From: a bacterium | Lineage (GTDB): Bacteria > Actinomycetota > Acidimicrobiia > Spongiisociales > ZC4RG35 | Length of the DNA: 64,000 nt | Assembly: GCA_028824015.1 (NCBI GenBank) | Contig: JAPPFC010000017.1 | Location: 205,945-269,944, forward strand | Direction: 5' to 3' | In this document: in pieces, positions 1-64,000 of the stretch | How the letters are laid out: every line of letters begins with the position of its first letter | Position numbering within the stretch: the stretch's first letter is position 1 | Translations under genes and position numbers: made by a program | The notes under the pieces: generated by a model | Databases searched by the model: none | What the model saw: only the letters and a program-made list of their open reading frames with translations | Told to the model about the DNA's origin: nothing

Positions 1-215
1 GGGGAATCTTAACCCGCCGGAGTACGGGGTCCAGGCCATCCTCGGGGTCCTGCCCAGCAACAACAGACTCACCCGGCCTCCAGAGTGCGCGACGGCATCT
101 CATGGCAAGGATCGCCCCATTTCCCGGGGGAACTCCCCCGTACGGAGCTGGGTAAGGCCAAACGAGTCACGTACTGGAGTAGACGCACTTCTTGAGGTTG
201 CCGGGAAGGGCCGGA

Positions 216-854
216 CTACCCGCGGCGGGCCCGTTCCAGCAACTCGATCACCTGATGGTCGGGGGTGGGCCGGAAGTCGGCGTAGAAGTGACCGATTGCC
301 GAGAATCGCCGGGGAGTGGAGACGGCCACGAACTCGTCGGCGGCCTCGGAGAAGATGGCTGGAGCGTCAAAGGGAGCGACGGGCGCGGCCATTACCACCC
401 GATCTGCGCCCAGGCGGCGGGCAATGGCGCAGGCGGCCAGGGCAGTGGAACCGGTGGCGACCCCGTCATCGACGATTGCGGCTGTTTTCCCCGCAAGATC
501 CACCGCCGGGCGGCCCCGCCGGAACACTTCGGCCTGCCGTGCCATCTCCGCCCGCTCCCGGTCCACCAGGCGTTCTATGTGGTCGGCCCCTATGCGGAGT
601 CTTCTCACCCGGTCCCGGTCGATGATCTGTGTCCCGCCCTCCCCCAGGGCGCCTATCGCCAGCTCAGGCTGAAAGGGAGCGCCGAGCTTTCGCACCAGAA
701 GAACCTCAAGGGGGGCCGACAGCCGGCGGGCAACCTCGAAGCCCACCGGGATCCCGCCCCGGGGAAGCCCCAGCACCACGGTCCTCTCGCCTTTCAGGTG
801 TTCGAGACGGCGAGCCAGTTTGCGTCCGGCGTGGGAGCGGTTCATGAACCTCAC
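216..854 (-). CDS. Phosphoribosyltransferase family protein
   Basis: 212 aa ORF; PRTase-like fold pattern (VLGLPRGGIPVGFEVARRL ... TAAIVDDGVATGSTALAAC PRPP-binding loop). Confidence 0.88.
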   Translation of the reverse strand: MRFMNRSHAGRKLARRLEHLKGERTVVLGLPRGGIPVGFEVARRLSAPLEVLLVRKLGAPFQPELAIGALGEGGTQIIDRDRVRRLRIGADHIERLVDRERAEMARQAEVFRRGRPAVDLAGKTAAIVDDGVATGSTALAACAIARRLGADRVVMAAPVAPFDAPAIFSEAADEFVAVSTPRRFSAIGHFYADFRPTPDHQVIELLERARRG

Positions 855-967
855 CGCACTCTCCCGTCTTCCAGTCCAACTTCGGGGTGCGGGGCCTCCC
901 GGATCGGACGGCCGCCAACCCGGAACGTCACATTAAGCTGAGGGTAAGGAACGGAAGAGATGGTGTG

Positions 968-2017
968 ATGCCCTTTGTTGTGTTGGCGCAGACTTTGACG
1001 GACGCGTGCGGCGCTGCCCCGCAGGCTATCTGCCGGCTCGTGTTCGACGTGACCGGTAGCACCGGCGCGGCGCGTTTCGCCGATTTCGCGGCCCGTCCTG
1101 TCAAGGTCGTGGTCATCCTGGTGATTGCTTGGTTGGCCAACCGGATGGTACGGCGTTGGCTCAACCGGGCTGTAGAAGGTTGGTTGGAGCGGCGGGCGGC
1201 AGTGGCCGAGGCAGCCCGGGACCGCTCGGCCGAGGCCTCCGATCGTAAAGAGGGGGGACTTCGCGAAGCGGCGTTGCAACGCGCCAGCCTGATGCTCGAA
1301 CAGCAGGATCGGAGCACCCAGCGGACCAGGACCCTCGGGGCAGTGCTGCGGTCAATTGCCTCGATCGTGATCTACGGCATGGCCGTGATGATGTCCCTTG
1401 CCGAGTTCGACGTGAACTTGGGCCCCCTCATCGCCGGTGCCGGCATCGTGGGCGTGGCGGTCGGCTTCGGCGCCCAGAGTCTTGTCAAGGACTTCCTTAC
1501 CGGTGTGTTCATGCTGCTGGAAGACCAGTACGGCGTGGGGGACGTGGTCAACGTTGGCGAAACCGTCGGGGTTGTGGAGGCGGTGAAGCTCCGCACCACC
1601 CAAATCCGCGACATCAGCGGGACCGTTTGGTACATACCCAACGGGGAGATCCGTCGGGTAGCCAACCTGTCACAGGACTGGGGTCGGGCGGTGCTGGACC
1701 TCGAGGTGGCATACGACACCGACATCGAGAAGGCCAAGACGGTCATCAAGGAGGTGGCCGACGGGCTGTGGCGCGAGCAATTGCCGCACGCCACGATCAC
1801 CGAGGAGCCCACTATCGCAGGTATTCAGAGCTTCGGCGCAAGCGCCATCGCCATCCGGTTGATGGCCAAGACCGAGCCAGGCGAGCACTTCGCCACCGCT
1901 CGGGAACTGCGGGGCCGGATCAAGGCAGCCTTCGACGAGGCCGGAATCGAGATACCGTTCCCCCAGCGTACCGTGTGGATGAAGACCGAGCAGCCGCCTG
2001 ACGGTTCGACAGCCTAG
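968..2017 (+). CDS. MscS-family mechanosensitive ion channel
   Basis: Internal ATG at 968 in ORF 887..2017; TM segments and conserved MscS region (GVAVGFGAQSLVKDFLTGVFMLLEDQYGVGDVV, PNGEI). Confidence 0.9.
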   Translation: MPFVVLAQTLTDACGAAPQAICRLVFDVTGSTGAARFADFAARPVKVVVILVIAWLANRMVRRWLNRAVEGWLERRAAVAEAARDRSAEASDRKEGGLREAALQRASLMLEQQDRSTQRTRTLGAVLRSIASIVIYGMAVMMSLAEFDVNLGPLIAGAGIVGVAVGFGAQSLVKDFLTGVFMLLEDQYGVGDVVNVGETVGVVEAVKLRTTQIRDISGTVWYIPNGEIRRVANLSQDWGRAVLDLEVAYDTDIEKAKTVIKEVADGLWREQLPHATITEEPTIAGIQSFGASAIAIRLMAKTEPGEHFATARELRGRIKAAFDEAGIEIPFPQRTVWMKTEQPPDGSTA

Positions 2018-2085
2018 GCATCGCTCTCCCAATTCGACTGACTCGGCTCAGCGGCCGCACAATCCCACGACGAAAGACAGAAGAC

Positions 2086-2859
2086 ATGACCAATAGCAAC
2101 AGGTTGGAAGGCAGGGTGGCAGTGGTTACCGGGGCTGCCGCGGGGATCGGTCGCGCCACAGCGGAGTTGTTCGCCGAAGAGGGGGCCCGCGTGGTGCTGG
2201 CGGATATCGCCGGCGAGGCGGTGGAACGGGCCGCCGCTCAGATCCGGGAGACCGGAGCCGAGGCCGTTGCGGTGGTTGCGGATGTCTCCACCGAAGAGGG
2301 CGCGGAGGAGGTGGTAGGGACCGCGGAGCGCCGGTTTGGCCCGGTGGACGTCCTGGTGAACAACGCGGGAGTCGAACTGAAGAAGCTGGTAGAGGAGACC
2401 ACCCTTGCGGAGTGGGACCGGATCCTTCGCATCAACCTGACGTCGGCGTTCTTGATGTCCCGGCGGGTGCTCCCGAGCATGAAGGAGCGGCGGAGCGGCG
2501 TGATCGTGATGAACTCTTCAGTGGCGAATTTCATTGCGGGGGGTGGCACCACCGCCTACGGGGCGTCGAAGGCCGGGATGATGGCGCTGGCTCGGGGGAT
2601 GGCGATGGAGGGAGCGCCCTACGGGATCCGGGTCAACGCGGTGTGCCCGGGCGTGATCGACACCCCCATGAACGAGCGGAACCTATCCAGGGCCGAGGAC
2701 CCGGAAGCCATGCGGCAGTCCTGGTTCGACATCACACCGCTGGGACGAATGGGAACTCCCCGTGACGTCGCTCAGGCAATGCTGTTCCTGGCCAGCGACG
2801 AGTCGAGTTTCGTCACCGGGTTGCCGCTGGTAATCGACGGCGGGAGAATGATCCCTTAG
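2086..2859 (+). CDS. SDR family NAD(P)-dependent oxidoreductase
   Basis: TGAAAGIGRA, NNAGVE, YGASKAG and C-terminal GLPLVIDGG motifs. Confidence 0.93.
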   Translation: MTNSNRLEGRVAVVTGAAAGIGRATAELFAEEGARVVLADIAGEAVERAAAQIRETGAEAVAVVADVSTEEGAEEVVGTAERRFGPVDVLVNNAGVELKKLVEETTLAEWDRILRINLTSAFLMSRRVLPSMKERRSGVIVMNSSVANFIAGGGTTAYGASKAGMMALARGMAMEGAPYGIRVNAVCPGVIDTPMNERNLSRAEDPEAMRQSWFDITPLGRMGTPRDVAQAMLFLASDESSFVTGLPLVIDGGRMIP

Positions 2860-2895
2860 ATAGTTGTAGGGAGGACTCCGCAGGTCCCCCGGCAG

Positions 2896-3741
2896 CTATA
2901 CGGCCGCCACCTCTTCGTAGACCTCGGGCCGGCGGTCACGGTAGAAGGCCCAGTAGCGGCGCACCTCTTCCACCATGCCCAGGTCCAACTGGCGGATCAG
3001 CACCTCGTCCTCGGTGTCCGAGGCGGTCCCGCCCACTATCTCCCCGCGGGGATCGGCGAAGTAGGAGGAGCCGTAGTAGTCGGTGCCCTCGAGATCTTCG
3101 GCGCCCACCCGGTTGATGGCGCCGACGAAGTACTCGTTGGCGACCGCCGCGGCCGGCTGCTCCAACTGCCAGAGGTGTTTGGAGTGGCCCCGGGTGGTGG
3201 CGGAGGGGTTGAACACGATCCGGGCGCCCTTCAGGCCCAGCACCCTCCATCCCTCGGGGAAGTGGCGGTCATAGCAGATGTACACGCCGATCCTCCCCAC
3301 CGCAGTGTCGAAAACCGGGTAGCCCAGGTTGCCGGGCCGGAAGTAGAACTTCTCCCAAAATCCCAGCACCTGCGGTATGTGGGTCTTCCGATACTTGCCC
3401 AGGTAGGTACCGTCGGCGTCGATCACCGCCGCGGCGTTGAAGAAGGTGCCCTCGTCCACCACCTCGTATATGGGGACCACCATCACCATCCCGGTCTCTT
3501 TTGCCACGGCGATCATGCGTTGGATGGTCGGTCCGTCGGGTATCGGCTCTGCCCAGGAGTAATTGTCGCTGTCCTGAACCGTGCAGAAATAGGGGCTGTT
3601 GAAGATCTCCTGGAAACAGAGCACCTGGGCGCCCTGTTCGGCGGCGTCCCGGGCGTAGGAGATGTTCTTCTCCACCATGGACTCCTGGTCGCCGGTCCAC
3701 TCCGACTGGACCAGTGCGGCGCTCACCATTTGCTTGGACAT
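2896..3741 (-). CDS. Nitrilase-superfamily amidohydrolase, beta-ureidopropionase / N-carbamoyl hydrolase-like
   Basis: Glu-Lys-Cys layout: CFQEIFNSPYF, KYRKTHIPQ, GVYICYDRHFPEG. Confidence 0.88.
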   Translation of the reverse strand: MSKQMVSAALVQSEWTGDQESMVEKNISYARDAAEQGAQVLCFQEIFNSPYFCTVQDSDNYSWAEPIPDGPTIQRMIAVAKETGMVMVVPIYEVVDEGTFFNAAAVIDADGTYLGKYRKTHIPQVLGFWEKFYFRPGNLGYPVFDTAVGRIGVYICYDRHFPEGWRVLGLKGARIVFNPSATTRGHSKHLWQLEQPAAAVANEYFVGAINRVGAEDLEGTDYYGSSYFADPRGEIVGGTASDTEDEVLIRQLDLGMVEEVRRYWAFYRDRRPEVYEEVAAV

Positions 3742-3783
3742 GCAATCTCTCCTTCGCTGTAAGTCACATTCGGGTCCCGGCCA

Positions 3784-5301
3784 TCACGCGTCTTCGCTTG
3801 ACACTCCGGCCATCATCAGGCCGATTCCCTGCCGGTCGGCATCCTCGGCGCTCACCTCTCCCACGATGCGCCCCTCGTAGATGACTGCAATCCGGTCGGC
3901 CAAGCCCAGGATCTCGTCCAGGTCTTCGGAGATGAGCAGTATGGCGACCGACTTGGACCCGCGCTGCTCGATGAGCCGGTCGTGGATGTACTCGGCGGCC
4001 CCGATGTCCACTCCCCGGGTGGGTTGGGAAGCCAGCAGCACCGACGGTGAGCCGGAGAGTTCTCTGGCCAGGATCAGCTTCTGCAGGTTGCCTCCCGAGA
4101 GATTCGAGGCCGGAACGTCGAGTCCCGGGGTGGCGACGGAGAATTCATCCACCAGTTGCCGACTGCGTTGACGGATTTCTCCGTTGCGCAGGAAACCCCT
4201 CCGACTCATCGGAGGATGGCGATGGTTCACCAGGATCATGTTCTCAGAGACCGAGAAAGCTCCGATCGCGCCGTCCCGCTGGCGCTCCTCGGGAACATAG
4301 GCCAGCCCCGCCGCTCTGACCGTAGACGGTTTCTGGCCGGTTATGTCGGCGCCGTCGACTTCCACCGTGCCCGACTCAGGTTTCCGGAGACCGGCGATTG
4401 TCTCGGCCAACTCCCGCTGGCCGTTGCCGGAGACTCCGGCGATCCCCAGGATCTCTCCCTCCCGGACCGTCAGGCTCAGGTCTTGGAGGGCCGGCAGGCC
4501 CCGATCGCCCATCACGTTCAGGTTGCGGATGGTCAACCGGGCTCCCCCCGGCTCCATGGCCGGTTTGTCGGGAGCGAGTCGCACCGGACGCCCGACCATC
4601 ATGGAAGCCAGCATTTCGCGGGTGGCGTCTTGTGCCTCTACTTCTCCCATCACCCGCCCAAGGCGAAGCACGGTGATCCGGTCGCTGAGCGCCAGCACCT
4701 CGTGAAGCTTGTGGGAGATGAACACCAGACCTCGGCCGGCCCCGGCCATCTGCCGGAGGATCGTGAAGAGGTGATCCACCTCGCCGGGGGTGAGCACCGC
4801 GGTGGGCTCGTCCAACACCAGCAGTTTGACGTCGCGGTAAAGCGCTTTGATGATCTCGACCCGCTGGCGTTCTCCCACCGAGAGTTGCCAGATGTAGGCG
4901 TCCGGGTCAACCGCCAAGCCGTGAGACTCCGACAACTCCCGGACGCGATCGGAGACCTGCCGCAGATTCATACGCCCCCGCTTAGAGACGGTGCCCATCG
5001 CCACGTTCTCGGTGACCGTGAGAGAGGGCACCAGCATAAAGTGCTGATGCACCATCCCGATGCCGTGGTTAATTGCGTCGATCGGGCTGGTGATCCGGGT
5101 CGGAGCCCCCTCGATGAGGAGTTCGCCCTCGTCGGGCTGGTACAACCCGTAGAGGATCTTCATTAGGGTGCTCTTCCCGGCGCCGTTTTCTCCCAACAGG
5201 GTGTGCACCTCCCCGGCGCGCAGATCGAAGTTGACTCGATCATTGGCCAGCACGCCGGGGAAGCGCTTGACGATATCCCGCATCTCCAGGAGTTGCGTCA
5301 T
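3784..5301 (-). CDS. ABC transporter ATP-binding protein (double ABC domain, BMP/nucleoside import type)
   Basis: GENGAGKST Walker A, LSVGERQRVEI and LSGGNLQKLILAREL signatures, LLASQPTRGVDIGA; next to BMP and permease genes. Confidence 0.92.
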   Translation of the reverse strand: MTQLLEMRDIVKRFPGVLANDRVNFDLRAGEVHTLLGENGAGKSTLMKILYGLYQPDEGELLIEGAPTRITSPIDAINHGIGMVHQHFMLVPSLTVTENVAMGTVSKRGRMNLRQVSDRVRELSESHGLAVDPDAYIWQLSVGERQRVEIIKALYRDVKLLVLDEPTAVLTPGEVDHLFTILRQMAGAGRGLVFISHKLHEVLALSDRITVLRLGRVMGEVEAQDATREMLASMMVGRPVRLAPDKPAMEPGGARLTIRNLNVMGDRGLPALQDLSLTVREGEILGIAGVSGNGQRELAETIAGLRKPESGTVEVDGADITGQKPSTVRAAGLAYVPEERQRDGAIGAFSVSENMILVNHRHPPMSRRGFLRNGEIRQRSRQLVDEFSVATPGLDVPASNLSGGNLQKLILARELSGSPSVLLASQPTRGVDIGAAEYIHDRLIEQRGSKSVAILLISEDLDEILGLADRIAVIYEGRIVGEVSAEDADRQGIGLMMAGVSSEDA

Positions 5302-5335
5302 CGTTCCGTCACCCTGTTGGTTCCTTTCTATTGGG

Positions 5336-7360
5336 CTAGTTGGCGCCGGTGTCGATGGCGCCGGTGATGATTCCCTGGATCACCTCGTTGATCCCGGCGA
5401 ACATCTCAGGTGGTATATCAAAGGCCGGGTTGGGCTCCAAGACCAGTCCGCCGTTGGCGAGGTTGATCTCGTAGGCCTTGCCGCCCAGTGAACCGGCGGA
5501 GATGTCGGCGATGATCTGTCGCAGCACGACTTCCCACTTGTACACCTGGGATGCCACCACCAGGTCGGGCGCCAGGGCGGTCTGGTTGGCCTGGGTGCCG
5601 AACCACAGAGCGCCGGCGGTCTGGGCGACTCCGACCGCGCCGACCACCATCTGGGCCGATCCGGTCAGGACGTCCGCGCCGGCCGCGATGTGTGCCTGGG
5701 CGGCTTCGGAAGCCAACGCCACGTCACTGAACGAACCGATGTAGTTGATAAGAACGGTCACGTCGGGACCGGTGGCTACCGCTCCGTTGTGGAACCCGTC
5801 CACGTACAGCTTGGCGTCGCCCACCTCGATGGGACCGACCACGCCGATGACACTGGACTGGGAAAGGGCCGCGGCCACAACTCCCATCACAAAACCGCCC
5901 TGATCGGAGGCGGCGGTGTAGGCGGAGACGTTGGGCTGACCCAGCGTGTCGGCGGAGGTGCCCCACGCGAAGGCGGTGTCGGGGAAGTCCCCGGCGATCT
6001 CCTGCAGCGATCCTCCGTACTGGGAACCGTGGGCGATGACCAGGTCGTAGCCTTCCTCGGCGTACCCGCGGATGGCCGCGGCGGCGTCCTCGACTATGAA
6101 GGTCCCGTCGGTGATGGCCACCTCGGTGCCAGGCTGCTCCGCCACGATCACGTTCACCGCGTCCACGATGCTCTGCGTGAACGCCAGGTCATTGGAAGCG
6201 CTCGGGGCAACCACCGCGATCCGCAACGGCTCCATCGGCGCGGGCGGCGCCGCCATGGCTTCCATGGTGTTGATGGCGCCACTGACGATTCCGGATATGA
6301 CGATGTCGGCGCCGGCTCGGACCTCGGTGGGGAGGTTGAAGCCGTCGTTGAACTCGATCACCAACCCGCCGTTGGCGAGGTTGATCTCGTAGGCCTTGCC
6401 GCCCAGTGAACCGGCGGAGATGTCGGCGATGATCTGTCGCAGCACGACTTCCCACTTGTACACCTGGGATGCCACCACCAGGTCGGGCGCCAGGGCGGTC
6501 TGGTTGGCCTGGGTGCCGAACCACAGAGCGCCGGCGGTCTGGGCGACTCCGACCGCGCCGACCACCATCTGGGCCGATCCGGTCAGGACGTCCGCGCCGG
6601 CCGCGATGTGTGCCTGGGCGGCTTCGGAAGCCAACGCCACGTCACTGAACGAACCGATGTAGTTGATAAGAACGGTCACGTCGGGACCGGTGGCTACCGC
6701 TCCGTTGTGGAACCCGTCCACGTACAGCTTGGCGTCGCCCACCTCGATGGGACCGACCACGCCGATGACACTGGACTGGGAAAGGGCCGCGGCCACAACT
6801 CCCATCACAAAACCGCCCTGATCGGAGGCGGCGGTGTAGGCGGAGACGTTGGGCTGACCCAGCGTGTCGGCGGAGGTGCCCCACGCGAAGGCGGTGTCGG
6901 GGAAGTCCCCGGCGATCTCCTGCAGCGATCCTCCGTACTGGGAACCGTGGGCGATGACCAGGTCGTAGCCTTCCTCGGCGTACCCGCGGATGGCCGCGGC
7001 GGCGTCCTCGACTATGAAGGTCCCGTCGGTGATGGCCACCTCGGTACCCGGGTTCTCAGCCACGATCACGTTCACCGCGTCCACGATGCTCTGCGTGAAT
7101 GCCAGGTCGTTGGATGCGCTCGGGGCAACCACCGCGATGCGCAGCGGCTCCATCGGCATGTCCTCTTCGGGCATGTCTTCCTCGGGCATGTCCTCTTCGG
7201 GCATGTCCTCTTCGGGCGCCTCGGCGGCGGTCGTTTGAGGGGCGGCAGCCTCGGTGGTGGTGGGCTCCTCAGCGTCGTCTCCGCAGGCGGTGGCTATCAG
7301 AGCCAGGACCGCCAAGACGGCCAAAAGCCGGGCGAAACCCGGTTTCCTATGGGTAAGCAT
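5336..7360 (-). CDS. BMP-family substrate-binding lipoprotein with two tandem BMP domains
   Basis: Lipobox LIATACGDD after ATG at 7360; the block LRIAVVAPSASNDLAFTQSIVDAVNVIVAE...GKAYEINLANGG occurs twice in one ORF. Confidence 0.88.
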   Translation of the reverse strand: MLTHRKPGFARLLAVLAVLALIATACGDDAEEPTTTEAAAPQTTAAEAPEEDMPEEDMPEEDMPEEDMPMEPLRIAVVAPSASNDLAFTQSIVDAVNVIVAENPGTEVAITDGTFIVEDAAAAIRGYAEEGYDLVIAHGSQYGGSLQEIAGDFPDTAFAWGTSADTLGQPNVSAYTAASDQGGFVMGVVAAALSQSSVIGVVGPIEVGDAKLYVDGFHNGAVATGPDVTVLINYIGSFSDVALASEAAQAHIAAGADVLTGSAQMVVGAVGVAQTAGALWFGTQANQTALAPDLVVASQVYKWEVVLRQIIADISAGSLGGKAYEINLANGGLVIEFNDGFNLPTEVRAGADIVISGIVSGAINTMEAMAAPPAPMEPLRIAVVAPSASNDLAFTQSIVDAVNVIVAEQPGTEVAITDGTFIVEDAAAAIRGYAEEGYDLVIAHGSQYGGSLQEIAGDFPDTAFAWGTSADTLGQPNVSAYTAASDQGGFVMGVVAAALSQSSVIGVVGPIEVGDAKLYVDGFHNGAVATGPDVTVLINYIGSFSDVALASEAAQAHIAAGADVLTGSAQMVVGAVGVAQTAGALWFGTQANQTALAPDLVVASQVYKWEVVLRQIIADISAGSLGGKAYEINLANGGLVLEPNPAFDIPPEMFAGINEVIQGIITGAIDTGAN
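5449..6127. repeat. Copy A of an internal 918-bp-period repeat within the BMP gene
   Basis: Line-by-line reading matches 6367..7045 with no differences found; flanks are diverged but homologous. Confidence 0.93.
6367..7045. repeat. Copy B of the internal 918-bp-period repeat within the BMP gene
   Basis: Identical to 5449..6127 by eye. Confidence 0.93.
7155..7219. repeat. 15-bp tandem repeat encoding (E)EDMP x4 linker
   Basis: gggcatgtcctcttc-type units; protein EEDMPEEDMPEEDMPEEDMP after the lipobox. Confidence 0.85.
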
Positions 7361-7413
7361 TGGTTCTGCTCCTTGGGTTGAGAGGTTTATTGGTTGTCGA
7401 GTGAGAAATCTCA

Positions 7414-8355
7414 TTATCCCCCCCTGATGAAAGGCTTGGTGAGGGCAGTTGGCGCCCTGAATCGGCGGGCGGCCACCACCAACGCCAGCACCGTTATCAC
7501 CGCAGGGATCATGGCGGCCAGGTCGGAGGCGCCCAGCGGGATGATGCCCCTGGTCTTGAGCAGCAACACTACCGCCGACACCATCCCGTAGACCAGTGAC
7601 CCGGCCATCACTCCCAGGGGTCTCCATGCGCCGAAGTAGACCAGGGCGATGGCGATGAAGCCCTGGGCATTGGTGAGGTTCTGCTGGAAGATGCCCAGCC
7701 CGATGGCCAGCACCGCTCCGGCCGCTCCGGCGAGGATTCCTCCGATCGTCACCGCCGCGTAGCGGACCCTCGTCACGCTGATGCCCTGGGAGTCGGCCGC
7801 CTCCGGGTTTTCTCCCACTGCGCGGATGTTCATCCCGAACCGGGTCCGATTGATGATCACCGTGGAGACCGGGATGGCCAGGAAAGCGAGGTAGATGGGG
7901 ATGCTGTGATTGAAGAACAGGTCTCCCACCACGGGGATCTCCGAGAGGAAGGGTATGGGGGACTTCTGGAAAGAGGCGGCGGGCAGGGGAGTCCCCACCA
8001 GCTTCTGGAACAGCAGGTCACTCATCCCCAGCCCGAACAGGTAGACGCCGATTCCGCTGATGCCCTGCTCAGCCAGAAGGGAGACGCTGATCACCGAGGA
8101 GAGAAGTCCCAGGACCAGCCCGACTCCCAACCCGACCGCCAATCCCAGCCAGGGGCTCTGGGTCTTGAGCGTTGTGAAATAGCCGCCGAACGCCCCCAGG
8201 AGCATGATCCCGTCCACTCCCAGGTTGAGGACTCCGCTCCTTTGCCCGAATGCCTCTCCCAGGGAGGCCAGCAGTAGCGGGACCGCCAGCCGGATCCCGG
8301 ACGAGAGGGTGGCCACTATAACCGTGGCGCTGAAGATGTCAGCCATGTTCGTCAT
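7414..8355 (-). CDS. ABC transporter permease (BMP/nucleoside family)
   Basis: Multi-TM; FGQRSGVLNLGVDGIMLLGAFGGYF and VGENPEAADSQGISVTRVRY typical of nucleoside ABC permeases. Confidence 0.9.
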   Translation of the reverse strand: MTNMADIFSATVIVATLSSGIRLAVPLLLASLGEAFGQRSGVLNLGVDGIMLLGAFGGYFTTLKTQSPWLGLAVGLGVGLVLGLLSSVISVSLLAEQGISGIGVYLFGLGMSDLLFQKLVGTPLPAASFQKSPIPFLSEIPVVGDLFFNHSIPIYLAFLAIPVSTVIINRTRFGMNIRAVGENPEAADSQGISVTRVRYAAVTIGGILAGAAGAVLAIGLGIFQQNLTNAQGFIAIALVYFGAWRPLGVMAGSLVYGMVSAVVLLLKTRGIIPLGASDLAAMIPAVITVLALVVAARRFRAPTALTKPFIRGG

Positions 8356-9577
8356 CCTCCCCGGATGGAGGCGAGTCGGGTTCGTCGCTCTCGGACGCCG
8401 CGGCGGCTATCGAAGAGACGCTCCGCTCCTCTCGCTCTTTCAGTTGTCGGCGGTACCGGTCGAGGCTCACCACGAACAGGACGACCAGCCCGTTGAGCGC
8501 CAGCACCAGGGCGGTGGGGACCTGTGCCGCCCTCTGCAGGGCGATCGCACCCACCAGCAGGCCTCCGAACAGGAACGACGAGGGAATCGTCCAGAGGGGG
8601 TGCAGGCCGCCGAAGAGCGCCGTCACTATCCCGTTGAACCCCGCGCTCCCGGTGAACCCGATGGTGCTCCCGTCGGTCACCATCCGGTGTCCCTCGGATC
8701 CCAGCACCAGGATTGCGCCCGCCAGCCCGGACATTGCCCCGCTGAGTGTCAAGGCCCAGACCACGTTCTTCTCCACCGACATCCCCGCATAGCGGGCTGC
8801 GTCGGCGGAAAGGCCGACCGCCCGCAGACGGTAGCCGGAGGTTGTTCTCCACAGCAGCACATACACGAGGACCGCCGCCCCCACCGCGATCAAGGGTCCA
8901 ATGTGAAGCCGCCCACCCTCCACGAACAGCGGCAGGTCGGTGCTTTCGGGCAAGCGGGCGGTCTGGGGAATCCGGGTGCCCCGTTCGATCTCCATCGGGT
9001 CGATGAGAGGGTCTCTGAGCAGCCAGTTCATAGCCTGCACCGCCACCACGTTGAGCATGATGGTGCTGAGGATCTCGTTCACCCCGAAGTAGGCCTTCAG
9101 CGCTCCGGGAATGGCGCCCCAGAGCGCTCCTCCCGCCACTCCGGCCGCCAGCGACAGCGGCAGGGCTATCCAGGCCGGAACGTCCGTCATCCCCAGGGCG
9201 GTAATGGTGGAGGCCAGCGCTCCCGACACCATCTGGCCCTCCCCTCCGATGTTGATCACATTTGCCCGGAAGGCGATGGTGATGCCCACTCCCACCAGTA
9301 GGAGGGGAGTTGACTTCAGAGCCGTCTCCACCAGGGCGCCCGAACTCCCGAACGCCCCCTTGGCCATTGCCCAGAAACCGGTGAAGGGATTGGCGCCCAA
9401 CGCCGCCAGCATCACCGCGCCGATAGCAAACGCGCCCAGCACGGCCAGCACCGGCACGCTGTAGGACAGTAAGTGGGAACCCAGACGGGAACGGCGCACC
9501 GCGGCCTCCGAGGGTTCCCGGGAAGTCATCCCGTTCCACCCCCGGGCGCTTCGAGAAGGGTTCTGTGGACGAGCCAC
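8339..9577 (-). CDS. ABC transporter permease (BMP/nucleoside family)
   Basis: Multi-TM; FRANVINIGGEGQMVSGALAS, GVNEILSTIMLN. Confidence 0.9.
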   Translation of the reverse strand: MARPQNPSRSARGWNGMTSREPSEAAVRRSRLGSHLLSYSVPVLAVLGAFAIGAVMLAALGANPFTGFWAMAKGAFGSSGALVETALKSTPLLLVGVGITIAFRANVINIGGEGQMVSGALASTITALGMTDVPAWIALPLSLAAGVAGGALWGAIPGALKAYFGVNEILSTIMLNVVAVQAMNWLLRDPLIDPMEIERGTRIPQTARLPESTDLPLFVEGGRLHIGPLIAVGAAVLVYVLLWRTTSGYRLRAVGLSADAARYAGMSVEKNVVWALTLSGAMSGLAGAILVLGSEGHRMVTDGSTIGFTGSAGFNGIVTALFGGLHPLWTIPSSFLFGGLLVGAIALQRAAQVPTALVLALNGLVVLFVVSLDRYRRQLKEREERSVSSIAAAASESDEPDSPPSGEDDEHG

Positions 9578-9606
9578 TTTGAGAAGGGTCTCTTCACAAT
9601 GTGGAC

Positions 9607-10203
9607 CTAATCACCGCGAATGGCGTTCAGATAGTTGTAAATGGTAATTCGGCTGACTCCCATCGCCTCGGCCACGGTCTCCACCGACTTGCGGATCAGG
9701 AAGACCCCCTGCTCATCGAGAATGCGTACCGCCGCCTGCTTCTTCTCCCTGGGCAAGTCGCCCAACTTGCCCCCCATCCGGGTTTCCACGACCGCCACGA
9801 TCCGCTCCACCGCTCCGTGGATGTCTTCGGGCCGGGCCAACCCGATCATCGCCTGGTTCCAGACCGCCGGTTCATCGGAGACCGGGTCGTCGCTCGGGGC
9901 GGGGCCGACCGCTTCGGAGAACGGGCCGACCGATGGATCTGCGGGGCTTTTGGTCAGGGTGATGGAGATCCGGGAAGCTCCCTTTTCGAAGGCGGATCTG
10001 AGCACTGTTGGCAAGACCGAAGTTAACGTCTCGTAGTCGCCATCCACGGTGTTTCCGAAGGGCCCCATCGTCATCTCCAGGCCGTGACGTTGCAGGATGT
10101 CCAGGGTCCCGAGTACGTGTGGACCGGGGTTCCCCTCCTCGAATGGCTCGACCAGGTACTCAAGCCTGCACTTTTCTCGGTCTGCGGGTTGTTCAGGTTT
10201 CAT
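9607..10203 (-). CDS. Transcriptional regulator: N-terminal YkoF/thiamine-binding-like domain plus C-terminal YheO/DauR-type HTH
   Basis: N-terminus GLEMTMGPFGNTVDGDYETLTSVLPTVLRSAFEKGASRISITLT resembles YkoF-like domains; C-terminus QGVFLIRKSVETVAEAMGVSRITIYNYLN is a YheO-like HTH. Confidence 0.72.
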   Translation of the reverse strand: MKPEQPADREKCRLEYLVEPFEEGNPGPHVLGTLDILQRHGLEMTMGPFGNTVDGDYETLTSVLPTVLRSAFEKGASRISITLTKSPADPSVGPFSEAVGPAPSDDPVSDEPAVWNQAMIGLARPEDIHGAVERIVAVVETRMGGKLGDLPREKKQAAVRILDEQGVFLIRKSVETVAEAMGVSRITIYNYLNAIRGD

Positions 10204-10227
10204 AGGGTATTAACAAAGGGTTGACAT

Positions 10228-10242
10228 TTGACAATTTGTAAA
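10228..10242. promoter_or_regulatory. Candidate operator (imperfect palindrome TTGACAA-T-TTGTAAA) in a divergent intergenic region
   Basis: AT-rich inverted repeat between the regulator start (10203, minus) and the nitrilase start (10266, plus), overlapping TTGACA. Confidence 0.45.
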
Positions 10243-10265
10243 GGCTTATGGTACAGTCAGGCGGC

Positions 10266-11207
10266 ATGAGCCGCAACTTAAAGCTGGGGGCAGCCCAACT
10301 CGGTCCCATCGCCCGGGACGACACCCGCAAGGATGTAGTCGAACGCCTCCTGAACCTGCTGGCCGAGGCAGCCGATCGGGGGGTGGAGTTGCTGGTCTAT
10401 CCGGAGTTGGCTCTGACCACCTTTTTCCCGCGTTGGCATCTTGAGGACGAGGAGGAGATGCTCTCTTTCTTCGAGGAGGAGATGCCCTCTGAGGACACGC
10501 AACCCCTATTCGATGAGGCAGCCCGCCTGGGCATCGGCTTCTGCCTCGGGTACGCGGAGTTGTACACCGACTCCGATGGGGTGACCCACCGCTACAACAC
10601 CCAGATGCTGGTGGAGAGGGACGGATCGGTGGTGGCCAAGTTCCGTAAAGTCCACATCCCCGGGCATGCCGATGTGCAGGGGTGGAGGCCCTTCCAGCAC
10701 CTCGAGCGGTACTACTTCGAACCCGGACCGGACGGCTTCGGGGTGTGGCGGGCTTTCGGGGGGATTATGGGCATGGCGATCTGCAACGACCGGCGGTGGT
10801 CGGAGACCTACCGTGTGATGGGGCTGCAGGGAGTGGAACTGATCATGATCGGCTACAACACGCCTTCCTTCTACGCTCCCGACCCACAGCAGAACGCCCT
10901 GCAGAACTTCCACAACCATGTGGTGATGCAGGCGGGCGCCTACCAGAACGGATGCTGGGTGGTGGGGGTGGCCAAGGGAGGGATCGAGGAGGGGATAGAC
11001 CACATAGCCCAGAGCGTGATAATCGCTCCCTCCGGCCAGATCGTCGCCCAGACGATCACCACCGGTGACGAGTTGGTGGTGGCCAACATCGATCTGGACT
11101 TCTGCTCCTTCTACAAGGACACCATTTTCAGATTCGATCTGTACCGGGTTCCGGAGCACTATCGCCTGATCAGCCAGACGAGAGGAGTGATTCTCCCTCC
11201 GGAGTGA
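10266..11207 (+). CDS. Nitrilase-superfamily N-carbamoyl amino acid hydrolase-like protein
   Basis: VYPELALTTFFPRWHLED, FRKVHIPGHAD, GMAICNDRRWSETYRVMGLQG resemble D-carbamoylases. Confidence 0.87.
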   Translation: MSRNLKLGAAQLGPIARDDTRKDVVERLLNLLAEAADRGVELLVYPELALTTFFPRWHLEDEEEMLSFFEEEMPSEDTQPLFDEAARLGIGFCLGYAELYTDSDGVTHRYNTQMLVERDGSVVAKFRKVHIPGHADVQGWRPFQHLERYYFEPGPDGFGVWRAFGGIMGMAICNDRRWSETYRVMGLQGVELIMIGYNTPSFYAPDPQQNALQNFHNHVVMQAGAYQNGCWVVGVAKGGIEEGIDHIAQSVIIAPSGQIVAQTITTGDELVVANIDLDFCSFYKDTIFRFDLYRVPEHYRLISQTRGVILPPE

Positions 11208-11211
11208 ACCC

Positions 11212-13803
<2,592 letters not shown>

Positions 13804-13804
13804 C

Positions 13805-14821
13805 ATGAACCGGGAAACCCCCGGGCTGGTCTGCGCTCATCATCACCTCTACTCGGCCCTGGCCAGGGGCATGCCCGCCCCGCCCTCCGTCCCGCGGAGC
13901 TTCGGCGAGATCCTGGAGCAGATCTGGTGGCGCCTGGACGTCGCCCTGGATGAGGAGATGATCTACTGGTCGGCCAAGCTGGGCGCCCTTGAGGCCCTGG
14001 AGCGGGGCACCACCGCCATTGTGGATCATCACGCCTCCCCTTCGGCGATCGAGGGTTCCCTGTCGTTGATCGCCGACGCCTGCGCCGACGTGGGCGTGAG
14101 GGTGGCGTGCGCTTACGAGGTGACCGACCGGCACGGGCCGGACGGCGCCCGCCGGGGCCTGGAGGAGAACCGTCGGTTTCTCTCCGAGGGAGGAAAGGGC
14201 TGGGTGGGCGCCCATGCCTGTTTCACCCTCTCCGATGAGACCCTGGATGAGGTGTGCGGACTGGCAGACGACCTGGGGGTGGGGGTGCACATCCATGTGG
14301 CGGAGGGGATAGAGGACCCCGACGCCGGGCGCCGCCTCGAGTCCAGATCCCGGGACAACTGGCTCCTGGGGCATTGTGTTCACCTGGACAGGGACTTGAA
14401 GGGAGTGATACTGCACAATCCCGAGTCCAATCTCAACAACGGGGTCGGCTATGCGCGGCCCACCAGGTTCCCCAACCGCGTTGCGCTGGGGACCGACGGG
14501 ATCGGCGGCGACATGCTGGGAGCCTTCCGGGCCGCTTACCTTCGGATGCGAGAAGACGACGTCACCTCGTCTCCGGAGATAGCCTGGTCGTGGCTGGAGA
14601 CCGGCTGGGAGCTCTTTCCCGAGGCTCGGGAGGACCGGGTGGTCTGGTCACATGATCCCATGGACCCGTGGCACCTGGCCTTCACTCCCGGCGTGCGGCC
14701 TCTCCTGGTGGAGGTGGGAGGCGAAGTTGTTCTCAAGGAGGGTCGATCCACCCGGGTCGACCCCGACGAGGTGCGGGCGAAGGCCGCCGAGCAGGCGGCC
14801 CGTCTCCATGCCCGCCTGTAG
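13805..14821 (+). CDS. SsnA-like amidohydrolase, short N-terminus
   Basis: PGLVCAHHHLYSALARGMPAP, LGALEALERGTTAIVDHHASP, LGTDGIGGDML; located between XdhD and YgfK homologues. Confidence 0.82.
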   Translation: MNRETPGLVCAHHHLYSALARGMPAPPSVPRSFGEILEQIWWRLDVALDEEMIYWSAKLGALEALERGTTAIVDHHASPSAIEGSLSLIADACADVGVRVACAYEVTDRHGPDGARRGLEENRRFLSEGGKGWVGAHACFTLSDETLDEVCGLADDLGVGVHIHVAEGIEDPDAGRRLESRSRDNWLLGHCVHLDRDLKGVILHNPESNLNNGVGYARPTRFPNRVALGTDGIGGDMLGAFRAAYLRMREDDVTSSPEIAWSWLETGWELFPEAREDRVVWSHDPMDPWHLAFTPGVRPLLVEVGGEVVLKEGRSTRVDPDEVRAKAAEQAARLHARL

Positions 14822-14841
14822 ACAGAAGGGAGCTATAAGAA

Positions 14842-16632
14842 ATGTCCTCCGGCGCCGATCCCTTAACTCCTTATCCCCTTGACATGCTGTTGGGGAGGGT
14901 GGCCGCCGAATGGGAGACCCGGCAGCGGATCTTCGATCTGCCCTTCGCCAGGGTCTGGAAACGGCCGTCCGATCTCGACCTGGGGTTCTCCTTCCTGGGC
15001 CGTCCCTGCGCATCCCCGGTGGGTCCGGCCGCCGGACCCCACAGCCAGATGACCCAGAACATCGTGCTGTCCTGGCTGGGCGGGTCGCGGCTCTTCGAAC
15101 TGAAGACGGTCCAGGTGCTCGACCGCCTGGAGATAGCCCGTCCCTGCATCGACATGCAGACCATCGGCTACAACATCGAGTGGAGCCAGGAACTGCGGGT
15201 GGAGGAGTCCCTGATCGAGTACGTGAAAGCCTGGATGATGATCAGGATTCTCAACAACTGGGAGCCGGTCTCCGAATTGGTGGGCCCCGATCCCGGTCCC
15301 TTCGTCTTCGACATGTCGGTCGGCTACGACCTGGCGGGGATCTCCACCGACAAGGTCTCCGACTTCATCGTGGAGATGAAGAACGCCAAGGACCGGATCG
15401 ACTCGTTCCGGCCCCAGATTCCCGAGCCGTTCGCTCACCTCCGGGATCTCGACTTTCCCTCCCGGATAGCCGACACGGTGACGCTGTCCACTTTCCACGG
15501 CTGCCCGCCTCACGAGATCGATGCGATCACCAAGCATCTGATGACCCGTCACGAGTGCGATGTGATCGTCAAGCTCAATCCCACCCTGCTGGGAATCGGA
15601 AGGGTGCAGGAGATCCTCCACGAGACCCTCGGTTACGAGCACATCCCGCTCCTCCCCCAGGCCTTCGTGGACGATCTGCAGTTCGACCAGGGGATTGAGT
15701 TGATCGAGGGGTTGCGGGAGTTCGCCCGCCGTCACGGCCGCCGGTTCGGGATCAAGCTCAGCAACACCCTGGTGGTGGGCAACGACAAGGGTTGGATGCC
15801 CGACGATCCCATGTATCTCTCCGGGCCTCCCCTCCATGTCATCACCTCGACGCTCCTGGACGAGTTGATCTGCGCCCTGCCCGGCGTCTTCAACCTGGCG
15901 GGCCACGGGGGCGACGTGCAGGTGAGCTTCTCGGCAGGGGTCAGCAAGGAGAACCTGTCCGACACACTGGGGATGGGGGTGGCGCCGGTCACCGTCTGCT
16001 CGGACCTGCTGAAGCCCGGCGGCTACGGGCGCCTGGCGCCGATGCTCAACCGCCTGGCCCTGGAGATGCGCCGCGTGGGCGCCACCGATCTGGCTTCCTG
16101 GCATCGCCACAAGTGGGAGTTGGCGCGCGCCAGCGGACACCGGGGCCCGGTGGAGGCCCATGTGATGGCTATGAGCGGCGGCAAGGAGACCGGCTTCTAC
16201 CACCTCTCGGGGAACGAGAAGCTGCCCCGTGCGGTGGACAAGGTCCTCCAGATGTGGGGGTGCGTGGCCTGCAACTTCTGCGTCACGGTGTGTCCCAACG
16301 ACGCGGTGATCCGGCTGGCCACCGTGCCCGAGCTCCAGGACGAGCTGACCGACCGGTGGCAGTACTTCATCCTGGCCGAGTTGTGCAACGAGTGCGGGAA
16401 CTGTCTGACCTTCTGTCCCGAGGAGGGCGATCCGGCGGTGCTCAAGCCCCGGCTGTTCGTGGACCGCGACCGCTTCGAGGCCGACCAGGACCAGGCATTC
16501 TTCATCACGCCCACCGCCGACCGGCTGGGAGTGCTGGCCAGGCCCGGCTACGAGAAGGAGGTGGCGCCCCTCACCGCCATGCTCAACGGCGCCCAGGGAC
16601 TGCCCCTCCGGACCGCGGAACTGCCCAACTAG
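14842..16632 (+). CDS. YgfK-like iron-sulfur protein (FMN/DHOD-like N-terminal region plus C-terminal 2x[4Fe-4S]), compact form
   Basis: LTPYPLDMLLGRV, PVGPAAGPHSQMTQNIVLSWLGGSRLFELKTVQ, GCVACNFCVTVCPNDAV and CNECGNCLTFCPEEGDP. Confidence 0.82.
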   Translation: MSSGADPLTPYPLDMLLGRVAAEWETRQRIFDLPFARVWKRPSDLDLGFSFLGRPCASPVGPAAGPHSQMTQNIVLSWLGGSRLFELKTVQVLDRLEIARPCIDMQTIGYNIEWSQELRVEESLIEYVKAWMMIRILNNWEPVSELVGPDPGPFVFDMSVGYDLAGISTDKVSDFIVEMKNAKDRIDSFRPQIPEPFAHLRDLDFPSRIADTVTLSTFHGCPPHEIDAITKHLMTRHECDVIVKLNPTLLGIGRVQEILHETLGYEHIPLLPQAFVDDLQFDQGIELIEGLREFARRHGRRFGIKLSNTLVVGNDKGWMPDDPMYLSGPPLHVITSTLLDELICALPGVFNLAGHGGDVQVSFSAGVSKENLSDTLGMGVAPVTVCSDLLKPGGYGRLAPMLNRLALEMRRVGATDLASWHRHKWELARASGHRGPVEAHVMAMSGGKETGFYHLSGNEKLPRAVDKVLQMWGCVACNFCVTVCPNDAVIRLATVPELQDELTDRWQYFILAELCNECGNCLTFCPEEGDPAVLKPRLFVDRDRFEADQDQAFFITPTADRLGVLARPGYEKEVAPLTAMLNGAQGLPLRTAELPN

Positions 16633-16802
16633 GCGATAGCCTTTAGGTAAAGCCGGGTTCCCGGCGGGCCGACAGGCGTCGATTCCCGCGCCGGCTGAGG
16701 TGCCTACCCATCAGAAATCCCAGCGACGCGCCGGCCCAGGCCGCAGGGTCCATCCAACCAACCGAGTCCTATGTCCGCCCCCACGCGGCGCGGGGCCTGG
16801 TC

Positions 16803-17675
16803 ATGGCGGCTATCTCCACCGTGCTGTTCGCGGTGGTGTCGGTGGCGGTGTTCGACCTGTTCTCCCATCACACCGCCCTGGAGTTGACCTTCCGGATGAA
16901 CCTGGCGGGGTTCTTGATCTTTTTGGTGATCGGTTGGTGGAGGAAGGCTCTGCACCCTCGGGGCCATCTGCGGACCTTGGTGCTTCTGGGGGTGTGCGTG
17001 GTAGCCGCAACGGTGATGTATTACGTGAGCCTGTCGCGTCTCGGCCCGGGTCCCTCGGCCACGTTCGCCTTCATCATGGTCCCCACGGTGCTCATCTGGA
17101 CCCAGATAAAGGAGGGAATACCCGTGCCGGGCCGGGCGTGGGCTGCGGCGGGCATCGTCTGCCTGGGAGTCTCCCTGGCGACCCAGACCTGGACATGGGA
17201 GCGGGCCGACCCGATCGGCATCGCCGGCGGGTTCGGCTCGGCCGCGTGCATGGGGGGCTACCTGCTTTTGGTGGATCGCCTGAGAGGTCTTTCGCCGGTG
17301 ACCGTCGGAGTGTGGTTCAGACTCTCGGCGGCGATGCTGGTACTGCCGCTCTCCGGGATAGGACCCATCGATCTGCCGGTGTCGAAGTGGCTGGCCCTCG
17401 GGATCGCCGTCGTGGCCAGCGCGGTCGGGATCCTGCTGGAGATCTCCTCGGTGGCCAGCGCCGGCCCGGGCACGGTGGGGACGGTCCTCACCGCCCAGCC
17501 GGTGGTGTCCTCGGCGGTGGCGTGGCTGGCGTTGGGGGAGAGCCTGACCTGGATGCAGATCGTCGGTATCGGGGTCGTGATGCTGGGAGGCTTGACGCTC
17601 CACGGCCGCCCGGGATCGAAAGTCCCCTCGGGCACCAGGCCTGCGGCCCTGTCCCAGCAAGACTCCGATCCGTAG
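16803..17675 (+). CDS. EamA/DMT-family transporter
   Basis: About 10 TM segments; EamA-like repeats (start codon uncertain). Confidence 0.8.
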   Translation: MAAISTVLFAVVSVAVFDLFSHHTALELTFRMNLAGFLIFLVIGWWRKALHPRGHLRTLVLLGVCVVAATVMYYVSLSRLGPGPSATFAFIMVPTVLIWTQIKEGIPVPGRAWAAAGIVCLGVSLATQTWTWERADPIGIAGGFGSAACMGGYLLLVDRLRGLSPVTVGVWFRLSAAMLVLPLSGIGPIDLPVSKWLALGIAVVASAVGILLEISSVASAGPGTVGTVLTAQPVVSSAVAWLALGESLTWMQIVGIGVVMLGGLTLHGRPGSKVPSGTRPAALSQQDSDP

Positions 17676-17745
17676 CGATAAAATACGGTAGGAACCGGGA
17701 GGCTTTCACAGCTTCCCCTGTGGCTCTTCGCTAAGGAGTGATCTG

Positions 17746-18303
17746 ATGGACGGGACGGTCTCTTTCACACAGATGTCGGACGGAACCGCCGAAGACTACG
17801 CGCTCCTCTCAGAGTACGAACAGGAAGAATTGGACGAGTTCCCGGATCGGGTGTTGGAGTGGCTCCGTTCCATGGATGAGCACACCGGGTACCAGATCAC
17901 CCGGCTCGGTCACTCCCTGCAGGCCGCCACCCGCGCCCACCGGGCCGGGGAGGACGAGGAGATGGTGGTGGTGACGTTGCTTCACGACATCGGCGACGTC
18001 CTGAGCCCCGCCAATCACTCGGAGGTGGCCGCCGCGCTCCTGCGTCCCTACGTGTCGGAGGAGAACTACTGGATCGTCAAGTACCACGGGGTCTTCCAGG
18101 AGAAGTACTACGCCCACCACTACGGACGCGACCCCGACGCCCGGGACCGGTACCGGGACCATCCCCTGTACGAACGCACGGTCCGGTTCTGCGCCGACTA
18201 CGACCAGGTCTCCTTCGACCCCGACTACCCCACCGAGCCCCTCGAGTTCTTCGAGCCCATGGTCCGCCGGGTCCTCTCAGAACCCCGCCACCCCTCCACC
18301 TGA
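17746..18303 (+). CDS. HD-domain protein, possibly PhnZ/MIOX-like
   Basis: GHSLQAATRAHRAGEDEEMVVVTLLHDIGD ... NHSEVAAALLRPYVSEENYWIVKYHG ... CADYDQVSFDPDYP. Confidence 0.75.
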   Translation: MDGTVSFTQMSDGTAEDYALLSEYEQEELDEFPDRVLEWLRSMDEHTGYQITRLGHSLQAATRAHRAGEDEEMVVVTLLHDIGDVLSPANHSEVAAALLRPYVSEENYWIVKYHGVFQEKYYAHHYGRDPDARDRYRDHPLYERTVRFCADYDQVSFDPDYPTEPLEFFEPMVRRVLSEPRHPST

Positions 18304-18322
18304 ACGGGTCCGAATCAACCGG

Positions 18323-18679
18323 TCAGAGCCGCAGAGGCTGCCTCTTGAGAGACTGATTACGTGGATCGACGCCGAGCCCCGCGGACTCCAGAACCGTCAG
18401 CCCCAGTAAAGGCTCGACACCCGGTTCTCCATAAACGATGGTCGCGCCGACAACCTTCCCCATGATCTCAACATCGGCAGTTGTTGTCTCCATTGCAATC
18501 TCGTTGCCGTTTGCCAACTCATAGACGTCACGGCCCTTGGGCTTCAACCCGATCCCCTCCAAGTGCGGCCTGGGTACCAATGTGTCTGTGGAGCCCGTGT
18601 CCACCAAGAACTTCCCTTCCCATGCTCGGTCCGGCTCGGCCGGATTGCGAATCACGGCGGAAGCGTGTATCTCGCCCAT
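18323..18679 (-). CDS. Retropepsin-like (clan AA) aspartic protease family protein
   Basis: 118 aa; FLVDTGSTDTLVP and LLGLTVLESAGLGVDP motifs. Confidence 0.78.
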   Translation of the reverse strand: MGEIHASAVIRNPAEPDRAWEGKFLVDTGSTDTLVPRPHLEGIGLKPKGRDVYELANGNEIAMETTTADVEIMGKVVGATIVYGEPGVEPLLGLTVLESAGLGVDPRNQSLKRQPLRL

Positions 18680-18850
18680 TGTGTCTCCTTCCCTAATCCC
18701 GATTGATTGGACGAACGGCTTGTAGCCCCACTTCCAATCTTCGTGAAATAATAGTCGTTAGCAGAATGTAAAGCGCTTCAACGTAAGGCCGAATCTTTCG
18801 CGACTCCTTGGAACAGAGGCCGTCACACCCCTCCGGCAGAATCTTCGTTT

Positions 18851-19105
18851 ATGCCTGGATCATTTGCAACCGGACGTCCGCGAGATCCAGAGACCGGCAG
18901 GTTCGTCGCCCCCTGTCCCTTCTATCCCAAGCACCCCGCTACATGCCACGAGCCTATCTGGACGCATTTCGGGTGCCTCTGGCCGGATGACCTGCCTCCG
19001 GAAGAGGTCGGAATGTTCTTTGCCGCAACCGAGAGACCCTGGTCGGATTCTGAGGCACGGAAGATGGTGTGCGGCGATGTCGGCGGCATCTACTTCGGCG
19101 GGTGA
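18851..19105 (+). CDS. Hypothetical small protein
   Basis: 84 aa ORF in an AT-richer intergenic zone; no recognised domain. Confidence 0.35.
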   Translation: MPGSFATGRPRDPETGRFVAPCPFYPKHPATCHEPIWTHFGCLWPDDLPPEEVGMFFAATERPWSDSEARKMVCGDVGGIYFGG

Positions 19106-19193
19106 ACGGACGCGGCATTTGAGATGAGTAGGCCGTGGTCAGGGCGGAGGCGGCCCGGTACTGTCTGGGTGAACAGGAGGTCTATTCACCCTG

Positions 19194-21188
19194 ATGTCCC
19201 CAACTTCGCATTTGCAGACCCTGGGACTGGACGACGGTTCCGGTCTTCGGGTGGTCAGGGCCACGTTCGTGGAGGAAGAGAAGTTCGACTGGACCCTGTT
19301 CGAGGGATTCGATAGTCTGCGGGTGCTCACCTATTCGGCCAGCAGTTCCGCTGTGGTCAGGATGCTGGACGACTTCTCTTTCGAGAGGTTCGAATGCGTT
19401 TTCGGGAGTGAGGGCCGACTCGGGAACTTCCTTGAGGTCCTAGCCTTCCAGCAGGTGGTGACCGGACAGACCCGGGCTGCCATCATGGGATTGAAGGACG
19501 AACGCCACCGGCGCATCCTGGAGAAAGTCGCCGAGGGGCATGCCCGGTTCTGGGCGCTTCGCCAGTATGTGGCCCACGCCAAGCTCTTTCTGCTGTCCGC
19601 TGGGGACAGGACACGGGTGATCGTCGGCTCGGCCAACCTGTCCGAGCGGGCGTTCTCGGGAGACCAGCCCGAAACCTTGGTTGTCTTTGACAACGACGAG
19701 GCGGCATGGACCCACTACTCCCGGATGTTCGAAGCTATCCGGAATTCCGGCTCCGACGAGATACCGTTTCCCCGGGAGCCCATCGTCCAGGCCGAAGTTG
19801 ATGTGACTGACGCCCCAGTGCTCTCGGACGATTCCACTACCGTCATCATCGAGGCTCCCGATCCGGAAGACGTCGAGATATCGGCGCCGGTGCAGATGCA
19901 GCGGATCGAGAAGGTGGCCGCCGTGTTGAGGCCTCGCCTGGCAGCCGCCATCCCCACGTTCCGCGCCGGCAAACAGAGAATCACCCCGGTCGTCAAGAGG
20001 GAGTTGATCCGCATCCGGTTGGTCAAGTCGACCGATGAAGAGGACAATCGGTACTTCTCCATTGACAGGAGCACCAATCGGGCCGTCCTGTCCGGGAAGG
20101 ACTTCCCCCTGGATTCGGACCCATCGGCGGTTCGAACGGATGCGAGGCTGTTGCTGGACTTCTTCGGGAACTACGAGGGAGCGTTCGAGGGCGATGTGCC
20201 GGCGCTTCAGCGCGACTACTTCACCCTGGCGGCTTGGTTGTATTTCTCCCCGCTCATCTGCGACCTCCGTTCGCTGGCGCATCTGAGGGACAGTGACGTG
20301 GTGCGCTATCCCTCGTTCGCCATCATTTTCGGGAAGTCCAACTGCGGCAAGACCAGCCTGGTGGACACCCTGACGACATCGATGTTCGGTCGTCCTCACA
20401 CGGTCGATAAGAGGGGTTTCACCACTGCCCAGCTTCGAGGCCTCCAGCATGCCTACCGGCGTCATCCGGTGGTGTTCGACGACGTCGGGCGGCGAGCCTT
20501 CAACCAGCACGGCAAGGACATGATCAAGGACGAGTTGCCGCCCTCGGTGGCGGAGTACCCGGGTTTCGTCCTGTCGATGAACGCCGAGCCCCACTCCTTT
20601 CCGGACGAGATCGCCAAGCGAAGCATGATGATCTACACCACCACTGCCCTGCCTGCTCACCAGGAGGGTCTCCGCCAGGTCCTGCAGGGCGATGTGCAGC
20701 TAATCCGCAAGGGTCTGACCGGGCACCTCTACCGGCGCTATCTGACCGATGTCATGGATGCCATGGAAGAGGACCGGCTACCCGAGGACTGGTTGTCGGT
20801 TTCGTCTTCAGTGCTCGGGCACATCCTGGCGGAGGCGGCCGAGGGCGCCCCGCCGCATTGGCGCCGGGAAGTCACCTGGCTCGACTACGCCGACAAGCGC
20901 TATGACCGGGTGAGAGACCGGGTCTTGGCGCTGCTCCGCCCCTCGGCCTACACCAAAAGGGAGAGCGAAGGGCCCACGGGCTGGACCATCGATGGCGACA
21001 ACATCATCGTTTGGGAGCAGCGGGACGCGTTCGGCAGGCGGGCGTTCGACTGGGACGATCTGCCTTCCACCCTCATCGACGAAGCCGCCAGCGGCGGCGA
21101 CCGGACCGTGCTGCACAGAAAGAGCCTCGAGAGCTTTCTCGGCCGATCCCTGCGGTCCAGAGAACGCTGGTGGAGGCGTGGCAGGTAA
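19194..21188 (+). CDS. PLD-like (HKD) nuclease domain fused to SF3/AAA-like P-loop ATPase
   Basis: HAKLFLLSAGDRTRVIVGSANLSERAF (HxK...GSxN); GKSNCGKTSLV Walker A, HPVVFDDV Walker B, GFVLSMNAEP sensor-like. Confidence 0.75.
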   Translation: MSPTSHLQTLGLDDGSGLRVVRATFVEEEKFDWTLFEGFDSLRVLTYSASSSAVVRMLDDFSFERFECVFGSEGRLGNFLEVLAFQQVVTGQTRAAIMGLKDERHRRILEKVAEGHARFWALRQYVAHAKLFLLSAGDRTRVIVGSANLSERAFSGDQPETLVVFDNDEAAWTHYSRMFEAIRNSGSDEIPFPREPIVQAEVDVTDAPVLSDDSTTVIIEAPDPEDVEISAPVQMQRIEKVAAVLRPRLAAAIPTFRAGKQRITPVVKRELIRIRLVKSTDEEDNRYFSIDRSTNRAVLSGKDFPLDSDPSAVRTDARLLLDFFGNYEGAFEGDVPALQRDYFTLAAWLYFSPLICDLRSLAHLRDSDVVRYPSFAIIFGKSNCGKTSLVDTLTTSMFGRPHTVDKRGFTTAQLRGLQHAYRRHPVVFDDVGRRAFNQHGKDMIKDELPPSVAEYPGFVLSMNAEPHSFPDEIAKRSMMIYTTTALPAHQEGLRQVLQGDVQLIRKGLTGHLYRRYLTDVMDAMEEDRLPEDWLSVSSSVLGHILAEAAEGAPPHWRREVTWLDYADKRYDRVRDRVLALLRPSAYTKRESEGPTGWTIDGDNIIVWEQRDAFGRRAFDWDDLPSTLIDEAASGGDRTVLHRKSLESFLGRSLRSRERWWRRGR

Positions 21189-21375
21189 CGGGGAGCCTAC
21201 AAATAACGGGCATGGAAGACTATGCACCGTTCGCCCTCAGTCCGTCCCTCCCGACGCGGTACGACTTCCGGCATGCCATTTCCTGGAGTCAGTCCCACCA
21301 CTCTGGTTCTTCTGCTCTTGTAGAAGCGGTCCTCTGGCGCGGTCGCTCTGCGATTCGCGTTGGTGTATCAGACGA

Positions 21376-22710
21376 TCAGCCTGCAGGCTCTACTCGGTAG
21401 ACCGCTTCCGTGGTGAGGACATACATCTCACCTGATCCGTCGGTTCCGAAGGAGACCACGTTGCCCAGGTCGGGTGTCCATTCTCGCAGGTTCATGGCCA
21501 GGGTGCCGTCCCATCGGAAGCTGCGAAGGTAGCCGCCGCAGTAGTCGGAATAGAAGTAGTGGCCGTGGAGGCCGGGCATGGATGATCCTCGGTAGACGAC
21601 GCCGCCGGTGACCGAACAGGTTCCCCCGTCGTCGTGAGCGATCTCCAGCACCGGCAGGGTGAGTCCCGTCGGATCGCAGCCTTGGTTGGGTTCGAAGCAG
21701 TGGAAGCCTTCGGTAATCGGCCATCCGAAGTTGAGACCCGGCTCTGACAGGCTTGCCACGCTGATCTCCTCGTAGGCGTCCTGTCCGACGTCGGCGATGT
21801 AGGTCAGGCCGGTGGGTTCGTCGATCCAGAACCGCCAGGGGTTGCGGAGGCCGTACCACCACACCTCGGAAGTTACCTGGTCAGGGTGGATGCGCACCAG
21901 CGCCGCCAGGAAAGTGTCGGGGCGCTGGCCGTGACCGTAGTAGTCACCCGCCCGGCCGCCGTCGCCCAGTCCCAGATACAGGTATCCGTCCGGTCCGAAC
22001 TGGATCATCCCCCCGTTGTGGTTGGTGGCGGGTTGCTGGGTGAAGAAGATGATCCTCTCCGACTCCGGATCGGCGGTCCGCCCGTCATCGGAGAGGGAGA
22101 ACTCAGAGACCACGGTGTGACCCCCCAGGTTGCTGTAGTGCACGAACAGGCGAGTGGGCTGGACCGGATGGAGAGCGATGCCCAACAGACCTTGCTCTCC
22201 CCGGAAAGTCACCTTCTCGGAGATGTCCAGCACCGGTTGATCGCCGATCTCGTCTTCGAGGAGATAAAGGACCCGTCCTCCCTGTTCGGCCAGGTAGGAA
22301 TGGCCAGCGCCCTTCGACGCGGTGAGAAAGATCGGATATTGTGCCCCCTGGGCGACTTCGACGAACCGGAGAGAGTCGGGAGGAGGCGCCCTGGTGGTGG
22401 GGGGAGCCTCTTCGGGTTCGGCGGGTGGAGAGGTGACGGTGGGGAGGGATGTAGTCGTGGTGGAGTCGGTGGACGCCGGGTCGTCCTCGCTGGTCGAGGT
22501 CACGTCGGGAGGGGGCTGTGCTTCGCCGGACGGATCTTCGGCAGTGGTCCCCGTCGTGGACGGAGAGGCCGGCATGGTCGACGAGAGTGGAGTCTCAGTG
22601 GTGGTCGGTGGTGGTTCGGGAGGGCGAACCTCCTCCTGGGGGGCGGAACAGGCCGCAGCCATCAGCACCACGGCCAGCCAGGCCGCTCTCCTGCCAATCC
22701 TGCTCTGCAC
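21376..22710 (-). CDS. PQQ-dependent sugar (glucose/sorbosone) dehydrogenase-like lipoprotein
   Basis: Lipobox MAAACSAP, Ser/Thr/Pro-rich linker; GEQGLLGIALHP, NHNGGMIQFGPDGYLYLGLGDGG, WRFWIDEPTG, NFGWPITEG. Confidence 0.9.
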   Translation of the reverse strand: MQSRIGRRAAWLAVVLMAAACSAPQEEVRPPEPPPTTTETPLSSTMPASPSTTGTTAEDPSGEAQPPPDVTSTSEDDPASTDSTTTTSLPTVTSPPAEPEEAPPTTRAPPPDSLRFVEVAQGAQYPIFLTASKGAGHSYLAEQGGRVLYLLEDEIGDQPVLDISEKVTFRGEQGLLGIALHPVQPTRLFVHYSNLGGHTVVSEFSLSDDGRTADPESERIIFFTQQPATNHNGGMIQFGPDGYLYLGLGDGGRAGDYYGHGQRPDTFLAALVRIHPDQVTSEVWWYGLRNPWRFWIDEPTGLTYIADVGQDAYEEISVASLSEPGLNFGWPITEGFHCFEPNQGCDPTGLTLPVLEIAHDDGGTCSVTGGVVYRGSSMPGLHGHYFYSDYCGGYLRSFRWDGTLAMNLREWTPDLGNVVSFGTDGSGEMYVLTTEAVYRVEPAG

Positions 22711-22831
22711 TCCGCCAGGGCCTCCTCTCGGTGTATCGAAACCTACTGGATCAGGGAATCAACCAGCCGGCGGATGTGGGTAGGGGAGTCATCCCCTGGG
22801 GAGAAGACGTCCGTCTATATGATGGATCGAG

Positions 22832-24355
22832 ATGGAGGATCGAGCGTCCCGGCCGCCGCGGCGTCCCACCAGCACCTCCGCTTTCGGGGCAGGTCGAAGA
22901 GAGAGCCATGACTCGTCGGCCTTCTATGCCCGTTTCCAGCCACCGGTGATCGATGGGGACGACCGTATCGGGCCCCCGCCCGATACAGATGGGCCGATTC
23001 TGGGAGACGCCCGGCGAATGGAGGGACTTCCCGACCGGTGTGTTGCCCTGGTGGTCACGTCGCCTCCCTATTTCGTGGGAAAGGAATACGAGGACGCGGT
23101 GCTCCAGGCGGCGCGGTCCACCTCCCTCTCGGCTGAGCTTCCGGGAGACTACCGGGAGTATCTCCGTCTACTCCACGATGTCTTCGCCGAGTGCCGCAGG
23201 GTTCTGGAGCCGGGCGGACGCATTGCTGTCAACGTGGCCAACCTCGGGCGAAAGCCCTATCGCAGCCTCTCCGCCGATGTGATCGGGATCTTCGAGTCTC
23301 TCGGCCTGCTGCTCCGGGGGGAGGTCATCTGGCGCAAGGCCTCGGCGGCCAGTGGTTCATGTGCCTGGGGTTCATTCCGGAGTCCGGCCAATCCGGTGCT
23401 CAGGGACGTGACAGAGCGGATAGTGATTGCGTCCAAGGGCCGGTTTGATCGGGCCTTCAATTCTGCCCAGCGACAAGCGCAAGAGCTTCCCTTCCGGCCC
23501 AGCCTGGCCAACGACGAGTTCGTCGAAGCGACTCTGGACGTGTGGGACATTCCCGCCGAGAGCGCCCGTCGGGTGGGTCACCCGGCGCCCTTTCCGGTCG
23601 AACTTCCCCTGAGGCTCATAGATCTCTACACCTATGAAGACGATCTGGTGCTGGACCCCTTCATGGGGTCGGGGACCACCCTGGTGGCTGCTCGACGAGC
23701 GGGAAGGAGAGGGGTCGGGTACGACATCAACCCCGAGTACGTGGACATCGCCCGGCAGAGGCTCAAGGTTGTTCACCGCCGGCCCGTTTTGGACGAGGGC
23801 GCCGAGCAAGTCCGGCCCCCCAACGGGGTGGTCGGTGTGCCTGCCGATGCCGGGGATCCCGAGGAGCACTTCCAGGCGCGGGCCACCAAGGAGGGCAAGA
23901 AGGCGCAGGACCTGGCTCGAGCCGTCCTGAGCAATGCCGGGTTTGAGGTCCTCAGGACCAACCCGAGGATCGGCAGGCTGGGAATCCAGTTCAACTTTCT
24001 CGTGGAGAACCGGCACGGCCACAGGTGGTACGTAGATGTCTCGGGCGCCTTCACAACCGTTCGACCGGGACTCCAGCGCACCGACACGCTGTGGAAGACG
24101 ATGGGCCGCGTCCACGTCCATCACATGGCTGGAGACGGGACTCCGCTCCTGATACTGACGTCGAACCTGCCCAGGCCCGGCACCGAGGGATGGAAGGCCC
24201 TGAAGGCGGTGGGGCCTCGAAGCGTGTTCGACGCCATCGAGATCTTCGATCCTGAGGGGGTCGGACGCCTGGAGGTCTATGGATGGGATGACGGCAACCG
24301 TCCCCTGGAGGGATTCTGGACCACCGACCAGATTGAACAGGCCTTCCCGATCTAG
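22832..24355 (+). CDS. Site-specific DNA methyltransferase (beta-class N4/N6) with C-terminal extension
   Basis: TSPPY catalytic motif precedes DPFMGSGTTLVAARRAGRRGVGYDI SAM motif; C-terminal ~170 aa with FNFLVENRHGHRWYVDVSGAF. Start may be GTG at 22946. Confidence 0.85.
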   Translation: MEDRASRPPRRPTSTSAFGAGRRESHDSSAFYARFQPPVIDGDDRIGPPPDTDGPILGDARRMEGLPDRCVALVVTSPPYFVGKEYEDAVLQAARSTSLSAELPGDYREYLRLLHDVFAECRRVLEPGGRIAVNVANLGRKPYRSLSADVIGIFESLGLLLRGEVIWRKASAASGSCAWGSFRSPANPVLRDVTERIVIASKGRFDRAFNSAQRQAQELPFRPSLANDEFVEATLDVWDIPAESARRVGHPAPFPVELPLRLIDLYTYEDDLVLDPFMGSGTTLVAARRAGRRGVGYDINPEYVDIARQRLKVVHRRPVLDEGAEQVRPPNGVVGVPADAGDPEEHFQARATKEGKKAQDLARAVLSNAGFEVLRTNPRIGRLGIQFNFLVENRHGHRWYVDVSGAFTTVRPGLQRTDTLWKTMGRVHVHHMAGDGTPLLILTSNLPRPGTEGWKALKAVGPRSVFDAIEIFDPEGVGRLEVYGWDDGNRPLEGFWTTDQIEQAFPI

Positions 24356-24525
24356 GAAGGGCGATCCCGCCGCCATCTTGGGCCGGCGATGAGTTTGGCA
24401 CCGGCCAGATGGGGCTTTCCGGTACCGTTGGCCAGCCAGAGGGAACGGAAAGTTAGTGTTGGTTTTGCCAACTTCGTGATAAAAGACATTGGTTTGTCAC
24501 ACCCATCTTGATATACTGTAGGAAG

Positions 24526-25746
24526 ATGAACAACACAGCTGTCAACGGACGGTCCGCCAACCTGGCGAGACTGCTGGCGCCCACGATGCCGGTGGCGGAG
24601 GCGACCTTGGAACAACTCAAGGATCGGTTGAAGTCCACCATCCGCGTGGAGAACCAGGCCGCGGCGATCCGTGCCGAGACCTTGGCGGAGATGACCCGCC
24701 GGCAGGGGGAGGGGTTGACCGATGACACTCTCCGAGAGACAGGGTTGCGGTCCCGCCGCCGGGCGCGTTCGGAGGTGGAGACCGCCAAGGAACTGGAAGA
24801 ACTGCCCGAAACGTCGGAGAATCTCCGCAAAGGGAAGATCCCATACGACAATGCGCGGATCCTGGCCGGCGCCAACCAGCGGGGAACCATAGACGAGAAG
24901 GAACTGTTGGACGACGCCCGATCACAGTCCCCCGACAAGTTCGCCGCCACGGTCCGCAAATACGAACAGCGGCGGTCCGAAGACGATGGCATGTCAAGGT
25001 TGGAACATCAACGTTCGCGCCGCTATGCCAAGATCACAACCGCTGTTGAAGACGGGATGACCGTGCTGTATGGGAGGTTCGATCCGGTCACCGGGGCGCG
25101 GATCGAGACGGCGTTGTCCAAGAAGATGAGGCAACTGTGGCATGAGGAAGACCCGAGAGATCGGGCCACCGCCGGACAGAGAATGGCCGACGCTCTCGAA
25201 GCGTTGATCACCCGTCCGGGAGGGGAAGAAGACGGCCTGCCCCAGGACGTGAAACTGTTGGTGATCGCCGACTACGACATCGTGAGCCAGCAGTTGGGCA
25301 ATGCTCGTTTGGAGAACGGGACACGCGTACCCGCCGGGGAACTGCGCCGACTGGCCTGCGACGCGCAGATCCTGCCGGCTATCTTCCGGGGATCGTCGGT
25401 CCCGCTGGACATGGGCATGGCCCGGCGGAAGGCCAGTCCCACCCAACGCGCCGCTCTGATCGCCCGCGACCGGGCCTGTGTGGGATGCGGCGCCAAAGCC
25501 GCCTGGTGCCAGTCCCACCACATTATTCACTGGCAGGACGAGGGCCCCACCAACCTGGACAACATGTGTTTGCTCTGTTCCCGATGCCACCATAAAGTGC
25601 ACGACCAGGACTGGCAGGTCGAACAGACCCCCAGCGGCGCCTATCGGTTACGACCGCCGCCGACCAGATGGGGACGGCCACCCCGCCCGAAACCCCGGAG
25701 CCTGCCACGCCGCAAACCACAGCGCACTGCCAGGCAACGGAAATAG
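24526..25746 (+). CDS. DUF222 / HNH endonuclease (13E12-like) protein
   Basis: Long DUF222-like N-terminus; C-terminal CVGCGAKAAWCQSHHIIHWQDEGPTNLDNMCLLCSRCHHKVH. Confidence 0.88.
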   Translation: MNNTAVNGRSANLARLLAPTMPVAEATLEQLKDRLKSTIRVENQAAAIRAETLAEMTRRQGEGLTDDTLRETGLRSRRRARSEVETAKELEELPETSENLRKGKIPYDNARILAGANQRGTIDEKELLDDARSQSPDKFAATVRKYEQRRSEDDGMSRLEHQRSRRYAKITTAVEDGMTVLYGRFDPVTGARIETALSKKMRQLWHEEDPRDRATAGQRMADALEALITRPGGEEDGLPQDVKLLVIADYDIVSQQLGNARLENGTRVPAGELRRLACDAQILPAIFRGSSVPLDMGMARRKASPTQRAALIARDRACVGCGAKAAWCQSHHIIHWQDEGPTNLDNMCLLCSRCHHKVHDQDWQVEQTPSGAYRLRPPPTRWGRPPRPKPRSLPRRKPQRTARQRK

Positions 25747-25832
25747 GCCATCACGACCTCGATAAATGTCACACCCCCCTCCTACGGTTGGATAGGAAGC
25801 AATGGGACCGTCAACCCCAGGAGGTGTGAACC

Positions 25833-26867
25833 ATGACCGTGCCAACCAGGACCGGAGAGAAAGACCAGACTTCGAGGGCGCCAGGGGTGGTTGAACTCAA
25901 CCAGAACGGGCTGGCTTTCCGATTTCCCGAGGTCCATGAGGACGCTCGGTTCAGCCTTGCCTTTCAACGCACCCTCCGCATCCCCGACAACGGCCGGGAG
26001 CACTTCTTGCCGCCCGGACTGGGGAGGTTCCCCCTGGAATTGGTGGACGACTATGCGGACAGGGTGCCGGAGGCCTGGCGAGAACACGGCGGGGTCTTTC
26101 TCCCCATGTACCAGGCCGAGGCGATGTGGATCAACTTCCACGGTGAGTATCCCATGGCCGTCAAGGTGGCGGCCGGGAAAGTCAACGCCCTGACCGGCGA
26201 GGAGTGGTCAGAGGACCTGTGCCAGGAACCCCAGGACTATCTGGTGGTTCCCGACCAACCGTGGCTGGACGGGTTCAGTGTCAAGAGGGGTCTGATCCGC
26301 CAGTTCGTGGCGATGCGCCTGGGAGAGGGGTACACGGCCGAGGAGCAACTGACCGGCGAGGCCCGCCACGGCGGCGTCCAGATCACCGTCTACCCGATGA
26401 AGGCCTCCGAATATGAGAAGCGGAACGGCGGGGCAGATGGGATTGGGTATGTGGGCCCCGTGTACTGCATGGCGGTTTCCGCTCCTCCCACGGAGATGGG
26501 TCTGGCCCCCGGGGGGCTGATGCGCCAGGAGATCTACTCCGACGAGTACGGATTCGACGTGTGGGACACCACGGCCGGCGCCAGTTGCTACGTGCACATC
26601 GTCAACAGCCTCCAGTACTTCTCGGTGTGCGGGGTCTCCCCGCCGCACCGCACTCCCACCGCGGAGGAATATGCGGAAGCGGGGCTACCGTGGTTCGACT
26701 ACTACGACGCCGATCTGAAGGCTCTGGCCGGTGCGGAGAAGTTGGCCGGCTTGGACAGTGTCTCCGGTCGCCGGGTCAAGGAAGGACGGGTGGTCCGCCA
26801 GGAGGGGCCCCTGGGGCCGGTGGTGGTCCAGCCGCTCTCTCCGGATGATCTCCTTGGAGTCAACTGA
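25833..26867 (+). CDS. Conserved protein of unknown function
   Basis: 344 aa, good coding character; MWINFHGEYPMAVKVAAGKVNALTGEEW...PQDYLVVPDQPWLDGF looks like a conserved uncharacterised family. Confidence 0.7.
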   Translation: MTVPTRTGEKDQTSRAPGVVELNQNGLAFRFPEVHEDARFSLAFQRTLRIPDNGREHFLPPGLGRFPLELVDDYADRVPEAWREHGGVFLPMYQAEAMWINFHGEYPMAVKVAAGKVNALTGEEWSEDLCQEPQDYLVVPDQPWLDGFSVKRGLIRQFVAMRLGEGYTAEEQLTGEARHGGVQITVYPMKASEYEKRNGGADGIGYVGPVYCMAVSAPPTEMGLAPGGLMRQEIYSDEYGFDVWDTTAGASCYVHIVNSLQYFSVCGVSPPHRTPTAEEYAEAGLPWFDYYDADLKALAGAEKLAGLDSVSGRRVKEGRVVRQEGPLGPVVVQPLSPDDLLGVN

Positions 26868-26922
26868 GGGCAGGTTCCCCGACCGAGTTCAGGCTTCCGG
26901 CATGGCCTCTGTCCGGTGGCGC

Positions 26923-27387
26923 TCAGACCGCGCCCATGTAGCGGTGGTGCGACCAGGCTTCGTAGATCACGATGGCCACCGCGTTGGCCAGGTTGAGGCT
27001 GCGGACGCCGGGCAGCATGGGGATGCGAGCGGTCTCGTCGACCCAGAGGGCGGACATCACTTCTTCGGGGAGCCCGGTCGACTCGGGCCCGAACAAGAGG
27101 GCGTCGCCGGGTGAGTAGTCGAGCGAGGAGTGCCAGGTGGCGCCCAGGGGCGAGAAGGCGAAAACCCGTTGGGGGTCCTCGGACTCAATCCAGGCTTCCA
27201 GGCTCTCGTGCACCTGGGTGATCACCCTCTCCCGGTAGTCCATCCCCGCCCGCTTCAGGCGGGTGTCGGACATCTCGAATCCCAGGGGCTCGATGAGGTG
27301 GAGAAGGCATCCGGTGTTGGCGGCCAATCGCATGATGGCGCCGGTGTTGGGGGGTATCTCCGGCTGGTAGAGAACGATGGAGAACAC
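26923..27387 (-). CDS. trmL: tRNA (cytidine(34)-2'-O)-methyltransferase, SpoU/TrmL type
   Basis: MFSIVLYQPEIPPNTGAIMRLAANTGCLLHLIEPLGF; LLFGPESTGLP; IPMLPGVRSLNLANAVAIVIYEAWSH. Confidence 0.93.
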   Translation of the reverse strand: MFSIVLYQPEIPPNTGAIMRLAANTGCLLHLIEPLGFEMSDTRLKRAGMDYRERVITQVHESLEAWIESEDPQRVFAFSPLGATWHSSLDYSPGDALLFGPESTGLPEEVMSALWVDETARIPMLPGVRSLNLANAVAIVIYEAWSHHRYMGAV

Positions 27388-27409
27388 TGCTGCTCTCGGC
27401 CCTGGCGGG

Positions 27410-28579
27410 TCAGCTCCCCGGGCCGAAGACCAGCACGGTGTTGTGGCCCCCGAAACCGAAGGAGTTGGAGACCGCCAAACCGGGTTCCCACTCCTGGCGC
27501 TCCGTCACGATCGTGTGGAGGGGAATCTCGGGGTCCTGTTCTCTCAGGCCGATGTTGGGGGGGATCTGTCTCCGGCTGATGGCCAGCACGGAGGCCACGG
27601 CCTCTATCCCGCCGCTTGCCCCCAGGGCGTGGCCCGTGGTGCCCTTGATGGAGGAGACCAGCGGTTGGCGATCGCTCCAGATGTCGGCGATCACCCGCCC
27701 CTCGCCTACGTCGTTGAGTTGGGTGGCGGTGCCGTGGGCATTGATGTAGCCCACCTGTTCGGGAGTTGCCCCTGCGTCGGCCAGGGCTCCCTCGAGGGCG
27801 CGCCGCGCGCCATCGCCCTCCGGGTGGGGAGCGGTGATGTGATGCGCGTCGGAGGTGGTCCCCGCACCCAGGACCTCGGCCAGGATGTCGGCTCCTCGCT
27901 CGGTGGCTTTGTTCCACTCCTCGAGCACCAGCACGGCGGCGCCCTCGCCGACCACGAACCCGTTGCGGTCGATGTCGAAGGGCCGCGACTCGTCGGTGGG
28001 GGAGAGCGCCCGCGCCACTCTGAACCCGGCGATGCTGGCCGGGCGGACCGCCGCTTCGGACCCTCCCGCCACCATCAGGTCGGTGTATCCCCACTGGATC
28101 TGGCGCAAGGCGTCGCTTATGGCCTGGGCGCCTGCCGCGCAGGCCAGCGTCTGGGTGGTGGCGGGTCCCAGGAACCCGAAGGTGATGGAGATGTCGGCGG
28201 CGGCCGCGTTGCCCATCATCATCGGGATTGCGACCGGCGAGGGCCGAGGCCGCTCACTGTGATAGACGGCGTTCACCAGGCCCTCGAACGACTGCATCCC
28301 GCCGATGCCGGTTCCGATGCAGGCGCCTGCTCGCAAGGGATCCGTCCCGTGATCGCCCGCCATTGCCAGCGCTTCGTGGGCGGCGGCCCGCGCGTACTGG
28401 GAGAACAGGTCCAGCCGTCGCACCTCTCGGCGGGGTATCCACACGGTGGGGTCCCAGTCGTCAACGGTGAAGGGCCCCTTCCCGGGGTCTTTGGTCAGTC
28501 CTTCCCAAAAGGTCTCCACCCCGATGCCGGGGCCGGTGACGACCCCTACTCCGGTGACCGCGACTCTACGTTTTTTCAC
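27410..28579 (-). CDS. fabF: Beta-ketoacyl-ACP synthase II-type (KAS)
   Basis: TLACAAGAQAI active Cys, INAHGTATQLND, KGTTGHALGASG, NSFGFGGHN. Confidence 0.9.
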   Translation of the reverse strand: MKKRRVAVTGVGVVTGPGIGVETFWEGLTKDPGKGPFTVDDWDPTVWIPRREVRRLDLFSQYARAAAHEALAMAGDHGTDPLRAGACIGTGIGGMQSFEGLVNAVYHSERPRPSPVAIPMMMGNAAAADISITFGFLGPATTQTLACAAGAQAISDALRQIQWGYTDLMVAGGSEAAVRPASIAGFRVARALSPTDESRPFDIDRNGFVVGEGAAVLVLEEWNKATERGADILAEVLGAGTTSDAHHITAPHPEGDGARRALEGALADAGATPEQVGYINAHGTATQLNDVGEGRVIADIWSDRQPLVSSIKGTTGHALGASGGIEAVASVLAISRRQIPPNIGLREQDPEIPLHTIVTERQEWEPGLAVSNSFGFGGHNTVLVFGPGS

Positions 28580-28628
28580 CCTGTCCCTTTCTCTGGAGGT
28601 TGCGCCACGCCTAATCCCGCTCGCTTGC

Positions 28629-28997
28629 CTATTGATCCATCTCGGCGGCCTGGTAGACGCCGAAGACTATCCCCTGGGGGTCGCGGCAGTAGGCGACCTG
28701 CCCAACCTCGGGGATGTCCTGGATGGGCACCACCGTCTCGCCGCCGGCAGACGAGATCCCTTCCAAGGCGGCGTGGATGTCGGCCACGTCCACTGTTATC
28801 ACGGTTCGGGCCTGGTCGTCGGGCGACGGCATCAGTGCGCCATTGATTCCCGGTCGGTCGTCGGGGCCGGTGGTGGCCAACCAGTACGGGAAATCCCCCC
28901 ACTGTTGAAAGGTCCATCCCAGCGCCTGGGAGAAGAAGGCCTGGCTGGCCGCGGGATCGGGACTCTGGTACTCGAAGTGAACCGGTCGCATGGGCAT
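28629..28997 (-). CDS. VOC family (glyoxalase-like) protein
   Basis: VHFEYQSPDPAASQAFFSQALGWTF ... VAYCRDPQGIVFGVYQ. Confidence 0.87.
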   Translation of the reverse strand: MPMRPVHFEYQSPDPAASQAFFSQALGWTFQQWGDFPYWLATTGPDDRPGINGALMPSPDDQARTVITVDVADIHAALEGISSAGGETVVPIQDIPEVGQVAYCRDPQGIVFGVYQAAEMDQ

Positions 28998-29003
28998 CCT
29001 TTC

Positions 29004-30812
29004 TTAGTGGGCAGCCATCTCGGGCCTGAAATCCAACTCGTACAAAAGCTCGGACCCCGCCGACGCCGCGGTCTCCAGGGAAGCGGCTTCGGGGAGGAGT
29101 TGCTCGCAGTAGTAGCGGGCGGTTGCAACCTTCTGGCGCAGCCAGTCATCGTCCGCTCCGGCGCTCCCGATCCTCCGCAGAGCCGCCTGGGCGGACCGGA
29201 GCATCAGCCACCCGCCCATCACCGTCCCGAACATCGTCAGGTAGGGGTACGCGCCCCCCAGGGCGTCCTGGTAGTCGCCCCGGGCCAGGTGAGACCCCAG
29301 GGTGAGGCTGGATCGCCCGAGAGTCCGCACCGATCGGGCCAGTTCCTCGCCGGACTCCTGCAGTTCGGGAACGGTGGAGGCCTCGGCCGCGGTGACGCCC
29401 ACCTCCTCCAGCAGCTCCTTGACCGCCGCTCCCATACGCATGGGGAGCCGTCTCAGCACCAGGTCGATGGCCTGGATTCCGTTGGTTCCCTCATAGATCG
29501 GGCTGATGCGGGAGTCGCGGAAGAACTGGGCGGCGCCGGTCTCCTCGACGAATCCCATGCCGCCGTGGATCTGGATGCCCAGGGACGCCACCTCCACCCC
29601 CAGGTCGCTGCACCAGGCCTTGGCGACCGGCGTCAGGATGGAGACCAACTCCCCGGAGCGGGTCCGCTCCTCCTCGGTCTCGGCGTTGTGGGACCGGTCG
29701 ACGGTGGCCACGCAGTAGAAGAGGAGGGCCCTCATCGCTTCGATGCGGGCTCTCATGGTGGCCAGCATCCGGCGAACGTCCGGGTGTTCGACGATCAGGG
29801 ACTGGTGGCCTCTGGGAGCTCCCACCGCTCTCCCCTGGCGGCGCTCCCAGGAGAACTCCAACGCCTTCTGGTAGGCGCGCTCGGCAACCGCCAGCCCGCC
29901 CTGTCCGACGGCGATCCGCGCCGCGTTCATCATGGTGAACATCCGCGCCATGCCTCCCTGTTCGGGGCCCACCAGGTACCCGACCGCCCCGCCTCGCTCG
30001 CCGTAGGAGAGCATGCAGGTGGGGCTGCCGTGAATGCCCAGCTTGTGCTCCAGGGAGACGGTCCGGATGTCGTTCAGCTCACCGGGCTCCCCGTCGTCGT
30101 CTAACAGGCGCTTGGGAACTATGAAGAGGGAGATCCCCTTGGTGCCCGGTGCAGCGTCGGGGGTGCGCGCCAGGACGGTGTGGATGATGTTGCCCGCCAT
30201 GTCGTGGTCGCCCCAGGTGATGAAGATCTTGGTGCCGGTGATCCGGTAGGTCCCGTCCGCCTGGGGGATCGCCTTAGTGGTGAGAGCGCCGACATCGGAG
30301 CCGGCGTGGGGCTCGGTGAGGTTCATGGTGCCCGACCACTCTCCGGTGATGAGCTTGGACAGGTAGAGGCCCTTCTGCTCGGGGGAGCCGTGCATGTTCA
30401 GCAGGTGGACCGTCCCGGTGGTGAGGGTGGGGCACAGCGAGAAGGACAGACTCGAGGAGATCATCATCTCATCCACAGCAAACCCCACCGCCTGGGGCAT
30501 CCCCCCTCCGCCCCAGTCGGCGGGAAGCGAGATCGCCTGCCAGCCCGCCTCGACCAGCTTCCCGTAGGCCTCGGCGAACCCCGAGGGGGTCTTCACCGTC
30601 CCGTCCTCGGTGAGGACCGACCCTTCCTGATCTCCCACCGGGTTGAGAGGGGCCACCACTTCGGAGAAGAAGCGTCCGGCTTCTTCAAGCAGCACACCAA
30701 CGGTTGCCGGGTCGGCGTGCTGGTACCCGTCCAGCTTGGAGAGAGACTCCAGATCGACGATGTTCTCCAGCACGAAACCGATGTCGCGGAGGGGAGGCTG
30801 ATAAACGCTCAT
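29004..30812 (-). CDS. Acyl-CoA dehydrogenase (about 600 aa FadE-like)
   Basis: MNLTEPHAGSDVGALTTKA, GTKIFITWGDHDMA, QIHGGMGFVEETGAAQFFRDSRISPIYEGTNGIQA. Confidence 0.92.
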   Translation of the reverse strand: MSVYQPPLRDIGFVLENIVDLESLSKLDGYQHADPATVGVLLEEAGRFFSEVVAPLNPVGDQEGSVLTEDGTVKTPSGFAEAYGKLVEAGWQAISLPADWGGGGMPQAVGFAVDEMMISSSLSFSLCPTLTTGTVHLLNMHGSPEQKGLYLSKLITGEWSGTMNLTEPHAGSDVGALTTKAIPQADGTYRITGTKIFITWGDHDMAGNIIHTVLARTPDAAPGTKGISLFIVPKRLLDDDGEPGELNDIRTVSLEHKLGIHGSPTCMLSYGERGGAVGYLVGPEQGGMARMFTMMNAARIAVGQGGLAVAERAYQKALEFSWERRQGRAVGAPRGHQSLIVEHPDVRRMLATMRARIEAMRALLFYCVATVDRSHNAETEEERTRSGELVSILTPVAKAWCSDLGVEVASLGIQIHGGMGFVEETGAAQFFRDSRISPIYEGTNGIQAIDLVLRRLPMRMGAAVKELLEEVGVTAAEASTVPELQESGEELARSVRTLGRSSLTLGSHLARGDYQDALGGAYPYLTMFGTVMGGWLMLRSAQAALRRIGSAGADDDWLRQKVATARYYCEQLLPEAASLETAASAGSELLYELDFRPEMAAH

Positions 30813-31356
30813 CTGCAGTAACAGAGAATATCAAGACGCCGGCCCTTGCCTTAAAGCGGATTGGCGCCGGTGAACGAGCCCGGCCCTCCGACGGCAGCGG
30901 AAAAGGACGCGAATACCAACCGCCGGTCGCGAAGAATTGCACCCCCCGGCCATTGACCCTGTCGTGGTTCTTCGACACACTGTCTGGAGTCACAAACAAC
31001 CTCAGCCCGGGCCCGAGCTCGCCCGGAGGAGATCCGGAGGTCACAGTCCCCGAACCCCCCTCATCGGGGCTCGGCCCTCCGCGACTGGACGACGGCGGCG
31101 GTGGCGGGGGAGGGATACCCAAGACGGGGAGAGGGTCTCCGCGATTTTCGCGAGACAGTGATCAGTTTTCGCGAATTACCGACGTGGGTTTTCAGGGCAA
31201 TGCGGTGTTGCGGCTCCGGGCCGTCGGCCCAGGTCGCAAGGTCGACCGTTTTAGGGTCGGGCAGGCGGGAACCTGCCGAAACCTCAAGCGGGTCGGGACG
31301 GGGCGGGTCTATTCTTTGGACGAACTGGATTTTCCCACCGCCGCCCCCCGACTGCG

Positions 31357-33405
31357 ATGACCACCCGGACCGACCCTTCACACTTCATCAACCGGGAGCT
31401 TTCCTGGCTGGATTTCAACAGCAGGGTGCTCGCGCTGGCTGAGCAGGAGGAGACGCCGCTCCTGGAGAAAGTGCGGTTTCTCTCCATCTGGGCTTCGAAT
31501 CTCGATGACTTCTTCCAGATCAGGGTGGCCGGACTCAAGGAGCAGGTCGCCCACGGGGTGATGAGGAAGAGCCCTGACGGTCGCACCCCTGGCCAGCAAC
31601 TCTCCGCGATCCGCGCCGAGACCTCCGAGCAGTACCTCCGGGCTTCGAAGATCTTCTGTGATCTACTGGCGCCGGGCCTGGCCGAGGCGGACCTGGGCCT
31701 GAAGTCCTATTCCGACCTGGACGAGGAGGCGGTTGCCTATCTGGACCGCTATTTCCATGCCACGGTCTTCCCGGTGCTGACTCCCCTGGCGGTGGACCCT
31801 GCCCATCCCTTCCCTCACATTTCCAGTCTCTCCCTCAACCTGGCGGTCCACGTGCAGGAGGGCAGGAGCGGAGCGGTGAGATTCGCCCGGGTCAAGATTC
31901 CCCCGATCCTTCCCGCCTTCGTGCCCCTGCCCGACACCGGGTGGTTTGTCCCGCTCGATGAGTTGGTCGCCGCCAATCTTGACGAGCTCTTCCCCGGGAT
32001 GCGCATTCTTGACTACCACCTCTTCCGCGTCACCCGCAACGCTGACTTCGAGTTGGAGGAGGACGCGGGCGGCGACCTCCTGTCGGCGGTCGAGTCGGAG
32101 TTGACCCGGAGGCGGTTCGGCCGGGCGATCCGCCTGGAGGTGACCGGAACGATGAGCAGCGAGGCGCTCGACATGCTCATCAGGGAATTGCAGATATCCG
32201 AATCGGATGTGTACGTCATGGACGGGGTGCTGAACACGGCCGATCTGATGTTCATGGCCTCCCTTCCCCGGCCGGAGTTGAAGTACCGCCCCTGGACATG
32301 GGTGCCCCACCCCCGGTTGGCGGCGCGCATCAGTGACCACATGGACATCTTCGAGGTGATCCGCGAGGGGGACATCTTGGTGCACCACCCGTACGACTCG
32401 TTCGCCTCCTCCGTGGAGGAGTTCATAGTTCAGGCTGCCGCGGATCCCAACGTGCTGGCCATCAAGCAAACTCTGTATCGGACCGCCAGCGACAGCGTGA
32501 TCATGAACGCTCTCATGGAGGCGGCAACCCGGGGGAAGCAGGTCGTAGTGCTGGTGGAGTTGAAGGCCCGATTCGACGAGGACGCCAACATCACCTGGGC
32601 TCAGAGGCTCGAAGACGTGGGCGTGCATGTCGTCTACGGGGTGGTGGGCCTCAAGACCCACACCAAGATCGCCCTGGTGGTGAGGCGGGAGGGAGACGAG
32701 ATCCGCCGTTACTCCCACATCGGGACCGGCAACTACAACGAACAGACCGCCCGCATCTACGAGGACCTGGGGTTGTTCACCTGTGACGAGGCGGTGGGCG
32801 CCGACCTGAGCTTTTTGTTCAACTACCTGACCGGATACAGCCGCCACTCGGTGTACCAGAAGCTCCTGGTCTCGCCGATCTTCACCCGCCCTCGCATCCT
32901 GAACCTGATAGCCGAACAGGCTCACCCGGGGGGCCTGATAACCATGAAGATGAACTCCCTGGTGGATCCGGCGATGATCGAGGCCCTGTACGCCGCCTCG
33001 GCGGCCGGGGCGAAGATCGACCTGGTGGTCCGGGGCATTTGCTGTCTGGTGCCCGGCGTGGAGGGGTTGTCGGAGAACATAAGGGTGCGGTCCCTGGTCG
33101 GCAGGTACCTGGAGCACTCGCGGGTCTACCGGTTCGGCGGCCGGGAGAACCGGGTCTACTACATGGGGTCCGCCGACCTGATGCAACGCAACCTCGACCA
33201 CCGGGTCGAGGCCATGGCGCCCATCGAAGATCCCGATCTGCAGTTCCGCATCGACGAGATCTTCGAGGTGCTGATGGCCGACGACACTCTCTCCTGGGAA
33301 CTGGGGCCGGACGGGAAGTGGACCAAGGTGGCGGACCGGCAGGGTCTGAGCACCCACGTCGAGCTGCAGGACCTGGCCGAAGCCAGGGCTCAGGCCCGGT
33401 TCTGA
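31357..33405 (+). CDS. ppk1: Polyphosphate kinase 1
   Basis: FINRELSWLDFNSRVLALA; KQTLYRTASDS; SHIGTGNYNEQTARIYEDLGL; DLMQRNLDHRVE. Confidence 0.96.
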   Translation: MTTRTDPSHFINRELSWLDFNSRVLALAEQEETPLLEKVRFLSIWASNLDDFFQIRVAGLKEQVAHGVMRKSPDGRTPGQQLSAIRAETSEQYLRASKIFCDLLAPGLAEADLGLKSYSDLDEEAVAYLDRYFHATVFPVLTPLAVDPAHPFPHISSLSLNLAVHVQEGRSGAVRFARVKIPPILPAFVPLPDTGWFVPLDELVAANLDELFPGMRILDYHLFRVTRNADFELEEDAGGDLLSAVESELTRRRFGRAIRLEVTGTMSSEALDMLIRELQISESDVYVMDGVLNTADLMFMASLPRPELKYRPWTWVPHPRLAARISDHMDIFEVIREGDILVHHPYDSFASSVEEFIVQAAADPNVLAIKQTLYRTASDSVIMNALMEAATRGKQVVVLVELKARFDEDANITWAQRLEDVGVHVVYGVVGLKTHTKIALVVRREGDEIRRYSHIGTGNYNEQTARIYEDLGLFTCDEAVGADLSFLFNYLTGYSRHSVYQKLLVSPIFTRPRILNLIAEQAHPGGLITMKMNSLVDPAMIEALYAASAAGAKIDLVVRGICCLVPGVEGLSENIRVRSLVGRYLEHSRVYRFGGRENRVYYMGSADLMQRNLDHRVEAMAPIEDPDLQFRIDEIFEVLMADDTLSWELGPDGKWTKVADRQGLSTHVELQDLAEARAQARF

Positions 33406-33430
33406 GAGCCGACGGGAACTAACCCCAAGA

Positions 33431-33474
33431 ATTCACATTCCGTTCGCATAAACCTGGATCTGTGTTCATTCGGC
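33431..33474 (+). promoter_or_regulatory. Candidate PHO box (11-nt-period direct repeats) upstream of pstS
   Basis: attcacattcc / gttcgcataaa / cctggatctgt / gttcattcggc; units 1, 2 and 4 resemble GTTCA-type PhoP repeats; -10-like catatg at 33491. Confidence 0.6.
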
Positions 33475-33576
33475 TCTCTTAGCGTGAGCGCATATGGGTG
33501 GGACCTGCGCCCGAGAGATGCCTTGCCCTCCCGCGGGTCGTGAACGTGTTCTCGAGTTCAGGAGTTCAGATATCAG

Positions 33577-34635
33577 ATGAACTTTGCCAACAGACATCTT
33601 CTTCGCTGGGGAGCAGCGCTGTCGGCCCTGCTTTTGTTAGCAGCGGCCTGCGGGGGAGATGATGACCGCGATGCTCCCGCAACCACCGCGGCGCCCGCCA
33701 ACGGCGACGCTCCGGCGCCCGAGGGACTGTCGGGTTCTATCGAGGTGTCCGGTTCTTCGACGGTGGAGCCGATCACGGCTCTGGTGGCCGAGAAGTTCAA
33801 TTCGGCCAATCCTGGGGTGGGGATCTCGGTTGAGGGTCCCGGTACCGGTGATGGTTTCCAGCGGTTCTGCGCCGGTGAGACCGATATCTCGGATGCTTCC
33901 CGACCCATCAAGGACTCGGAGGCTGAGGCCTGTGCCGAGGCGGGTGTCGAGTGGGTCGAGCTGAAGGTGGCTTTCGACGGTATCAGTGTTTTGACCTCTC
34001 CTGAGAACGATGCTGTGAGTTGTCTGGACACCGGTGACTTGTATGCGCTGGCGGGTGCTGAATCGGAGGGCTTCAGTTCTTGGTCGGACGCCAACGGCCT
34101 GGCTGCGGAGTTGGCGGCGGCTGGTTTGGGCGGTTCGGGCGCTCCGTATCCGGATGCTCCGTTGGTGATCACCGCTCCCGGTGAGGAGTCGGGCACCTTC
34201 GACGCTTTCGTGGAGTTGGCGTTGGAGGACATCACCGAGGAGCGTGGTCAGGATGAGCCGACCCGCGTCGACTATCAGGCTTCTGCGAATGACAATGTGA
34301 TCGTGGACAACGTCAGTTCCAACCCGACTTCTTTCGGTTGGGTGGGTTTTGCGTTCTTTGCCGAGAACAGTTCGGTGTTGAAGGCGATCGAGGTTGACGG
34401 TGGCGACGGTTGCGTGACTCCTTCGATCGATTCGATCGCCGACGGGTCATATCCGCTGTCGCGTCCTCTGTTCATCTATGTCTCGTTGAGCCGTATGACC
34501 GATAACCCGGCGTTGGGTCCGTTCGTGGACTTCTACCTGGGCGACGGCCTCTCCTCGGTCGCCGAAGCAGGCTACGTGACCCTTCCCGACGACGAGGTCT
34601 CCGCGACCAAGGCCGCCTGGGCGGGCGCCGGATAG
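33577..34635 (+). CDS. pstS: Phosphate ABC transporter substrate-binding lipoprotein
   Basis: LLLLAAACGGDD lipobox; ISVEGPGTGDGFQRFCAGETDISDASRPI. Confidence 0.94.
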   Translation: MNFANRHLLRWGAALSALLLLAAACGGDDDRDAPATTAAPANGDAPAPEGLSGSIEVSGSSTVEPITALVAEKFNSANPGVGISVEGPGTGDGFQRFCAGETDISDASRPIKDSEAEACAEAGVEWVELKVAFDGISVLTSPENDAVSCLDTGDLYALAGAESEGFSSWSDANGLAAELAAAGLGGSGAPYPDAPLVITAPGEESGTFDAFVELALEDITEERGQDEPTRVDYQASANDNVIVDNVSSNPTSFGWVGFAFFAENSSVLKAIEVDGGDGCVTPSIDSIADGSYPLSRPLFIYVSLSRMTDNPALGPFVDFYLGDGLSSVAEAGYVTLPDDEVSATKAAWAGAG

Positions 34636-34670
34636 GGTTTCGGACCGGATCCAAGCAAGCAGGAAGGAAC

Positions 34671-35612
34671 ATGCTCGACACCTCGGCCTCGTTGGATCTC
34701 TCCGGTGATCCGCGCCGGTTGCGCCGGGAGCGCAACGTGCGTTGGCTTTTCCTGTCGGCCGCCGTCTTCACGATCCTGGTGAGCATCGCCATCGTGCTCA
34801 GCCTGGTCGGGGAGGCGGTGGCCTTCCTGCAGAGTATCGCCGCGGAGATCGACGAAGGCCTGGGTGCCCTCATCGCCGACGGTTGGTTCCCGCGCAGGGA
34901 CCGGTTCGACCTACGAACCATCATCTGGCACACCCTGGCGGTCTCGATCATCGCCATGGCGGTGGCCACTCCCCTGGGCCTGGGCGCGGCGGTCTACCTG
35001 AGCGAGTACGCCAAAGCGGGGGTGAGACGGGTTCTGAAGCCGGTGTTGGAGATCCTGGCGGGAATCCCCAGTGTGGTTCTGGGGTATTTCGCCCTCCGCT
35101 TCATCACTCCCGACATCCTCCGCAACATCTGGGACACCACCCAGCAGTCCAACCTGATGGCGGCTGGGATAGGGGTGGGGATACTGATAATTCCCCTCGT
35201 GTCGTCGGTCTCCGAGGACGCCATGCAGGCCGTGCCGAGAGACCTTCGGGAGGCCTCCTACGGTTTGGGCGCCAAGAAGTGGCACACCTCCATGCGAGTG
35301 GTGTTCCCGGCGGCCCTCTCGGGGATCGTCGCCGCTCTGATCCTGGGCCTGTCCCGGGCAATTGGAGAGACCATGGTGGTGGCCATCGTCGCCGGCGCCA
35401 CCGGAGGCTCGCTCCTCCAACTCAATCCCCTCAACGGCGGCCAGACCATGACCGGCGCCATGGCTTCGCTGGCCATCGGCTCCGACCAGGTGGCAGGAGG
35501 GGTGGCGGCCTTCCAGAGCCTCTTTTTCGTGGGGTTGTTGCTGTTTTTGATGACCCTGGTACTCAACATCGGGAGCGAGCGCCTGGTGCGTCGTTTCCGC
35601 CAGAGGTACTGA
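34671..35612 (+). CDS. pstC: Phosphate ABC transporter permease
   Basis: TM protein; EILAGIPSVVLGYFALRFITP, GATGGSLLQLNPLNGGQTMTGAMAS. Confidence 0.94.
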   Translation: MLDTSASLDLSGDPRRLRRERNVRWLFLSAAVFTILVSIAIVLSLVGEAVAFLQSIAAEIDEGLGALIADGWFPRRDRFDLRTIIWHTLAVSIIAMAVATPLGLGAAVYLSEYAKAGVRRVLKPVLEILAGIPSVVLGYFALRFITPDILRNIWDTTQQSNLMAAGIGVGILIIPLVSSVSEDAMQAVPRDLREASYGLGAKKWHTSMRVVFPAALSGIVAALILGLSRAIGETMVVAIVAGATGGSLLQLNPLNGGQTMTGAMASLAIGSDQVAGGVAAFQSLFFVGLLLFLMTLVLNIGSERLVRRFRQRY

Positions 35613-35631
35613 GGATGGTGGAGGAATACGA

Positions 35632-36594
35632 GTGACCGCCCGCACCATGGGCACACCCGTCACCCAGGAGATGATCCGCCGTGCGCTGGAGGGCCGCAAG
35701 GTCAACATCATCAATCCACTGGTCGCTCTCCTGCTTTTGATCTCCCTCCTGGCGTCGCTGGCCATCCTGGTTGTGCTCCTGTGGGATGTGGTGGCCAAGT
35801 CGATGCCCGTCTGGCAGGAGCGGGGGTGGTCGGTGATCACCAACGACCTCTCGCCGCGGCCGGCGGAGACGGGGATGATCCAGGGCATTTTCGGGTCGGT
35901 GATGCTGACCGTGATCGTGGTGGTGCTCTCCTTCCCCCTGGGGGTGGCCGCCGCCATATACCTCGAGGAGTATGCCCGCGACACCAGGCTCACCCGGCTG
36001 CTGGTGGCCAATATCCGGAACCTGGCCGGGGTCCCCTCGATCGTCTACGGCCTGTTGGGTCTGAGCGTCTTCGTGAAACTCATCCTGGAGGGAATGGTGG
36101 GACAGGTCAGCGGTCGCACGCTGATCGCCGGAGGGCTCACCCTCTCGATGCTGGTGCTCTCGATAATGGTGATAACCACCCAGGAGGCGCTCCGGGCTGT
36201 TCCTCTCGCCATACGGGAGGCGTCCTTCGGCGTGGGCGCCACACCCTGGCAGACCATCCGCCACCATGTGCTGCCCGTGGCCAGCCCGGCGATCTTCACC
36301 GGTTCGGTGCTGACCCTGGCCCGCGCCTTCGGGGAGTCTGCGCCGTTGCTCCTGGCGGGCGCGGTGCTCTCCACCTTCTTCGCAGCGCCGGAGGGAACGC
36401 CGATAACCGACCTCGTCCTGGGAGAGAAATACACTGCGCTACCTATCATCATCTACAACTGGTCACGCCAGCCCCAGCAGGAATATGTCGCTTTGACGGC
36501 GGCCGCCATCGTGGCGCTGCTGGTGATCCTGCTGGTGGTCAACGCCGGGACGATACTGGCTAGGGACGCGTTGGAGCGGCGCAATCGGATGTGA
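35632..36594 (+). CDS. pstA: Phosphate ABC transporter permease
   Basis: NLAGVPSIVYGLLGLSVFV; TLTLARAFGESAPLLLAGA-like region; GTG start. Confidence 0.93.
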   Translation: MTARTMGTPVTQEMIRRALEGRKVNIINPLVALLLLISLLASLAILVVLLWDVVAKSMPVWQERGWSVITNDLSPRPAETGMIQGIFGSVMLTVIVVVLSFPLGVAAAIYLEEYARDTRLTRLLVANIRNLAGVPSIVYGLLGLSVFVKLILEGMVGQVSGRTLIAGGLTLSMLVLSIMVITTQEALRAVPLAIREASFGVGATPWQTIRHHVLPVASPAIFTGSVLTLARAFGESAPLLLAGAVLSTFFAAPEGTPITDLVLGEKYTALPIIIYNWSRQPQQEYVALTAAAIVALLVILLVVNAGTILARDALERRNRM

Positions 36595-36625
36595 GAACCA
36601 ATAACCGAACCTTGAAGGAGAAAGT

Positions 36626-37492
36626 GTGTCAATTCGCCTTGAATCGGGTCCCGTCGTGGTAGGCAGAGCGGTCTCCACCGGTGCGGCTTCGCCTTCCCCC
36701 GCCTCGCCAGAGACGGCTCCCGTCATCTTCGACATCAAGGGTTTGAATGTCTATTACCGGGACTTTCACGCCGTGGCGGATACTGACCTCGACATTCATC
36801 GCAACGAGATAACCGCGTTGATCGGCCCGTCAGGTTGCGGCAAGTCCACCGTTCTTCGCTGTTTCAACAGGATGAACGACCTGATCGACGGAGCGCGGGT
36901 GGAGGGCAGGGTTCTCTATCACGGGATCGATCTTTACGGGCCGGCAGTTGACGCCGTCGAGGTTCGCCGACGGATCGGGATGGTGTTCCAGAAGCCGAAT
37001 CCCTTCCCCAAGTCCGTGTACGAGAACATCGTGTTCGGCCCGAAGGTGGCCGGATGGAAGGGCAACCTGGACGACCTGGTCGAGGAGTCCCTGCGTCGGG
37101 CCGCCCTGTGGGACGAGGTCAAGGACAAACTGGATGGCTCCGCACTTGACCTGAGCGGAGGCCAGCAGCAGAGACTGTGCATCGCCCGGGCGATCGCCAC
37201 CAGCCCGGATGTGGTTCTCATGGACGAGCCCTGCTCGGCGTTGGACCCCATCGCCACTTACCGTATAGAGAGTCTTATGAGGGAATTGAAGGAGCAATAC
37301 ACCATCGTGGTGGTCACCCACAACATGCAGCAGGCCGCCCGGGTGAGCGATCGAACGGCGTTCTTCTCGGTGGACGTGGGGGAGGAGGGCCAACGCACCG
37401 GCCGATTGGTGGAGTACGACGCCACCGATCAGGTGTTCACCGCTCCTTCCCTGAAGGAGACCGAGGACTACATCACCGGGAGGTTCGGATGA
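36626..37492 (+). CDS. pstB: Phosphate ABC transporter ATP-binding protein
   Basis: [57 protein letters not shown]. Confidence 0.96.
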
Positions 37493-38163
37493 CCACCGAC
37501 CAGCGCCCTGAGTTCCACGCCGCCCTGAACAGCCTCGAGGAGACCACCATGGACATGGCCGACCGGGTGGAGAAGATGGTGGGCATGGCGGTGAGGTCGC
37601 TTGTGACGTCCGACAATTCCCTGGTCACCGAGGTGATCTCCTCCGACGACAAGGTCGACGAACTCTACATGGACATCCGGAGCAGATGGATGCAGATCAT
37701 GGCCCGCCAACAGCCCATGGGCCGAGACCTGAGAATGATGGCCGCCATCCTGGAACTCAACAACACCCTGGAGCGCATGGGCGATCAGGCGGTGAATATC
37801 GCTCGCATAGCGCGGGCCACCGCCGGACTGCCCCGTGAGGAGACCATCCTGGCCAAGCTGGTGGAGATGGGCGACTTGGTGAAGCCGATGATCCGCACCT
37901 CCATCGACTGCTTCGTACGCCGGGACGCCGACGAGTGCCTTTTGCTCCCGGCCATGGACGTTCCCGTCGATGTTCTCAACCGCGGCATGTGGAAGCATGT
38001 GGTGGAATGCGGGCACGACCAGCCGCTCCTGGAGTGGGCCACCCGCATGGTGCTGGTCTCCCGGGCGCTGGAGAGGGTCGGCGACCAGGCGGTGGACATC
38101 GGCGAGCAGGTGGCCTTCCTGATGACCGGAGATCACCACGAATTCACCCGGTACACCGGATAA
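37489..38163 (+). CDS. phoU: Phosphate-specific transport accessory protein
   Basis: ATG at 37489; [42 protein letters not shown]. Confidence 0.93.
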
Positions 38164-38876
38164 TGTCCCGGGTCCCCGAGGCGACCCATCGGGTGCTGGT
38201 CGTGGAGGACGAGCCTGCCATCTCCGAGTCGATCTCCTATGCGCTGGAAACCGAGGGAATGGTGGTGGAGGCGGCCTACACCTTCTCCGAGGCGCTGTCG
38301 CGGGTGCGCACTCGCCCCCCCTCGCTGGTCCTCTTGGACGTGATGCTTCCCGGCGGCTCCGGCCTGGACATCTGCCGGGAGATCCGGTCCTTCTCCGACG
38401 TGCCCATCATCGTGCTTTCCGCCCGCGACGCCGAGTCCGACAAGGTCGCCGGCCTGGAGTTGGGCGCCGACGACTACGTGACCAAGCCCTTCTCCATGCG
38501 GGAGTTGATCGCCCGGGTCCGCTCCCACATCCGGCGGGCGGCCCGCACCGGGCAGATGTCGGAAACCAACGAGGTGCTCCGGGGCGGGCCGGTGGAGTTG
38601 GACGTGGACGCCCACGAGACCAGGGTCCGGGGAGAGGCGGTCACCCTGCGACCCAAGGAATTCGACCTCTTGGAGACGCTCATGCGTCGCCAGGGCCGGT
38701 TGGTGACCCGGGAGACACTGCTGAGCGAGGTCTGGGGCTCCTCCTTCTATGGAGACTCCAGAACCCTGGACGTCCATGTCAAGCGACTCCGGCACAAGAT
38801 CGAGGAGGATTACTCCAAGCCCCGCTACCTGGTGACTGTTCGGGGCCTCGGCTACAAGTTCGTCGATGCGTCCTGA
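38163..38876 (+). CDS. OmpR-family response regulator (PhoP/PhoB/RegX3-like)
   Basis: Receiver LLDVMLPGGSGLDICREIR; winged-helix LRPKEFDLLETLMRRQGRLVTRE...RTLDVHVKRLRHKIE. Confidence 0.93.
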   Translation: MSRVPEATHRVLVVEDEPAISESISYALETEGMVVEAAYTFSEALSRVRTRPPSLVLLDVMLPGGSGLDICREIRSFSDVPIIVLSARDAESDKVAGLELGADDYVTKPFSMRELIARVRSHIRRAARTGQMSETNEVLRGGPVELDVDAHETRVRGEAVTLRPKEFDLLETLMRRQGRLVTRETLLSEVWGSSFYGDSRTLDVHVKRLRHKIEEDYSKPRYLVTVRGLGYKFVDAS

Positions 38877-40218
38877 CGGACGCTCACAACACTCCCTGAT
38901 ACGGCGCCTGATCGTCAACCTGGCGGTCGTCGCCGGCATGGCGGCCGTCCTGGGAGCGGTGCTGAACGCCGCCCTGGGAACGCCGCCCTGGCTGGCCGGT
39001 CTGATCTCGGGGATCCTGGGTCTCGGAGCCTACGGCATGGTCCTGTTCCGGCTGCGCAACACCCTGGTGGGATTGGGCCAGGCGGCGGAGGACCTGTTGG
39101 GTAGGGACGCCGAACCCCGGCCGCGGCCCACGGGCATCGAAGAGGTGGACCGCCTGGCGGACTCTCTCCGGAGGGCCGGACGCCACTTCCGGGACACCGA
39201 GGACGCCCTCCGGAGAGAACGGAGTCTCCTGGAGGTGGTGCTCGAAGCACTGCCCGGAGGTGTCCTGCTGGTGGAAGCCGACGACCAGGTGGCCTATTCG
39301 AACTCGGCCTGCCGCCAGATGCTGGGCACCGTGGAAGACCCGTCGGGCCGTCTGGCGCTCCGACAGATCAGGGGAATGGTGACCCGGGCGCGGGGCAGCG
39401 ATCAGTTCTATGAGGAGATCCTGCACCGCGGCTATCCGGAACGCACCCTGGCCGTGAGGGCCTTCACGATCGACGCCGAAGGGCGGGTGCTGTTGATCGT
39501 TCTGGATCTCACCGAGAGCAGGCGGGTGGAGACCATGCGGCGGGACTTCGTCACCGACGCCTCCCACGAACTGAAGACCCCGGTGGCCTCGGTTCTCGCC
39601 TCGGCCGAGGCTCTGCAAATGGCCCTGGAGAACGATCCGGTGTCGAGCCGGATGTTCGCCGACCGGGTCCTGTCGGCGGCCTTGCGCCTGTCACGGCTGA
39701 TCTCGGACCTGCTGGATCTCTCCCGCCTGGAGGCACAGGACCCCACCGCCGATGACTTCGACCTGGAAGAGGTGGTGATCTCGGAGGTGAAGCCGTTTGT
39801 CACCTCCGCCCGCCAGAAGGACATCGCATTCTCGGTGGAGACCACCGCCGCGGCAGTGAGGGGGTCGTCGGCCGAACTCGGCCTGGCCATCCGGAACCTG
39901 TGCGACAACGCGCTCCGGTACACCGAGGAGGGCGGGAGGATCGCGGTCACCCTCGATCGGCGCAACGGCGAGGCGGCCGTGACGGTCACCGACACGGGAG
40001 TGGGGATCCCCGGCAGGGACCTGGGACGGATATTCGAGAGGTTCTACCGGGTGGACGTGGCTCGCTCCCGGGGAACGGGGGGCACCGGTTTGGGTCTGGC
40101 GTTGGTCAAGCATGTCGCCGAGCGGCACGGGGGGAAGGTGACGGTGGAGAGCCTCCTGGGAGAGGGATCCACCTTTGTGCTCCGGATCCCCCTGGCAGTG
40201 ACGGACACCTCCCACTGA
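38866..40218 (+). CDS. Sensor histidine kinase (PhoR-like)
   Basis: TM N-terminus, PAS-like region, H-box DASHELKTPVASVLASAEAL, GVGIPGRDLGRIFERFYRVD, GGTGLGLALVKH. Confidence 0.93.
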   Translation: MRPDGRSQHSLIRRLIVNLAVVAGMAAVLGAVLNAALGTPPWLAGLISGILGLGAYGMVLFRLRNTLVGLGQAAEDLLGRDAEPRPRPTGIEEVDRLADSLRRAGRHFRDTEDALRRERSLLEVVLEALPGGVLLVEADDQVAYSNSACRQMLGTVEDPSGRLALRQIRGMVTRARGSDQFYEEILHRGYPERTLAVRAFTIDAEGRVLLIVLDLTESRRVETMRRDFVTDASHELKTPVASVLASAEALQMALENDPVSSRMFADRVLSAALRLSRLISDLLDLSRLEAQDPTADDFDLEEVVISEVKPFVTSARQKDIAFSVETTAAAVRGSSAELGLAIRNLCDNALRYTEEGGRIAVTLDRRNGEAAVTVTDTGVGIPGRDLGRIFERFYRVDVARSRGTGGTGLGLALVKHVAERHGGKVTVESLLGEGSTFVLRIPLAVTDTSH

Positions 40219-40306
40219 GGGAGGCTCTCTTTCCTCCGGACCTCTTCGGCCCTGGCCGGTCCGCAGGTCGGGGCGGGGGCGCTCTGGGGGTATCGTGAAA
40301 ACCCGA

Positions 40307-41725
40307 ATGGTCTACGATGCGGTGGTGGTCGGAGCGGGTCCCAACGGCCTGACCGCGGCGGTCGTCCTGGCGGAGGCGGGATGTTCCACATTGGTGGTGG
40401 AGGCTTCGGAGAGCATCGGCGGCGGTTCCCGCACGGCGGAACTGACTCTCGGGGGGTTCCGCCACGACGTGTGCGCCACGGCCCACCCCCTGGGGCGGGG
40501 ATCGCCCGTCTTTCGCCGTCTTCCCCTGGCGAAGTACGGGTTGCGTTGGGTCCATCCGCCCACAGCCCTGGCCCATCCGCTCGACGACGGCGAGGTGGTG
40601 GTGCTCGGCCGTTCGGTCGAGGAGACCTCCGAGGGCCTGGGCGCCGATGGGGTCCGCTACCGGCGGAGAATCGAAGGCATCGACCGGGCGTGGCCCGGGA
40701 TCGAAGACCGTTTCCTGGGGCCGGCGCTGGGATCGGCGTCCGATCCGCTGGGGATGCTGAAACTGGCGTCCTTTGTCCGTCCGGCCTCCTGGGAAATGGG
40801 GAGGTTCAAGGGCCCGGCGGCCCGTTCCCTGCTGGCGGGCTGTGCGGCTCACTCGATGATGCCGCTCGGAAGGTTGTTCACCGCCGGGGTGGGATGGCTT
40901 CTCCTGGCGGCCGGGCACCGGTACGGATGGCCCTTCGTGGCGGGAGGCTCCCAGGCTTTGGTGGATGCCCTGGCGTCTCACTTCACCGACATGGGAGGTG
41001 AGATCGAGACCGGGCGCCGGATCACCGACCTGGCTCAGCTTCCCCCCTCCAGGGTGGTGCTGGCGGACGTGGCGCCCGGGGCGCTCACAGGCATGTTCGG
41101 AGAGGAAGGGTCTGCCCGTACGGCTGGGGTTGGAAGAGGATTCCGCCACGGCCCGGGGGTCTTCAAGCTGGACTGGGCGCTGTCCCGACCGGTGCCGTGG
41201 AGGGATGCCCGGATGGCGATGGCCGGGGTGCTCCACCTGGGAGGCGACCATCGGCAGATCGCCTCGGCCGAGCGGATGGTGTGGCGCGGCCACGCTCCCG
41301 ACCGGCCCTTCGTGATTGCTGCTCAACCTTCCCGGTTCGATCCCTCCCGCACCCCGGGGGGAGGACAGACCCTGTGGGCTTACACTCACGTGCCTTCCGG
41401 GAGCCCGGTCGACATGCGGGAGGCGGTGGAGGCTGAGATCGAGCGGCATGCTCCGGGGTTCTCCGAGACCGTCCTGGCCTGTCACACCGTCGCGGCCTCG
41501 GAGTGGGAGAGCTACAACCCCAATTACGTGGGGGGAGACATCGGCGGCGGGGTGATGGGCGTGCGCCGGTTGCTGCGGGGGCCCTTCCGGGGACGGTCAC
41601 CCTACGGGACGGGAGTGGACGGGATCTTTCTCTGTTCGTCCTCCACTCCCCCGGGAGCGGGTGTCCACGGCATGTGCGGCTACCACGCCGCCCAGGCGGC
41701 CCTGGGGAGGATCAAATCCGGGTGA
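40307..41725 (+). CDS. FAD-dependent oxidoreductase (phytoene desaturase/CrtI-like superfamily)
   Basis: DAVVVGAGPNGLTAAVVLAEAG dinucleotide-binding; C-terminal FLCSSSTPPGAGVHGMCGYHAAQAAL. Confidence 0.88.
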   Translation: MVYDAVVVGAGPNGLTAAVVLAEAGCSTLVVEASESIGGGSRTAELTLGGFRHDVCATAHPLGRGSPVFRRLPLAKYGLRWVHPPTALAHPLDDGEVVVLGRSVEETSEGLGADGVRYRRRIEGIDRAWPGIEDRFLGPALGSASDPLGMLKLASFVRPASWEMGRFKGPAARSLLAGCAAHSMMPLGRLFTAGVGWLLLAAGHRYGWPFVAGGSQALVDALASHFTDMGGEIETGRRITDLAQLPPSRVVLADVAPGALTGMFGEEGSARTAGVGRGFRHGPGVFKLDWALSRPVPWRDARMAMAGVLHLGGDHRQIASAERMVWRGHAPDRPFVIAAQPSRFDPSRTPGGGQTLWAYTHVPSGSPVDMREAVEAEIERHAPGFSETVLACHTVAASEWESYNPNYVGGDIGGGVMGVRRLLRGPFRGRSPYGTGVDGIFLCSSSTPPGAGVHGMCGYHAAQAALGRIKSG

Positions 41726-42034
41726 CGGGTCTCCCCTTTTTCGCGAAAACGGGCACTATCTCGCGAAACCGGGACTGGTTTTTCTGCCCTCCGGGCCCAT
41801 CCCCCACCACCACCGAGCCATCTCGGGTCGCGAAAATCCGCGGGGCGGTGATAGGTGCGGATTCTCGGATCCCTAACGTCCTCAGCCGGAGAGCTCTGGT
41901 CCGGCCGGAGGCTGTGTTGTAGTTAATACAGGGTGTGACCGGGATACGAGGAAGTCAACCCCCACGTAACTAAGTTTTTCGCGCTCTCGCTGGAATTCCT
42001 GGCGGTTGAAGGATTTCCGTCCCTACCGGGGTCC

Positions 42035-42811
42035 CTAGTGCTCGGCGGGCTCGAAGATGGTGAAGGTCCCCTTCTGGTCGTCGTTGACGACTGCGAAGCG
42101 GCCCACCGCTATCTCCGTTACCGGGACGCAGACGTCGCCTCCCAGGCTCTCCACGCGGGCGGCTGCCTCGTCGGCGTCGGCTACCTGGATGTAGACCATC
42201 CAGTGGGGAGGGATCTCTCCCCAGTTATCGTCCATGACTATTACCCCGGCGGTCGGCATCTCCCCGACGTTGGCCAGGTGGTATTCGCCACCCTGGAGCA
42301 TGGGCATGCTGCTCCACTCCCACCCGAACAGCCCGCTGTAGAAGCGCTGGGTGGCTTCCAGGTCCCTGGTGTACAACTCGTTCCACACCAGCGCGCCGGG
42401 GGTGTTCTTCACCTCGGCGGGGCCGGACTCCAGTGCCTGCCAGAGGAAGAACGCCGCTCCTCCGCCCGGTTCCTCCAGGAGGGCGACCTTTCCGTTCCCC
42501 ACGTCGGCGGGCCCCATGCGGAAGGTGGCGCCCAGGGACCGGGCGACCTCGGCGGTGGCCTCCATGTCGGCGGTGGCGATGTAGGAGAACCAGAGAGGCG
42601 GCACCCCCTCGGGGAACATGCCCGGCATCGATGGTCCCATGGCGCCCACGGTCTTTCCGTCCAGGTTGAACATGGTGTAGGTCATCCCGGTGTCGCCCAT
42701 GGGAACATCGGTCCACTCCCAACCGAACATGCCGTTGTAGAAGGTCTTGCCCCGCTCGGGATCGGGAAGGTAGATGTCCATCCAGCAGAAAGTGCCGTGG
42801 GGGTGCTTCAT
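42035..42811 (-). CDS. VOC family protein with two glyoxalase-like domains
   Basis: Two repeats: WMDIYLPDPERGKTFYNGMFGWEW and WNELYTRDLEATQRFYSGLFGWEW. Confidence 0.9.
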   Translation of the reverse strand: MKHPHGTFCWMDIYLPDPERGKTFYNGMFGWEWTDVPMGDTGMTYTMFNLDGKTVGAMGPSMPGMFPEGVPPLWFSYIATADMEATAEVARSLGATFRMGPADVGNGKVALLEEPGGGAAFFLWQALESGPAEVKNTPGALVWNELYTRDLEATQRFYSGLFGWEWSSMPMLQGGEYHLANVGEMPTAGVIVMDDNWGEIPPHWMVYIQVADADEAAARVESLGGDVCVPVTEIAVGRFAVVNDDQKGTFTIFEPAEH

Positions 42812-42863
42812 CGATGTCGCTCCTTGAAGTTGGGCGGCCGCGGCCGCCTCGTGCTATCTCCAG

Positions 42864-42938
42864 CACGCCCGGAGGGACTCGAACCCCCAACCTTCTGATC
42901 CGTAGTCAGACGCTCTGTCCAAATTGAGCTACGGGCGC
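42864..42938 (-). tRNA. tRNA-Arg (anticodon ACG)
   Basis: Minus-strand cloverleaf: acceptor GCGCCCG/CGGGCGT, anticodon arm TCTGA-CTACGGA-TCAGA, T-loop TTCGAGT; no encoded CCA. Confidence 0.92.
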
Positions 42939-43128
42939 AGGGCCTGAACCAAAGGATAAGCCTACCCGGGGACACGAAACCCCGCGGAGGGTTCTTATCT
43001 GGGGATTTTCCGGGTCAAGACTCGATGGGCGCCGACCCTATGAGGGTGACAAATGTCGGTTTCCGTCCATCCGGTCGGTTATTCTGATGTTCCCAAGCTG
43101 GGAGGCTCAAAAGGATGAGCGCAGGACC

Positions 43129-44895
43129 ATGACTGGCGAAGCCATCTTGGTGCTGGCGATTCTGGTCGGCACGGTAGCGCTATTCGTTTCGGAGAAATAT
43201 CCGCTCGATCTGGTGGCGATGATCGGGCTGGGCGCGTTGCTGATCTTCGGGCTGGTGACTCCCGAGGAAGGATTCTCCGGATTCAGCAACCCCGCCACGC
43301 TCACCGTGGCGGCGATGTTCATCCTGAGCGCCGGCCTGCAAAAAACCGGCGCCACCGCCGCGGTGGGACGGCTCATGGTGCGTTACGGGCGAAGCCACTA
43401 CTCAGCTCTGGTCGTGATAATGGCCACCATCACGGTCATGTCGGCATTCGTCAACAACACCGCCGCCGTCGCCGTCTTCATCCCTCTTGTGACGATCCTC
43501 GCCAACCGACGGAGGATCTCGGCGTCCAAGCTGCTGATCCCACTCTCCTATGCCTCCCAGTTCGGCGGGGTGTGCACTCTGATCGGAACCTCCACCAACC
43601 TCCTGGTGAGTTCCATCTCCGATCAGGCCGGTTACGGCCCTTTCAGCATGTTCGAGTTCAGCCGGATGGGATTGATCCTCTTCGCAGCCGGGGTCGCCTT
43701 CTTCCTGGTGTTCGGACGGTGGCTGCTGCCCGACCGCCAGCAGAGGGAGTTGGCTTCCACCTATCACCTGGGCGAGTACGTCACCGAGTTGAGGGTCCGC
43801 CAGAGGTCTCCCCTGGTGGGCAAGTCGGTGATCGAGAGCAGGCTCGGGGTGGATCATGACGTGACCGTCCTGCGGGTGCTGGAGGGAGGCGAAGCCGGTT
43901 GGGCGCCCCTGCGGCAGACTCTCAAACCGGACGACGTGTTGCTGGTGCACGGATCGATCGCCGACCTGATGCGCCTGCAGGGATCGATGGGGATGGAACT
44001 GAACGTCGACTTCAAACTCCGCGACGAGACCCTGCAAACCGAGGACCTGCGCCTCGTCCAGGCCCTGGTGGCGCCCGGCTCTCCCCTGATCGGCCACACG
44101 CTGAAGGAGGCGGACTTCCGCAACCGCTACAAGGCCCTGGTGCTGGCCATGCAGCGGCGGGGGGAGACCATCAACGACAAGCTCAGTTCGATCACCCTCA
44201 GCATGGGTGACGTCCTGTTGGTCCAGGCCCACGAAGGGGAGATAACCACCCTTCGGCGCAGCAACGACTTCATCGTCCTCAACGAGGTGCCGGGCTCGGT
44301 CCTTCGCCGCAAGGCCCCCCTGGCCATCGGGATCATCGTGGCGGTGGTGGGCCTGGCGGCGTTCAACGTTTTCCCGATCCTGGTCACCGCCCTGTTGGGC
44401 TGCGTGGCGATGCTGGTCACCCGGGTGCTCCGCCTGGAGGAGGCCTACAACGCCGTCAACTGGCAGGTCATCTTCCTGCTGGCCGGGATCCTTCCCCTGG
44501 GGTTGGCCATGCAGAAGAGCGGCGCGGCCGGTGCGCTGGCCGAGCGGGCGGTGGAAGTGGTGGGGGACATGGGACCGGTGGCGGTGCTGGCCGTGATCTA
44601 TCTGATGACCTCCGTCATGACCGACACCATGACCAACGCGGCGGCCGCGGTGCTGCTGGCGCCCATCGCCATCTCGACCGCTGAACAGATCGGGGTCGAT
44701 CCCCGCCCGTTCTTGATGGCGATCACCTTCGCCGCCTCCACCGGGTTCTCGACGCCGGTCGGTTACCAGACCAACACCATGATCTACAACCCCGGGGGAT
44801 ACAAGTACACCGACTTTTTACGCACCGGCGTGCCGCTAAGTATCCTGTTCTGGATATTGTCGGTGATCTTCATCCCCCAGTTCTGGGCCTTCTAG
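43129..44895 (+). CDS. SLC13 family permease with two RCK_C (TrkA-C) domains
   Basis: Multi-TM flanks with AFVNNTAAVAVFIP, IGTSTNLLVSS; central paired RCK_C-like segments. Confidence 0.88.
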   Translation: MTGEAILVLAILVGTVALFVSEKYPLDLVAMIGLGALLIFGLVTPEEGFSGFSNPATLTVAAMFILSAGLQKTGATAAVGRLMVRYGRSHYSALVVIMATITVMSAFVNNTAAVAVFIPLVTILANRRRISASKLLIPLSYASQFGGVCTLIGTSTNLLVSSISDQAGYGPFSMFEFSRMGLILFAAGVAFFLVFGRWLLPDRQQRELASTYHLGEYVTELRVRQRSPLVGKSVIESRLGVDHDVTVLRVLEGGEAGWAPLRQTLKPDDVLLVHGSIADLMRLQGSMGMELNVDFKLRDETLQTEDLRLVQALVAPGSPLIGHTLKEADFRNRYKALVLAMQRRGETINDKLSSITLSMGDVLLVQAHEGEITTLRRSNDFIVLNEVPGSVLRRKAPLAIGIIVAVVGLAAFNVFPILVTALLGCVAMLVTRVLRLEEAYNAVNWQVIFLLAGILPLGLAMQKSGAAGALAERAVEVVGDMGPVAVLAVIYLMTSVMTDTMTNAAAAVLLAPIAISTAEQIGVDPRPFLMAITFAASTGFSTPVGYQTNTMIYNPGGYKYTDFLRTGVPLSILFWILSVIFIPQFWAF

Positions 44896-44994
44896 CCAAG
44901 GTAGTGACCGGAGGTGCGGGGCATCCGGAATCGGGGACGGTCGGGTACCCGCCACCGGTTTCCCATGGGTGATGCCAGCTCGTAAGGTGGCCGG

Positions 44995-47322
44995 ATGACC
45001 TGGCAGATCGCCTTCCTGATCCTGCTGTTGGTGGCTATGGCCTACCTGTTCCTGACGGCCAGGCTGCCGGTCGATCTGACCGCCTTCCTGGGCCTGGCGG
45101 TGTTGATCCTGGGAGGGTACGTGGGTCCCACCGAGGCGTTCAGCGGTTTCGCCTCTCCGGCGGTCATCACCATGCTGGCGATCTTCATCATCAGTGCCTC
45201 CCTCCTGTACACGGGTGTGGCCGACATTGTGGCGTCGAGGATCTACAAGCTCGTGGGCAGCAGGGAGATACCGCTGGTGATCACCCTGATGCTGGTGGCG
45301 GGCATCCTGTCGGCGTTCATGAACAACATCGCGGCCACGGCCGTCCTGATGCCGGCGGTGGCGGCCATCGCCAGGCGGGCCGGCCTGTCGCCGTCCCGTC
45401 TGATGATGCCTCTGGCTTTCGGGTCCATCCTGGGCGGCACCACCACCATGGTCGGGACCCCGCCCAACATCGTGGCGGCCTCGATCCTGGCCGAGCGCGG
45501 GCTCGATCCGTTCGGCCTCTTCGACTTCACGCCCGTGGGTGGACTGCTGCTGGGCGGGGGAGTCCTGTTCATGATCACGCTGGGGAGAAAACTCCTGCGC
45601 GATCGTCTCGCCGGCCCGGGAGCGGTCGATTCGGCCGATCTGACCCACATCTATCATCTGGAGGAGCGGCTGTTCACGATCAGGATCCCGAACCGGTCGC
45701 CGCTCGACAATGTCACGCTGGCGCAGGCCAACCTGTCGGGCGCACTGGGCATCCAGGTGGTCTCCATTCACCGGCCCGGGTCCAAGAAGCTGGTTCCCGA
45801 GGCCGACACGCTGCTTAGGAGCGGGGACGTGCTCCTGGTGGAGGGACGCCTGCCCGACCTCGAGGACATCATGCGGCTGGGCGGGATGGAACTCCAACGC
45901 ACCACCACCCGGGAGATCCCGCGCATCAGGGGGTTTTCGGCGATCAGGGCCGAGGTTCTCGAGTCCTCCGATTTGGTGGGGAAGACGCCCAATGAAGCCG
46001 AGTTCCGGCAACGCTACCGGGTGGTGATCGTGGGGATCGATCGCCGGGGCAGGACCATCCGGGGAGGACTCGGATCGGAGGTGTTGGAGGCGGGGGACCG
46101 GATTATCGGGCTGGGCACCCGGACCGAGTTGCAAAGGATGCAGGGCGATCGGGACTTCAGGGTGACCAACCTGGGGCTGGCGGCGTTGAAGTCCATTGAG
46201 GATCACCTCTCGGTGATGAGGGTCCCCTCCGGGTCGTCCCTGGTGGGTACCACGGTGAAGGACAGCCGTCTGAGCGAGTTGTTCGGGGTCACCGTGGGCG
46301 CCATCGTCCACAACGGAGTGATCCGCATGGTCGCATCTTCCGACGACGTGATACAGGAGGGCGACGGGTTGCTGGTTGCCTGCGACACTGCGCGGGTGGA
46401 GCATCTGGTGAGGATCGGCGACATCAGTGTGGACCTGCAGGTGGATGTCGCCGAACTGCAGTCCGAGGACTATGGGATTGTCGAGGTGGCGCTTGCCCCA
46501 CGATCGGCCGCGGTGCGAAAGACGGTGCGCGACTTGGAGTTCCGCAATCGATACGGCCTGCAGTTGCTGGCCATCTGGCGAGACGGGAGGACGATCCGCA
46601 CCGGTCTGGCGGACCTCCGTTTCCAACTCGGCGACGCTCTCTTGGTCCAGGGTCCCTGGGAGCGGATCCGCCTGCTCGGGACCAATCCCGACTTCGTGGT
46701 CCTGTCTCCCGAGGGCCTCCGTCCGCGAAGACACACCAAGGCGCCGTTGGCTCTTGGAGCGCTGTTGCTGATGGTCGGCCTGGTGGTGTTCGGCGTCCAG
46801 CCGATCCATGTGGCGGCCTTCATCTCCGCCAGCCTGGTGCTGTTGTTCCGCACGGTCACGATGGAGGAGGCCTACCGGGCCATCGAATGGCGGACGATCT
46901 TCTTGGTGGCGGCGGTCCTCCCGGTGGGTTTCGCCATGGAGAGAACCGGCGCCGCCGGCCTGATGGTGGACGGGGTCATAGACCTCCTCGGCCCGCTGGG
47001 AAACTACGCGATCCTCATCGCCCTGGTTGTGCTGGCCAGTCTTCTCAGCCAGGCGCTCGACGGCGCTCCCTCGGTGGTCCTGCTGGCGCCGGTGGCGCTG
47101 GAGACTGCCGCGCAGCTTGGTATGAACCCCTACGCGGTGATGATGGGAGTGAGCCTGGCCGCGTCGGCGGCCTTCATGACTCCCTTCAGCCACAAGGCCA
47201 ACCTCCTGGTGATGGGCGCCGGGGGTTACCGCTCGATCGACTACGTCCGGGTCGGGACTCCGCTGACCGTCGTGGTCCTGGGGATCGTGGTGGCGCTCGT
47301 TCCTCTCGTATTCCCGCTCTGA
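44995..47322 (+). CDS. SLC13 family permease with about four RCK_C-like domains
   Basis: AFMNNIAATAVLMP, MVGTPPNIVAASIL; long cytosolic insert with four LxxGDxLLVxG/LGxGD-type RCK_C ends. Confidence 0.86.
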   Translation: MTWQIAFLILLLVAMAYLFLTARLPVDLTAFLGLAVLILGGYVGPTEAFSGFASPAVITMLAIFIISASLLYTGVADIVASRIYKLVGSREIPLVITLMLVAGILSAFMNNIAATAVLMPAVAAIARRAGLSPSRLMMPLAFGSILGGTTTMVGTPPNIVAASILAERGLDPFGLFDFTPVGGLLLGGGVLFMITLGRKLLRDRLAGPGAVDSADLTHIYHLEERLFTIRIPNRSPLDNVTLAQANLSGALGIQVVSIHRPGSKKLVPEADTLLRSGDVLLVEGRLPDLEDIMRLGGMELQRTTTREIPRIRGFSAIRAEVLESSDLVGKTPNEAEFRQRYRVVIVGIDRRGRTIRGGLGSEVLEAGDRIIGLGTRTELQRMQGDRDFRVTNLGLAALKSIEDHLSVMRVPSGSSLVGTTVKDSRLSELFGVTVGAIVHNGVIRMVASSDDVIQEGDGLLVACDTARVEHLVRIGDISVDLQVDVAELQSEDYGIVEVALAPRSAAVRKTVRDLEFRNRYGLQLLAIWRDGRTIRTGLADLRFQLGDALLVQGPWERIRLLGTNPDFVVLSPEGLRPRRHTKAPLALGALLLMVGLVVFGVQPIHVAAFISASLVLLFRTVTMEEAYRAIEWRTIFLVAAVLPVGFAMERTGAAGLMVDGVIDLLGPLGNYAILIALVVLASLLSQALDGAPSVVLLAPVALETAAQLGMNPYAVMMGVSLAASAAFMTPFSHKANLLVMGAGGYRSIDYVRVGTPLTVVVLGIVVALVPLVFPL

Positions 47323-47394
47323 ACGCCATGCCAAAGGGTGTCGTAGCGGTGGGCGGCCCCGCATGCCGGTGTATCTTCGTGTCTATGAGTCGGC

Positions 47395-49542
47395 ATGGAA
47401 GCGTCCATAGGCCGTCGCCCGGGGGAGGGACGTGAGATGACCGCCGGGACTGCGTTGGCCGGGCACGGGTCCCGGAAGGACGGCGCGGCCGGCTGTGGGA
47501 ACCTGCTGGACATCGAGAACCTGGCGGTGCGCTTCGAGTTGCCCTCCGAGACAGTCCGCGCGGTCAGCGGGGTGAGCCTCAGCGTGGCGCCGAGCGAGAC
47601 TTTTGCCCTGGTGGGTGAGTCCGGGTCGGGCAAGAGCGTCTCGATGCTGTCGGTGATGGGCCTTCTTCCCTCCCCGCCGGCGGTGGTGTCCGGTTCCATC
47701 CGCCTGGAGGGCCGGGAAGTTCTGGGCATGCCCGGGCGGCTCCTGAGAAGGTTCCGCGGTCGAGACGTGGCCATGGTTTTCCAAGAGCCCATGTCGTCGC
47801 TGAACCCGGTCCACCGGGTCGGCCGGCAGATCGGAGAGAGCCTGCGGATCCACCGGGGCGTCACCCGCTCGGAGGCCAGGCGGCAGGCCGTCCGTCTTCT
47901 GGACCGGGTCGGGATACCGTCGGCCGCCACCAGGGTTGACGACTACCCGCACGAGTTCTCGGGAGGCATGCGCCAGCGGGCCATGATCGCCATGGCCTTG
48001 GCGTGCGACCCGAAGCTGCTCATCGCCGACGAACCGACCACGGCCCTCGACGTGACCGTCCAGGCACAGATCGTGGACCTGGTCCGCGAACTGCAGGCCG
48101 AGTACCGCCTGGCAGTTGTGTGGATCACCCATGACCTGGGGGTGGTGGCCGAGATAGCCGACCGGGTCGCGGTGATGTACGCAGGGCGAATACTCGAAAC
48201 CGGCCAGGCGTCCGACCTCTACCGAGCCACCCGCCATCCCTACACGTCCGGGTTGCTCCGATCCATACCCCGGCTGGACCGGTCGGTCACCACCCGCCTG
48301 GCGGAGATTCCGGGGGCGCCCGTCCGGGTGGTCAGCGAGTTGGCGGCCTGTCCGTTCGACGACCGGTGCCCGCTGGCCGGTGAGGGCTGCCAGGACGCTC
48401 TCCCGGAACTGGAGGCGGTGGGGAGCGAAGGGCACCGCTCGGCCTGTATTCATCATCACCAGATGGGACCAGCGTCCTCGCTCTGGCCGGAGGGGACCGA
48501 AGCCGGTCACCAGGACGCCGACCAACAACCCGGCGACGTGGTCGTCTCGATCCGGGACCTCCAGGTCCACTTCCCGATTATCCGCGGCATGCGCGAGTCC
48601 CGCAAGAGGGCCATCCGGGCGGTGGACGGCGTGTCCCTCGACGTGGTGCGGGGCAAGACCTTGGGGATCGTGGGCGAGAGCGGGTGCGGGAAGACCACCC
48701 TGGGCCGGGCGATGGTGGCGCTGGTGCGGCCCACAGGGGGAACGATCGAGATCAACGGGGAGCCGATCAACCACCGGAGCGGCAGGCACAGGAAGGTGGT
48801 CCAGATGATCTTCCAGGACCCCTTCTCGGCCATGAACCCGGGCATGCGGGTGTCGGACGTGATCGCAGAGCCCCTCCGGATCCACCGGCTTGCGGACGCC
48901 GACGCCATCCGCGACCGGGTGACCGAACTGCTCGTCCAGGTGGGGCTGCCTCCCGACGCGGGTACCCGCTATCCGCATGAGTTCAGCGGCGGCCAGCGCC
49001 AGCGGATCGCCGTCGCCCGCGCCCTGGCTGCCGATCCCGAGGTGGTGGTGTGCGACGAGCCCGTGTCATCCCTGGACGTCTCGGTGCAGGCCCAGGTGAT
49101 CAACCTGCTGGCCGATCTGCAGGCGCGGACCGGGATGTCGATGGTCTTCATAGCCCACGACCTGGCGGTGGTGCGCCACGTCTCGCACGACGTAGGGGTC
49201 ATGTACCTCGGCGAAATCGTGGAGAAGGCGCCCCGGGACCAGCTATACGAGGACCCTCTTCACCCCTACACCAAGGCGCTCCTGGAGGCGGTGCCGGTTC
49301 CCGAGCCCGATTACGACACTACTCAGCGGACCAGGCTGGTCGGGGACGTGCCCAGCCCGGCGGATCCTCCGTCCGGGTGCCGTTTCCACACACGTTGCCC
49401 GGTGGCCGTCGAAGGGCTGTGCTCGTTGGTCAAGCCGGCGCTGGAAGAAGTGACTCCCGGGCGCTGGGTCTCCTGTCACCTGGTCAATCCGCCCGCCGCA
49501 CCGTCCGGGGTCTCACCAGGGCCAAAAGGGAGCAGGGGGTAG
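47395..49542 (+). CDS. Dipeptide/oligopeptide-type ABC ATP-binding protein (fused DppD-DppF)
   Basis: GESGSGKSVSML...FSGGMRQRAMIAMALACDPKLLIADEPTTALD and GESGCGKTTLGRA...FSGGQRQRIAVARALAADPEVVVCDEP. Confidence 0.93.
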   Translation: MEASIGRRPGEGREMTAGTALAGHGSRKDGAAGCGNLLDIENLAVRFELPSETVRAVSGVSLSVAPSETFALVGESGSGKSVSMLSVMGLLPSPPAVVSGSIRLEGREVLGMPGRLLRRFRGRDVAMVFQEPMSSLNPVHRVGRQIGESLRIHRGVTRSEARRQAVRLLDRVGIPSAATRVDDYPHEFSGGMRQRAMIAMALACDPKLLIADEPTTALDVTVQAQIVDLVRELQAEYRLAVVWITHDLGVVAEIADRVAVMYAGRILETGQASDLYRATRHPYTSGLLRSIPRLDRSVTTRLAEIPGAPVRVVSELAACPFDDRCPLAGEGCQDALPELEAVGSEGHRSACIHHHQMGPASSLWPEGTEAGHQDADQQPGDVVVSIRDLQVHFPIIRGMRESRKRAIRAVDGVSLDVVRGKTLGIVGESGCGKTTLGRAMVALVRPTGGTIEINGEPINHRSGRHRKVVQMIFQDPFSAMNPGMRVSDVIAEPLRIHRLADADAIRDRVTELLVQVGLPPDAGTRYPHEFSGGQRQRIAVARALAADPEVVVCDEPVSSLDVSVQAQVINLLADLQARTGMSMVFIAHDLAVVRHVSHDVGVMYLGEIVEKAPRDQLYEDPLHPYTKALLEAVPVPEPDYDTTQRTRLVGDVPSPADPPSGCRFHTRCPVAVEGLCSLVKPALEEVTPGRWVSCHLVNPPAAPSGVSPGPKGSRG

Positions 49543-49682
49543 CATTCACCCAGATTGTTGATGGCCACGGCTGATCCCGGTAGCCAAATCCCGGGTAGGC
49601 TGTTTTCAGCTAAGGAATTCCATCCATCGGTAAGAAGAACCCCTCCAAATCGCTGGCGGGGAAGAGAAAGGGGAAACGAAAA

Positions 49683-51461
49683 ATGACGAGAGTGAAGAGA
49701 TTCAAGTGGGCAGTCCTTCTGGTTGCGCTCGCGCTGGTGGTCGTCGGATGCGGCGATGACGAGGCCGAGGAGGAGCCGGTAGCCACCACGGCCGCGCCGG
49801 CCACCACGGCCGCGCCGGAGCCGGCCGACGAACCGGACGAGCCCGCACCGGCGCCGGCCGACGATGAGGACGAGCCGGAGCCGGAGACCACAACCACCAC
49901 CGCGGCGCCGCCCCCACCGCCGGAACCGGTCACGGTCAGGGCTGCGATCACCGGGGACGAGGGAACCCTCAACCCCTACACCTACATCAGCGGCTTCCCC
50001 GGATGGAACATCCTGATGCTCCAGTACGACTCCTTGATGCAGCTTGACGCCGCCGGGGTCCCCCAGCCCTGGCTGGCCTCGAGCGTCAGCGTCAGCGACG
50101 ACCTCACCGAGTGGTCGGTGACCCTGGTGGAGGGCGTGACCTTCCACGACGGTGAGCCCCTGACCTCCGACGACGTGGCCTTCAGCGTCGAGTTCTATAC
50201 CACCAACCCCGAGGCGAGCCGCTTCGCACGCGACTTCAGGGGAGTGGCGGACGTGGTAGTTCACGATGACTACAGCGTCACCTTCGTTCTCGAGAGTGCC
50301 AACCCCGGATTCGACGTCGTGGCGCTGGCCGACGCTCCCATCATCCCCCGCCACATTTGGGAGTCGGTGGATATTCCGTCGGAGCACGATTTCGGCGGTA
50401 CCAACATCGGTTCCGGTCCGTACATTCTGACCGAAATCGCGCCGGACCAGAGCTACCGCTTCGCGGCCAATCCCAACTATTTCCGGGGCGCCCCGGCGGT
50501 CGACGAACTGGTGCTGATCATCTTCGCCGACGACGCCGGAGCCCAGGCGGCCATCCGGACCGGGGAAGTGGACGTGATCTTCGAGCGGATACCTCCGGAG
50601 CAGATCGATCTGCTGGACGCCCAGGATCCCCTGGACGTCATCCTCGGACCCGAGTTCGCCACCCAGATGATCAACTACGACGCATCGCTCCGTCCGTTCG
50701 ACGATGTTGCGGTCCGCCAGGCCATCAACATGGCCATGGACCGCCAGGACATCGTCGACACCGTGTATCTCGGAGCGGCCACGGTGGGGAGCCCCGGCTG
50801 GATCCATCCGGGGCACTCGGTCTACAACCCCGGGATCGAAGTCGACGTGTACGACCCGGCCGCGGCCAACGCCCTGCTGGACGGCGCCGGTTACGCCGAC
50901 AGCGACGGCGACGGCGTCCGCGAGTTCGACGGACAGCCCATGTCCTTCGAGATCATCACCAACGCCTCCGACTCGCTGCGTCTGCGGATCGCCGAGTTGA
51001 CGGTCGAGATGCTGGCCGCCATCGGCATAAAGACCGAGGTGTTGCCGGTCGACACCGCAGTCTGGGAGAACGCCGTGTGGCCCGGTTTCGACGTGAACAA
51101 CGGCCGCAACTACCAGATCGCCATGTGGGGATGGTCGCCTCCCGTGCAGGCCGACCCGCTGCGGCTTCCCTGGTTGGTCCACAGTTCGCTGGACAGAGGA
51201 TTCCTCAACCTGACCGGCTACGGCAACGCCGAGATGGACGAACTCTCCGAGGCGCTGGCCGTGGAGCCCGATCCGGCGGAGCGGAAGGCGATCCTGGGCC
51301 GTATGCAGGAGATAATCGCCGAAGACCTGCCCTTCGTGCTGCTGCTCTATCCGGATGGTGCGTACGTCTACGACTCGAGCGTCTACGCCGATTGGGAGTT
51401 CATCGCCGGCCAGGGCATCGTGAGCAAGCTGTCGCTGCTCCCGCCCTCCGCGCGGCCGTAG
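49683..51461 (+). CDS. SBP family 5 (peptide/nickel-type) ABC substrate-binding lipoprotein
   Basis: ALVVVGCGDDE lipobox, acidic/TTA/Pro linker; EGVTFHDGEPLTSDDVAFSVEF; VRQAINMAMDRQDIVD. Confidence 0.92.
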   Translation: MTRVKRFKWAVLLVALALVVVGCGDDEAEEEPVATTAAPATTAAPEPADEPDEPAPAPADDEDEPEPETTTTTAAPPPPPEPVTVRAAITGDEGTLNPYTYISGFPGWNILMLQYDSLMQLDAAGVPQPWLASSVSVSDDLTEWSVTLVEGVTFHDGEPLTSDDVAFSVEFYTTNPEASRFARDFRGVADVVVHDDYSVTFVLESANPGFDVVALADAPIIPRHIWESVDIPSEHDFGGTNIGSGPYILTEIAPDQSYRFAANPNYFRGAPAVDELVLIIFADDAGAQAAIRTGEVDVIFERIPPEQIDLLDAQDPLDVILGPEFATQMINYDASLRPFDDVAVRQAINMAMDRQDIVDTVYLGAATVGSPGWIHPGHSVYNPGIEVDVYDPAAANALLDGAGYADSDGDGVREFDGQPMSFEIITNASDSLRLRIAELTVEMLAAIGIKTEVLPVDTAVWENAVWPGFDVNNGRNYQIAMWGWSPPVQADPLRLPWLVHSSLDRGFLNLTGYGNAEMDELSEALAVEPDPAERKAILGRMQEIIAEDLPFVLLLYPDGAYVYDSSVYADWEFIAGQGIVSKLSLLPPSARP

Positions 51462-51485
51462 GAGGACAACCGAACAATGACGGCT

Positions 51486-51532
51486 GGTGGTAGCCCGCCG
51501 CCCGATGACACGTCGCGTGTCGGGCTACCACC
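51486..51532. other. Strong intercistronic hairpin (12-bp perfect stem plus 5-bp apical stem)
   Basis: GGTGGTAGCCCG (51486-51497) / CGGGCTACCACC (51521-51532); inner ACACG-tcg-CGTGT. Confidence 0.85.
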
Positions 51533-51589
51533 CCACAGTGGGTTGACCAGGCCGCCCCGGGGTTCGGGGAAGGCCGCGGTTCGGAACAG

Positions 51590-52573
51590 GTGGAAGCCTT
51601 GACGAGGCGCATCGACCTCCGCCGGGTGGCCCAGTACGGGGTGGTCGTGGTAGTGGCGGTCACGCTCAACTTCCTGCTGCCCCGCCTGATGCCGGGCAAT
51701 CCGCTCGCCCTGATCGCCGGAGTGGATGTCGGCATGCTGGCGCCGGAGCAACGGGCCGAGATCGTCGCCCGGGTCGGCCTGGACGCTCCCATGTGGGTGC
51801 AGTACCTGCGTTATTGGGGTGACATCTTCACCGGCGACTTCGGGTTCTCGTTCCGGTCCAGCCGTCCCATCGTCGACATGATCCTGGAGAGGCTTCCCTG
51901 GACGCTCCTGATCACCGGCCTGTCGCTGGTGGTTTCGGCGGTCGTGGGTGTGTTGCTGGGCGCTCTCTCGGCCTGGCGGAGAGGCACCAAGGGCGACCTG
52001 AGCATGCTCTCGGGGATGATCTCGATCGAGTCGTTGCCCTCGTTCTGGCTGGGCATGGTCCTGGTCTCCCTCTTCGCCGTCCAATGGGGTCTCCTACCGT
52101 CCTTCGGGGCGGTGACCCCTGCATCGGACTTGGAGGGCTGGGCGCATGTGTGGGACATCATCAGCCACGCCATCCTGCCGGTGACCGCCCTGTCGATCGT
52201 GGGCACTCCGGGTGTCTACATGACAATGCGCTATTCGATGCTGGAAACCCTGGGAGAGGACTACATCCGCACCGCCCGGGCGAAAGGCGCCGGAGAGCGG
52301 CGGGTACTGTTCGGGCATGTGGCCCGCAACACCATCGCTCCGGTGATAACGGTCCTCGCCATCCGCTTGGGCTTTGCCTTCGGAGGCACGGTGATCATCG
52401 AGACGGTGTTCTCCTACCCGGGACTCGGCCGCCTGGTCTTCGAGGCGGTGGCGGGACGTGACTATCCCGTGATGCAGGCGGCGTTCCTGGTGTTCACGGC
52501 GGCGATACTGGTCGCAAACTTGGCGGCCGACCTCTTGTATCCCCTCATCGACCCCAGAAGCAGGACATCATGA
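51590..52573 (+). CDS. ABC permease (DppB-like)
   Basis: Binding-protein-dependent permease; LGEDYIRTARAKGAGERRVLFGHVARN EAA loop. Confidence 0.92.
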   Translation: MEALTRRIDLRRVAQYGVVVVVAVTLNFLLPRLMPGNPLALIAGVDVGMLAPEQRAEIVARVGLDAPMWVQYLRYWGDIFTGDFGFSFRSSRPIVDMILERLPWTLLITGLSLVVSAVVGVLLGALSAWRRGTKGDLSMLSGMISIESLPSFWLGMVLVSLFAVQWGLLPSFGAVTPASDLEGWAHVWDIISHAILPVTALSIVGTPGVYMTMRYSMLETLGEDYIRTARAKGAGERRVLFGHVARNTIAPVITVLAIRLGFAFGGTVIIETVFSYPGLGRLVFEAVAGRDYPVMQAAFLVFTAAILVANLAADLLYPLIDPRSRTS

Positions 52574-53436
52574 CGGCCACCGGCGGTGAAGACCGGGCCA
52601 TTAGGCGGGCGGTACGCCGTCGTTCCCGGCTCCCCACCATCCTGGGGGTGGCGGGACTGGTGATCGTCGGCGCCTTGGTGGTGACGGCGGTGTTCGCTCC
52701 CTGGCTGGCGCCGTATGACCCGACCGAGCGGATCGCGCGGCCGTTCCTGTTCCCCAGCGCCGAGCATCCCCTGGGCACCAACGACGTCGGACACGACCTC
52801 CTGTCCGAGATCATCTTTGGGTCTCGGGTGTCCCTGATGGTGGGGCTGGTGGCGGCCACCGTGGCCCTGCTGATCGGTACCACTGTGGGCGTGATAGCCG
52901 GCTATTACCCCAAGCGGCTGGGGTCGACCCTGATGCGGGGCGTCGACGTGATCCTCATCCTGCCGTTCCTCCCCCTGCTGATCGTGCTGGCGGCCTACCT
53001 GGGGAGAAGCCTCCTGAACACCATCCTGGTGATCGGGTTTTTGATCTGGGCGGAGCCGGCCCGGATCATCCGATCCCAGGTCCTCTCCCTCCGCTCGCGG
53101 GAGTACGTGTTGGCCGCCCGTTCGATGGGCGCACCCGACCGGTGGACGATCATCCGGCACATCGTCCCCCGTACGGCCCTTCTGGCCACGGGCTCGTTCG
53201 TCCGGGCGGTCTCCGGGGCGATCCTGCTCGAAGCTGCCCTCAGCTTCCTGGGCCTGGGCGACCCCATCCAGAAGAGCTGGGGCTCGACGCTCTACTGGGC
53301 ACAGACCCGGGGGGCCTTCCTGACCCCGGCCTGGAAGTGGTGGGTGCTGCCGCCGGGCATCCTGATCATGCTGGCGTCGCTCGGGTTCGCCCTGATCGCG
53401 TTCTCGCTCGAGGAGCGGATCAATCCGCGGCTGTAG
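52570..53436 (+). CDS. ABC permease (DppC-like)
   Basis: HPLGTNDVGHDLLSEIIFGSRVSLMVG; SREYVLAARSMGAPDRWTIIRHIVP. Confidence 0.92.
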   Translation: MTATGGEDRAIRRAVRRRSRLPTILGVAGLVIVGALVVTAVFAPWLAPYDPTERIARPFLFPSAEHPLGTNDVGHDLLSEIIFGSRVSLMVGLVAATVALLIGTTVGVIAGYYPKRLGSTLMRGVDVILILPFLPLLIVLAAYLGRSLLNTILVIGFLIWAEPARIIRSQVLSLRSREYVLAARSMGAPDRWTIIRHIVPRTALLATGSFVRAVSGAILLEAALSFLGLGDPIQKSWGSTLYWAQTRGAFLTPAWKWWVLPPGILIMLASLGFALIAFSLEERINPRL

Positions 53437-53466
53437 TCGGCGGCTGCAGGTGCGGGAACCCGGCTC

Positions 53467-54102
53467 TTGAGCCTCCCGGTCGAACCTCGTCTATACGGTG
53501 TGGGAGCAGGGCATCGGGGGGTGCTGGTTTGGCGGTGGGGGACTCCTGTGTCGGTGCTCTCCTCGGCGCCGGTGGGCGGGGGGCCGCGTTTGGTGCAGTG
53601 GGCGCTCAACATCGGCGTCCGGTCGGACTACGACCGCACCGACCTCTCCGAGCACGCCCGGGAGGTTGCGGCGGGACTGGACGTGCGGGGACCGGGCGTT
53701 GCGATGTTCACCGCCGTGGACCTGAGCCGCCGGCAACGCTGCGAGTCCGGAGGGGTGACGGTCGACGCCACCGTCGGGATCAGTCATCCCACCTGGGCCG
53801 CCGAGATTCCCGACACGGAGGAACGGATCTTCCCGGGCACCATCAACCTGGTGGTGCAGGTGCCGGTCGCCCTCGATCCGGGAGCCGCGGTCAACGCGGT
53901 GGTGACGGCCACCGAGGCCAAGACGCAGGCACTGGCGGCCCGCGGTGTGCCGGGAACGGGCACCGCCACCGACGCGGTCGCCATCGTGTGTCCCGCAGGG
54001 ATCGCTGCGGAACGGTTCGCCGGCCCCAGGTCGCAGTGGGGTTCAAGGATCGGCCACGCCGTCTACCGGGCGGTGTGGTCTGGCGCCAGACCACGGGAGT
54101 GA
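53467..54102 (+). CDS. cbiZ: Adenosylcobinamide amidohydrolase (CbiZ)-like protein
   Basis: ALNIGVRSDYDRTD, PGTINLVVQVPVALDPGAAVNAVVTATEAKTQALAARGVPG..TGTATDAVAIVCP. TTG start assumed; GTG at 53500 is an alternative. Confidence 0.78.
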   Translation: MSLPVEPRLYGVGAGHRGVLVWRWGTPVSVLSSAPVGGGPRLVQWALNIGVRSDYDRTDLSEHAREVAAGLDVRGPGVAMFTAVDLSRRQRCESGGVTVDATVGISHPTWAAEIPDTEERIFPGTINLVVQVPVALDPGAAVNAVVTATEAKTQALAARGVPGTGTATDAVAIVCPAGIAAERFAGPRSQWGSRIGHAVYRAVWSGARPRE

Positions 54103-54309
54103 CCGTTTCGACGGAAGGACAGAGGCCATCCTGGAATGCCCTCGATAGGCCTCAGTAGCACGATGACGGCGCCTGCCGTCCCGATCATCCCGGTTTAGAG
54201 GGTCCTGTGGCAGTGTGGAGGCGACATCTGTCGTCGGTTTGCCACAGGCTGTGAAAAAAGCTGCGGTCGGGAGATTGATCTTGTCCCACCCCCATTCCAT
54301 ACTGGTACG

Positions 54310-54465
54310 AGCCAAAGCACTGAGACCGTCCGCCCAGGCGCCGCCCGGACCGCGTCGAGGGATCAGATCGACCTAATCAGAGAGCCCTGTCCCAGGCTGG
54401 ACAGAGCTGTTCAACCCATGGACTGGTGGTGGTGGGGGAGGGAGCCCGAAGGGGGCCCCTTTTTT
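54310..54465 (+). ncRNA. Candidate structured small RNA ending in a T-run terminator
   Basis: -35 TTGATC (54275) - 17 nt - CATACT (54298); hairpins GTCCG/CGGAC, GTCGA/TCGAC, AGC-c-CTGTCC/GGACAG-a-GCT, then terminator hairpin and T6. Confidence 0.4.
54440..54465 (+). terminator. Rho-independent terminator candidate
   Basis: GGG-a-GCCC-gaagg-GGGC-CCC followed by TTTTTT. Confidence 0.6.
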
Positions 54466-54628
54466 CGCGACTTTCCCGTCGCGTTCAATAGGTTATTTCT
54501 TGACCGCCCGGCCCGGATCACCCGCCCCGGTCGCTCCCGCTGTCGTTGCACTCAGGAACAGTTCAGCCTAAGCAGAGACATCAAGCCGGATCTGGACCGT
54601 TCACGGCGGGAGCGGCCATGCAGCACCG

Positions 54629-55579
54629 CTATCCGCGGGTGATGATCCCGATCTCGACCAGTTGGCGGTCGGTCAGGCGCCAGCCGGCGCCCTCGGAATT
54701 GGTGACGACCTGCTCCGGTGAGCTGGCGCCGGGGATGACTGTGGAGACGTCAGGTTGGGCGGCCAGCCAGCTGATGGCCAGTTCGATCAGGGTCCGGCCG
54801 TGGTCGGCCGCGTACTCACCGAGCCTGTCAACTATGTCGAGGCTCCGGTGGCTCATGAAGCCGCGGTCGGATGTGGCCGGGTCGTTTCGGATCCAGTCCA
54901 TCCGCGAGCCCTTGGGGGGCTCCTTTCCCCGTTGGTATTTCCCGGTCAGCACGCCGCTGGCGAGCGGGCAGTACGGCATCACGGAAAGGCCGTTGCGGGC
55001 GCAGGCGGGAATGACTTCTCTCTCGACCTCGCGGGCCAGGAGGCTGTAGTGATTCTGGGCGCTCACGAAGCGAGGGATCCCGCTTCGCGTGCTCACCGCG
55101 GCTGCCTGGTCTATCTGGGGGCCGGTGAAGTTCGAGCACCCGATCTCGCGAACCTTGCCCTGTTCGACCAGGCGGTGCAACGCCTCGAGAGTCTCCTCGA
55201 TCGGGACCGTGGGATCCGGGGTGTGCATCTGGTACAGGTCGATGTAATCGGTCTCCAGCCGACGGAGGCTGTCCTCGACCGCCAGGGCGATCCATCGGGC
55301 GCTTCCCCCTGACTGGGCGTCGTTCATCATCATGTGTCCGAACTTGGTTCCCACAACCACCTCGTCACGTCTGCCACGGAGCGCTGCGCCCAGATACTCC
55401 TCGGACAGTCCCTTGTTCCCGTAGATGTCGGCGGTGTCGAAAAAGGTGATTCCCTGTTCGAGCGCGGTGAGGACGACTGCTTCGGTCTGCTTCTTGTCGA
55501 GTCGGGCGCCGAAGTTGTTGCAGCCCAGACCGACCTTCGAAACCCGAAGACTTCCTATGAAACCGGTGCGCATCGTCAT
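54629..55579 (-). CDS. Aldo/keto reductase
   Basis: FFDTADIYGNKGLSEEYLGAAL; TDYIDLYQMHTPDPTVPIEETLEAL; REIGCSNF. Confidence 0.93.
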   Translation of the reverse strand: MTMRTGFIGSLRVSKVGLGCNNFGARLDKKQTEAVVLTALEQGITFFDTADIYGNKGLSEEYLGAALRGRRDEVVVGTKFGHMMMNDAQSGGSARWIALAVEDSLRRLETDYIDLYQMHTPDPTVPIEETLEALHRLVEQGKVREIGCSNFTGPQIDQAAAVSTRSGIPRFVSAQNHYSLLAREVEREVIPACARNGLSVMPYCPLASGVLTGKYQRGKEPPKGSRMDWIRNDPATSDRGFMSHRSLDIVDRLGEYAADHGRTLIELAISWLAAQPDVSTVIPGASSPEQVVTNSEGAGWRLTDRQLVEIGIITRG

Positions 55580-55713
55580 CTCATCTCTCCAGGGACCCCG
55601 GTGGGTAGCTCAATCCGGAGTTCCCTTGTCCCGTTCACTCCATCAGAGCATACGCCGACCCGGTCGGCATAGCCGTGCCGGGAGGGCGATCGTCCCCGCC
55701 TCTCGCCGCCCGA

Positions 55714-56691
55714 TCATCGCAGGCGGGGGATGACCTCGGTTCCTAGCAGGTCGATGCTCTCCATCCAGCGGTCGAAGGAGAGCCGCAGGTCGAACACCAG
55801 GTGATCGACCCCCACCTCCGGGAACTTGGCGGTGGCGGCCACCACCTGGTCGGGGTCGCCGGCGATCAGCGACCCCTCGATGTCCCGGGCGGTCTCGAAC
55901 CGACCCGACGGAGGCTTCACCCACCACTTCCCGCGGGCGTTGGCCCAGGCCAGGAGGCCTTCGATAGACGTGCCGGCCATGGCCTCCTCGGTGGTCTCGG
56001 CGATACTGGTGGGAGGTATGCAGGCCACGGTCGGCATCGGGCGGCCGTTCTCGTCGGTGAGCCTTTGCATCTGGGCCACCCGCTTGGCGATGGTGGGGAG
56101 GGTGATGCGTCCCGGCATCCAGCCGCTGCAGTAGGTGGCCGCCCGTCGAGCCGAGGCGGGAGTGGCCCCGCCGTACCAGAAGGGAATGGGACTGGCGGGA
56201 TGGGGGCGGATGGTGACGTCCTCGAAGCGGTAGTGGTCGTCTCGGTAGGTGACGTTGTCCTCGGACAGCACCCGGGAGAGGATCCGGGCATTGGACTCCA
56301 CCAACTCCGGACGGAACACCCCGGTTATCCCCACCGCTTCGAATTCGAAGTCGTAGCCGCCCGCTCCCCAGGCGGTGATGAGCCGCCCGCTCCCCACCAG
56401 GGAGTCCACCGAAGCCAGGGTGGCCGCCACCACCAGGGGATGGCGATAGGGGATCAGGGTGCCGGTCCCCAGCTTGATCGAGGAGGTGACCGCACCCACC
56501 GCGGTCAGGACCGTCAGGGGTTCCAGGAAGGACCGGTTGGGAGCTTCGAACTCCCCATGGGGCTCGAACATGAGGTGGTCTCTCACCCACACCGAGTCAA
56601 ATCCCAGTTCCTCGGCTCTCCTTGCCCCATCCCAGATCATGTCGCGGTCGGTGTGACGACCGAAATGGGGCAGCAACAATCCGAATTCCAT
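55714..56691 (-). CDS. LLM class (F420/FMN-type luciferase-like) oxidoreductase
   Basis: MEFGLLLPHFG ... ELGFDSVWVRDHLMF ... LGTGTLIPYRHPLVVAATLASVD. Confidence 0.9.
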   Translation of the reverse strand: MEFGLLLPHFGRHTDRDMIWDGARRAEELGFDSVWVRDHLMFEPHGEFEAPNRSFLEPLTVLTAVGAVTSSIKLGTGTLIPYRHPLVVAATLASVDSLVGSGRLITAWGAGGYDFEFEAVGITGVFRPELVESNARILSRVLSEDNVTYRDDHYRFEDVTIRPHPASPIPFWYGGATPASARRAATYCSGWMPGRITLPTIAKRVAQMQRLTDENGRPMPTVACIPPTSIAETTEEAMAGTSIEGLLAWANARGKWWVKPPSGRFETARDIEGSLIAGDPDQVVAATAKFPEVGVDHLVFDLRLSFDRWMESIDLLGTEVIPRLR

Positions 56692-56694
56692 GGC

Positions 56695-58083
56695 TCAGCC
56701 CCTCATTGGCGCGTCGGGGACCGCCTGACGGCCATGACCGGGCTCTCCGACCACCTCGCCGCCCGCATAGACGTCAACCCCCCGGACGATGGTCCGTTCC
56801 ACCGCTCCGGTGAGGGTCCGTCCGTGATAGGGGGTCCAGTCGATCTTGGAGAGGACCGAGTCGTTGGTGATGGTCCACTCCCGGTCGGGGTCTATGAGAA
56901 CCAGGTCGGCGTCGGCGCCCGGTTCTATCCGCCCCTTGCGGGGCAGGCCGAACAGGCGGGCGGGGGCGGTGGAGGCAGCATCCACCAGCCGCTCGAGAGA
57001 GATCCGCCCCCGTCTGTGAGCGTCCACCAGGAGGGGCAACTGGTACTGGATGCCGGGCGAGCCGGTGTGGGCGGCCCACATGTCCTCATACCCGACGTCC
57101 TTCTCCTCCCTGGTGTGGGGAGCGTGGTCGGAGGCGAGTATGTCGATGGAGCCGTCCGCCAGAGCGTCCCACACCGCCTGCTGATGATGGGCCGGCACCC
57201 AGTAGGACAGGACGTACGGGCCCAGTTCCTGGACCAGTTCCCAGGTGGCCAGGAACAGGGTCCAGTGATTCACCTCGCAGGTGACTTTCACGCCGCGCCG
57301 GCGGGCGGCCCGGATCATCTCGACCTGGCGGCTGGTGGTGGTATGCACGATGTGCAGCCGACAGCCGGTGGCCTCGGCCATGCGGAGGAGAAGCGACGTG
57401 GCGGTGTCCCACAGCAGTCCGTCGCCGGTCATCAGGGTGCGGGCGTAGGCTTCGGGACTCCGGTCACCCTCCGCCCAGAACCGCTGTTCGACAACTTCCT
57501 CGATGCGCTGGTCGTGAGGATGGACCATCAACGCCAGCCCGGTGGCGGCAACGGCCTCCATCGCCTCCAGTAGATGACCGTGGTCGTGGACGCCTATCGA
57601 GGCGGGATGGGGATAGTTGCGACCGGTATCGGCCACCATGTAGATCTTGTAGGCGGCGATCCCCATCTCCGCCATTCCGGCGAGTTCGGTCGTCTGCTTG
57701 GCGGCCGGATTGTGGTTGTAGTCGACCAGGCTCTTTCCGTCATACAGGGCGAGGGTGTCCCTGAGGTCGGAGGCGGTCATGGTGGGAGGCTTCACGTTGG
57801 GCATCCCGAACACCGTGGTGTAGCCGCCGGCGGCCGCCGCCCGGGTGGCGCTCTCGATGTCCTCTTTGTGGGTGTATCCGGGTTCACGGAGATGGACATG
57901 GACGTCCACTCCTCCCGGCAACGCCCACAGTCCGTCGGCATCCGTGATCTCGGCGCCGGGCGGGCTGACCAGTCCCGGCAGCGAGAGGCCGGCAATCTGC
58001 TCCCCGCTCACGAGAATGTCCATCGGGATCAGGGACCCGTCCCTGACCACCGACGCTCCTCTGATGATCCTGGTGATTGTCAT
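56695..58083 (-). CDS. Cyclic amidohydrolase (dihydroorotase/allantoinase/hydantoinase family)
   Basis: PGGVDVHVHLREPGYTHKEDIESAT; VHTTTSRQVEMIRAAR; ILASDHAPHTREEKD; GRIEPGADADLVLID. Confidence 0.9.
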   Translation of the reverse strand: MTITRIIRGASVVRDGSLIPMDILVSGEQIAGLSLPGLVSPPGAEITDADGLWALPGGVDVHVHLREPGYTHKEDIESATRAAAAGGYTTVFGMPNVKPPTMTASDLRDTLALYDGKSLVDYNHNPAAKQTTELAGMAEMGIAAYKIYMVADTGRNYPHPASIGVHDHGHLLEAMEAVAATGLALMVHPHDQRIEEVVEQRFWAEGDRSPEAYARTLMTGDGLLWDTATSLLLRMAEATGCRLHIVHTTTSRQVEMIRAARRRGVKVTCEVNHWTLFLATWELVQELGPYVLSYWVPAHHQQAVWDALADGSIDILASDHAPHTREEKDVGYEDMWAAHTGSPGIQYQLPLLVDAHRRGRISLERLVDAASTAPARLFGLPRKGRIEPGADADLVLIDPDREWTITNDSVLSKIDWTPYHGRTLTGAVERTIVRGVDVYAGGEVVGEPGHGRQAVPDAPMRG

Positions 58084-59027
58084 TCGACCTCCTGGATGTG
58101 CATTTGCTCTTGTTTGTCCATGGTTGCTTCGACAGCCCGCATCGGGGCCACCCCCAAACCGGTCCGGAACCAGTCCGTCATCAGGGGCGTGATCGTTTTC
58201 CCGTATCGCCGGTAGGCGGCGTAATGGGTGGTTTGACGCTGGATGATCAGCTTCTTGGGCGCTCCGGCCCGGTCGTAGAGCGCTTGGGCGTGATCGGTGG
58301 GGGTGACGGAATCGTTCTCCACGGCGACTATGAGAAGCGGGCGGGGAGCTATCCGGCCCACCACCTCGATGGGCTGGTAAGAAATGATCTCCTCCGCCAC
58401 CGACAGGGGCAGGAGGGTCGGGACCCGGGAGTCGACGTCCCCCTTGATGTTGGTGGCCCGCCGCTCGGGGGTGGGAATCATGATTTCCTGGGGGTGGGCC
58501 AACTCGCCCTCGCCGGTCGCAACCCTACTCCTGCGGTCGGCTTCCAGGCGCTGAAGGAACTCTTCCCACTCATAGCCGCGTCGCATCCTCCTGAGCCAAT
58601 CCCGGCCGTCGGCCACCGGGACCTGGGAGACCGCGCACCGCACCCGGGGGTCGGACGCGGCCAGCAAGACCGCGTTGCCTCCTCCCGTGCCTCCCGATCC
58701 GAACACCCCGATCCGGTCGGGGTCCACCTCCGAGCGGGTGGTGAGGTAGGTGACGCCGTTCACCAGGTCCTCCAGTTGGCGAAGCGGCGAGAACGAGAGC
58801 GGATCGCCGCCGGAGTCGCCACATCCCCGGTAGTCGATGATCAGGACCGCCATGCCCGAATCCACGAACGCCTGGTGATAGGGACGGTACAGCCCGGCGC
58901 TCCGCAGACCCATCCATCCGGGTCCCTGGATCACCGCCGGACCGGGCCCACCTCCCGCGGCCGGCAGATACAGCGTCCCCACCACCCGGTCCGCGCCGCT
59001 GAAGTAGGTGATCGTCTCCTCTCTCAC
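58080..59027 (-). CDS. Alpha/beta hydrolase
   Basis: VIQGPGWMGLRSAGLYRPYHQAFVDSGMAVLIIDYRGCGDSGG; GVFGSGGTGGGNAVLLAA; GTG start overlaps the GntR stop (GTGA). Confidence 0.85.
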   Translation of the reverse strand: MREETITYFSGADRVVGTLYLPAAGGGPGPAVIQGPGWMGLRSAGLYRPYHQAFVDSGMAVLIIDYRGCGDSGGDPLSFSPLRQLEDLVNGVTYLTTRSEVDPDRIGVFGSGGTGGGNAVLLAASDPRVRCAVSQVPVADGRDWLRRMRRGYEWEEFLQRLEADRRSRVATGEGELAHPQEIMIPTPERRATNIKGDVDSRVPTLLPLSVAEEIISYQPIEVVGRIAPRPLLIVAVENDSVTPTDHAQALYDRAGAPKKLIIQRQTTHYAAYRRYGKTITPLMTDWFRTGLGVAPMRAVEATMDKQEQMHIQEVE

Positions 59028-59716
59028 GCTCTGGCTGCCTCTCCGGCGGCGTCCCGTCCGCATGCCGCGGCGATCTCGCCCTCCATCGATTCCAGGACCT
59101 CCATGAGGTGGTCTTCGAGGAACCGTGCGGCCTCCTCGGGTTCCCCCTTCACCATGGTCTCCATGAGTTCCCTGTGCCAACCGGGGCAGAAGCGTTTTCC
59201 GAGCAGGTACCGGCTCACCTCGGCGCGCAGCGCCATGATCGTGTCCACCACCCTGGCGCCGTTGCCGATGGAGTACAGGTGGCGGTAGAAAACACACCTC
59301 TGGTTGATCCAGTCGTCCCCCTCCTCTGCGGTCTCGCAACGCTCGGCCAGTTCCATCAACTCCGGCAGGTCGTCGGCGGTGGCGGCCAGCACCGAGCGGC
59401 GCAGGGCGAAGCACTCCACCACCACCCGCAGTTCGTACAACTCCCGCAACTCCGATGGAGAAAGTTCCCTCACCTTGGCTCCCCGGTGGGGGATGTTGAC
59501 CACCAGGCCCTCCGAGTCGAGTTGGCGCAGGGCCGCCCGGATCGGCATCCGGCTCACCATCAGCAGGTCCGCCAGTTGATCCTGGGGAAGACGCTCGCCG
59601 GGGCTGAACACCCCGGTGACGATCGCCTCCCTGAGAACGCCGATCACCATGTCCTCGGCCGTCCGGTAGCGCTGCCGGGCCTCGGAGACCCACGGTTCCA
59701 GCCTGCTCACATCCAT
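59024..59716 (-). CDS. GntR family transcriptional regulator (FadR/FCD-type)
   Basis: REAIVTGVFSPGERLPQDQLADLLMVSRMPIRAALRQLDSEGLV; alpha-helical FCD-like C-terminus. Confidence 0.92.
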   Translation of the reverse strand: MDVSRLEPWVSEARQRYRTAEDMVIGVLREAIVTGVFSPGERLPQDQLADLLMVSRMPIRAALRQLDSEGLVVNIPHRGAKVRELSPSELRELYELRVVVECFALRRSVLAATADDLPELMELAERCETAEEGDDWINQRCVFYRHLYSIGNGARVVDTIMALRAEVSRYLLGKRFCPGWHRELMETMVKGEPEEAARFLEDHLMEVLESMEGEIAAACGRDAAGEAARA

Positions 59717-61956
59717 CAGCGGCCACTCTCCCTCATCAGCCTCCACACCCGTTCGGGAGTGAGCGGGAGGCGGTCGGGCCACCTTCCCACCGCCCGCGCC
59801 ACGGCCGCGGCGGTCGCCGCTCCCATCGGGTTGAGGGTTCCCTCTCCTCCGCCCTTGGCGCCGTAGGGCCCCACCCCGTCTCCGCGTTCGGCCACGATGG
59901 AGACAATCTCCCCGGGCATGTCCTTGGCCCGCGGCACCCGGTATTCCACCAGGTTCGGGTTCACCAACTGCGGCCCGTCATACACCAGTTCCTCGAACAA
60001 CGCCGCTCCCAGACCCTGGGTGGCGGCCCCCACGTCCTGGCCCTTGAGCATCTCCGGGTGGATGGCGTGCCCGACGTCGGCCACCGTCACCATCCGCAGC
60101 GGGAACACCTGTCCGGTGTCGGGATCGACGCGAACCTTCACTCCCGAGGCTCCGATCTCCCAGAAGGGAGGGAGTTCGGCCAGATCCCCCGCCCGGCGAA
60201 CCACCCCGGTGGCCGACAGTTCCCCCAACTGTCCGCCGAACCATTCCTGCACCACCTCCCCGTAGGACAGATCCCCCCAGGGCCCGACCACCGTCCCCTC
60301 GGCGGCCTTCACCTCGGTCGGCGGCCCTCCCTTGAGTTCGACGGCCACTTCCTCCAGCCGGGCCAGAAGTTGCAGGCAGGCTCGCTGGATGGCCAGGCCC
60401 ACCAGGGTGGTGGTCCTGCTCGCCCCCGAGGTCCGTTCATAGGGTGTGGCGTGGGTGTCGGATTGGGAAATGGCCACCCGCTCGAGGGGTATACCCAGCT
60501 CCCGGGAGGCTATCAGCGACAGGGCCGTGCGGCTTCCCTGCCCCATCTCCGAGGAACCGGTCGACAAAAGCGCCGAGCCGTCGGGGAGGATCTTGACGGT
60601 GGCGGTCGAGACCGGGAAGGCTCCGGCGTCGGAGGCGGTGACCCCGAAGCCGATGCCGTGGCGCTCGGGGGTGGGCTTACCCCAGCCCAGGCCCTCCAGC
60701 AACAGGTCGAGGTCCGCCGCCAGGTCGGCGTCCATGGGGCGCTTTCCCGGATAGTGCCGTTCACCGGGCGGGATCAGGTTCCGGCGGCGCAACTCGCCGG
60801 GATCAATTCGGAGCACCTCGGCTGCCTGGTCCATGTTGAGTTCGGACGCCAGGCTCACCTGGGGGGCGCCGAATCCCCGGTAGGAGGAGGATGGAACCGT
60901 GTTGGTGTACACCGCTCTCCCTCTCACCCGCACGTTGGGATTGCGGTATGGACCGAAGGAACGGTTGGAGGCCTTGGAGAGCACCAGGGGGCCATTGTCG
61001 GCATAGGCGCCCGTGTCCAGGATGAGATCGACGTCGCGTGCCAGGAGGCGGCCGTCGGAGGAGAACCCGGACCGGATGGTCACCCGGGCGGAGTCGGCCC
61101 GGGTGGTGAGGATCGATCCCGTGGCGTCGAACTCCACCTTCACCGGCCGGCCCGTGTACCAGGCGCCCACCGCGGCTAGAGGCTCCACCTTGGTGTAGGA
61201 CTTCGTGCCGTACCCACCGCCCACGTAGGGGGAGGTGACCCGCACGTGACTGAGCGGGAGGGAGAAGACCCGGGCCAGGTCGTCGCGGACCATGAAGGGG
61301 TGCTGGGCGGTGGTGATCACTTTCAGGTACCCGTCTTCGAAGTGGGCGAGGGCGTTGTAGGGCTCCATGGCGTAGCCGTAGAGCATGGGATAGGAGGTTG
61401 AGGTCTCCACGACGTGGTCGGCCCGAGACATTGCCTGCTCCACGTCGCCCCAGTGCAAATCCACCCGGTGACAGACATTGTCCGAACGGGGCTCGGAATG
61501 GGCCTCCGAGAAGGAACGGTCTCCCACGCCGTAGTCGGTGGTGTGCAGCAGCGGCGCCCCGTCCGCCAGGGCCTGGTCGGGGTTCATCACCGTGGGGAGG
61601 TCCTGGTAGAGGACTTCCACCGCCTCGGCGCCGTCGTGGGCGGAGTAGCGGTCCTCGGCCACCACCAGGGCCACCGGCTCCCCCAGATAGCGGACCTTCC
61701 CGATTGCCAGAATGGGATGGTCCGCAACGATGTGTCCGTAACGGGGGAAGAGCGGCGCCAGGTCCTCCCCGGTGATCACCGCCACCACTCCCTTCACCGA
61801 AAGCGCAGCTTCGGCGTCGACGCCACCCAGGATGGCATGGCCTCGCTCGGAGCGGACCAGGGCGGAGAAGAGCATCCCGTGGGCGGCGAAGTCCACCGCG
61901 TACCGAGCCTTGCCTGTCACCTTGGGCACGGCGTCGAGGCGAGTCGGGTACCTCAT
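59716..61956 (-). CDS. Xanthine dehydrogenase family protein, molybdopterin-binding subunit
   Basis: DAVPKVTGKARYAVDF, YVGGGYGTKSYTKVEPLAA, SSYRGFGAPQVSLASE, GPYGAKGGGEGTLNPMG. Confidence 0.92.
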   Translation of the reverse strand: MRYPTRLDAVPKVTGKARYAVDFAAHGMLFSALVRSERGHAILGGVDAEAALSVKGVVAVITGEDLAPLFPRYGHIVADHPILAIGKVRYLGEPVALVVAEDRYSAHDGAEAVEVLYQDLPTVMNPDQALADGAPLLHTTDYGVGDRSFSEAHSEPRSDNVCHRVDLHWGDVEQAMSRADHVVETSTSYPMLYGYAMEPYNALAHFEDGYLKVITTAQHPFMVRDDLARVFSLPLSHVRVTSPYVGGGYGTKSYTKVEPLAAVGAWYTGRPVKVEFDATGSILTTRADSARVTIRSGFSSDGRLLARDVDLILDTGAYADNGPLVLSKASNRSFGPYRNPNVRVRGRAVYTNTVPSSSYRGFGAPQVSLASELNMDQAAEVLRIDPGELRRRNLIPPGERHYPGKRPMDADLAADLDLLLEGLGWGKPTPERHGIGFGVTASDAGAFPVSTATVKILPDGSALLSTGSSEMGQGSRTALSLIASRELGIPLERVAISQSDTHATPYERTSGASRTTTLVGLAIQRACLQLLARLEEVAVELKGGPPTEVKAAEGTVVGPWGDLSYGEVVQEWFGGQLGELSATGVVRRAGDLAELPPFWEIGASGVKVRVDPDTGQVFPLRMVTVADVGHAIHPEMLKGQDVGAATQGLGAALFEELVYDGPQLVNPNLVEYRVPRAKDMPGEIVSIVAERGDGVGPYGAKGGGEGTLNPMGAATAAAVARAVGRWPDRLPLTPERVWRLMRESGR

Positions 61957-62444
61957 GATCCGCGGCGCCCGAGTCTCCCGGCGGCGTCCTGGACCGCCTC
62001 GATGATGGGGGCATACCCCGTGCAACGGCACAGGTTCCCGTCGAAGTGCTCGACGATCTCCTCGCGGTCGGGTAGGGGAGAGCGCTCCAGGAGGTGCTTG
62101 GTCATCATTATGAAACCCGGCGTGCAGAACCCGCACTGGAGGGCGAATCGGTCCACAAAGGCCTGTTGGATCGGGTGAAGCCGGTCCCCCTCGGCCAGTC
62201 CCTCCACGGTGAGCACCCGGCGGCCGTCGGTGTCCGCGGCCAGGAAGGTGCAGGATGAGACCGGCTGTCCATCCACCAGGACGGTGCACACCCCGCACAC
62301 CTGCATCTCACAGCTCACCTTGACGCCGTAGAGCCCCAGCCGGTCACGGAGCATCTCGGCCAGGGTCATGCGGACCGGCACCTCGAGGACCGTCTCCCGG
62401 CCGTTGATCCGGGGGGCGATCTCGACGGTGTCCAGGCCGATCAC
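61953..62444 (-). CDS. (2Fe-2S)-binding subunit of xanthine dehydrogenase-type hydroxylase
   Basis: CEMQVCGVCTVLVDG; CGFCTPGFIM...CRCTGYAPI. Confidence 0.95.
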   Translation of the reverse strand: MIGLDTVEIAPRINGRETVLEVPVRMTLAEMLRDRLGLYGVKVSCEMQVCGVCTVLVDGQPVSSCTFLAADTDGRRVLTVEGLAEGDRLHPIQQAFVDRFALQCGFCTPGFIMMTKHLLERSPLPDREEIVEHFDGNLCRCTGYAPIIEAVQDAAGRLGRRGS

Positions 62445-63274
62445 CGACGGCCCCCCAGCGCGGCGACGGCTCGACGGACGTACACCTCCACCAGGTGTCT
62501 CTTGTATTCCTCGGAACCGGTGAGATCGGGCACCACCTCGACCCGGTCGGCGATTGCGGAAGGATCGAGGTCGGACGGCGACGGCGACCGGAAGACCTGG
62601 GGAGCAAACCCCACCGCTCCCACCACCAACGAACAGTGACTGTTGGCAGCCGCCGCCACCCCCAGGGTGGGCCGCTCGGTGGTCTGGTGTTTGAGATACG
62701 CGAACCGGAGATCCGGTTGGACCGGGACGAGGATCCCGGTGACCAACTCACCCTGCTCCAGGGCGGTGGTGTAGGGGCCGATCACGAAGTCCTCCACCGC
62801 CATCGCTCGGCGGCCCTCCGCCGATGCGATCTCCACCTCTCCTCCCAGAGCGATCAGGGCCGCGGCCACATCGGAGCGGGGCTCGGCAAAGCAGAGATTG
62901 CCCGCCAGGGTTCCGGTGGCTCGCACGCGGGGATTGCCCACCCGGTTCAATACGGCCGCCAACCCCGCCAGGCGATCAACGACGATGGGGTGGTCGGCTG
63001 CCTGGGTGTGGGTGACCAGGGCGCCGATCGAGACCCCTGACCCCGATTCCCTTACGTCACGAAGCGAACCGATCCCCTTCAGGTCCACCAGATGGGTGGG
63101 GCGCAGCAGGCCCTCCTTCATGGCCAGCAGCAGTTCGGTCCCCCCCGCATAGGGCATCCGGTCGTCGTTCACCAACTCGAGCGCCTGCGCCAAGGTGGTG
63201 GGCCTGTGCAACCGGAAGGCGGGGAGGACGCCCAAACTAGGCCGCCTCCGCCGCTGAGGCGCAGAAGTGATCAA
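62441..63274 (-). CDS. FAD-binding subunit of xanthine dehydrogenase-type hydroxylase (CoxM-like)
   Basis: MPYAGGTELLLAMKEGLLRPTHLVDLKGI; NPRVRATGTLAGNLCFAEPRSD. Confidence 0.93.
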   Translation of the reverse strand: MITSAPQRRRRPSLGVLPAFRLHRPTTLAQALELVNDDRMPYAGGTELLLAMKEGLLRPTHLVDLKGIGSLRDVRESGSGVSIGALVTHTQAADHPIVVDRLAGLAAVLNRVGNPRVRATGTLAGNLCFAEPRSDVAAALIALGGEVEIASAEGRRAMAVEDFVIGPYTTALEQGELVTGILVPVQPDLRFAYLKHQTTERPTLGVAAAANSHCSLVVGAVGFAPQVFRSPSPSDLDPSAIADRVEVVPDLTGSEEYKRHLVEVYVRRAVAALGGRR

Positions 63275-63689
63275 GGATCTTCTCCGCCTTGTGTCTGATC
63301 ATGGAGGCGCCCAGGGTGGCCACACGCCCGGTCACCTCGTAACGCCCCTCCAGCCGGAGGTCGGTGGAGGCTTGGTCGCCGTCCAGGACCCACAGGGTGA
63401 GGGCCAGTTTGATGCGCGAGCGGACCTGCCGGTCCTCGCCCTCGGCTTCGAGCGCCACCTTCGATCCTTCCCGGATCTCTGTGATCCTGACGTCGAGGTC
63501 GGCCCGCAGGCGGAAGGGCCCCACCCGGTCGGTCAACTCCGCCCGGTAGCGGGACATCGGCGATAGTTCCCGGACCTCTCCCACCAGCCCCACCCAGCCC
63601 GCCACTCGTTCCACGTCCATCAGCACCTCCCACAATTCCCGTCGGGGAAGATCGACCGTCAGATCGCGCCGGAACTCATCGGTGGGCAT
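63237..63689 (-). CDS. CoxG-like SRPBCC family protein
   Basis: Start MPTDEFRRDLTVDLPRRELWEVLMDVERVAGWV; adjacent to CoxM/S/L-type genes. Confidence 0.85.
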   Translation of the reverse strand: MPTDEFRRDLTVDLPRRELWEVLMDVERVAGWVGLVGEVRELSPMSRYRAELTDRVGPFRLRADLDVRITEIREGSKVALEAEGEDRQVRSRIKLALTLWVLDGDQASTDLRLEGRYEVTGRVATLGASMIRHKAEKILDHFCASAAEAA

Positions 63690-64000
63690 CAGAACAGGGG
63701 CGCCAGCAGCACGCCCCAGTGGATGGGGGAACTCAGAATGTAGTTGATGATGAACCAGATGGCCACGGTCGTGACCAGGGCGGCGATCACCGACTTGCGC
63801 CAGTCTTCCCTGCCGAACCATCTCATCAGGACCACCACGTAAATGGGCACCGCCACCAGGTTTAGCCCACCCAACCAGGCCACCGCCAAGAAGCCGAACA
63901 GCGAGACCAGGAGGGCCCGTTCCCGCCCGGTCTGGTCCTCCTGCGACTCCATCTCCGGGTCGGCCTCTCCCTCCTCCTCCTCGGCCTCGAAATGGATCAG
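63689..64000 (-). CDS. TctB-like membrane protein, C-terminal part (open reading continues off the window edge)
   Basis: LNLVAVPIYVVVLMRWFGREDWRKSVIAALVTTVAIWFIINYILSSPIHWGVL; frame is open to base 64000. Confidence 0.55.
   Translation of the reverse strand: MIHFEAEEEEGEADPEMESQEDQTGRERALLVSLFGFLAVAWLGGLNLVAVPIYVVVLMRWFGREDWRKSVIAALVTTVAIWFIINYILSSPIHWGVLLAPLF

Follow-up and report, generated by a model that had tools for sequence, protein, structure and literature searches.

Can a lipoprotein that carries two nearly identical substrate-binding domains be a genuine tandem receptor, or does such a gene reflect the assembly or a passing duplication? The question is raised by a minus-strand open reading frame (ORF) at 5336..7360 of the window, the 64,000-nucleotide stretch of DNA analysed here, from a sponge-type bacterium of the Acidimicrobiia. 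With its ATG at 7360, this ORF encodes a double-BMP substrate-binding lipoprotein (P0001) of 674 aa, and both of its halves match the Bmp domain (PF02608; 241.3 bits vs a cut-off of 24.1, in two stretches). A single domain is usual, if not strictly defining, for BMP lipoproteins, as the first-pass annotation stated, and this receptor departs from it. In a wider search of the phylum (149 genomes, 61 with Bmp matches), two strong Bmp matches within one frame were found in the window's own ORF and in no other. It is considered probable that the gene encodes a genuine tandem receptor, with one lipid anchor and two BMP/PnrA-fold domains serving one importer. In this reading, the domain was duplicated in frame before the species of the genus split, the core of the two copies has since been homogenised by exchange in both directions, and the tails have escaped.

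The receptor, its repeat and its importer

Base-by-base comparison of the window with itself at an offset of 918 reveals an unbroken identical run of 680 bases (5448-6127 = 6366-7045). The 918-bp period keeps the reading frame, and both copies lie within the single ORF. Chance can be rejected as the origin of an exact repeat of this length. The first-pass annotation had recognized the identity and had placed both halves in one ORF with a single signal peptide and lipobox; both points hold, with starts (5449 and 6367) that were one base short. A longer, 763-aa frame beginning at 7627 is not likely to mark the receptor start, since it would overlap the permease gene.

The protein begins with its one signal peptide and one lipobox-like site, LIATAC (residues 1-26, ..ALIATAC; 7283..7360, minus strand, as are the features that follow), modeled as a helix at residues 9-24 and then disorder. 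A long, acidic, low-complexity tether (residues 27-70; 7151..7282) comes next, with pLDDT values below 50 for residues 26-68. Within the tether are four 15-bp tandem repeats encoding EEDMP (7155-7214), whose number could vary. Domain A (residues 71-365; 6266..7150) and domain B (residues 377-671; 5348..6232) are each recognized by Pfam Bmp and by our own profile HMM, and domain A is assigned the PnrA/AtzT fold. Between the two HMM matches lies a linker of ~11 residues (366-376; 6233..6265), modeled with low confidence at residues 370-375.

Each half can be divided into a core, the first ~261 codons, and a tail, the last ~32 codons. The exact run defines the homogenised core of domain A (6366..7045) and of domain B (5448..6127), and the unhomogenised tails are at 6266..6358 (A-type) and 5348..5440 (B-type). 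On the N-terminal side, the ~113 bp ahead of the exact run are still ~91% identical between the halves, and residues 71-334 of domain A differ from domain B by a single amino acid (N103/Q). In the C-terminal ~100 bp, which contain nearly all of the A/B differences, identity falls to ~50-60%, and from residue 335 onward the halves differ at well over half of the residues. Thus, of the two ends of each half that had been described as diverged, only the C-terminal end is so; true divergence is confined to the C-terminal ~32 residues. The 680-bp identity and the copy number of two are given for this genome as assembled, in a 60-contig draft.

The receptor is the product of the third of four genes in a leftward-read, BMP-type ABC operon, in the order permease, permease, receptor, ATPase. 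The two BPD_transp_2 permeases (PF02653), of 412 aa (8339..9577, minus strand) and 313 aa (7414..8355, minus strand), have as their best NCBIfam matches B6 permease 2 and B6 permease 1, respectively. The 505-aa ATPase (3784..5301, minus strand) has two nucleotide-binding domains (PF00005 twice) and best matches NF047930. Two such permeases together with a double ATPase are the operon type expected for BMP/PnrA-like receptors. The NCBIfam models of a putative B6 transporter (NF047927-NF047930) are the best named matches for all four subunits, each of which scores below its curated cut-off (receptor, 218.7 vs 400; ATPase, 519 vs 670; permeases, 194 vs 465 and 171 vs 400). B6 or riboflavin transporter is therefore rejected as a firm label. 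The putative B6 receptor family NF047927, the best-scoring named family for the receptor, also has one domain rather than two. The nucleoside and riboflavin receptors PnrA, BmpD and RfuA share the BMP fold and the operon type, but are likewise single-domain proteins.

An AlphaFold model of the receptor (pLDDT 82) has the two-lobed periplasmic-binding fold of PnrA and AtzT, and Foldseek matches it to 6pi5, 3s99, 6yag, 2fqw and 4iil (each with prob 1.00). The nearest solved structures are AtzT and the Brucella basic membrane lipoprotein 3s99, a member of the BMP family, rather than PnrA. These share the fold (TM-score by target ~0.78), but each has a single domain, and they are only ~22-24% identical to the present receptor, the ligand of which is a prediction. 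AtzT retains guanine, which is sandwiched between Tyr45 and Trp194 and held by Glu165, Asn218, Asn220 and Ser97 (PMC6834077). By sequence alignment the equivalent positions are F88, F238, D209, S262, Q264 and G139/S140, so that the aromatic sandwich, the acid (D209) and the amide (Q264) have counterparts. All of these positions lie outside the tails and are identical in domains A and B. From the likeness to the AtzT pocket, a purine base or a similar N-heterocycle is the most likely ligand, and both domains would be expected to bind it.

The genes around the operon include two carbon-nitrogen hydrolases, an SsnA-like aminohydrolase and a protein resembling xanthine dehydrogenase (11212-13803), which scores 818.6 bits where the model of the Se-dependent type requires 830; the last two genes are consistent with purine catabolism. 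A small regulator with Thiamine_BP (UPF0045-like) and HTH_22 domains (9607-10203) adjoins the receptor operon; it is retained in G001, a genome of the same genus that has no importer. There the whole importer module (3755..9595) is cleanly missing, as seen by DNA search and at the junction, where the nitrilase-side and regulator-side flanks are joined with ~24 bp between them. Records labeled Desulfobacterota fall within the group that a domain tree places as sister to the window lineage (support 0.87). Taken with the clean absence from G001, this makes acquisition of the module by horizontal transfer possible.

Reality of the two-domain architecture

Near-identical copies can be merged by assemblers, and the first-pass annotation had cautioned that an artefact must be excluded first. 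In such an artefact, a short-read assembler would either have duplicated a single-domain gene or have collapsed two diverged halves into one identical consensus. The setting allows for this: the window belongs to a draft, draft metagenomes are likewise the source of most other doubles, and 680 bp is longer than the usual short read. In addition, the window and the genome G003 have a nearly identical stretch in common, being 97-100% identical over window positions ~5500-8200 and ~88-94% identical in the flanking DNA, with further 100% blocks near 2800, at 3400-3600 and at 8800-9000. This stretch reflects either a recent exchange between strains or a shared sample assembly; given the near-identity over 5.5-8.2 kb, the two genomes are not independent.

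However, of five further genomes in the genus, four encode the full-length double protein (86-100% identical), the related genomes being where the first-pass annotation had proposed looking. One of these, MPNA bin76, comes from a study of Aplysina aerophoba in which Illumina and PacBio reads were co-assembled with k-mers up to 127 (PMC5649159). Its two halves are diverged (86% identical), and their longest exact run, 80 bp, is shorter than the largest k-mer, so that an unresolved repeat cannot have produced the double gene. In a second lineage (genus g166), the double is resolved in three genomes, while contigs of five assemblies (G387, G445, G446, G444 and G440) end exactly inside the gene, as would happen if assembly failed to resolve a genuine long identical repeat. 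Finally, the A-tail and the B-tail are distinct, and both are conserved from species to species, a pattern that duplication of one gene cannot yield. The two-domain architecture is genuine, simple duplication by the assembler is rejected, and an artefact of either kind is now very improbable. The caution thus retains its force for the length of the exact identity in the window, which rests on the draft assembly; in this genome alone, the two copies may have been partially merged.

Homogenised cores and preserved tails

The history of the two halves can be read by comparing the four distinguishable species of the genus (L001, the window; L010; L011; and L012). At 4-fold degenerate sites in the core, differences between A and B of the same genome are 0.04, 0.07, 0 and 0.18, vs 0.17-0.40 between species. 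(The corresponding comparison for permease 2 was left out because its counts were unreliable, probably from misaligned codons.) In the core, 62 sites have A = B in all four species yet differ among species, and none is fixed by paralogue; in the tail, 15 sites are fixed by paralogue and none is concerted. Accordingly, the core tree pairs the halves by genome, and a paralogue tree is rejected (IQ-TREE AU test, delta lnL 301). The tail tree groups sequences by position, A-tails with A-tails and B-tails with B-tails in all four species, and a species-pair tree is rejected (AU test, delta lnL 141). Together the trees indicate that the fusion is older than the species of the genus and that the core has been homogenised repeatedly since. 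That this genome underwent only one, very recent duplication is rejected, because the A and B tails are common to the three other species.

Paralogues that are closer than orthologues within a bounded tract are the signature of concerted evolution by intragenic exchange. Exchange ran both ways: of the 76 core positions at which L012 keeps A and B distinct, 27 carry the A state in both halves of the window's receptor and 39 carry the B state in both. L010 has an unconverted B-type patch at codons ~105-127, like that of L012 B, which is gone from the window, and outside the tails A and B still differ at core sites in both L010 and L012. Even relative to G003, the window's near-twin, the sole core substitution is common to both halves. 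The tail boundary falls at the same spot (codon ~261) in three species. Amino-acid identity between species exceeds the expectation from 4-fold sites, which places both halves under purifying selection. The first-pass annotation had offered recent gene conversion between fused paralogues and a real tandem-receptor lipoprotein feeding one ABC channel as alternatives. The second is borne out by the four further genomes of the genus that carry the double, the hybrid long-read assembly among them; conversion is borne out by the core/tail pattern in every species, but must be called recurrent rather than recent, as the fusion predates the species split. A search of the open-access literature found nothing relevant on gene conversion in the BMP family or on a double-BMP lipoprotein.

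In the proposed sequence of events, an in-frame tandem duplication of the domain would have occurred in a common ancestor of the genus's known species. RecA-type exchange between the copies, by gene conversion or by duplication-deletion via unequal crossing-over, would then re-equalise the first ~260 codons; either process would give the same picture here. The last ~32 codons would escape exchange, probably because they are too diverged. The simplest explanation of the boundary at codon ~261 is that sequences only 50-60% identical do not recombine. The tails may also be under selection, as the A-tail must enter the linker and the B-tail ends the protein.

Two-domain BMP receptors are not confined to this genus. 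In the domain tree, doubles occupy at least four separate positions among single-domain BMPs (the window genus, L036/L039, L037/L038 and L040), and an additional double, L031, lies in a different BMP branch. In lineage III (L037/L038, g166), the cores are 98.6-100% identical within genomes vs 93-97% between them, and the tails are 72-77% identical within genomes vs 91-100% between them. By these sequence comparisons, a concerted core with paralogous tails has at least one further, independent origin in another lineage. Lineages IV and V have near-perfect duplicates over 878 and 947 bp, 100% identical through almost the whole tail; either these arose very recently or, since each is known from a single draft genome, they are less certain. 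The L031 double (L031:1453-3561, genome G045), of a second BMP subfamily, has a 947-bp exact repeat with a 969-bp period.

Other arrangements of BMP domains were also found. L043 has two BMP genes that are separate but adjacent, possibly a pre-fusion state. Some Chloroflexota records join a BMP domain to a second, BMP-like domain that has diverged strongly (L106:5830-8028; also L060 and L098). One lipoprotein (G365; L144:7906-10074) fuses BMP to SBP_bac_8, a PotD-like domain, and is flanked on one side by a PotABC-like gene set and on the other by a BMP-type permease/ATPase set. In another protein (G313; L145:3-1907), BMP is fused to a Phosphonate-bd domain and followed by an ABC ATPase; this fusion begins at a contig edge, leaving its signal peptide out of view. 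Both resemble the present receptor in joining BMP to a second receptor on one chain, but their second domain is from another family and, unlike the receptor here, they adjoin parts of a second transporter. Relatives keep the partner genes apart, so that each of these fusions rests on one draft genome.

These findings bear on two other readings of the repeat. In one, the domains would divide labour as in GlnPQ, differing in specificity or partner through the diverged B-tail, with homogenisation of the core as a neutral by-product. The conservation of two distinct tail types in all four species would fit, as would the A/B differences that L010 and L012 retain in the core. However, the equivalents of the AtzT guanine pocket all lie outside the tails and do not differ between A and B, and the halves of lineages IV and V are alike even through nearly all of the tail; such a division is quite unlikely. 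In the other reading, the receptor is not a fixed tandem: cells switch among one, two and three domains, which makes the locus variable within the population. Because 918 is a multiple of 3, the frame would survive gain or loss of a copy; exact repeats, 680-947 bp in length, are present in separate lineages; and duplication-deletion would also yield a homogenised core with preserved tails. Against this, no one- or three-domain version was found in the genus, each resolved case in the same lineage has exactly two domains, and both halves are held by purifying selection. Copy-number switching is accordingly judged unlikely.

A more general proposal can be made only tentatively, and is doubtful as it stands: that BMP domains have doubled independently at least four to five times, and have twice been fused to receptors of other families, as part of a recurrent and selected multiplication of receptors on a shared anchor in Acidimicrobiia and their relatives. 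The need of importers for interchangeable sites would then keep up concerted evolution, leaving only the C-terminal tail free to specialise.

A probable tandem receptor on one anchor

In most known tandem receptors, GlnPQ among them, the domains are fused to the channel. In the Lactococcus lactis protein, tandem substrate-binding domains are joined by a flexible linker of 14 residues and act largely independently, and the two domains per chain place four binding sites near the translocation pathway (PMC8025302). The receptor described here likewise has two receptor domains in tandem on each chain, a short linker (~11 residues) and one importer. It differs in that the GlnPQ tandem is covalently fused to the membrane domain, whereas this receptor is a separate protein with its own lipobox-like site, encoded apart from its permeases. 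In addition, it belongs to another receptor class, and the domains of GlnPQ differ in specificity, whereas the predicted pockets here are identical and the core is homogenised. It is thus most likely a lipoprotein counterpart of GlnPQ-type tandem receptors, in which one lipid-anchored protein offers two equivalent, purine-base-like sites to one importer.

Under the tandem-receptor reading, two sites for the same ligand would take turns docking on the permeases. By analogy with GlnPQ, the second domain may raise the number of loaded receptors per anchor, and with it their local supply to the importer. The finding is well supported. The transport mechanism itself would be of a known kind, that of a tandem ABC receptor; what is unexpected is the recurrent origin of such receptors and the combination of a concerted core with preserved tails. 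As a bacterial case of concerted evolution the locus is clean, being confined to a single gene and sharply bounded. There is a practical warning as well: short-read assembly breaks genes of this kind and may merge their copies. For the biology of ABC import, a lipoprotein tandem with equal predicted sites would offer a natural test of whether the number of receptors per anchor limits uptake.
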